This document shows, piece after piece, positions 1-34,534 of a stretch of DNA of 34,534 nt. Every line of letters begins with the position of its first letter. Position 1 is the stretch's first letter. Source of the DNA: Lachnospiraceae bacterium (GTDB lineage: Bacteria; Bacillota; Clostridia; Lachnospirales; Lachnospiraceae); NCBI GenBank assembly GCA_016286115.1, contig JAEESA010000004.1, forward strand, positions 1 to 34,534, given 5' to 3'. The notes beneath the pieces were generated by a model. The model had not been told where the DNA came from, searched no databases, and saw only the letters and a list, made by a program, of their open reading frames with translations. Both the position numbers and the translations under genes were made by a program.

Positions 1-33
1 TGTCCAGCAAGGCTTTGAAGGGTGTTGAGAAAT

Positions 34-50
34 CAAAATATGACACGAAA
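34..50 (+). repeat. 17-bp direct repeat CAAAATATGACACGAAA (left copy), possible att/integrase arm-type site
   Basis: Identical to 33802-33818 just downstream of the integrase; core AATATGACAC also at 33793-33802. Confidence 0.6.
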
Positions 51-112
51 CGAAAAATATCGACTTTATCCGGATAGCTTTTTCGTTTTCTTCCTTAATT
101 ATAATTATAAAA

Positions 113-136
113 AAGAGCCGGATTGCTCCGGCTCTT
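113..136 (-). terminator. Intrinsic terminator of the late/lysis operon
   Basis: 10-bp perfect stem AAGAGCCGGA/TCCGGCTCTT with 4-nt loop, followed on - strand by TTTTTTATAATTAT, downstream of endolysin stop. Confidence 0.85.
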
Positions 137-250
137 CTAATGCGCCCGAATACTTGGGGAGAAGACAGGCACAACATAATCCCATACTTTTATCTTATTC
201 CGTATCGTGGAATTACTACTCGCATGGGAATTATTACGTTATTATGTGAT

Positions 251-1108
251 TTACAAAAGTTCCTTCATCTTAGCCGCACTCTTTGCGCCATAGACACCGT
301 CGACCACAAGTCCATTCTTCTTCTGCCATTCCTTCAACGCTCTAACAGACGATATTCCAAAGATACCATCCTCTTTAAGCTTTGCCCCAAGCGCATTGAG
401 GTTGATCTGCAAAAGTTTTGCATTCGCCCCCGTGGAACCTGCCCGGATGACAGGCTTGGCTATCTGCATCTTTATAACCAGCTTCGGTGTATTGCTCCAG
501 CCATTCAAGCCTTTTTCCTTAATAAGACTCGGATAATCCACATAACAGTAATCCTGATCTACAACCCTTCCGCAGATTTTGTTAGAGCGAATGACATTCG
601 TTTCGCCTCCAAACTGCCACATATCTGCCCCATTGGGCTTTGTCTTGCGCCAGGCAGCAACCCATCTGCAATAGTGTGAGATATTCATCTCGGAATTAAA
701 GCCCGACAGCTGTGAATAAACACCCACCCAGTACCCGGCAGACTCAAGCCTTGAGCAAAATGCATTGACTATAGCTGTCAGCTCTGCCTTGTTAGTCTTG
801 GTGAGCATTGCTCCTTCCACGTCATAATAGACAGGGTATTCAAACTGTTTGCCCGACAGCAGTTCTATAAAATGCTCTGCAGATGCCTCTGCCTGTCCTA
901 CAGTCAGATCTCTGCCGAAGTAGTAAGCGCCTACGGGCATGCAAAGCGTTTTCGCCTGAAGATAAAATGATTCAAAGCATGCATCCTTGTAATGCCCGGC
1001 ATCAGATCCGCCGGCTTTCAGGATAGCAAACTGCACTCCTTCTTTCTGGGCCTGGGCCAGAGATAAACCTTTCTGCCATTTTGAGATATCTATTCCGAAT
1101 TTTCTCAT
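251..1108 (-). CDS. Endolysin: GH25-type muramidase with C-terminal peptidoglycan-binding domain
   Basis: MRKFGIDISKWQKGLS..., YYDVEG, C-terminal LLQINLNALGAKLKEDGIFGISSVRALKEWQKKNGLVVDGVYG. Confidence 0.9.
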   Translation of the reverse strand: MRKFGIDISKWQKGLSLAQAQKEGVQFAILKAGGSDAGHYKDACFESFYLQAKTLCMPVGAYYFGRDLTVGQAEASAEHFIELLSGKQFEYPVYYDVEGAMLTKTNKAELTAIVNAFCSRLESAGYWVGVYSQLSGFNSEMNISHYCRWVAAWRKTKPNGADMWQFGGETNVIRSNKICGRVVDQDYCYVDYPSLIKEKGLNGWSNTPKLVIKMQIAKPVIRAGSTGANAKLLQINLNALGAKLKEDGIFGISSVRALKEWQKKNGLVVDGVYGAKSAAKMKELL

Positions 1109-1225
1109 ACACTTCCCTCACTTTCTGTATTTCTAATTAATTAACATCTGAATCACTTTCACGGTCATTATTGCCGGCATGATTTCCCTCCTGTTTCATT
1201 TATCCTCTCTGTATTTCTGATTGCA

Positions 1226-1888
1226 TCAAAGTGCCGCGGCCCAGACCAGGCTTACTTCGCAAGGCCTATCTTCCGAACCGCCTGCGCCGCTATGAGTCAT
1301 TCTGACTGTTCCGCCTGCACCCACTACGCCGCTCCATGTTTGGGTAGCGTTGGTCGATCCGGAATCTGCCACTTTTGCTCCATTGACATATATCCTTATA
1401 TCGCTCACTCCGCTCGCCCCTCCATTATATACATAACACTTTGCTGCCACTCCGAATGGATTGGTGAACGATCTGTCTTGACTTGTGTTTCCGCTTATAT
1501 ATCCCAAATATGGATTATTTATTGATATGTTGTTAGCGTTTTTTCCAGCAGTTACTCCATTATTGTATCCATTGCTATATCCATTGCTATATACATTGGA
1601 TGCATTGACGTAGCGTACATGATTTTCCTTGCCTCCTGCGGCATTGTTCAAATCGACAGTCCCCCCATTACTCCCAGACGGATATGTATATGTCTCCGTA
1701 TTCTTCCTAAAAGGGATAACTGTATCAGCACCGTCCACTTTCAAAAGTAGCTGTTCGTTGATTGCATCATATCCTATGCCGTCAGCCGATATGGCCGTGT
1801 AATGATTTGATGATGAATCAGTTACATCGCCTTTAAACGTCTTAATCGTATCGGGTGCGTTCTCTGCATTTGTAATTGCTTTTGCCAT
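1226..1888 (-). CDS. Phage fibre/appendage-like structural protein
   Basis: Gly/Asn/Ser-rich, YSNGYSNGYNNG repeats; start MAKAITNAEN preceded by GGAGG. Confidence 0.6.
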   Translation of the reverse strand: MAKAITNAENAPDTIKTFKGDVTDSSSNHYTAISADGIGYDAINEQLLLKVDGADTVIPFRKNTETYTYPSGSNGGTVDLNNAAGGKENHVRYVNASNVYSNGYSNGYNNGVTAGKNANNISINNPYLGYISGNTSQDRSFTNPFGVAAKCYVYNGGASGVSDIRIYVNGAKVADSGSTNATQTWSGVVGAGGTVRMTHSGAGGSEDRPCEVSLVWAAAL

Positions 1889-1960
1889 TCCCGTATTTCC
1901 TCCTTTGTTCAATAGTCTGTTATGTTCTGTGCGTTTTTATAACCAAGCTGAAAATCTTTT

Positions 1961-2461
1961 TCATCCATCATTTTCAATATCGGATTCTCCATCTTTGTCG
2001 TCAGCATTGCCTACTTCCTTGTCTACTATCTGTTCTGTTTTCTTTTTTAACATTGTCACCAGGCGTAGCAAAAATGGTGGAAGAGTCACGCCTATATCCC
2101 TAATATTCTCTAAAATCGATATCATTTCATTGAACGCAAGCCATAAGGCCACTACAATGGCTACAACAAAAGGTTCCTTAAAATTCTGACTCACGTGATC
2201 AGCGGCATATATTATAAGTATGTCAACCATCGCGCCAACGCCCACCAGAATCCACATGCATACCTTTTTTGCAATTCCATTAAAGCCTTTATACGAATTA
2301 GGCCGCTCCCCTCTATGGGGTGCGGCCATAAGTCCGGTTATATAATCGATGACATTGCATCCTACGAGCACATATACCGGTATCGCAAGATGTCCAAGCC
2401 AAGCCGATAAAGTCGTGAACACAAGTACCACTACGGCTCGTATAGTTTTTCCCTCATTCAC
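1961..2461 (-). CDS. Phage holin family protein
   Basis: Multiple TM segments, CNVIDYITGLMAA and SYKGFNGIAKKVCMW typical of the holin_4/toxin-secretion holin family; adjacent to endolysin. Confidence 0.85.
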   Translation of the reverse strand: MNEGKTIRAVVVLVFTTLSAWLGHLAIPVYVLVGCNVIDYITGLMAAPHRGERPNSYKGFNGIAKKVCMWILVGVGAMVDILIIYAADHVSQNFKEPFVVAIVVALWLAFNEMISILENIRDIGVTLPPFLLRLVTMLKKKTEQIVDKEVGNADDKDGESDIENDG

Positions 2462-2645
2462 TATCTTCTACCTCCTTCTGTTTCTCGGCAGCTTCCCTTA
2501 TTTTTATGGTCAAGGATTTAAGGTCATCCGCAGATACATGCATCAGCAACAGTTTGAACAGTTCGTCGATTATTTCCCTCTGTAATAGGATCACTTCAGA
2601 TTGACCTGTGATTATTCCGTTGATACGGTGTATGGTTTCTTCCAT
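2454..2645 (-). CDS. Small conserved phage protein between XkdX-like and holin
   Basis: MEETIHRINGIITGQSEVILLQREII...; start overlaps upstream stop (TGATG). The ORF-track start at 2753 is probably too long. Confidence 0.6.
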   Translation of the reverse strand: MEETIHRINGIITGQSEVILLQREIIDELFKLLLMHVSADDLKSLTIKIREAAEKQKEVEDSE

Positions 2646-2806
2646 CAGTATGTTTCTCCTGTTATCTCTTTGTATTCTTTTTTTGAGATTTTGCCATCTC
2701 TCACATCCTTGCGGAGCAACTTCTTTACTTCTGCACGATATTTTTCGGGACACTCACTCCATTTCTGTGTTCCTGCTTCAAGCCTATTTTTCCATATTTT
2801 AGCCAT
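2645..2806 (-). CDS. XkdX-like short phage protein (53 aa; absent from supplied ORF track)
   Basis: Hand translation MAKIWKNRLEAGTQKWSECPEKYRAEVKKLLRKDVRDGKISKKEYKEITGETY*; C-terminal GKISKKEYKEITGETY resembles XkdX family. Confidence 0.65.
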   Translation of the reverse strand: MAKIWKNRLEAGTQKWSECPEKYRAEVKKLLRKDVRDGKISKKEYKEITGETY

Positions 2807-2809
2807 CTA

Positions 2810-3055
2810 TCATCCCTCCTTGCTTAAGTCGCACAACGCATCCTCGATATCGGCAATTGCCTGTGCGTTTCCAGTCGCCTTCTGCCATGTCTCCCACTGT
2901 TCAAGCGGTACCTTTTCTTCATCCCATACCCATACTTCTGTTTTTTCTTCACCCGATATCCTTGTTTCAGTATGGATATTCTTCCGAATGTACACAGTTG
3001 ATTTTCCCACTGTAGCCTCCTCCGGTTTCACGCTTCCTTCTGCTGCTCTCCACAT
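2810..3055 (-). CDS. Small phage protein downstream of RT, unknown function
   Basis: 81 aa, colinear with operon, start overlaps RT end by 28 nt. Confidence 0.6.
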   Translation of the reverse strand: MWRAAEGSVKPEEATVGKSTVYIRKNIHTETRISGEEKTEVWVWDEEKVPLEQWETWQKATGNAQAIADIEDALCDLSKEG

Positions 3056-4101
3056 AGTTTCTCCTTCCTGATACGTCTGTCGTACCTGCTTATTTTTCTT
3101 TTAAGTTGCTGAAAATTTATATAGGGTTTTATCCTATCCAGATACATGTCATAACTGTCTGTCTGCTTAATCCATCCCAAGGCCGACATCATTCTGCGAC
3201 AACTATATATAGTTGGATTCTTCTTGAATCGTTTTGCGCGTCTGGTCATTCTAACCATGATTCCTTTGCGTAGCGTTGTCCTGTTGCGATAAAATCTAAA
3301 CCCCATAAAATCAAGAAACCGATATTTCCCGCCCCGATCGAACCTTGCTACTTGCCAGTTTCCTTTTAGCTCAAGTTTAAGCTCTTTTAGATATTCATCC
3401 ACACATTTGCATATCCTATGAAGTTCCTTCTTGCTACTTCCGAATATGACCATGTCATCCATGTAACGCACATAATGGACTGCTTTCAGATCCTGCTTGA
3501 TGTAATGATCCAGCCCCTGAAGATACCAGTTAGCTAGCCAATGCGATGTATGGAACCCGAGCGGTAATCCCTGCTTTGTTGAATCTATTACCTCGAAAAG
3601 GATTTTCAAAAACTTTTCGTCATGGATTCGCTTCCGGATATATGCTTTTAGCATTTCGTGGTCTATGCTCGCAAAGAACTGCCTAATATCCATTTTTAGG
3701 AAGTATTTCACATTTTTCGGATCGTTATCTATCCAACTCCGTATCTGGCGCTTTGCTTCCGCTGGCCCGCGTCCCGGTATCGATCCGTGACAGTGTTCAT
3801 ACATTCCCTTCATAATCACCGGTTGCATAGTATTGACCAGCATATGGTGCAGTATTTGTTCCTTGTACGATGGAACTATTATCTTCCTCTCTTTCTTTCC
3901 CTCAATGACCGTCTTCGGCTTCTTGTTTTTGTGTTTGTAATTCTGCGCATACGCAATGATGTCCGGTATCTCCCTATCCATGTTTTCGCACATCTTTCTC
4001 ACTTTTGGTCTGTTATGTTTGCCCTTTGATGCCTTCTTCACTGCAGAGCGAACATTTTCTTCCGACATCATCTTCTCATAAAGATGGTTATAACTTTTCA
4101 T
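3028..4101 (-). CDS. DGR-type reverse transcriptase
   Basis: RT motifs FLKMDIRQFFASIDHEM, QGLPLGFHTSHWLANWYLQ, YVRYMDDMVIFG; directly downstream of TR and target gene in canonical DGR order. Confidence 0.93.
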   Translation of the reverse strand: MKSYNHLYEKMMSEENVRSAVKKASKGKHNRPKVRKMCENMDREIPDIIAYAQNYKHKNKKPKTVIEGKKERKIIVPSYKEQILHHMLVNTMQPVIMKGMYEHCHGSIPGRGPAEAKRQIRSWIDNDPKNVKYFLKMDIRQFFASIDHEMLKAYIRKRIHDEKFLKILFEVIDSTKQGLPLGFHTSHWLANWYLQGLDHYIKQDLKAVHYVRYMDDMVIFGSSKKELHRICKCVDEYLKELKLELKGNWQVARFDRGGKYRFLDFMGFRFYRNRTTLRKGIMVRMTRRAKRFKKNPTIYSCRRMMSALGWIKQTDSYDMYLDRIKPYINFQQLKRKISRYDRRIRKEKLCGEQQKEA

Positions 4102-4220
4102 TTTCTTATCCTCTCATCGGCTTTCGACATGCTACTTGCCGATGCTCGCACCGAGTTTATTTTCTCCAAGAGGAGAGGACAGACCCACACTTCCGTTTAT
4201 ATTCTGTAATTGGATAAGTT

Positions 4221-4335
4221 AGCGAAGCCCCGATGTTCCAGTTCGCGTTCGAAGCGTCGTTGTTCAGGTTCGCGTAAAACGCGCCATCCTTCACGCCGTT
4301 GTTGGAGTTGCCACCGCGTAGCGGAACACGAGCAC
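4221..4335 (-). repeat. DGR template repeat (TR)
   Basis: 115 bp aligned gap-free to 4445-4559 at offset 224 with 12 substitutions; AAC-rich on - strand; located between target gene and RT. Confidence 0.95.
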
Positions 4336-4366
4336 ATGTGGGTAAGCCCTTGTTAATTAAATAATA

Positions 4367-4393
4367 AGGGGACACGGCCTTGCCGTTTCCCCT
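4367..4393 (-). other. Hairpin between VR/target gene and TR
   Basis: AGGGGAAACGGC / GCCGTGTCCCCT stem with one mismatch and a 3-nt loop, followed on - strand by TATTATTTAATT. Confidence 0.6.
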
Positions 4394-4422
4394 CTGCCCG
4401 GCATGGCCAGTCATTCACCCTT

Positions 4423-5745
4423 TCAGGCGAGTGGTTTGCAAGAAAGCGAAGCCCCGACGGTCCAGTCCGCGGTCGAAGCGTCGGCGTTCAGGTACGTGGA
4501 AAACGCGCCATCCTTCACGCCGTTGTTGGAGGCGCCACCGCGAAGCGGAACACGAGCACCACTGTTGTTGAACCAGCAAGCATCGCAATAATGCGTAGTA
4601 GACGTGCCACTCATGGTTTTGGGAAACATTCCATCGTCTGTATAATTCATCTCGGAGATAAAATTACCGCTTGTGCCTGCAGGCGTTGATCCTACAGACT
4701 TAAATCCACTGCCTGTAAAATTGTATCCCTCTACTGTAGAACCATCTTCTTGCCCGTAGGTATTCTTTATTTTCTGTACGCCGTCTATCAAGAGATGTCC
4801 TTGATACCGTCTCCACTGGAAGCCCCACCAATTTTCCATTCCGAATACCTTTACCGCGTTAACGTAATTTCCGTCTGCAATCGTGCCGCTGTTTGTACCA
4901 TAGAACAAGCCTTTTGCGTTGTGTATTCCTGTACGGAAGTTATTGTTAACAGCTTCTGAACCACCTGTGTGAAGTCCCTGTCCGAAGGCATTTTGCGTAT
5001 CCGTAGTCTTTGACAACAGAATAAGCAGCATATTGACGAGCAGTATGTCACAGTGAAGCTCTGTGTTCCATATGGTAGCTGTCCCCTGATTATTTGCCTG
5101 TGCGGCGGTGACTTCAGCATCTGCTGGTCTCTTGTTGCCTACCTGCTGTCCCGACAGAGAACGCATCTTGTTATCGATTACGCTGCCGTTATAAATTGGC
5201 GTGTAGAAATGTGCTACACTCTGACCCTTGCAGTTGTGGAACGGCCAGTCATGGTACGTTGAGTCCACCTGATAGTCTGCTATATAGACAGTTGCGCTTG
5301 CAGCGTCTCCTTCGTCAGGTTCAATCTTCATCCAAATCTTTTTGCCATCACGTCCCCACTCCATCATGGCATTTCCACTATAAGTAGTGTCTGCTATGTC
5401 AGATGCACTTCCGTCCTCTTTTAGGCTGTAGTCGTCAGGATCAAGGTAGTAATCTACTGTCCCATCATGTTTCAGCATACAGGGACGAGGCATAAAGAAC
5501 TCGTCTCTTTTCCAGCCTCCATACCGGAACTTGTTGTTGGTGTAATCCATTCCTGAAGGCGTCTTCCCCACCGCATCGCGTAGATATGTCACCTTGTTGG
5601 CGGGGTTATCCTCGCTTTCGTCAATGTGGAATGCGTAGACTGTACCCTTACCGCCTCTGATGGCCGATGCTATCTCTCCGATTCCGGCTGCTATCATCTG
5701 GCCCGTCTCGTCTGTAACCACTGGTGATGTTATTTCTGTTGACAT
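4423..5745 (-). CDS. DGR-diversified tail/receptor-binding protein (C-type-lectin-like C-terminus)
   Basis: 440 aa; C-terminus GARVPLRGGASNNGVKDGAFSTYLNADASTADWTVGASLSCKPLA contains the VR and has the motif pattern of phage DGR target proteins. Confidence 0.9.
   Translation of the reverse strand: MSTEITSPVVTDETGQMIAAGIGEIASAIRGGKGTVYAFHIDESEDNPANKVTYLRDAVGKTPSGMDYTNNKFRYGGWKRDEFFMPRPCMLKHDGTVDYYLDPDDYSLKEDGSASDIADTTYSGNAMMEWGRDGKKIWMKIEPDEGDAASATVYIADYQVDSTYHDWPFHNCKGQSVAHFYTPIYNGSVIDNKMRSLSGQQVGNKRPADAEVTAAQANNQGTATIWNTELHCDILLVNMLLILLSKTTDTQNAFGQGLHTGGSEAVNNNFRTGIHNAKGLFYGTNSGTIADGNYVNAVKVFGMENWWGFQWRRYQGHLLIDGVQKIKNTYGQEDGSTVEGYNFTGSGFKSVGSTPAGTSGNFISEMNYTDDGMFPKTMSGTSTTHYCDACWFNNSGARVPLRGGASNNGVKDGAFSTYLNADASTADWTVGASLSCKPLA
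4445..4559 (-). repeat. DGR variable repeat (VR) at C-terminus of the target gene
   Basis: Near-identical to TR; 11 of 12 differences fall at template A positions (coding sense). Confidence 0.95.
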
Positions 5746-5781
5746 AATTGCTCCTTTCTATTTTTGCGACATTGCTGTCGT

Positions 5782-6966
5782 TTAATTAACCTTCCATGAT
5801 ATACATAGCTTTCCGTTTACCACCGACAACCCCAGGCTTTCCAGATTTGTCTTCGTCCTATTCCATGTTGTCTTTTCTGTATCAGTGGTAAGTCTGTGCG
5901 TGCCGTCTTCTTCAAGTTGTGATAATTTGGTAGGGATATCCTCTGTATCAGGCTTGTCATCTATAATGCTTTTAAGTTCATCTATAGCCCCCTGTACCCT
6001 GTCTGATTCAAGTCCGCTTGCGGAGTTGTCATATGGTACATCCACCGCCTCGGGGCTGATATTTTCAATGAACCGGCTGCGGTTGTTTATTACTACCACG
6101 TCGCATACCAAGCTTGATGCCGGCTCGTTCGTTGCAACAAAAGTAACAACTCCTGCGCCGGTGGTTACTGTAATGTCAGCTTCTTCGGCTTCCGAAGCAG
6201 TAGCTTCGGTAAAATAAACCAGGGCGTATGTTTCAGCCGTAATACGGCTGTCCTGTATTGTTGCAACCTTATTGCTGAAGGTCAGTGTTCTATTTTTCAG
6301 AATCACTGTTGACGCCAACAGTGCATCTATCTCATTCTGTAGATGCCCTGCTGCAGAACCATCAAGGATGTCCCTCATTTCTTCAAGCAGGGCCAGCGCT
6401 GCAGCGTCCCCCGACTCTATTGTCTGCTGAATCCACGTTTCAAACTGTATTGCCAAAGTATGTGTGTCGAGTTCAGCCCAAGGGAGTGCCTCTCCGCATA
6501 TCGCAGAATCCATCCTTGTGTCTAAGATATCTGCCTGGGTGATTAGTGCTGCACCAGCGGAAATAGTAATCTCCGCTATAGCGTATTCTCTAATGTCGCT
6601 GTTTCTGGTTATTGCCGGTGCTACAGGATTTGCAGCTGGCGTTCCCCTTAATACAGCCGCATATATTTCTCTTAATTCTTTATCCCATCTGATTACGACT
6701 CTATCTATTCTTGATAAAAGTCCATCTGCTGCCTGAAGAGTGAACCCAATGTTTCCGGTATTGTCGTAGCGGTAACCGTCTATTATCGCTGCACCAGGTT
6801 TAACCTTTATGCGCATTCCCGTATCTGCCATTACTTGGAGATTTGTGCTATCATTCATGAACAGGCCTGATGTGATAAATGCCCTGTAATATCTTGCAAA
6901 ATCATCTGCCTTGTATTCACGATCCGTTCCGTCAAACGGAAAGTATTTTTCTGTGTTTTCAGCCAT
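5782..6966 (-). CDS. Baseplate/tail structural protein
   Basis: MAENTEKYFPFDGTDREYKADDFARYYRAFITSGLF...; located between tail-tip gene and DGR target; GGAGTG SD. Confidence 0.75.
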   Translation of the reverse strand: MAENTEKYFPFDGTDREYKADDFARYYRAFITSGLFMNDSTNLQVMADTGMRIKVKPGAAIIDGYRYDNTGNIGFTLQAADGLLSRIDRVVIRWDKELREIYAAVLRGTPAANPVAPAITRNSDIREYAIAEITISAGAALITQADILDTRMDSAICGEALPWAELDTHTLAIQFETWIQQTIESGDAAALALLEEMRDILDGSAAGHLQNEIDALLASTVILKNRTLTFSNKVATIQDSRITAETYALVYFTEATASEAEEADITVTTGAGVVTFVATNEPASSLVCDVVVINNRSRFIENISPEAVDVPYDNSASGLESDRVQGAIDELKSIIDDKPDTEDIPTKLSQLEEDGTHRLTTDTEKTTWNRTKTNLESLGLSVVNGKLCISWKVN

Positions 6967-6971
6967 TTTTT

Positions 6972-8027
6972 TCACTCCTTTGCATTTATTAAACTTGTAA
7001 GCGTCTGCACCTCGTCTCCGAAAGTGATTGTGGTTTTATCGTTACCAGAACTGATATTTCTTCTTATCGCCTTTATCTGCATATCTTCGCGGACTCCCCA
7101 GCGCTGATTTGAACAGGTAACATAATCTCCCAAGCGGAATTCGGATGTCGCATTTTCAAGGTTCACCTTCGATTCGAACCCTTTTGTCTTGGGATATTTT
7201 GCGAGCTTTTCAGCTCCTGCGTTCCTTAGCTGTTCCCGGATTTGCTGTTCGGTCTGATCCTTTTTGGAAATACCGGAGGCAGTTGCATACATCTCATATC
7301 TGTCGAGTCCCGCACCGCCACCGGTATCCTGGAGGATCCTATCGTCATCATTTCCGCTTCCGCATAAGATGTATGAAGCATAGTTACTTGAGTCTTCGTA
7401 GTATCTTTGTGAAAAAACTGATCCGAACTCTGGCGAAAAAAGGCATGGTGTTTCACTTTCTATAGTTCTGTCCGTTCCGCTCCAAATGTCGAAGTATAGT
7501 TTTTTTTCTGCCAGGTCTACTCGAAAGGCATAGCCAAGTTCGTTTGCGGCTGCGATTCCCGTGATTGCCTTTGCGAGATTAACATATTCCGTCTGGTACT
7601 CTATTGTGTCATTAACAGTACTGTTATCATCCCCCATGCAGAGTCTTGGTATAACTCTGTCATTGTTTGAGGGATTTATGGCATTATTTACAACAAGAGT
7701 ACGCATTATCTGTGATGGTGTACCTGTGAGGATTTCTCGACTTGCCACTATGCGCCTTGCCAGATATTTGCTCATCATATAACCCTTGGCAATAACCATT
7801 TCGCTTCCTCTACCGTTTGATTCTCTTGTGATCTTCGTTATTACTCCCGGTTCTGTTTCCTCTGTGTTGTAAAGCACCATTCCTTCCCGAAGTTCGCCTG
7901 CTTCGGATGATAAGAATGAAACTGAAAAGGTACCGGGCTCTGAAAGCTTCCGGTACCATTCAAGGCTCGTGAAATTTGAAATTATTCCTGTGAGTTCAAG
8001 ATCTCTGTCTAACGTAAATATTTCCAT
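6972..8027 (-). CDS. Siphovirus tail-tip/tail spike protein (ReqiPepy6 Gp37-like)
   Basis: MEIFTLDRDLELTGIISNFTSLEWYRKLSEPGTFSV...; position after distal tail protein; internal start chosen so it abuts the previous stop. Confidence 0.75.
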   Translation of the reverse strand: MEIFTLDRDLELTGIISNFTSLEWYRKLSEPGTFSVSFLSSEAGELREGMVLYNTEETEPGVITKITRESNGRGSEMVIAKGYMMSKYLARRIVASREILTGTPSQIMRTLVVNNAINPSNNDRVIPRLCMGDDNSTVNDTIEYQTEYVNLAKAITGIAAANELGYAFRVDLAEKKLYFDIWSGTDRTIESETPCLFSPEFGSVFSQRYYEDSSNYASYILCGSGNDDDRILQDTGGGAGLDRYEMYATASGISKKDQTEQQIREQLRNAGAEKLAKYPKTKGFESKVNLENATSEFRLGDYVTCSNQRWGVREDMQIKAIRRNISSGNDKTTITFGDEVQTLTSLINAKE

Positions 8028-8031
8028 GCGG

Positions 8032-8901
8032 TTATACCCCCGCGTATCTGTTTTTGTAGCTGATCTGCGTTTCCAGCATGCTTTCGCCCGCATCGGCCAT
8101 CATCCTGAATGTGTTGTCGCCCGGCGCAAGAGTAAGAAACGTATATCCGCCCCCTATAAGATCTATGTGTCCTATATAATTATTGTCAGCTCCATTTATG
8201 CGCTGTACCACTGTTTTTTTGTCTCCGGTGGTCACCGTAATGACCTCTCCATCTGCCATAATGCAGTTTACTTTTATGTATTCCTGCGTATAAATATTTA
8301 AGAGTCCAGGATTTGATACTATTCCATGAGCAATAAATCGTATAACCATTCCGATTTCATCGGTTGATTCATTTGTTACTACGGCTATCATTGATGCTCT
8401 CTTTATACCGAAGCACGTTGGAGTCTGTAGTGGGAAGTGAAGACCTCCCACAACATCAGCGATTTCCACGATATTGGTTTCATAGTCTTCCCAATAAGGT
8501 GTCATGGCTACAAGCTCCACGCTGTAATTCTGAATCACGCTCACTTCAGAAAAGTCTATCTTTGGAGTTTTGCTCGCTCTTGCAATTATTGTTTTTTTTA
8601 CTCCGCCAAATTCCTGCGTGATCAGTATATCGATCTTCGGCTTAAACATATTCAGCAGTTGAAGTCGCAGAGCTTCCATAGACTCATTGGTTGTTGCATA
8701 TATCTGACCTTCTATGCGAAGGCTCCTTGTGTTTACGCTGCTGCCAAGCAATGTTGCTCCATCCTGTCCGTATCCCTGTGAAGTGTTGTGTTTTACACTT
8801 ACAGTATCGAACCCCGATGTCCTCTGTACTGTATATGGAAGACTTGTCAAGTGTAATAACTTTTCATCAGTCCTGATTATTATGTCTCTGTCAGTTCTCA
8901 T
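8032..8901 (-). CDS. Distal tail protein (Dit-like)
   Basis: Length and position after tape measure; 4-bp start/stop overlap with tape measure gene. Confidence 0.75.
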   Translation of the reverse strand: MRTDRDIIIRTDEKLLHLTSLPYTVQRTSGFDTVSVKHNTSQGYGQDGATLLGSSVNTRSLRIEGQIYATTNESMEALRLQLLNMFKPKIDILITQEFGGVKKTIIARASKTPKIDFSEVSVIQNYSVELVAMTPYWEDYETNIVEIADVVGGLHFPLQTPTCFGIKRASMIAVVTNESTDEIGMVIRFIAHGIVSNPGLLNIYTQEYIKVNCIMADGEVITVTTGDKKTVVQRINGADNNYIGHIDLIGGGYTFLTLAPGDNTFRMMADAGESMLETQISYKNRYAGV

Positions 8902-11900
8902 AGATCCTCTCCAAGTGCTTCGTTAACCTTACGGCTCCATTCCTTAGCTTCTTCGTAAGCTTTCCGGCCCACCGATGCAACGGCATCAACAATCTCATCT
9001 TCCTTACTCTTTATGCCATCTGCCATGGATCCGCCAAATATCTGACCGGCATCGTAACCCTTTGAACTCTTTCCGTCTGTTATACCGAGCTCGGTATTGA
9101 GGGTGGTGACGGCCATTGACGCCATTGTTTTTACATTCTCAATGACTATTGGCTGCGATTCCTCGATAGAAAGTGCAACTGAAGCGCCAGTATCATCCCA
9201 CAACTGCACGTACTGCTCGGAAAACGTTTCCTGATCTTCCAGCATGGTCTGCGCTGACTCTTCCCCGGTCTCTACCACTCTTCCGAGCGTTTCTCCATAA
9301 CCCACTTCAAATTCGGCCATAGCTTCCGAAAGACCGTTCAGTGCTTCCTGGTTAGCTTCCCATGCTGCTATGAAGTCATCCATAGCATCGCCGCCTTCTT
9401 CAGCAGCATCAACCAGGGCTTGCAGATATCCGGCACCGGAAATTCCCATCTCCTCAATGCTTGCAATAATCTGGGGATCGATATTCAGATCAAGTGCTTT
9501 CTGCAGGTTGTCGCCGTACTGCGTCATAGCATCGGTCTGTGATTCCAGACCTTTGGTCATATCATCTAAAGACTGCGACTCTATGGTGTATTCGTCGAAC
9601 AGTCCCATCTGGGATTTCAAGGAATCCTCTGCTGCCGTTTTTGCTTCGCCATATGCCTGCTCAAGTTCTTCGAGTTTGGTACTTACATCTCCGGTAGCTT
9701 CTACAGCATATCCATGCCACGAAACAACGCTCTGAGACATACCGTCCATTGCATCTGCGGCCGACTGTTCTGCAGTTGTATCCATGAGAAGATCCTTGTA
9801 TTCCTGGATTTCCTCCCCCGTCGAATTGACTTGTTCCTGGAGAGACTCATATCCCTTTATCTGCCCAAAAGTTTCTTCAGACACCTGTGAGGCATACTCT
9901 TTGCTGGTCTCCATGAGTTCCTTTAGTGCCAGTATCTCAGTGTCAGTATGTTCTACTGTTCCTTGGTTGTACTCAGCAAGCGCCTTTTCGTACTCATCCC
10001 TAGCGGAGTAGTACTCATCCCAGGCGTCCTGATTCTTCTTTACAGCTTCGTTATAGGCCTCTTCCTGCTCGATCAGGGTATTGTTGATATCTACCTGTTC
10101 TTGCGTTAGTTCTTTGATGCGTTCCTGATAAGCCTCTACCTCCGCCTGCTTGAAAAGCGCTTCAACATACCTTTCTACAGCATCAGTGCTTTGGTTCAGT
10201 TCTCCGGTAACTTCATTGATTGACAGTCCGAGATCCGGCATAAGGACGTTGAGCTGGTCAACCACTGACTGCATCTCCTGCATCTTGGAGGCGTCATTTT
10301 TAGCTTCCGGAGCAAGTTCTTTCAGTTTTTCCAAAAGACCTGCTGCTTGAGTCCTATTAGTGGATATTGACTCTACATTGGAACTGAAAGCATCTGCGCT
10401 TTCCTTAGTGGCGTCACGCACGGCATTAATAGATTCCAGCAGGGCTTTTTCTTTGTCGGTAAGTTCAATAACCTTTGGAGTATATTCTGCCGAGGCTTTT
10501 GCTATCTCCACAATAGCTGTCATTAACAGTGCCATTCCGGCCGCTATAGCTCCGACAGGGCTTGCTGCCTGGGCTGCATTCAGTTCTTCCTGTGCAACCG
10601 TTGCTCCATTCAGCGCCGGCGGCATCAATGCCAGTACGGCATTTAATCCCGAAGTAATGGCCGTTGCCGTCTTGAATGAAATGAAGCTTGTTCCTATCAT
10701 TTCAACTATCGGAACAATAGTATCGAGATTATCAGCAACAAACTCTATCCCTTTCACAAGGTCCGGTATCACATCTTCAATGATTTCTGCAGCTTCTTCC
10801 TCGTGTTCCATCATAAGAGCGCTAAGTTCATTAGCTGCTTCTTCTACTACAGGGGCCACGTCAGCCCCGATCTTGTTCTTGAATGAATCCGCTGTCTTGG
10901 AAACTCTTTCTATTGCATCAGAGGTTCTCGTAAGGCTTGTAATAGTCTCCTTGTCCATGATGTAACCAAGATCGGATGCTTCCTGGTACATCTTCTGAAA
11001 GCCATCTGAACCAGCTGCTATAAGAGAGTTGAGAGACTGCGCATTACGGCCAAAGAGCTGCATTGATATCGCATCCTTCTCCGTAGCATTTTCAACCTTG
11101 CCGAGAGCATCTATAACATCCCAGAACACCTCTTCAGAATCCCTGAGATCTCCGTTTGCATCCGTTACAGATATTCCCAACTTGCTATATGCATTCGCAT
11201 AAGCCTCCGATCCTTCACGAGCAGAGTTCATGGAGCGAATATTCTTGGCCATAGAGCTTGTGACAGTCTCGAGAGACGTGTCAAGAAGCTCCTCGGAATA
11301 CTTGAGCGCCTGAATGGTATCAACAGCTATGCCGGTATTGGTAGAGAGCGTGTTTATCTCATCAGCGTAGAAAGCGGTATTTGTCGCAAGTTCAAACAGC
11401 TCTTTGCCCGTTTTCGCTGTAATCTCAGCAATCTTAGACGCTGCGTTAAATACATCTACAGAAAAAATCGTACTTTTGAGGCTCTCGCCTGCTTTCTCGC
11501 CACTTTCTCCTGCTTCGTTGATTTCTTTTCCAAAATTATCTATGCTGGTGGCACACCCATCGGTCGATATTTTTGCTTCCTCGAGATACTTGTTTGTATT
11601 CTGAAGTTCATCCTCCCAATTTACCAGTTGTGTGTTTGCAATATTTAATCTTGACTGATAATCATCTATTTTGGCTCCGCAGTCTGCATAAGCAAGCTGT
11701 GCTCTTTTGAGTGACTCTTCTGCTTTATCTATTTCATTCTGCTGATTCTTAAGTTCTTCATCAGTTGCTTCCCCAGACTCCTTAAGCTTTTGCATATCCT
11801 CATTAAGAAGATCAAGGTTATCGGACCATTTTTCAACACTCTCTGCCGCTTTCTCCTGAGCTTCCCTCTGTTTAGCAATCGCTGTCTCGTATACTTCGAC

Positions 11901-12110
11901 CTTATCTTTTTGTGATTCAATCTTCTTTGTTAGCAGATCATATTTTTCCTGGAGAGCCTCAAGCCCATTTGCATTATCTTTATGGTTGGCAGCAGAAAGC
12001 TCCATTTCTGTACGAAGTTCTTTTTGTTCTGCGTTGATAGCCTTCAGAGCCTGCTTATATTCCGCTTCACCATCCAGCGTTAGTGTTACTCCGATTGTAT
12101 TAAGGGACAT
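8898..12110 (-). CDS. Tail tape measure protein
   Basis: 1070 aa, long coiled-coil N-terminus, hydrophobic central segments; located between chaperones and Dit; AGGAGG SD. Confidence 0.93.
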   Translation of the reverse strand: MSLNTIGVTLTLDGEAEYKQALKAINAEQKELRTEMELSAANHKDNANGLEALQEKYDLLTKKIESQKDKVEVYETAIAKQREAQEKAAESVEKWSDNLDLLNEDMQKLKESGEATDEELKNQQNEIDKAEESLKRAQLAYADCGAKIDDYQSRLNIANTQLVNWEDELQNTNKYLEEAKISTDGCATSIDNFGKEINEAGESGEKAGESLKSTIFSVDVFNAASKIAEITAKTGKELFELATNTAFYADEINTLSTNTGIAVDTIQALKYSEELLDTSLETVTSSMAKNIRSMNSAREGSEAYANAYSKLGISVTDANGDLRDSEEVFWDVIDALGKVENATEKDAISMQLFGRNAQSLNSLIAAGSDGFQKMYQEASDLGYIMDKETITSLTRTSDAIERVSKTADSFKNKIGADVAPVVEEAANELSALMMEHEEEAAEIIEDVIPDLVKGIEFVADNLDTIVPIVEMIGTSFISFKTATAITSGLNAVLALMPPALNGATVAQEELNAAQAASPVGAIAAGMALLMTAIVEIAKASAEYTPKVIELTDKEKALLESINAVRDATKESADAFSSNVESISTNRTQAAGLLEKLKELAPEAKNDASKMQEMQSVVDQLNVLMPDLGLSINEVTGELNQSTDAVERYVEALFKQAEVEAYQERIKELTQEQVDINNTLIEQEEAYNEAVKKNQDAWDEYYSARDEYEKALAEYNQGTVEHTDTEILALKELMETSKEYASQVSEETFGQIKGYESLQEQVNSTGEEIQEYKDLLMDTTAEQSAADAMDGMSQSVVSWHGYAVEATGDVSTKLEELEQAYGEAKTAAEDSLKSQMGLFDEYTIESQSLDDMTKGLESQTDAMTQYGDNLQKALDLNIDPQIIASIEEMGISGAGYLQALVDAAEEGGDAMDDFIAAWEANQEALNGLSEAMAEFEVGYGETLGRVVETGEESAQTMLEDQETFSEQYVQLWDDTGASVALSIEESQPIVIENVKTMASMAVTTLNTELGITDGKSSKGYDAGQIFGGSMADGIKSKEDEIVDAVASVGRKAYEEAKEWSRKVNEALGEDL

Positions 12111-12136
12111 TTGTTCCTCCTAGGATAAGTCATTAA

Positions 12137-12166
12137 AAAAGCACCGGATTTTGCTCCGATGCTTTT
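12137..12166 (-). terminator. Intrinsic terminator of a small inserted transcription unit
   Basis: 12-bp stem AAAAGCATCGGA/TCCGGTGCTTTT followed by T-run on - strand; the single variant position is a G-U pair only on the - strand transcript. Confidence 0.8.
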
Positions 12167-12192
12167 GTTATTTGCTATAAATAATTACTATA

Positions 12193-12306
12193 CTAAAAAT
12201 GCACACACACCCAAACAACAACCAGGGCAATTGCAACCAAAATGACATCCGCCACTTTCTTTAATATCTTTTTTTTCTTTTCGCTTAATGTGAAAAAAAT
12301 CATCAT
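12193..12306 (-). CDS. 37-aa predicted small membrane protein (moron-like; absent from ORF track)
   Basis: Hand translation MMIFFTLSEKKKKILKKVADVILVAIALVVVWVCVHF*; SD GGAGG 8 nt upstream; single hydrophobic helix. Confidence 0.7.
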   Translation of the reverse strand: MMIFFTLSEKKKKILKKVADVILVAIALVVVWVCVHF

Positions 12307-12347
12307 ATGCTTGCCCTCCTTTTTATATTATAATATCATATTTCTGC

Positions 12348-12377
12348 GGTTTTTGGTATATTTTTCGTCCAAAAACC
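12348..12377. promoter_or_regulatory. Inverted repeat GGTTTTTGG-N12-CCAAAAACC
   Basis: 9-bp perfect arms (12348-12356, 12369-12377) upstream of the small membrane protein ORF, beside an A/T-rich TATAAT (- strand). Confidence 0.5.
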
Positions 12378-12416
12378 TTCGAAAAATCAACAAAAAGAAG
12401 AGTTTTATTTTTGTAT

Positions 12417-12434
12417 AGTTGCACCGGTGCAACT
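12417..12434. promoter_or_regulatory. Palindrome AGTTGCACC/GGTGCAACT (copy 1)
   Basis: 18-bp perfect palindrome whose 16-bp core also occurs at 25841-25856 and 30432-30447. Confidence 0.7.
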
Positions 12435-12435
12435 C

Positions 12436-13058
12436 TTAAAAATCCTTGAGCGAATCAAGCTTCTCCGGTTCGATCTGATAGGTACTGACCTTTTCAAGAT
12501 TGAACAGCTCTTTGTATATCCGGAACTTGTCGCTGAACTCCCCTAGATACATGTGCCATGCTTCCCTTTGTGAATACCCCAGCCGTGTCATGGCTATAAC
12601 TTCCACTAGCTGCCAGTCTATGACTGCATCTTCTTCGTCGTCTTTTTCTGGCTGGGGGTCTCTTTTTTTATTGCCAGGGCTCCGTAGAATTCTTCCAGCA
12701 GAAGTTCCGCCAGCTCAAAAGGATTCATATCTATTTCATCTATGATGAATTTAGGATCCACATCAGGAACTTCTTTTCTTTTTTTGTCTGCCTCATACTG
12801 CAGGCCTTCCTCTATCATCAAAGGAAGCGCATAATTTACCGCTTTGAGTGAAGGTTCTGTCTTTGTATATAACTTCAAGCCATCTTCATTTGTTCTCTGT
12901 TCGCCATCTTTGTCCAGGAGTGGTTTTCTTCCTGAAAGCTGACGTTCAAACTCCGCAAGAGTTCCATATTCTTCCTGTATTTCTGCAAGCACCGAATTGC
13001 TGCATCTGTATGGATATTCCTTTCCTGAAAGTTTGATTTTCTTGAGAGTCTTATTCAT
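12436..13058 (-). CDS. Tail assembly chaperone, -1 frameshift fusion (gpGT-like)
   Basis: -1 slip at AAAAAAA (12663-12669) gives ...ALAIKKRDPQPEKDDEEDAVIDWQLVEVIAMTRLGYSQREAWHMYLGEFSDKFRIYKELFNLEKVSTYQIEPEKLDSLKDF*. Confidence 0.88.
12618..13058 (-). CDS. Tail assembly chaperone, short form (gpG-like)
   Basis: Position between major tail protein and tape measure; slippery A_AAA_AAA_G near its 3' end. Confidence 0.85.
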   Translation of the reverse strand: MNKTLKKIKLSGKEYPYRCSNSVLAEIQEEYGTLAEFERQLSGRKPLLDKDGEQRTNEDGLKLYTKTEPSLKAVNYALPLMIEEGLQYEADKKRKEVPDVDPKFIIDEIDMNPFELAELLLEEFYGALAIKKETPSQKKTTKKMQS

Positions 13059-13085
13059 GCATTCCTCCTGATGTTCAATAATAAA

Positions 13086-13159
13086 TAGCAGGGGCAGGAT
13101 TTGAACCTGCGACCTTCTGATTATGGGTCAGACGAGCCTCCGCACTGCTCCACCCTGCG
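13086..13159 (-). tRNA. tRNA with CAT anticodon, initiator-like
   Basis: CGCAGGG TG GAGC AGTGCGGAG GCTC G TCTGA CCCATAA TCAGA AGGTC GCAGG TTCAAAT CCTGC CCCTGCT A: D, anticodon and T stems perfectly paired; acceptor paired except 1:72. Confidence 0.92.
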
Positions 13160-13163
13160 ATAA

Positions 13164-13189
13164 AGCAAGAGGCTCTGCAGCCTCTTGCT
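13164..13189 (-). other. 11-bp perfect hairpin immediately 5' of the tRNA
   Basis: AGCAAGAGGCT-loop-AGCCTCTTGCT between the major tail protein stop and tRNA 5' end. Confidence 0.7.
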
Positions 13190-13203
13190 GGTTAATAACG
13201 ACC

Positions 13204-14037
13204 TTACACATCCTCTGTAGCGGTCTCCGTAATGACGATATTGCCAGTTACTGATGTTATCGTCACCTTCGATGTACTGCTATCCCAGGCTGTGGATGTC
13301 ACATCCGTACCGCCCATGGTAACAGTAGGAGTGGCCAGAACATATCCGGTATCCGCTGTCAGCGTTGTGATAAAGCTTGTTCCTTTCGCAACTTTTGCAG
13401 CGCTATTGCTACTTGCAGCATGTGAAAGAACCTGTGTGACTGTGTACTTCGTGGTAGTGAAAGTGTTCTCTACCCCCAGTTTATCACAGATCCAGTCAAC
13501 AGCCTCTGACTCATTTGAGAAATTATAATTTCTCACTCTCCAGTTGGTAGAATCATCCTCAATTGCAAGGATTTTACCGTTAAGTGAAGGTGTAACAAAG
13601 TTAATGCCATCGCCCTTTGTCTGGAAATCCTCGGCGCCCTCTGTGAACTTTGCTCTCCAGAACACAACTGCATCGTATGTGCCGTCATGGTTCTTTGATG
13701 TAAAGCCCACGCCTACCTCACCGGCCGAATCGGATGCGGAAGAAACCTCCTCCCCCGTTGACTGATTTACGCTGTGACCAAACAGGATCTGTGCAGCCTG
13801 ATAAGGAAGTGTTGTAGCTCCGAGAGCTATTGCTGCATCCGTAAATTCAGTTACATCGGCTACCTTCTTATCGTCCCCGAAAAGAGCTCCTGTCGCGTAG
13901 TTCGGTGTGATATTTGCCGTCTGTGCTTCTCCGCACTGGAAAGCATCGCTATAAGTAGCTGTGCTCCCCTCAATATATGTCCTCCTAGCCATAATCAGCT
14001 TTGATAAACCGAATCTGTACTTTTTGCCCTTAAGCAT
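13204..14037 (-). CDS. Major tail protein with C-terminal Ig-like/BIG-like extension
   Basis: MLKGKKYRFGLSKLIMARRT...; C-terminal VTMGGTDVTSTAWDSSTSKVTITSVTGNIVITETA. Confidence 0.85.
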   Translation of the reverse strand: MLKGKKYRFGLSKLIMARRTYIEGSTATYSDAFQCGEAQTANITPNYATGALFGDDKKVADVTEFTDAAIALGATTLPYQAAQILFGHSVNQSTGEEVSSASDSAGEVGVGFTSKNHDGTYDAVVFWRAKFTEGAEDFQTKGDGINFVTPSLNGKILAIEDDSTNWRVRNYNFSNESEAVDWICDKLGVENTFTTTKYTVTQVLSHAASSNSAAKVAKGTSFITTLTADTGYVLATPTVTMGGTDVTSTAWDSSTSKVTITSVTGNIVITETATEDV

Positions 14038-14404
14038 TTTCTTCTACCTCCTTGGTAAATTTACATTCAAAGACAAGGTGCCTTACCTCATCTTCATCTG
14101 ATAGTTTCTCTGAAAAAACACTGTAGGATACTCCAATTGCGTCATTTTCGGCAAGATATCTCGCCACATCAACAGCCAAACCCTGATAATTCGTTTCATT
14201 CTTTCCCGGTTTTCGTTTGATAAGCGTAATGTTTATTATCATGCTGGCGGTTTCCATAAGGGTTTCATTGTCTCCGAAAAGTTCTCCCCTTACATCGGCA
14301 TAATCAAATACTATGTATTCATCTTCTGTTCCGGTATAGCTGTCTTCTTCAACTTCAAGTCCCGTCACACCTTCCAGGCCGAGCATTATGCTGTTGATGT
14401 TCAT
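14030..14404 (-). CDS. Tail completion/terminator-like protein
   Basis: Size and order between HK97 gp10-like gene and major tail protein. Confidence 0.7.
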   Translation of the reverse strand: MNINSIMLGLEGVTGLEVEEDSYTGTEDEYIVFDYADVRGELFGDNETLMETASMIINITLIKRKPGKNETNYQGLAVDVARYLAENDAIGVSYSVFSEKLSDEDEVRHLVFECKFTKEVEENA

Positions 14405-14826
14405 CCTTTGGTTCTCCTATTAAACTCTTCCTGCATTTTTTCAGCACATTCTTTTTTTGCATTGTTTGCAGCTTTGTCCAGCCACGGTCTTGCACTCATC
14501 TTCGTGGTGCCATAATTCAAGTATGCAGCTATCTCAGCATTCCTTACGGGATTTTTCCTTCTGCTGCCATCCGGATTCTTTTTGTTTGTCCCGGTCGGTC
14601 CTATAAGCTGACGATATCCACTGCCTCTACGCACTCTCTTGGGTTTGTAAGGCTTTACGGAATCTATCAGCTCTGAACTTCCGGATCTTATGGACTGTCT
14701 GAGTGCCTTCTTTACAGCATCTTCAGCTATCGGAGCCGCTGATTGCAGTATTTCACTGTAATCTGAATCCGTAAGCGCCAGTTTGTCGATAAATTCCGTC
14801 ATTTCGACCTTAAGACTAGCCATCAT
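14401..14826 (-). CDS. HK97 gp10-like head-tail protein
   Basis: Size, order, RNAEIAAYLNYGTTKMSARPWLDKA motif. Confidence 0.8.
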   Translation of the reverse strand: MMASLKVEMTEFIDKLALTDSDYSEILQSAAPIAEDAVKKALRQSIRSGSSELIDSVKPYKPKRVRRGSGYRQLIGPTGTNKKNPDGSRRKNPVRNAEIAAYLNYGTTKMSARPWLDKAANNAKKECAEKMQEEFNRRTKG

Positions 14827-15173
14827 TCCACCTCCGAAAGGGAAAGCTCCATAATCACATCATCCTTTTGGTACATGCGGACTATTGAATACTCAGTACC
14901 GTCAAAAAGCAATGTGGACGGCTTGAATTTTTTCCCATTCACTGTGACGCATGCCGCACGGTAATCATCTGCATACACAAGTGCCATGATCTTTACACTT
15001 ACTCCACTCCTGAGAGCTTCATAAACTTCTGACCTAGTGGCGGATTTGATCTTGCAGTATACGTCCAGATCACTTGTGGTTGATCCGCTATAGTAGCCGT
15101 CCTTATCCCTTGTCCTTGCGGTCTGTGTGCGCAAGGTTGCCAAGTCATTCATTGCATTCATGCGATACCTCAA
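14823..15173 (-). CDS. Head-tail adaptor/head closure protein
   Basis: MNDLATLRTQTARTRDKDGY...; size and order. Confidence 0.75.
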   Translation of the reverse strand: MRYRMNAMNDLATLRTQTARTRDKDGYYSGSTTSDLDVYCKIKSATRSEVYEALRSGVSVKIMALVYADDYRAACVTVNGKKFKPSTLLFDGTEYSIVRMYQKDDVIMELSLSEVE

Positions 15174-15441
15174 TAGTTGACTTCCTCAGATTCTGTTCCT
15201 GGTAGATCCACGCATCACGATACTGTTCGTATCTATCCGGTGCTCCCATCTTCATGCAGCAGTACGTAGCAATAGCTTCTACCACAAGATCGTGATCTGA
15301 TGATGCAACATCAAGGGGCACGCCCGAGCGGTTAAGCTCCGCCCGGGCCGTCCTTATGTTCCTATCGATTTCATCACTTAACCCCGTCGCTGCTGCCGGT
15401 GATAATCTCAATGCAGTTATGACCGTGTCTTTTACTGCCAT
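15145..15441 (-). CDS. Head-tail connector (gp6-like)
   Basis: 98 aa helical protein immediately downstream of the capsid gene. Confidence 0.75.
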   Translation of the reverse strand: MAVKDTVITALRLSPAAATGLSDEIDRNIRTARAELNRSGVPLDVASSDHDLVVEAIATYCCMKMGAPDRYEQYRDAWIYQEQNLRKSTIEVSHECNE

Positions 15442-15460
15442 TTCTTACTCCTTACTGGCC

Positions 15461-16642
15461 TTATGACTGAGCCGCAAGTGTAACTACTACGAAGCCCTTG
15501 TGTACTACGATGTTACCACCGACCATGCACTCTCCCATAATGGTAAGCAGGCCTTCAGCAAACTTGTAATCTTTGGACACTTCAATGGTATAAGGTCCGA
15601 AGAGACCAAGTTCGAAGTTCTGAGGATCGCCATATACCATCGTCTGGATAGCAGATGCCCCCTGTGTAGCAGTTGAAAGGCTTGTAAGCTTCGAGCAGAT
15701 GGAATAAGGAACGATAAGACCGCCCTCCTTGATGATACCGGTGTTGGGATTTCCGGCATCAGGTGTAATCTCATACAGTGCCTTCTTCTCATTGGTACCG
15801 CGAACCTTTCCGAATGCTGCCAGGTCTTCCTTGGTAAGGAAGAGACGTGCATTTGCACCCAGCTCATCAGATCCGCCATAAGCAAATACGATACTCTTGA
15901 GTGTGTCAGGGCCGATCGTAGCGCTGGAAACATTAAGGGTATCGTAGATAGCCTCCTGCTTGGTGTTAGTTGCGATCTTGATACCGTCAAAGCTTCCGGA
16001 TACACCATTCACGATAAGGTCTATAACCTTAGCGCGGAGTGCCTTGATAGCCATAGCCTTGATCTTCTCTTCGTAGCGTACGGGGGTCAGCCTGTTGATA
16101 TTCTTTGAAACATAGCTTGTAACATTTACAAGATACGGATTCAGCTTTGCTACTCTGAATACGGGATCGCTGGGGCTTGCATTTGCTGATCCGTCTGTTC
16201 TTGTACCTGCTGCCGACTCAGTCTTTACATAAGGCTCCTCGTATGCCTGGCATCCGGTCAGATCTTCAACGCGTACCGTGTTGATAAGAGATGACATTCC
16301 TTCCAGATTGTCCCTGATCTCTGTTCCTACAAGAGTCGGCTTTGCGAGGGAATCTGTAGCGATAAGTGTAGAACGTACTTCTGCTGCATCCATTACAGCT
16401 CTTCCGGTAGCTTTTACCTCTGCTGCCCTCTGCTCTGCATCATCAGCAGGTGCCTGCTCTTCTTTCCCGATAAGGCTTCTGCGAACTTCTGCAGTCTTCT
16501 CTGCACGCTCCATAAGCTCTCTTTCCTCTGCCTCGAGCTCCGCTATGCGGGCTTCGATCTCCGCAAGGCGCTCTGCAGTTACATCACCTTCAAGTTCCTT
16601 TGCAAGATTCGCTCTCTCTGCTCTGATTTCTTCAAGTCTCAT
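15461..16642 (-). CDS. HK97-family major capsid protein
   Basis: Coiled-coil delta domain MRLEEIRAERANLAKELEGD... then capsid-like domain; downstream of protease. Confidence 0.92.
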   Translation of the reverse strand: MRLEEIRAERANLAKELEGDVTAERLAEIEARIAELEAEERELMERAEKTAEVRRSLIGKEEQAPADDAEQRAAEVKATGRAVMDAAEVRSTLIATDSLAKPTLVGTEIRDNLEGMSSLINTVRVEDLTGCQAYEEPYVKTESAAGTRTDGSANASPSDPVFRVAKLNPYLVNVTSYVSKNINRLTPVRYEEKIKAMAIKALRAKVIDLIVNGVSGSFDGIKIATNTKQEAIYDTLNVSSATIGPDTLKSIVFAYGGSDELGANARLFLTKEDLAAFGKVRGTNEKKALYEITPDAGNPNTGIIKEGGLIVPYSICSKLTSLSTATQGASAIQTMVYGDPQNFELGLFGPYTIEVSKDYKFAEGLLTIMGECMVGGNIVVHKGFVVVTLAAQS

Positions 16643-17295
16643 TTTTCTTTCTCCTTTTCATTTTGCTGTGTTAATTTTATCCGTGCACTGAGTTTTCTTT
16701 TTCGTGTATCGAGAAGTTCGGCCGCCGCCTGACGTTTTCTTTCATCCTCAGCCTCCGCCTCCAGGATGGAAGTTCTTCTTGCCTCAATGCTTGTATCATC
16801 ATAGGCGGGAATATCGACTGCAGAGACATCGTAAAGCCTCTTGAGTCTGTTCACCGTCCATAAATGCTCTTTCGGGTCATATTCCTCTTCCCTGATTGTG
16901 AACTGGAAGGACATACGGTCTATATATCCTCCTTTTATCTCATCATAGAGTTTTCTGCCTTCCTCCGTCCCATCAAGTCTTGCCCTGATAAATAATCCAT
17001 CATTCTCAACCGCAAGCTGAAGAGTGTGGTTCCTTGTGCGGGCCATCACTTTTCCACTGTGGTTGTAGTTAAATATCACATCCGACATATCACAATCCGT
17101 AAAAGCCTGGCTGCTTATCTGCTCACGGTATTCCGTATCATCTATCTCGAACAGTACTGTAGGCGAATTGAAGCGTACAGCGTATCCTTCCACCCAGAGT
17201 TCTTCCTGTCCGTCATTCTGTAATTCCCGTGTCTGCACCTGAAATGACCGTGTTGTCCTCCCCGATCTCTTCTGCGGTTCCATGACTGTTCCCAT
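16639..17295 (-). CDS. HK97-family prohead protease
   Basis: VEGYAVRFNSPTVLFEIDDTEYREQI, FNYNHSGKVMART, MSFQFTI motifs. Confidence 0.9.
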   Translation of the reverse strand: MGTVMEPQKRSGRTTRSFQVQTRELQNDGQEELWVEGYAVRFNSPTVLFEIDDTEYREQISSQAFTDCDMSDVIFNYNHSGKVMARTRNHTLQLAVENDGLFIRARLDGTEEGRKLYDEIKGGYIDRMSFQFTIREEEYDPKEHLWTVNRLKRLYDVSAVDIPAYDDTSIEARRTSILEAEAEDERKRQAAAELLDTRKRKLSARIKLTQQNEKEKEK

Positions 17296-18487
17296 CGTTT
17301 TCCTCCTTCGTTTTTTTTGTCTGATAATAGTCCTGATTTGTTGATTTCACATAGTTGAGTGAAACCTGTATAGTATCGCCACCTTCTATAGGCGGATAGC
17401 CTAAAAGTTCCCTCTGCTCATTCGTTGTGAACATTCCGATTTCCCTTGTGGCTCCGATCAGAGACACTCTGGTCTGTACCGAACTTCCGGTCAGCACTCC
17501 GCCGGTAATAACGATCCGGTTTCCGCACTCACGCTCGTGTTCCGTGAAAAAAGCGTTCGTCACAGCTTCTCCAAACTGCTGCCATATCGGCTCTATCCTC
17601 GATTCTGTCCACGCTATACCTTCCTGCTCCGAATATGTACACTGGACTATCTTTTCCGGTGTGCGCATATATGTGAATATCCTGTTGGATATTTCCTTCA
17701 TCTGTGCCGCATTCGCCGAATAGTTCGACATATTGAGCGGCTGGAAATTCTCCATAGAGTCCAGCCCCACTATGCCGCCGTGTTCACTTGCTTCATCGAA
17801 TCGTTTAGCAAATTCCTCCTGGCTCTTTTTTACATCTTCAGAGTCCAGCATGGACTTTTTATTGGCGAATATCCCCCTGATCTTGTTTGCCTTCTTAAGC
17901 GAATCAATAAAGTTATCATCTGATGCTTTCGACATGTCCAACACCTTGTAGATAGGGCCGTTACCGTCACCATATACATCCCGGTTATTGAAATACTTAC
18001 GAAGCACTATGCAGTTCTGGATATACAGGGCGTGTTCAATTCCGTCCTTGTCCGTAAAACAAATAGCGTATCCGCCACCTTTCACTTCTCGTACTTCAAG
18101 CGTGCCATAGTCTATCGGATAAACAGCTATAGGATTTCCTTTTTCATCCCTGCGGATCCATGCCACAGCCAGTGTCTTTGTTTCAAGCTGAGCCACCAGC
18201 TTATATTTGAGATCGTACCCGCTCATAAGGTCATTCGGCCGCTCGTTCAGCAGCTTCGTAATTTTCGAGTTGTATATTACCTTGCTTACATGGCCGTCTT
18301 TCCCAAGGATCACATGCCGAAATTTGCCTTTTGCACTATGAGTGGCAATAGTGTCTACTACAGCTCTCATGGTGTCGTGTTCCCACATATCGCCCGTCCA
18401 GGGAGCAGAAGAACCACCCACGCCAAAAAGCTTTACATTTGTCTTCTGGCTTATGAATTTACTGAAAATATCTGATAAAATGCTCAT
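17213..18487 (-). CDS. Phage portal protein
   Basis: 424 aa, order TerL-portal-protease; MRTPEKIVQ, ESRIEPIWQQFGEAVT motifs. Confidence 0.9.
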   Translation of the reverse strand: MSILSDIFSKFISQKTNVKLFGVGGSSAPWTGDMWEHDTMRAVVDTIATHSAKGKFRHVILGKDGHVSKVIYNSKITKLLNERPNDLMSGYDLKYKLVAQLETKTLAVAWIRRDEKGNPIAVYPIDYGTLEVREVKGGGYAICFTDKDGIEHALYIQNCIVLRKYFNNRDVYGDGNGPIYKVLDMSKASDDNFIDSLKKANKIRGIFANKKSMLDSEDVKKSQEEFAKRFDEASEHGGIVGLDSMENFQPLNMSNYSANAAQMKEISNRIFTYMRTPEKIVQCTYSEQEGIAWTESRIEPIWQQFGEAVTNAFFTEHERECGNRIVITGGVLTGSSVQTRVSLIGATREIGMFTTNEQRELLGYPPIEGGDTIQVSLNYVKSTNQDYYQTKKTKEENDGNSHGTAEEIGEDNTVISGADTGITE

Positions 18488-20154
18488 TTGATGTATCTCA
18501 AATACTCCTCTTCATGCTTTTTGTAGCAGGTGTATGCATTCAGCAGAGACACCATTCCGTCTATCCTTCTTCCGGCTACTATCTTCACCGGCTGTATACT
18601 TTCTATGCCGTCCTTGTTAAGCGACTTAACGCCGGTATTGAGCAGGCACCAGTACAGCATGGGATTGTTCTGATAGACCACTCTGTGTTCCTGAAGGAGG
18701 CCTTTCAGCTCCTTCATGGGATAAGTCCATGTAAAAGGGCCCTGACGGATCTTCTCCATGTCGAATCCGTACCCTTCCATTTCTTCCCTCCAGTACCCGG
18801 AAAGTGCCGCATCGTAACCGATCCATAGCGGACGGATGTTGTACTGTTTTACCATCGAGATGAACCACTCCGTCACCTGATGGAAGTCGACAGTTGCTCC
18901 TTCGGACAGTTCGAGATACCCCTTCTTTGCCCATGCTTTATATGGTGCTTCTCTCTTATCCCTCAGTTCCTGGTTCTCCACCTTCGATGCCGGCAGAAAA
19001 TACTTCTGTAAAACGTAGAAACGCTTGTCCTCCGGTTTGCATATGATCAGAGTTGCACAGGTTAAGTCTGTTGTTGCGCTCAGGTCGCAGCCGCCTATTG
19101 CGTAGGAGTTTTTCAGGTACTCCATGTCCGCAGACTCAGTATTCTTCGCTTCATCCACACGAAGCCAGCCCATATTGCTGTTCTCCGGCATGTTGAAATC
19201 TTTTGTCATGACCGTAGGAAGAAAGTCAGGATCCCTTTTTGCCTTCTGAACAAACTCTGCCAGAGTCTGAATCTTCTTAATCTTCCCGAGCCCTGGGTTT
19301 GCTTTTCCCCAACAGCTCGGATCTTCCCACTCTTCCCTTCTGTCCAGCTTGTGGATAAGTGAGAGCATCCTAAGATCTTCAAAGCCTTCCGTCCACAACG
19401 CAACATTCTGGGCGTATGCGAATTTCTGATCAAAAAAACCTTCACGTACAAATCCGTTTGTCGATATCAGCCATGCGAGTGGCTGTTCCCTCGCTGACTG
19501 CGACTGTATCATGACATCGTAAAGCTTTGATGTCTTCTGCTCGTGGAATTCGTCCAGCGAGAAAAAATGTGCATTCAGGCCATCCATAGTGGATGTATCC
19601 GATGCGAGTGATTTTATAAAACTCATAAACGGCGGAATGTATATGTCGCTCTGCCGTTTCTTTGATATCCTCATGAGTGCTTTTGACTGCATGCGCATGT
19701 TCACGCACTCCGTGAATATTATGTTCGCCTGATCTTTCTTATTTGCCGTACAGTAGATCTCCGCACCCATCTCGCAGTCATCTACTGCCATGTCCCACTC
19801 AACTGCTGCCGTCTCGGTAGATTTCCCGCATTTTCTCCCCCGGATGTCTACCACTTCCCTAAACCGGCGAAGGTTAGTGTCTTTTTCCACCCAGCCAAAT
19901 ACAAGTTCCAGCTTTGCCTTCTGAAATAGTTCCAAATGCAGAGGCTGCCCCTGAAATCTGCCTTTGCTCTGCTTGCAGAACTTCTCGATAAACTCAATGT
20001 GATGCTGACCACGCTCCGGATCGTAGTAAAATGGAAAATCCTTCGGCGGCTTCTTCATCCAGTTACACTCACGCTCGTAAAGTGTCCGTATCTCTTCGCA
20101 GACAACCTCCTGTCCACTCTTTATCTGCTCGTAGTATTCTTCCGCATAAGTCAT
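18484..20154 (-). CDS. Terminase large subunit
   Basis: 556 aa; RGRKCGKSTETAA Walker-A-like motif, HFFSLDEFHEQ Walker B. Confidence 0.93.
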   Translation of the reverse strand: MTYAEEYYEQIKSGQEVVCEEIRTLYERECNWMKKPPKDFPFYYDPERGQHHIEFIEKFCKQSKGRFQGQPLHLELFQKAKLELVFGWVEKDTNLRRFREVVDIRGRKCGKSTETAAVEWDMAVDDCEMGAEIYCTANKKDQANIIFTECVNMRMQSKALMRISKKRQSDIYIPPFMSFIKSLASDTSTMDGLNAHFFSLDEFHEQKTSKLYDVMIQSQSAREQPLAWLISTNGFVREGFFDQKFAYAQNVALWTEGFEDLRMLSLIHKLDRREEWEDPSCWGKANPGLGKIKKIQTLAEFVQKAKRDPDFLPTVMTKDFNMPENSNMGWLRVDEAKNTESADMEYLKNSYAIGGCDLSATTDLTCATLIICKPEDKRFYVLQKYFLPASKVENQELRDKREAPYKAWAKKGYLELSEGATVDFHQVTEWFISMVKQYNIRPLWIGYDAALSGYWREEMEGYGFDMEKIRQGPFTWTYPMKELKGLLQEHRVVYQNNPMLYWCLLNTGVKSLNKDGIESIQPVKIVAGRRIDGMVSLLNAYTCYKKHEEEYLRYIK

Positions 20155-20675
20155 CTAACCCTCCGGGCAAAATCCAGAATACTCTCAGCCACATCATCGC
20201 TCTCTCCGGCCGGGAGCATTTCGCAGAGCTGTTTGACCACCTTGCTGTATGTATTAACCATCTTGTCGTATACTTCCACTGCGGAAGACTTCTTAAAGCC
20301 CTTCTGGTTGGCTCCGTTTTGGTACTCTTCTATGATGCCGTCCCGGTTGATGATCTGCTTGGTCTCATCCAGAGTTACATACATAAACGCAGCATCTTCG
20401 ATGAGATTTTGCGCTACGCTTTTTTTGGTTTCGTCCACATTTTCGAGTAATTTTTTAAGTCTTTTCAGCTCTTTTTTTATTTTTCTCTTTCGTTCCGTTT
20501 CTGAATATATGCACGTATTTTTTGGCACTTTTTCAGCCTCTTTACCTACACCCCTTACGCACCCGTCAGTGGGTTCGAAAGAAGAGGGGGGCGCGGTCTT
20601 CGAGGAGGTCTCCTGGGAGGCCTTACCCCGGGGGGATGCGGCCGGGGATTTTTTCTTTTTCGTTTCCGAACTCAC
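20151..20675 (-). CDS. Terminase small subunit
   Basis: 174 aa directly upstream of TerL, P27-like. Confidence 0.8.
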   Translation of the reverse strand: MSSETKKKKSPAASPRGKASQETSSKTAPPSSFEPTDGCVRGVGKEAEKVPKNTCIYSETERKRKIKKELKRLKKLLENVDETKKSVAQNLIEDAAFMYVTLDETKQIINRDGIIEEYQNGANQKGFKKSSAVEVYDKMVNTYSKVVKQLCEMLPAGESDDVAESILDFARRVR

Positions 20676-20989
20676 TTAACAACCACCTCCCCATCCGGAC
20701 TGAAGTACACAGGAGCCAGGAGACTCCCGGTTTTTCTGCTTTCAATTTCTGCTTTCGTTTTTGCTTTATGACATGCAGAACATAACCCTTGAAGATTACT
20801 CAAGTCATAAGCAATCTTTGGATCTCTTATGTTCTCCGGCGTAAGTTCTATAATGTGATCCACTTCTTCTGCCGGATTGAAACATCCGGGTGTCTCGCAT
20901 ATGTATCTGCACCTTGCCAGCACAGCAGGGCGTATACGGGTACGCCATATGCTTGAGTTGTACAGTGTCTTTGCAAATTCTTTAGCCAT
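20672..20989 (-). CDS. HNH endonuclease
   Basis: CETPGCFNPAEEVDHIIEL...NLQGLCSACHKAKT. Confidence 0.9.
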   Translation of the reverse strand: MAKEFAKTLYNSSIWRTRIRPAVLARCRYICETPGCFNPAEEVDHIIELTPENIRDPKIAYDLSNLQGLCSACHKAKTKAEIESRKTGSLLAPVYFSPDGEVVVK

Positions 20990-21111
20990 AAATAATCACA
21001 CAACAAAAGGCACCACGCATGTGATGCCTTAACGATATTCTTTCTCTCAATTTTCCACGCTATCATTGTACCACTCTCAGAGTCGCAAATCGTTGCATAG
21101 TGTCCCATCTT

Positions 21112-21567
21112 TTATTTTTTTCCGGATATCTTCTCCTGTATCTCCTGGTCTATCCTGAATACCTGAGACTTGGAGTAGCTAAGCTTCCTGCCTATCTGTC
21201 TTACGGTCATTCCGTCTATGTACCTGCATACATATACTTTGTCATATATCTCGTGGCTCCTTCTCAGTTCGATTTCCTGCACATCCAGTACATCGCGCCA
21301 CTTATCAAGCATCCCTCTCGCATGTTCTATGCGTTTGTCTAATCCTCTGGACTCCACTGCTGCCATGTAATCATCTAAAGGTGATCCACTTACCGAAGTC
21401 TGCACTGCTTCTTTGTCGTAGCGGATAGATCCTCCCATTACCTTTGTCAGCATCTCATCCTTCTCTGCTACGGATGTTTTGTATGAATCAAGCCAGCCCA
21501 TATATATTGCCCTGCTTTCTTCATAGTCAAGATAATGGATTTCCTTTCGCTTATCACTAACTCTCAT
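21112..21567 (-). CDS. ArpU/sigma-70-like late transcription regulator
   Basis: C-terminal VCRYIDGMTVRQIGRKLSYSKSQVFRIDQEIQEKI HTH; just upstream of the packaging module. Confidence 0.7.
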   Translation of the reverse strand: MRVSDKRKEIHYLDYEESRAIYMGWLDSYKTSVAEKDEMLTKVMGGSIRYDKEAVQTSVSGSPLDDYMAAVESRGLDKRIEHARGMLDKWRDVLDVQEIELRRSHEIYDKVYVCRYIDGMTVRQIGRKLSYSKSQVFRIDQEIQEKISGKK

Positions 21568-21598
21568 CCCTTCACCTCCCGTAACCCAAGCTCCATTG

Positions 21599-21862
21599 CT
21601 ACAAGATATTCAAGCCTTGCTCCCCTGCTGCCAGTCCAGCCTTCAAGCATATATATATAGCATCACAGTCTGCCAGGATCTTCATGCATGCCCTCATGTA
21701 GGTTTCCCAAGGCGATCCTTCCGGAATACCTGCAGTCTCTTTCACCGGATTGACAGCCACAATATCACCGTCACCATTTGCATTTATTATCTGCTCTGCT
21801 GCCGAGAAGCGCTCCTGATAATCGTCGGTGCCTGTTACGGGACCGGATATGTATATCTTCAT
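21599..21862 (-). pseudogene. DUF4406 (nucleoside deoxyribosyltransferase-like) gene with an apparent dinucleotide frameshift
   Basis: MKIYISGPVTGTDDYQERF... is intact to DAIYI, then out of frame; removing one AT from (AT)5 restores MLEGWTGSRGARLEYLVAMELGLREVKG* ending in ATGA overlap with the next gene. Confidence 0.75.
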
Positions 21863-22041
21863 AGGCTATCTTCCTCCTCCTGGATTCGGATCTCAAGACC
21901 GTCATCCATCTCACACTTGCAACGTTCGCAGTGCCTTGTCCTGAAGGTCTGAAGATTACCGCATTCGGAACACTCCCAGTCCCAGCGCTTTTCTGTTTCG
22001 GGATAATGGAATACTTCCCATGTGCCGATTACTTTATTCAT
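21859..22041 (-). CDS. Zinc-ribbon protein, full-length paralog
   Basis: MNKVIGTWEVFHYPETEKRWDWECSECGNLQTFRTRHCERCKCEMDDGLE with two paired-Cys knuckles. Confidence 0.75.
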   Translation of the reverse strand: MNKVIGTWEVFHYPETEKRWDWECSECGNLQTFRTRHCERCKCEMDDGLEIRIQEEEDSL

Positions 22042-22421
22042 TCTTCCACCTCACAATAATTTTTTTCTTCTTCCTTGGTGAACAGAGTGACACAACTACC
22101 AAAAGGCATATCTTTTGTCTTATATTCCCAGTGGTAATACTGCTCATATCCTCTTTTTTTTGCTTCCCTAATGTTTTCTGCTGCCGTTTGCTTTTTCTTG
22201 CCTAACTCAACCCCAAGATCTACAAGTGCATCAAGTATGCTCTGTTGTGGTTTATCATCCGATCCGTTCCAATAGTCCAGAATGCACTCGGTAAAGTCTC
22301 TGATGGCTTCTGCGTACCCTGTCTGGTATCCGTCTGCCTGTGCAATTATAAAATTGATCACTATCGTGTCCATCCATTCTTTTTCCTCTGCTGTAAAATC
22401 ACTTATTGCTTTTCTTTTCAT
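22038..22421 (-). CDS. Hypothetical phage protein
   Basis: MKRKAISDFTAEEKEWMDTIVINF...; GGAGGAAGCGAGA upstream of this internal start. Confidence 0.6.
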   Translation of the reverse strand: MKRKAISDFTAEEKEWMDTIVINFIIAQADGYQTGYAEAIRDFTECILDYWNGSDDKPQQSILDALVDLGVELGKKKQTAAENIREAKKRGYEQYYHWEYKTKDMPFGSCVTLFTKEEEKNYCEVEE

Positions 22422-22434
22422 TCTCGCTTCCTCC

Positions 22435-22605
22435 TTATCGGTGTGTCTCGTTCTTGCTTTCCTGGGACATATCATTGTTAACTCTAATTTCGCAGTGCCT
22501 TGTCCTGAATGTCTGAAGGCTGCCGCATTCAGAGCATTCCCAGTCCCATCGTCCTTCCGGTTCGGGATAGTGAAACACTTCCCATGTGCCTACTTTCTGA
22601 TTCAT
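22435..22605 (-). CDS. Zinc-ribbon protein, truncated paralog
   Basis: MNQKVGTWEVFHYPEPEGRWDWECSECGSLQTFRTRHCE then diverges; start overlaps upstream stop. Confidence 0.7.
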   Translation of the reverse strand: MNQKVGTWEVFHYPEPEGRWDWECSECGSLQTFRTRHCEIRVNNDMSQESKNETHR

Positions 22606-23087
22606 TGTTCTCCATCCTCCCTTTCCATCTTTGCTCCGCAGTTGGGGCAAAATGCCGTCAAGCTTTCCTCGTCGCCACTATGCTCCCATCCGCACCTTGA
22701 ACATTCCCACTTATCCCATACAGGATTACCGTCTGCATATCCGTCATATTCTAATGGTACCCACCGCCCCATCTTCGGCTGTGGTGTTAGAGATGGCAAC
22801 TCGAGAATATCTTGCATTATCGTTGCGGTACTTCTTCCCCTTGACACGCAACACCTTTCATCACTTATTGCTCTTGCTAATTCGTCAACTAATGTATTTA
22901 CTGCCTGCTTGCTGATAGCATCACCGTCCTGCTCCTTGTACACTTTCAATTGCTTGAGCCACTCGGCAAGTTGTCTGTGTTCTTCGGCACATCTACATTC
23001 CTCTAAAGTTACAGCCTTGATTTGTTTTATTCTGTCGTGACTATCTGCCACTTCTTCTGCGTGCTTAATCGCTTCATCCAGTGTCAT
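22602..23087 (-). CDS. Phage protein with C-terminal zinc ribbon
   Basis: MTLDEAIKHAEEVADSHDR...WECSRCGWEHSGDEESLTAFCPNCGAKM; ATGA overlap with Rep gene. Confidence 0.7.
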   Translation of the reverse strand: MTLDEAIKHAEEVADSHDRIKQIKAVTLEECRCAEEHRQLAEWLKQLKVYKEQDGDAISKQAVNTLVDELARAISDERCCVSRGRSTATIMQDILELPSLTPQPKMGRWVPLEYDGYADGNPVWDKWECSRCGWEHSGDEESLTAFCPNCGAKMEREDGEQ

Positions 23088-23944
23088 TCCTTCTTCCTCC
23101 TTGCCGGAATCTCCGTGTAATGCAGGTATGACAGTCCGGTTATAGGATTGATGCCCTGTACCCATGATTCCTTGTCGATTATGTACCCGTCAGTACGGTG
23201 ACGGTTAATGGTTGTATTGAGTCCTTCCACACCTGTGTCAAGGATCCGGCGCATAGTCCAGTGACTGTATGTCCTTTTCACCGGAACAGGACGGATAAGG
23301 TTGCGGCTGCATCCGTACTTGCTGACCTGCTTAAGTTTATCCTCCGGGATCTTCGTTCCATCATCCAGTGTGTCCGGCTGCTCTTTGGCGATATAGTCTG
23401 CCAGCTCACGGCCGTCGCTCATCTTCCCGTCCTTGAAACGGTGCACGTAGTCGATATGAGTCATGCCGTCCGTATACTCTGCCAACATGTCCTCAAGGTC
23501 CGTTGCCTTCCTTGCCCTTGTCCATGCTCCTGATAACTTCTTATATCCATCCTCTCCCAGCCTGCTCATGACCACATGGATGTGGATACCTCCACGCCTG
23601 CCTATCTCTACCCGGTAGATATACTTGAAAGCGGTTTCCTTTGCCTTATAGCACTTTCTCATGATAGCTATGAAACGCTTATAATCCTCAAGCACTTCTT
23701 CGAATGCCTTCCTGGTACCCTTGGGGTACTTGAGTGTAAGCCAGTAGTCACCTTCATCAAAGTTCAGCTGGATAAGCCTCCGGATCCTGTTCTCCTTGTT
23801 CCTCTGATTCTGCTTTTTGATCTGCTCCGGTGTAGCCTTCCTTCTCTCTGAACGCTTTTCACCTTTAGCCCCATAATTTCCTTCCCAGTAGAACACATGC
23901 TCTATACACCAGGGGGATTCATATATGTACTCGGTATATGCCAA
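23084..23944 (-). CDS. HUH-family rolling-circle-type replication initiator
   Basis: DYWLTLKYPKG, YIYRVEIGRRGGIHIHVVMS (HUH), ELADYIAKEQ (candidate catalytic Tyr). Confidence 0.75.
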   Translation of the reverse strand: MAYTEYIYESPWCIEHVFYWEGNYGAKGEKRSERRKATPEQIKKQNQRNKENRIRRLIQLNFDEGDYWLTLKYPKGTRKAFEEVLEDYKRFIAIMRKCYKAKETAFKYIYRVEIGRRGGIHIHVVMSRLGEDGYKKLSGAWTRARKATDLEDMLAEYTDGMTHIDYVHRFKDGKMSDGRELADYIAKEQPDTLDDGTKIPEDKLKQVSKYGCSRNLIRPVPVKRTYSHWTMRRILDTGVEGLNTTINRHRTDGYIIDKESWVQGINPITGLSYLHYTEIPARRKKE

Positions 23945-24020
23945 AATCTGCTCCTAACTTTAATATACTAATAATGCTTTTATGCGGCCTGTGCCGCTGA
24001 TTTCATTTATATAGAAGAAA

Positions 24021-24365
24021 CTAGATGTAATTCTTCCCGAATATATCCCGGAATGTCCTATGAGCATCCTCGGAACCGGGATTGTCCGTGAAAACTTTTT
24101 CCCAAGCTATTTGAGCTTTCAGCTTAAGCCATGCATCCTCTGCCCTGCCATCTCCATGCACTGCATCCCTGGATCCAAACATATCGCCCTCGTGATGATG
24201 AAGGCAGAGGTAGACCTTGAGACCGTACTGCTCAGATGCCGCCCTGAATCCCCTTCCATATATCACATGGTGCATATGCAGCGGTCCCCGGCATGCGTAA
24301 TCATCAAAGATCCGGGAACATATGAAACACACCTTTTCATTTTCGTCCTGCATTATTGATTTCAT
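24021..24365 (-). CDS. HNH-like phage protein
   Basis: VCFICSRIF...LHMHHVIYGRG...YLCLHHHEGD. Confidence 0.7.
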   Translation of the reverse strand: MKSIMQDENEKVCFICSRIFDDYACRGPLHMHHVIYGRGFRAASEQYGLKVYLCLHHHEGDMFGSRDAVHGDGRAEDAWLKLKAQIAWEKVFTDNPGSEDAHRTFRDIFGKNYI

Positions 24366-24600
24366 CTATTAACCAATTCCACTCCTGCTTTGCCTCATAT
24401 TCATGTTTAAACGGCTTTGTCTTTAATTTGCAAACGGGACACTCAACCCAATACTCAGTATCGCTCTTGAAGAAGACGCAAGGATCAGTTTGGCAATGGA
24501 GCTTAAGCTTAATTTTGGCCGTGAATCTTGCTTCGATGCTTAATCTAACAATTTCATCCCTTGATCCTTTGTAGTCTGGCCTTTTCATCTTTCGCATCAT
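24337..24600 (-). CDS. Small Cys-containing protein, Lar-like restriction-alleviation family candidate
   Basis: YWVECPVCKLKTKPFKHEYEAKQEWNWLIDE; size and W-N pattern. Confidence 0.45.
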   Translation of the reverse strand: MMRKMKRPDYKGSRDEIVRLSIEARFTAKIKLKLHCQTDPCVFFKSDTEYWVECPVCKLKTKPFKHEYEAKQEWNWLIDEINNAGRK

Positions 24601-25079
24601 TCCTCTCCTCCTTTCGAGTTCTCCGACTCTTCCAGGTATGACGCATCTTCAGAGATTTCGATGAGAAGCGCTGTATTGAGAAGATCCGCACCGTCTTCGT
24701 CCCAATGGGATCCGAACATATCGATTACCTGACGGAAGTCTTCCATATCATGGGGAATTGTCTGCATCGGTTCGTCTTCGCCGTAAAAGCCTACGTGGAG
24801 CAGTTCGTGGTAAACCACTATTTCCTGCTGCCACTCGGATAACTTTTCCATATGAGGTCTGTAAAATGTAATCGTGAAGTCTGCCGGTATCGCCCACTTG
24901 TTCTTGTCCTGGACCTTCTCGCACAGTCCAAACACCTTCTTGCGCTTGCTCTTTTTGCGATGATCGCTTTCCAGATATATGATGGAAGCGTCCTTCAGGT
25001 GCTCAAATTCGTCTCTGCTATCTATCCACGCTTTTGCTATGGCAGCGTAGTGTTCGCTTACTTTTCTTTCCTCAGCCAC
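24597..25079 (-). CDS. Putative phage metallopeptidase
   Basis: VYHELLHVGF (HExxH) with downstream HDMEDFRQVIDMFG. Confidence 0.75.
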   Translation of the reverse strand: MAEERKVSEHYAAIAKAWIDSRDEFEHLKDASIIYLESDHRKKSKRKKVFGLCEKVQDKNKWAIPADFTITFYRPHMEKLSEWQQEIVVYHELLHVGFYGEDEPMQTIPHDMEDFRQVIDMFGSHWDEDGADLLNTALLIEISEDASYLEESENSKGGEE

Positions 25080-25359
25080 TGTCTTTGCCCTCCAATTTGT
25101 TCTTCAGCCGGTTTATTTTTCCTGCTATAAGCGCATCTATATCCGTAGTTTTTATTCCGTGCATGAGCCTTAGCTGGCACAGCATTATCTCAACATCAGC
25201 GATTTCCTCTGCTATGGCATCTCTGTTATCCCGGCCACGCATATGCTTAACCAGTTCCTTGGTAAGCTCCGACATCTCCTCGATAGCGACCATGGTCTGC
25301 ATCCTATGGCCAAAAGTATCTATAGTTTCTGTTAGTATTTGAATGTAGTTGTTCTTCAT
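25072..25359 (-). CDS. MazG-like NTP pyrophosphohydrolase
   Basis: AIEEMSELTKELVKHMRG...AIAEEIADVEIMLCQL. Confidence 0.75.
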   Translation of the reverse strand: MKNNYIQILTETIDTFGHRMQTMVAIEEMSELTKELVKHMRGRDNRDAIAEEIADVEIMLCQLRLMHGIKTTDIDALIAGKINRLKNKLEGKDSG

Positions 25360-25361
25360 CC

Positions 25362-26714
25362 CTACCTCCTGCTGCCGCCAAGCTTCTTCATGTACTTAAG
25401 CTCCTGCACTGCGTTGTATATCGCTTCTGCATAACCGAGGTCGAAGGTCACATCCACATAGTCGTAATCTTCTTCCCTCTTCTTCAGGCGCTCCACTACC
25501 CTCTCATAGTCTGAAAGTATTTCTTCGAGGGCTTCTATGGTCCGATCCGGCTCCATGTACTCGTATCTGTCATCCTCAGGGTTATCAAGGGAAAGGTCGT
25601 CAGTCTCCGGTTCGGGCGTTTTTTCATCTTCTTCGCTGCCACTCCACGTAGTGGATTCGGGCTTTTCTTCATTTTTTGCCTCTGAAACGCCCATTTCATG
25701 GGATTCTTCATTTTCGGAATCCCCTTCCTTCGTCTTGGATACTGGCTTTTTCGGCTCTTCTATTATCTCCGGTTTCTCATATTTCTTTTTTTCAGGCTTT
25801 GAAGATGACACTTTTGACTCTTTTTTCTTCTCCTTCGGCTGTTGCACCGGTGCAACTTCCTCTTTCCGGGGGAACTCTGCATCATAAATGTGTTCCCAGA
25901 GGTCTTCGGAGCTGTCCAGCTTATCATCTGCAGGATCCTTTTCCTGGTTCACATCGTAGATCTTCACAAGGGAGCGCCCTATATCGGATGCAGTCACCTT
26001 TTCCTTCGTGTTGCTCCTTATGTTTACCAGGCTTATGTCTCCGTCCTTGAACATCAGCATGTATTTTCCCATGGTCGGTATCCTTACGGAGTATGTCTTT
26101 GCTCCCGCAGGTGCCATTATTTCCGGTATACGCTCGTCCTTTGGATTTATCCCGAAAAAATGCTCATCAGCAAGCGCTACGAACAGTTCCGGCTCATTCT
26201 CAAGGATATAGAAGATCGCGTGGTCAAGCATCGAGAAGTCCTTCGGGACTTCCGGCCTGTCTTCCATCATCACCTCTATGTCTGTGATCTTCTTTTCTTC
26301 CTCCACTTCTTCCTTTACGGCCTGGATCTCTGATTTCGTGTAAGACGGTGTAAGCTCCTCTGCTACCTTGTCCGGAAGAGTCAGCATGATCGCAAGCTTC
26401 GAGTACTCGAAGCCTTTATATCTGTCATCCAGTTCTTCAGAATTTCCGCCCTTGGAATACTTGTCGTTGATATTGATGAAACGCGATACCTGGGACTTGT
26501 CGATGTGATATTCCTTCTCTGCAAAGTCGATGTAGCTTTCATACGGTGATTCCTTAAGGATATCCGTATCCCTTGCCACCTTCAGCAGGTAGCCTATACG
26601 CACGAAGCTCTTTGCGGTGCGCTCCATGTTCTTTTTGAGCTCAGCTTCTTCATAATCAAACTCTATCTTGAACTCGTTATATGTCTGCTGATACTTTATT
26701 GCGTGTTCTTCCAT
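25362..26714 (-). CDS. Phage DNA-binding-like protein with low-complexity Lys/Glu linker
   Basis: 450 aa; HTH-like N-terminus (HIDKSQVSRFININDKYS), charged linker with embedded 16-bp palindrome. Confidence 0.6.
   Translation of the reverse strand: MEEHAIKYQQTYNEFKIEFDYEEAELKKNMERTAKSFVRIGYLLKVARDTDILKESPYESYIDFAEKEYHIDKSQVSRFININDKYSKGGNSEELDDRYKGFEYSKLAIMLTLPDKVAEELTPSYTKSEIQAVKEEVEEEKKITDIEVMMEDRPEVPKDFSMLDHAIFYILENEPELFVALADEHFFGINPKDERIPEIMAPAGAKTYSVRIPTMGKYMLMFKDGDISLVNIRSNTKEKVTASDIGRSLVKIYDVNQEKDPADDKLDSSEDLWEHIYDAEFPRKEEVAPVQQPKEKKKESKVSSSKPEKKKYEKPEIIEEPKKPVSKTKEGDSENEESHEMGVSEAKNEEKPESTTWSGSEEDEKTPEPETDDLSLDNPEDDRYEYMEPDRTIEALEEILSDYERVVERLKKREEDYDYVDVTFDLGYAEAIYNAVQELKYMKKLGGSRR
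25841..25856. promoter_or_regulatory. Palindrome GTTGCACCGGTGCAAC (copy 2, intragenic)
   Basis: Exact 16-bp match to copies at 12418-12433 and 30432-30447. Confidence 0.6.
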
Positions 26715-28230
26715 TCTTCTTTCCCTCCAGGTATTTTATATATCCGTCCAGCCATGGCTGTATCTCATCTTCGTGAGGCTTCTTGTCGTAAGCTTCGTAC
26801 CACTGGACTATCTCTTTATCCTTTATCTCTATGGTTACGTAGGGTTCTTCCGGCTTTTCTTTCTTCCTCATGAGCAGAATGAAGCTTTTACCTTTGGCAT
26901 GCTTCTCAAGATAATTGTCACCTCCTACGCAGTGGTGCATGAGCCTTCCTTCCATCACTATCTCTCCGGCGCACTTTGCCGGCCGGATCAGATAGCCGTC
27001 TGATTCAAAGGAGTAGATCTTTGCAGTCTTCCTGTACTGTTTCTTTATGTCTGCATAATTCTTCTCCACTTCCTTTATGCGTTTATCCAGCTTCGCAGCT
27101 TCCTTCTGCAGCACCATTTCGTTATGCGCGCTCTGAAGGTCTCTGGGAAAAAGATAGACGGAATTGCTCAGGTCGTAGCCCTCATCCATCCGCATGCGGA
27201 TATAATCGATGTAAAGATGCCTTGGCGCTTCCTGTGCTATCTCAAGGTAGTCGGTCAGTTTTTTTATCGTGGTATGCTTAAAAACTTCCTGCATGACTTC
27301 CTTATCCCTTTTGTCCCAGAACTGTTCGAGGTATATATGCTCCTCTATCTCCTCGGAAGTCCAACGTCTGCCACTCTTGCATTCTGCCTGAAAAGCCAGC
27401 AGATATTTTCTTTCACCCCTCAGGTCCTTCAGTTCCTTGAGCCTGTCCTTACGTATCCTGAGAAGTCCTGCCGGTGTCTTCGATCTTGTGTTCCAGTGGA
27501 TCGAGTACCCTCTGATCACCTGCTTTTCAAGCTCAGTCATCCCGCTCTTCTGGAACATCTCAAGCGCCGGATGCCATGACAGGGCTTCGTAGTAGTCAAG
27601 GGGATCGTATCCGTTCCGCAGGATTCCGTATCTCATCCAGGTCTTGTCCAGTTCTTTTCTGTAATACGGATCATAGTGCCACCTTATTATGCTTATGTTG
27701 TATATGCCGCCTATGTTGTGCGGATGCCATGTGGGCTGCCCGCTTGCCCAGTGGTCAGTCCAGCGGTACCATTTTTCGGGCTTTTTCCCTTTACGCAGGA
27801 ATATGCGTGCATATTCATAATGTTCTATCTCTGTCTTCTGACATCTGTGCGTCAGGGCGGTTGTGGTGAATGCCCTGAACACAAAATCATCACCCATCTT
27901 CTGTCCTGTCACCCAGCTTACGGACGGGTGGAATTCTGACCGGCATCTGCCTTCGCTCTTGTAAGTACCTACCGCATGACACAGGATGCACTGTCCCTTC
28001 GTATTGTGGTAAGGGATCTCGATATGCCTCTGCGCCTGCTGTTCAAAGGTTTCCGGATAATCCGTCCGTCCTTCATAGGTCTTTCCGCATGCAGAGCATG
28101 TGACTGTTGCTATATTCGATTTTCTTTTGTAAAAAAGGATATATTTATCAGGCAGAAGATCTTCTGCCCATGCGTATGATTTTTGGGGAATCTTGCGCAT
28201 TTTAGGCATCTTTGGGAGAGGTTTGCTCAC
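26677..28230 (-). CDS. PcfJ-like protein
   Basis: C-terminal GEIVMEGRLMHHCVGGDNYLEKHAKGKSFILLMRKKEKPEEPYVTIEI; probable GTG start overlapping upstream stop (GTGA). Confidence 0.8.
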   Translation of the reverse strand: MSKPLPKMPKMRKIPQKSYAWAEDLLPDKYILFYKRKSNIATVTCSACGKTYEGRTDYPETFEQQAQRHIEIPYHNTKGQCILCHAVGTYKSEGRCRSEFHPSVSWVTGQKMGDDFVFRAFTTTALTHRCQKTEIEHYEYARIFLRKGKKPEKWYRWTDHWASGQPTWHPHNIGGIYNISIIRWHYDPYYRKELDKTWMRYGILRNGYDPLDYYEALSWHPALEMFQKSGMTELEKQVIRGYSIHWNTRSKTPAGLLRIRKDRLKELKDLRGERKYLLAFQAECKSGRRWTSEEIEEHIYLEQFWDKRDKEVMQEVFKHTTIKKLTDYLEIAQEAPRHLYIDYIRMRMDEGYDLSNSVYLFPRDLQSAHNEMVLQKEAAKLDKRIKEVEKNYADIKKQYRKTAKIYSFESDGYLIRPAKCAGEIVMEGRLMHHCVGGDNYLEKHAKGKSFILLMRKKEKPEEPYVTIEIKDKEIVQWYEAYDKKPHEDEIQPWLDGYIKYLEGKKNGRTRNKVSADI

Positions 28231-28757
28231 TTTTCTCCACCTCCCAGGTAATATTCCCTGATTATGCGTTTCGCGTCTGCCATGCAGGGTATCCCGAATG
28301 TCACTTTGCCGGCTGATACTCCCGCAGCTTTTACGATTTTCTGAGGAACTGACTGCTGGTGTTCGAATGACCACTTGAGCAGTGCTGCCATCATTCCGGC
28401 GAGGGTCTTTCCCTTCTTCCTTACAGCCTGCGCTATGTCGCTTTCATCCATAACAATGGTCTGCAGATAGTCCACCCAGTCCTCCATAAGGTCCTTGGGT
28501 TTAAGTTCTTTGCATTCCACTTTTATCTTGCCCAGTGCCGCCTGGATCTCATTGCAGAAGAGTCCGTAAAGGTTGTCATTCATGTAGTCCTCTGCGTCTT
28601 CCGGATCCAGCCCGTTTTCTTCGGCAAGCACCTTAAGGCTCTCAATGTCGCCCTCTTCCTTCAGGCCTTCTGCTGCCCTGTTGATCTCCTCGTATGAATC
28701 AAATTCTCCAAATCTTTCAAACATGCTTCTTCTCCCTTCAGCTGTGTTTCCATCCAT
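28227..28757 (-). CDS. Hypothetical protein, conserved neighbour of PcfJ-like gene
   Basis: MFERFGEFDSYEEINRAAEGLKEEG...; colinear. Actual start probably the internal MFERFG. Confidence 0.6.
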   Translation of the reverse strand: MDGNTAEGRRSMFERFGEFDSYEEINRAAEGLKEEGDIESLKVLAEENGLDPEDAEDYMNDNLYGLFCNEIQAALGKIKVECKELKPKDLMEDWVDYLQTIVMDESDIAQAVRKKGKTLAGMMAALLKWSFEHQQSVPQKIVKAAGVSAGKVTFGIPCMADAKRIIREYYLGGGEK

Positions 28758-29152
28758 GAGCTGTACTCATGGCGTTTATTGGTTACATTTATCTCATGCG
28801 TTCTGGCCAGTTCCGCAAGATCTCTGTATATTTCCGGCACATCTTCGCCGTCGGACTTTTTCCAGTCCTTTTTTTCCCATGACGGGATCCATTTATGTAA
28901 AAGCGTGTCAAGCTGCGTATTTTCACTGTATAATTCGATGTTGCAGGGTTTCTTCACCCTGCGGAGTGCTTCCGTGAGCAGCATAGCTTCAGTCTGAAGC
29001 CACGCCGATGAAGCCTTGAATACTATGGGCGGTGTGGGACATGTTACCTCTTCGCCGTTCTTTGATCTGCACGCGAGCAGGTACATTCCCCTGCGCTTTG
29101 ATGCCTTGATCTGTCTTGTTGAATTTTTCAGATAAATCCTGATATCGCTCAT
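28661..29152 (-). CDS. RNase H-like fold protein
   Basis: CNIELYSENTQLDTLLHKWIPSWEKKDWKKSDGEDV...RDLAELARTHEINVTNK. Confidence 0.6.
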   Translation of the reverse strand: MSDIRIYLKNSTRQIKASKRRGMYLLACRSKNGEEVTCPTPPIVFKASSAWLQTEAMLLTEALRRVKKPCNIELYSENTQLDTLLHKWIPSWEKKDWKKSDGEDVPEIYRDLAELARTHEINVTNKRHEYSSWMETQLKGEEACLKDLENLIHTRRSTGQQKA

Positions 29153-29155
29153 ATC

Positions 29156-29518
29156 TCAGCCTTCTGCATCTACCCACTGTACGTAGCAGTATTCACCGTT
29201 CTCTGCTACCCAGTCATAACAAGCCTGTCTGTTCGGACAATAAACGTCCATTACCTGCCCCGTCCGTACCTTGTGCCCCCCCGTATCTTGGCACTCGAAT
29301 ATCCCGATATACTGCATATCCTCTGTGTAGAGGATGCATGTTCTGCCGTAATAGGCCGGATCATAGGCTACTATGCCATATTCTGCCTTCCTTCCGGTTG
29401 ATGTATGGTCTGACGGGCCGTCGTAGACTGTTGTCCGGATCAGCTCCATCTCCGGTTCCGTATCTTCCAGTTCTGCTGCCATAACGGTAAAAATCAACAG
29501 TATCCCTAATATGTTCAC
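29156..29518 (-). CDS. Putative exported 3D-domain protein
   Basis: N-terminal hydrophobic segment MNILGILLIFTVMAA; IVAYDP...GIFECQDTGGHKVRTGQVMDVYCP. Confidence 0.65.
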   Translation of the reverse strand: MNILGILLIFTVMAAELEDTEPEMELIRTTVYDGPSDHTSTGRKAEYGIVAYDPAYYGRTCILYTEDMQYIGIFECQDTGGHKVRTGQVMDVYCPNRQACYDWVAENGEYCYVQWVDAEG

Positions 29519-29530
29519 GGTCTCCCTCCC

Positions 29531-29845
29531 TCAGATGTATATCTTCAGATATGTCTTCTGTTCCAAATCCTTGAACTCATAGTCGGGGGCTTCTTCCAAC
29601 TCTATAGGAGCTATGTGTCCGTTCTCCCTCCAGTTCTTGTCTCTTACTTCCGTATCCGTAACAATTTTCCTGACATAATGCTCCATTGCCTGTTCTGCAG
29701 GATTAAACGGATTGCTTCCAAGCGGATCTTTTATGTCTGCACAGAAACCGACATATACTATGTCTTCGCAGTTCCGGATAATACAGATACGCTGTTCTTT
29801 CGGGACCGCACTTATTAATTGTCTTAAGGTAGGGGTATTTATCAT
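29531..29845 (-). CDS. Hypothetical early protein
   Basis: 104 aa, colinear with early operon. Confidence 0.55.
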   Translation of the reverse strand: MINTPTLRQLISAVPKEQRICIIRNCEDIVYVGFCADIKDPLGSNPFNPAEQAMEHYVRKIVTDTEVRDKNWRENGHIAPIELEEAPDYEFKDLEQKTYLKIYI

Positions 29846-29911
29846 GATCTCTCCTTGTAGGGCTGCGACAGCATAGCCTCATTTATTCCTCCATGGTTTC
29901 TGTGTGCGGAA

Positions 29912-30001
29912 TCACATGATCCCGCCCCATATAAAGTATCCGGCTATCATGCCAAGAAGTATTCCGAATGCCATTGCGAGGATCCGTATACGCTTATTCA
30001 T
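29912..30001 (-). CDS. 29-aa small membrane protein (absent from ORF track)
   Basis: Hand translation MNKRIRILAMAFGILLGMIAGYFIWGGIM*; start overlaps end of upstream CDS. Confidence 0.5.
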   Translation of the reverse strand: MNKRIRILAMAFGILLGMIAGYFIWGGIM

Positions 30002-30182
30002 TTACTGCCTCCCTGTGTGACTTGATAACAAGAAGCTCCTGGAGGTCATCAGCTACTCCATCCCAGAAGTCAGCCTCTGCCCGTAACCGTTCTTTTATAA
30101 TCTCCGACTTTGCCCTCCGTCTTTTGTGGCGGATCCATGCTGCCTTGGTCCTGAGTCTTAGCATCTTCTCCCTTGTGGTCAT
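29994..30182 (-). CDS. Small basic early protein
   Basis: MTTREKMLRLRTKAAWIRHKRRRAKSEIIKERLRAEADFWDGVADDLQELL. Confidence 0.6.
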   Translation of the reverse strand: MTTREKMLRLRTKAAWIRHKRRRAKSEIIKERLRAEADFWDGVADDLQELLVIKSHREAVNE

Positions 30183-30195
30183 TGCTTTTCCTTTC

Positions 30196-30417
30196 TCACC
30201 TCATTGGTGTTGTCTGTACCACTGTTGCAATCTCTTCCGACGACAGATTGATAACTTCAGCTATCGCCCTAAGCCTTCCCAGAGGCATCCCGCCCGGGTT
30301 CCTTAGGCTGTATCTGAGAGTCGCCGGTTCAAGGCCGATACGATCTGCAAGATCTTTTATGCTGGTAATATGGACTCTCAGCATTGCGATTTTTATGATT
30401 TCTTCTCCCTTACTCAT
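30196..30417 (-). CDS. HTH (XRE-like) regulator
   Basis: MSKGEEIIKIAMLRVHITSIKDLADRIGLEPATLRYSLRNPGGMPLGRLRAIAEVINLSSEEIATVV; SD AAGGAGG before this ATG. Confidence 0.75.
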   Translation of the reverse strand: MSKGEEIIKIAMLRVHITSIKDLADRIGLEPATLRYSLRNPGGMPLGRLRAIAEVINLSSEEIATVVQTTPMR

Positions 30418-30431
30418 ACTGCCTCCTTCCT

Positions 30432-30447
30432 GTTGCACCGGTGCAAC
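30432..30447. promoter_or_regulatory. Palindrome GTTGCACCGGTGCAAC (copy 3) in a divergent intergenic region
   Basis: Between start of HTH gene (30417, -) and a + strand ORF (30513). TTGCAC at 30434-30439 with TATCCT 16 nt downstream forms a candidate promoter. Confidence 0.7.
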
Positions 30448-30512
30448 TTTGTGATATCCTTTCCTTACAGGGCGGTGGTGCGCCCAAGTCTTGGAAAGGA
30501 GGATAATCCATC

Positions 30513-30677
30513 ATGAATACTAAAGAATTAGCTGTGCAGTTTGCGGCCGAATACATTAAGTCTTGGAATGCTGCGGAAACAGAGCCCATGCGTCCGGATG
30601 AAGCTCTCGATTTTCTCAAAAAGACTTACGATGTACTTGACAGTCTCAAACCTTCAAACAAACAGCGCGTTAATTAG
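30513..30677 (+). CDS. 54-aa small early protein (absent from ORF track)
   Basis: MNTKELAVQFAAEYIKSWNAAETEPMRPDEALDFLKKTYDVLDSLKPSNKQRVN*; SD GGAAAGGAGG. Confidence 0.7.
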   Translation: MNTKELAVQFAAEYIKSWNAAETEPMRPDEALDFLKKTYDVLDSLKPSNKQRVN

Positions 30678-30826
30678 TCTAAAAGCATCCTTGCATAGAT
30701 AAGCTCGGCAAGGGCGCTTATCATTTCTGGATTTGCAAAACAATGTGTTTTCTTATCTTCTTCTGTCTCTTCGAGAATCTTTTTCTCTATCGTGTCTATC
30801 ACTTTATCCAGCTTTTCTATATCCAT
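30674..30826 (-). CDS. 50-aa small protein (absent from ORF track)
   Basis: MDIEKLDKVIDTIEKKILEETEEDKKTHCFANPEMISALAELIYARMLLD*; SD AGGAGG. Confidence 0.6.
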   Translation of the reverse strand: MDIEKLDKVIDTIEKKILEETEEDKKTHCFANPEMISALAELIYARMLLD

Positions 30827-30836
30827 ACCTTTCCTC

Positions 30837-31013
30837 CTACCTCTCCGGGCGCTTTATGATTTCCTTGTCCTTTAGATACGCTTCTATGGCTCTGGTAATC
30901 GCTTCCCTTATACTGATGCGTTCTGTGTAGGCATAATCACGCAGTCTTTCTATCAAGCTTTCTTCCAGCCACACTGTCGTAGCTTTAACTGTGATACCAA
31001 GTTTTTTCGACAT
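30837..31013 (-). CDS. Ribbon-helix-helix (CopG/Arc-like) regulator, 58 aa (absent from ORF track)
   Basis: MSKKLGITVKATTVWLEESLIERLRDYAYTERISIREAITRAIEAYLKDKEIIKRPER*. Confidence 0.65.
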   Translation of the reverse strand: MSKKLGITVKATTVWLEESLIERLRDYAYTERISIREAITRAIEAYLKDKEIIKRPER

Positions 31014-31044
31014 TGCTTACCTCCTTTACCCTTAGGATTTGTTT

Positions 31045-31070
31045 AATAACACCCTGTCAAGGGTGTTATT
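31045..31070. terminator. Hairpin terminator-like element
   Basis: 11-bp perfect stem AATAACACCCT-GTCA-AGGGTGTTATT followed by T's on + strand. Confidence 0.6.
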
Positions 31071-31108
31071 TTTCTGCTGTCCGTAGGATAGCAGAAAGCT
31101 TTAGTTTT

Positions 31109-31330
31109 CTAAACTTTCTCTGTAAAAAAATAAAGAGGTATCTCTTCCGGCAAGAATCCAAGCGCAACTGCTGCCTTTTTCATTTCTTCTTGGGTAAACT
31201 CAAGCTGATTATTTAACCTCTTGCTTAATGATACTCTTCCAATGCCTATTGCATCAGCAAAGGCGTCCTGCGTGTCATACTTTTCTTTGATTCTGCCCCG
31301 TAACTTACTGTAATCGAACAATGTTTTCAC
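31109..31330 (-). CDS. Cro-like XRE regulator (DUF739-like)
   Basis: MKTLFDYSKLRGRIKEKYDTQDAFADAIGIGRVSLSKRLNNQLEFTQEEM; divergent to CI-like gene. Confidence 0.85.
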   Translation of the reverse strand: MKTLFDYSKLRGRIKEKYDTQDAFADAIGIGRVSLSKRLNNQLEFTQEEMKKAAVALGFLPEEIPLYFFTEKV

Positions 31331-31356
31331 CTCCTGTTCGGTTTGTTCTTGTTTAG

Positions 31357-31459
31357 TTTTCTAAACTATAACACCGATAAAATTATCTGTCAACAACTAT
31401 TTTTTATTTTTCTAAACTTTTTTTATTTTTCGTTTTCGTTTTGTTGCTTTTTCTAAACT
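31357..31459. promoter_or_regulatory. Lysogeny-switch operator array
   Basis: TTTTCTAAACT at 31357-31367, 31408-31418 and 31449-31459; a fourth copy at 31105-31115 over the cro-like stop codon. Confidence 0.75.
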
Positions 31460-31496
31460 TTTGTATTATGCTTTTCTTAAACGGAGGAAACAAATT

Positions 31497-31904
31497 ATGA
31501 GTACAACTGCAGAAAGACTAAGAGATGCATTGCGAATAAGAAATATGAAGCAAGCTGACTTGATTGCTTGCACGGGAATAAACAAAGGCGCTTTGAGTTC
31601 CTACCTTGCCGGCCGTTACGAGCCAAAGCAAAAGAATTTACATGCTCTCGCCCTTGCACTTAATGTTAATGAAGCATGGCTTATGGGGTTAGATGTTCCT
31701 ATGTCCTCTGCTGCCAATACACCTTCCCCCTCCACTGCTGCCACACCTGCCCTCTCCCCTGACAAGGAAGAGCTTCTGGCCAATTATGACAAGCTTAATG
31801 ATAAAGGGAAGCAGGAAGCTATAAAGTATACAAAATTGTTAGGGAACTCTCCTGAATATACGGAAGATGGAGGAGATACGGAAAACGGAGATATCACTGC
31901 GTAG
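31497..31904 (+). CDS. CI-like XRE repressor
   Basis: MSTTAERLRDALRIRNMKQADLIACTGINKGALSSYLAGRYEPKQKNLHALALALNVNEAWLMGLDVPM; SD GGAGG. Confidence 0.88.
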   Translation: MSTTAERLRDALRIRNMKQADLIACTGINKGALSSYLAGRYEPKQKNLHALALALNVNEAWLMGLDVPMSSAANTPSPSTAATPALSPDKEELLANYDKLNDKGKQEAIKYTKLLGNSPEYTEDGGDTENGDITA

Positions 31905-31936
31905 GTAATGTGATCTACGGTATATTTTTTTAAATT

Positions 31937-31991
31937 ATTTTGTGTATTTTTACACAAAATTATTGACTTTTTACACAATGTTGTGTATAAT
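31937..31991 (+). promoter_or_regulatory. hicAB promoter with two inverted-repeat operators
   Basis: TTGACT (31963)-N17-TATAAT (31986); IRs ATTTTGTGTA-N4-TACACAAAAT (31937-31960) and TACACAA-N2-TTGTGTA (31972-31987). Confidence 0.85.
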
Positions 31992-32013
31992 TATAAATGT
32001 AAGGAGGTACAGG

Positions 32014-32196
32014 ATGAACGCAAGAAGGCAGGCAATAAAGGAACTGAACGAAAACGGATACTACTTAAAAAGAAACGGTTCCAAGCATGACATTTACTAC
32101 AACGATGAAACAAAGTACACAATCCCATTAAGACATGATTTTAGAGACAATGATCTAAAGGTTATCAGGAAGGAAATCAGCAAAGGCGGGAGATAA
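32014..32196 (+). CDS. hicA: HicA-type toxin (mRNA interferase)
   Basis: RRQAIKELNENGYYLKRNGSKHDIYYNDETKYTIPLRHDFRDNDLKVIRKEI; SD AGGAGG. Confidence 0.9.
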   Translation: MNARRQAIKELNENGYYLKRNGSKHDIYYNDETKYTIPLRHDFRDNDLKVIRKEISKGGR

Positions 32197-32218
32197 CTCC
32201 CGCCGGAAAGGATAACAT

Positions 32219-32614
32219 ATGAAATATATTTATACGGCTATCATCAAAAAAGAAGCAGAAGACTATTATGAATGCAGCGTTCCGGATCTGCCTGGCTGTG
32301 TTACCAGCGGCTATACCCTTGCAGATGCCATTGATATGATAACTGATGCTGCAAGCGGCTGGCTTGTCGTGAACGAGGACGAAGGTAACGATATTCCTGC
32401 CCCCACCGCACAGACTGATATTAAGGCCTCTCCTGATGACTTCAAGACGCTGATACAGATCGACACTATCGCTTATCGTGCAGCAACAGATACACGTTCG
32501 GTGCGCAAGAATGTTTCTCTTCCGGCTTGGATGGTCGCTATGGCGGACAAGCGCAAGCTCAACTGTTCCAAAATACTTCAGGAAGCCATAACACAACAGC
32601 TGAATGCAGTTTGA
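32219..32614 (+). CDS. hicB: HicB-type antitoxin
   Basis: MKYIYTAIIKKEAEDYYECSVPDLPGCVTSGYTLADAIDMITDA; C-terminal DNA-binding segment. Confidence 0.9.
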   Translation: MKYIYTAIIKKEAEDYYECSVPDLPGCVTSGYTLADAIDMITDAASGWLVVNEDEGNDIPAPTAQTDIKASPDDFKTLIQIDTIAYRAATDTRSVRKNVSLPAWMVAMADKRKLNCSKILQEAITQQLNAV

Positions 32615-32638
32615 ATACTAAGGATTTGATGATATAAT
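32611..32638 (+). promoter_or_regulatory. Candidate integrase promoter
   Basis: TTGAAT-N16-TATAAT overlapping the hicB stop. Confidence 0.6.
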
Positions 32639-32725
32639 GTAGTCGCAGGAAAAAGGGAAACCTTTTGGAGAGCGCGACTGCATTAGCGGTTGGGCTCTTA
32701 TTTTTTGCAGAAAGGAGGCGATTTC

Positions 32726-33793
32726 ATGGCAAAAGCTAAGAAACTGAAATCCGGATCCTGGAGAGTTCGGGTATTTTCCCATTATGAGACCGTAGACGGC
32801 ATGGAAAAGGCTGTCTACCGTTCATTTACGGCAGATACCAAGAATGAGGCTGAAATGCAGGCCCTGCGCTTCCAGAATGACCGCAAACGGTACAACAAAG
32901 GACGTCTCACAGTCTCCGAGGCTGTTGACAAGTATATCGATACGAGACGTAATGTGGTATCTCCAGCTACAATAAGGGAATATTCACGGATCCGTGACAA
33001 GCATCTGGGGAAACTTGGCCCGCTTATGGTGGCAGATGTGACCAGTGTGGAGCTCCAGGAGTACGTCAGCGATCTTTCGGCTGATATGTCAGCCAAAAGT
33101 GTAAAATGCGTCTATGGGCTAGTTCTGTCCTCCATACGGCAGTATTCCGACCGTGTGTACAAAGTGAGGCTTCCGGAGCGTATACCACCCACCTACCATG
33201 TGCCTACGGATGCAGAGATCAAACTCCTTATGACTGAGGCGAAAGGCCGTCTTAAACTCTGTATAGCCCTTGCGGCCTTCGGAACGCTTCGCAGAGGCGA
33301 GATATGCGGCTTAAGGCATAAAGATGTGCTGAGGGATTTCAACGCCGTCTATGTCCATTCTGACGTAGTTAAGGACGAAAATAAACAGTGGGTTCATAAA
33401 GATATGCCGAAAAACAGCTCTTCTATCCGCCGTGTAGAGCTTCCGCCGGACATAATCGCCTTGATTGAGGACGGGGATCCGGAAGAACGGATCTACAGCG
33501 GCACACCGACCACCATAGACCACACCTTCTACAAGCTCAGGAAGAGGCTGGGACTCAATTTCCGTTTCCACGACCTCCGGCATTATGCCGCATCCAGCCT
33601 CCACGCTATGGGTGTGCCGGATCAGTACATAATGGAGCGCGGCGGGTGGTCTACGGATTCCACTCTTAAATCGGTCTACCGGAACACTATGAGCGACAAA
33701 TCAAAGGTGTTCAATGCAAAGGCCGTGGAATATTACAGCGGTCTCTTGGAAGGTGCTCCCGAGGATCCTAAAAGAGACGAAAAGTCATCATAA
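32726..33793 (+). CDS. int: Tyrosine recombinase (phage integrase)
   Basis: LAAFGTLRRGEICGLRHKDV (R), FHDLRHYAASSLHAMGV (HxxR), catalytic-Tyr region TLKSVYRNTM; SD AGGAGG. Confidence 0.95.
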   Translation: MAKAKKLKSGSWRVRVFSHYETVDGMEKAVYRSFTADTKNEAEMQALRFQNDRKRYNKGRLTVSEAVDKYIDTRRNVVSPATIREYSRIRDKHLGKLGPLMVADVTSVELQEYVSDLSADMSAKSVKCVYGLVLSSIRQYSDRVYKVRLPERIPPTYHVPTDAEIKLLMTEAKGRLKLCIALAAFGTLRRGEICGLRHKDVLRDFNAVYVHSDVVKDENKQWVHKDMPKNSSSIRRVELPPDIIALIEDGDPEERIYSGTPTTIDHTFYKLRKRLGLNFRFHDLRHYAASSLHAMGVPDQYIMERGGWSTDSTLKSVYRNTMSDKSKVFNAKAVEYYSGLLEGAPEDPKRDEKSS

Positions 33794-33801
33794 TATGACA
33801 C

Positions 33802-33818
33802 AAAATATGACACGAAAA
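33802..33818 (+). repeat. 17-bp direct repeat CAAAATATGACACGAAA (right copy)
   Basis: Identical to 34-50. Confidence 0.6.
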
Positions 33819-33890
33819 ATATAAAGTCCTTACCCAGTAAGGCTTTCAAGCCTTAAAGTGACACGTTCGAATCTTGTCACTCCGACTTAT

Positions 33891-33925
33891 AAAAACCTTG
33901 AAAACTCTGAGTTTTCAAGGTTTTT
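33891..33925 (+). terminator. Intrinsic terminator
   Basis: AAAAACCTTGAAAAC-TCTGA-GTTTTCAAGGTTTTT, 15-bp perfect stem plus T-run. Confidence 0.85.
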
Positions 33926-34084
33926 TATTTGCATTCGTGAAAACCAAAACTCACCTTCCAGGTGCATTTTGTTCTCTATAACGCATAACGCTTGATAAAA
34001 TATACCCTGATGATAAAATAAAAGTGTTACATCATAAATCTATCAGATCATAGTGATATTCATCACTCGCTGAAAGGAGTCATT

Positions 34085-34534
34085 ATGGCAGAAGAAAAAA
34101 AGACACACGGTATTGCAGTAGACCATTCAGACACCTGGCCCGGAAATGTAGTCGAGGGAGAGCGCTATCTCTACAGGATCAATGAGAACGGCGAAGTAAT
34201 CCTTAATGACCGCGACACGCTCGAGATGTGTTACAAGCTGGGGGAGATTTCCGAAGAAGAGTATAAGCGAGAACTGGATTATCTTGCAGAACATGAGGAA
34301 GAGATTGGCAAAAGCATTCCTGACCTTAAGCGCGGAAGCAAAAAACTGGTTGCATTCTTCTCTGCAAGCGGCGTTACCAGAAGAATGGCATCAAGACTTG
34401 CAGATCTCATTGATGCGGATCTTCACGAGATCCTTCCCGAAACTCCGTACACAAAGGCTGATCTCAACTGGCAGGACAGGAACAGCCGAAGCAGCATAGA
34501 GATGAATGACAAGACTATCCGCCCCAAAGTAGCC
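34085..34534 (+). CDS. Flavodoxin-like host protein, truncated by window end
   Basis: Open frame MAEEKKTHGIAVDHSDTWPGNVV...KKLVAFFSASGVTRRMASRLADLIDADLHEILPETPYTKADLNWQD... without stop; the ORF-track entry at 34206-34499 is in another frame. Confidence 0.8.
   Translation, partial: MAEEKKTHGIAVDHSDTWPGNVVEGERYLYRINENGEVILNDRDTLEMCYKLGEISEEEYKRELDYLAEHEEEIGKSIPDLKRGSKKLVAFFSASGVTRRMASRLADLIDADLHEILPETPYTKADLNWQDRNSRSSIEMNDKTIRPKVA

Follow-up and report, generated by a model that had tools for sequence, protein, structure and literature searches.

The locus examined here raises the question of whether a prophage of a Lachnospiraceae bacterium carries a working diversity-generating retroelement (DGR) that acts on a tail protein gene, and how such an element marks the ends of its template. 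The window, that is, the whole stretch of DNA analysed, comprises 34,534 nucleotides of contig JAEESA010000004.1 (assembly GCA_016286115.1), and all features given below with window coordinates are on the minus strand. An earlier sequence-only reading had proposed a complete DGR in an apparently intact prophage.

Within the first 9 kb, the longest direct repeat family found by the repeat search was the pair formed by the template repeat (TR) and the variable repeat (VR). In the 115-bp alignment previously proposed (TR 4221–4335, VR 4445–4559), our recount agreed with the 12 substitutions, 11 of which (92%) fell on TR adenines when read in the coding sense, against a threshold of 75% or more for a DGR. 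The eight adenine-driven amino-acid changes and the silent CTA to CTT change were recovered, and the total of 12 was correct, but the twelfth substitution, G to A at TR position 4273 (codon GCG to ACG), had been counted and left out of the list of codons. The alignment was five bases longer than described (TR 4216–4335, VR 4440–4559), and the extension adds two A-to-T changes, so that 13 of 14 substitutions in the 120-bp repeat are at TR adenines. The hypergeometric p values for the adenine bias were 6.6e-8 for 115 bp (25 adenines) and 2.8e-9 for 120 bp (27 adenines). In the TR alignment of the relatives, G is the commonest base in the column of position 4273 and T, A, and C are also present; the non-adenine change is thus most simply explained as an ordinary mutation. 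The rest of the bin contained no second VR (next match 28 nt, E = 0.03).

The reverse transcriptase (RT) gene (3028–4101; 357 aa) has an intact open reading frame, retains the YMDD motif, and matched RVT_1 (E=1e-21) and PHROG 1423. The closest solved structure was 8ub7 (328 aa; E=1e-30), which we take to be the BPP-1 DGR enzyme, partly on account of its length. BPP-1 Brt in AY029185 is also 328 aa long. The matches to 8ub7 and PHROG 1423 mark the enzyme as an RT of the DGR type. It carries the motif SHW, while SQW was found in 78 of 89 relatives and SH in 11; SQ is typical of DGRs.

The target gene (4423–5745) is likewise intact and encodes a 440-aa tail protein (PHROG 5302, E=3e-79), with VR at its 3′ end. 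The sequence-only reading had assigned a C-type-lectin-like fold to the C-terminus and had suggested fold prediction as a check. The AF2 model, built with 50 relatives, had a mean pLDDT of 94, and the top matches in a Foldseek search of the PDB were DGR variable proteins, led by TaqVP (5vf4, E=3e-11) and including Mtd (1yu4, E=1e-2); matches to PvdO and a Treponema variable protein were weaker than that to Mtd. According to the predicted fold, VR encodes the C-terminal lectin-like part of a protein with the C-type-lectin-like fold of DGR variable proteins.

RT searches yielded 80 viral and 51 genome loci, and the four closest genome matches were ruminant Lachnospiraceae bins. The layout, with TR and VR upstream of the RT gene (typically at about −235 and −460 from the RT start), was shared by 96 relatives, among which 1538 of 1569 TR/VR differences were at adenines and 31 elsewhere. 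In three near-identical phages from different samples (L037, L040, and L042), the RT differed by 0–0.2% and VR was preceded by 445 identical nucleotides; their VRs differed at 18–22 of 33 template-adenine sites and at 0 of 80 other sites. Another pair (L012 and L013) had identical RTs and VRs that differed at 15 of 28 adenine sites. These differences between near-identical phages indicate that the clade is active, and VR variation at adenine sites among close relatives, the absence of which had been named as grounds for rejecting the DGR reading, is present in clade members. The exact element occurs once in the data, and phage and plasmid records contained no DNA-level relatives; activity of this copy would follow from that of its clade. 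Together, the adenine-specific TR/VR pair, the DGR-type RT, the variable-protein fold of the target, and the 96 relatives of like layout bear out the DGR identity. The element is an ordinary kind of DGR, one of thousands, and it is highly probable that it is a phage DGR of a clade of Firmicutes prophages that lack Avd; this explanation of the locus also takes in the template RNA fold described below.

Avd (PF05635, PHROG 3206) had no match in the cassette or in the host bin, in searches that recovered both positive controls, BPP-1 and the sister phage L175. It was also absent from 19 of 20 same-clade records, many viral records being fragmentary. The sole same-clade Avd (G830, 3.2e-23) lies on a contig that may or may not be the one bearing the clade RT of that genome. 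The description of the element as complete therefore holds for a DGR of the Avd-less type, Avd itself not being found, and this DGR family seems to work without Avd. The Avd-less state may have been described previously in the literature.

The spacer between TR and the RT gene contains an RNA matching Rfam RT-18 (RF03021) with 48.4 bits against a gathering score of 41.3 (4102–4175; helices P2, P3, and P4, with P2 beginning at 4176), and 9 of 13 relatives also scored above gathering. An initial P3/P1 pairing taken from a single-sequence fold was dropped and replaced by the covarying pairing. In the latter, the P1 5′ strand, CTTATC (4213–4218), lies at the TR 3′ boundary and pairs with GATAAG at 4105–4110, with 92.9% of cells paired in 39 sequences; this 3′ strand, together with that of P3 (GAG), occupies 4105–4113, just before the RT start codon. 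Over 39 spacers, 94.1% of P1–P4 cells were paired, compared with 40–50% in slid registers, and cells with changes on both sides numbered 108, compared with 25.4 in shuffles.

A further helix, P0, is formed by GGGCTTACCCACAT directly upstream of TR (4336–4349) and GTGTGGGTCTGTCC in the spacer, which takes up the 14 nt immediately ahead of P2 (4177–4190). Its sequence varies from locus to locus while pairing is kept. In a partner-swap test on 48 loci, the score was 25.7 with the own partner and 16.2 with swapped partners, none of 20000 permutations reached the observed mean, and the own partner was the best of all in 33 loci. In a stricter, position-fixed test on 56 loci, 64.4% of positions were paired compared with 52.6% after shuffling, with a maximum of 58.2% in 5000 shuffles. 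Within the window, 12 of 14 pairs form, eight of them consecutive, which is hardly significant when this sequence is taken alone (p = 0.04 at best). P0 was weak in the PHROG-18126 clade. Since BPP-1 showed no P0-like helix and none was clear in the Avd-type sister cassette, its role is not general to DGRs. A description of P0 may already exist in the literature.

Covariation indicates that P0 links the TR 5′ flank to the spacer and that P1 connects the 3′ end of TR with the start of the RT gene. P0 crosses P1 and together they form a pseudoknot with TR held between them at both ends. In the reading that we prefer, a transcript of TR and spacer would fold in this way, anchored by P1 at the 3′ end of TR and by P0 at its 5′ flank. 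The RT would bind the folded RNA, start the cDNA in or beside the spacer, and copy TR with misincorporation opposite adenines. On reaching the 5′ edge of TR, synthesis would probably be halted by the P0 duplex, in analogy to the upstream stop reported for BPP-1 cDNA (PMC12875486). The mutated cDNA would then replace VR in the 3′ end of the target gene, and the exposed, lectin-like, host-contacting surface would be altered as a result. The priming step, the cDNA stop at P0, retrohoming of this copy, and the binding of a receptor are the inferred parts of this scheme. The deposited 84-nt RT-18 model covers P2–P4 only, and P0 and P1, which tie the RNA to the TR ends, are absent from it. Tentatively, and with somewhat less than even confidence, we propose further that this large Avd-less phage DGR clade relies on an enlarged template RNA, in which the P0×P1 pseudoknot keeps the TR ends by the RT-18 core and P0 sets the cDNA stop. 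If this proposal is true, RT-18 is the core of a DGR template RNA whose TR-clamping helices are lacking in the database model.

Between VR and TR, about 45 nt past VR, lies a stem-loop, AGGGGAAACGGCAAGGCCGTGTCCCCT (4367–4393), and most relatives have counterparts after VR of the form GGGGAAAC..GTGTCCCC or GGGAGAAC..TTCTCCC. A stem-loop downstream of VR, as expected of a DGR, is thus present, with a loop that is not GRNA and at a distance above that published; the hairpin after VR in BPP-1 has a GRNA loop and a distance of 4–34 bp (PMC3240598). The stem-loop could alternatively be a terminator. In many relatives, two successive stem-loops follow VR (4365–4410 in the window), with loops unlike the published GRNA pattern.

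These structures could also be read as acting at the level of DNA or transcription, P0 and the post-VR stem-loop serving as a cruciform or a terminator and not in a template RNA clamp. Inverted repeats are able to act as DNA or RNA, and BPP-1 requires a DNA hairpin after VR (PMC3240598). However, P0 flanks TR and not VR, and its partner lies within a spacer whose remaining helices covary as RNA, G-U pairs included; we consider this reading quite unlikely. It is less likely still, and indeed very improbable, that the element is dead, a decayed DGR with old TR/VR differences. Although the one non-adenine substitution and the occurrence of a single copy in the data would fit decay, the RT with its YMDD motif and the target gene are intact, the RT-18 RNA scores above gathering, and P0–P4 are retained.

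The small gene after the RT can be accounted for in two ways. This conserved 81-aa open reading frame (2810–3055) overlaps the RT 3′ end, and a homologue was found at the matching place in 105 of 121 loci. Its family alignment is highly divergent and unsuited to a pattern scan, and tblastn across phage records found no relatives. Among 397 family genomes, there were eight strong matches, all directly after a DGR RT, and a sample of the class beyond these genomes gave a single new match in the same position. This association with the RT, together with the missing Avd, would suit an Avd substitute, that is, an accessory binding RT or RNA and needed for homing. The AF2 model (pLDDT 84) nevertheless predicts a beta-hairpin and two helices, unlike the four-helix bundle of Avd, and the protein had no match to PHROG 3206 and, with its model, none in a PDB fold search. 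Moreover, genes of a sister family, PHROG 18126, follow directly behind target-like tail genes in five loci with no RT in the sequence at hand (L168, L176, L193, L195, and L206) and behind a target with TR and VR, again with no RT, in L194. Because RT-less loci retain relatives of the 81-aa protein, the idea of an Avd substitute was lowered, and we regard it as doubtful. The same loci favour a gene of the tail operon, perhaps one encoding a chaperone or adaptor for the target, with the TR–RT unit lying between it and the target, as does the sister phage L175, in which both the target and the small open reading frame of the equivalent slot are different. Against this stand the facts that its own subfamily (A1) was never confirmed without an RT and that no similarity to a known chaperone was found. 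This second account is nonetheless rather probable, and a tail-protein partner is more likely than an Avd substitute. The gene may have been described as an accessory before. Separately, the TR/VR pair of L194 (4450–4760) differs by 27 adenine and two other changes in 118, representing an RT-less or non-autonomous DGR, and L107 (9062–9436) has the small protein in fusion with a domain of the phage family XkdX.

The prophage carries genes for terminase, portal, protease, capsid, major tail protein, tape measure, Dit, holin, endolysin, and integrase, with a flavodoxin gene beyond the integrase on the right side. Its description as apparently intact is borne out only in part, because the 34.5-kb contig begins in the lysis module and the left attachment site is missing. 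The bin (G000; contamination 7.4%) belongs to the same family as Butyrivibrio hungatei, and the host is accordingly placed in Lachnospiraceae; the RT region of B. hungatei (G248) is among the loci compared (L094). In a scan of tail genes for phages with the same module, the Gp37-like gene found none and Dit found one, L175 (IMGVR_UViG_3300021399_005560), whose tape measure, Dit, and next tail gene are 91%, 77%, and 73% identical, respectively. In contrast, the cassette in its equivalent slot (12799–15860) comprises a different target together with an Avd-like gene and an RT with 27% identity, and its TR shows 17 adenine changes and no others. Since the tail module is shared and the cassette in the slot differs, sister phages appear to swap DGR cassettes of two types as whole units.

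The element resembles the BPP-1 DGR (mtd-avd-TR-brt, AY029185) in having VR at the 3′ end of a tail gene, TR downstream, a spacer, an RT, adenine-specific mutagenesis, and a target fold related to Mtd. It differs in the absence of avd, in its P0 helix, and in the greater distance between VR and the stem-loop. In general features, namely a virus-borne location, a structural target, and high turnover at adenine sites, it is similar to clades 1, 4, and 6 of gut Firmicutes phage DGRs (Roux et al. 2021, PMC8144416). The Faecalibacterium prophage DGRs (PMC11792537) likewise belong to Firmicutes prophages, and some of them have two variable regions, whereas one is present here. The features of the locus that merit attention are the extension of its template RNA and the lack of Avd. 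Comparison across the clade bears on how a DGR can mark its template ends and work without Avd in the cassette, the orphan Rfam RNA RT-18 gains a defined place within a working system, and the base pairs predicted by covariation are specific enough to be disrupted and repaired in an assay.

Several minor observations were made in the course of the analysis. In L060, a 244-kb contig, TR lies at −348 relative to the RT start and two VR-like matches lie downstream of it, at +2901 and +4748, which is probably a case of one DGR with two targets. In the early region of the prophage, genes were found for a PcfJ-like protein (26677–28374) and a replication-initiation protein (23084–23944). A tRNA-Met (CAT) gene (13085–13160) is located within the prophage tail operon, between the genes at 12618–13058 and 13204–14037.
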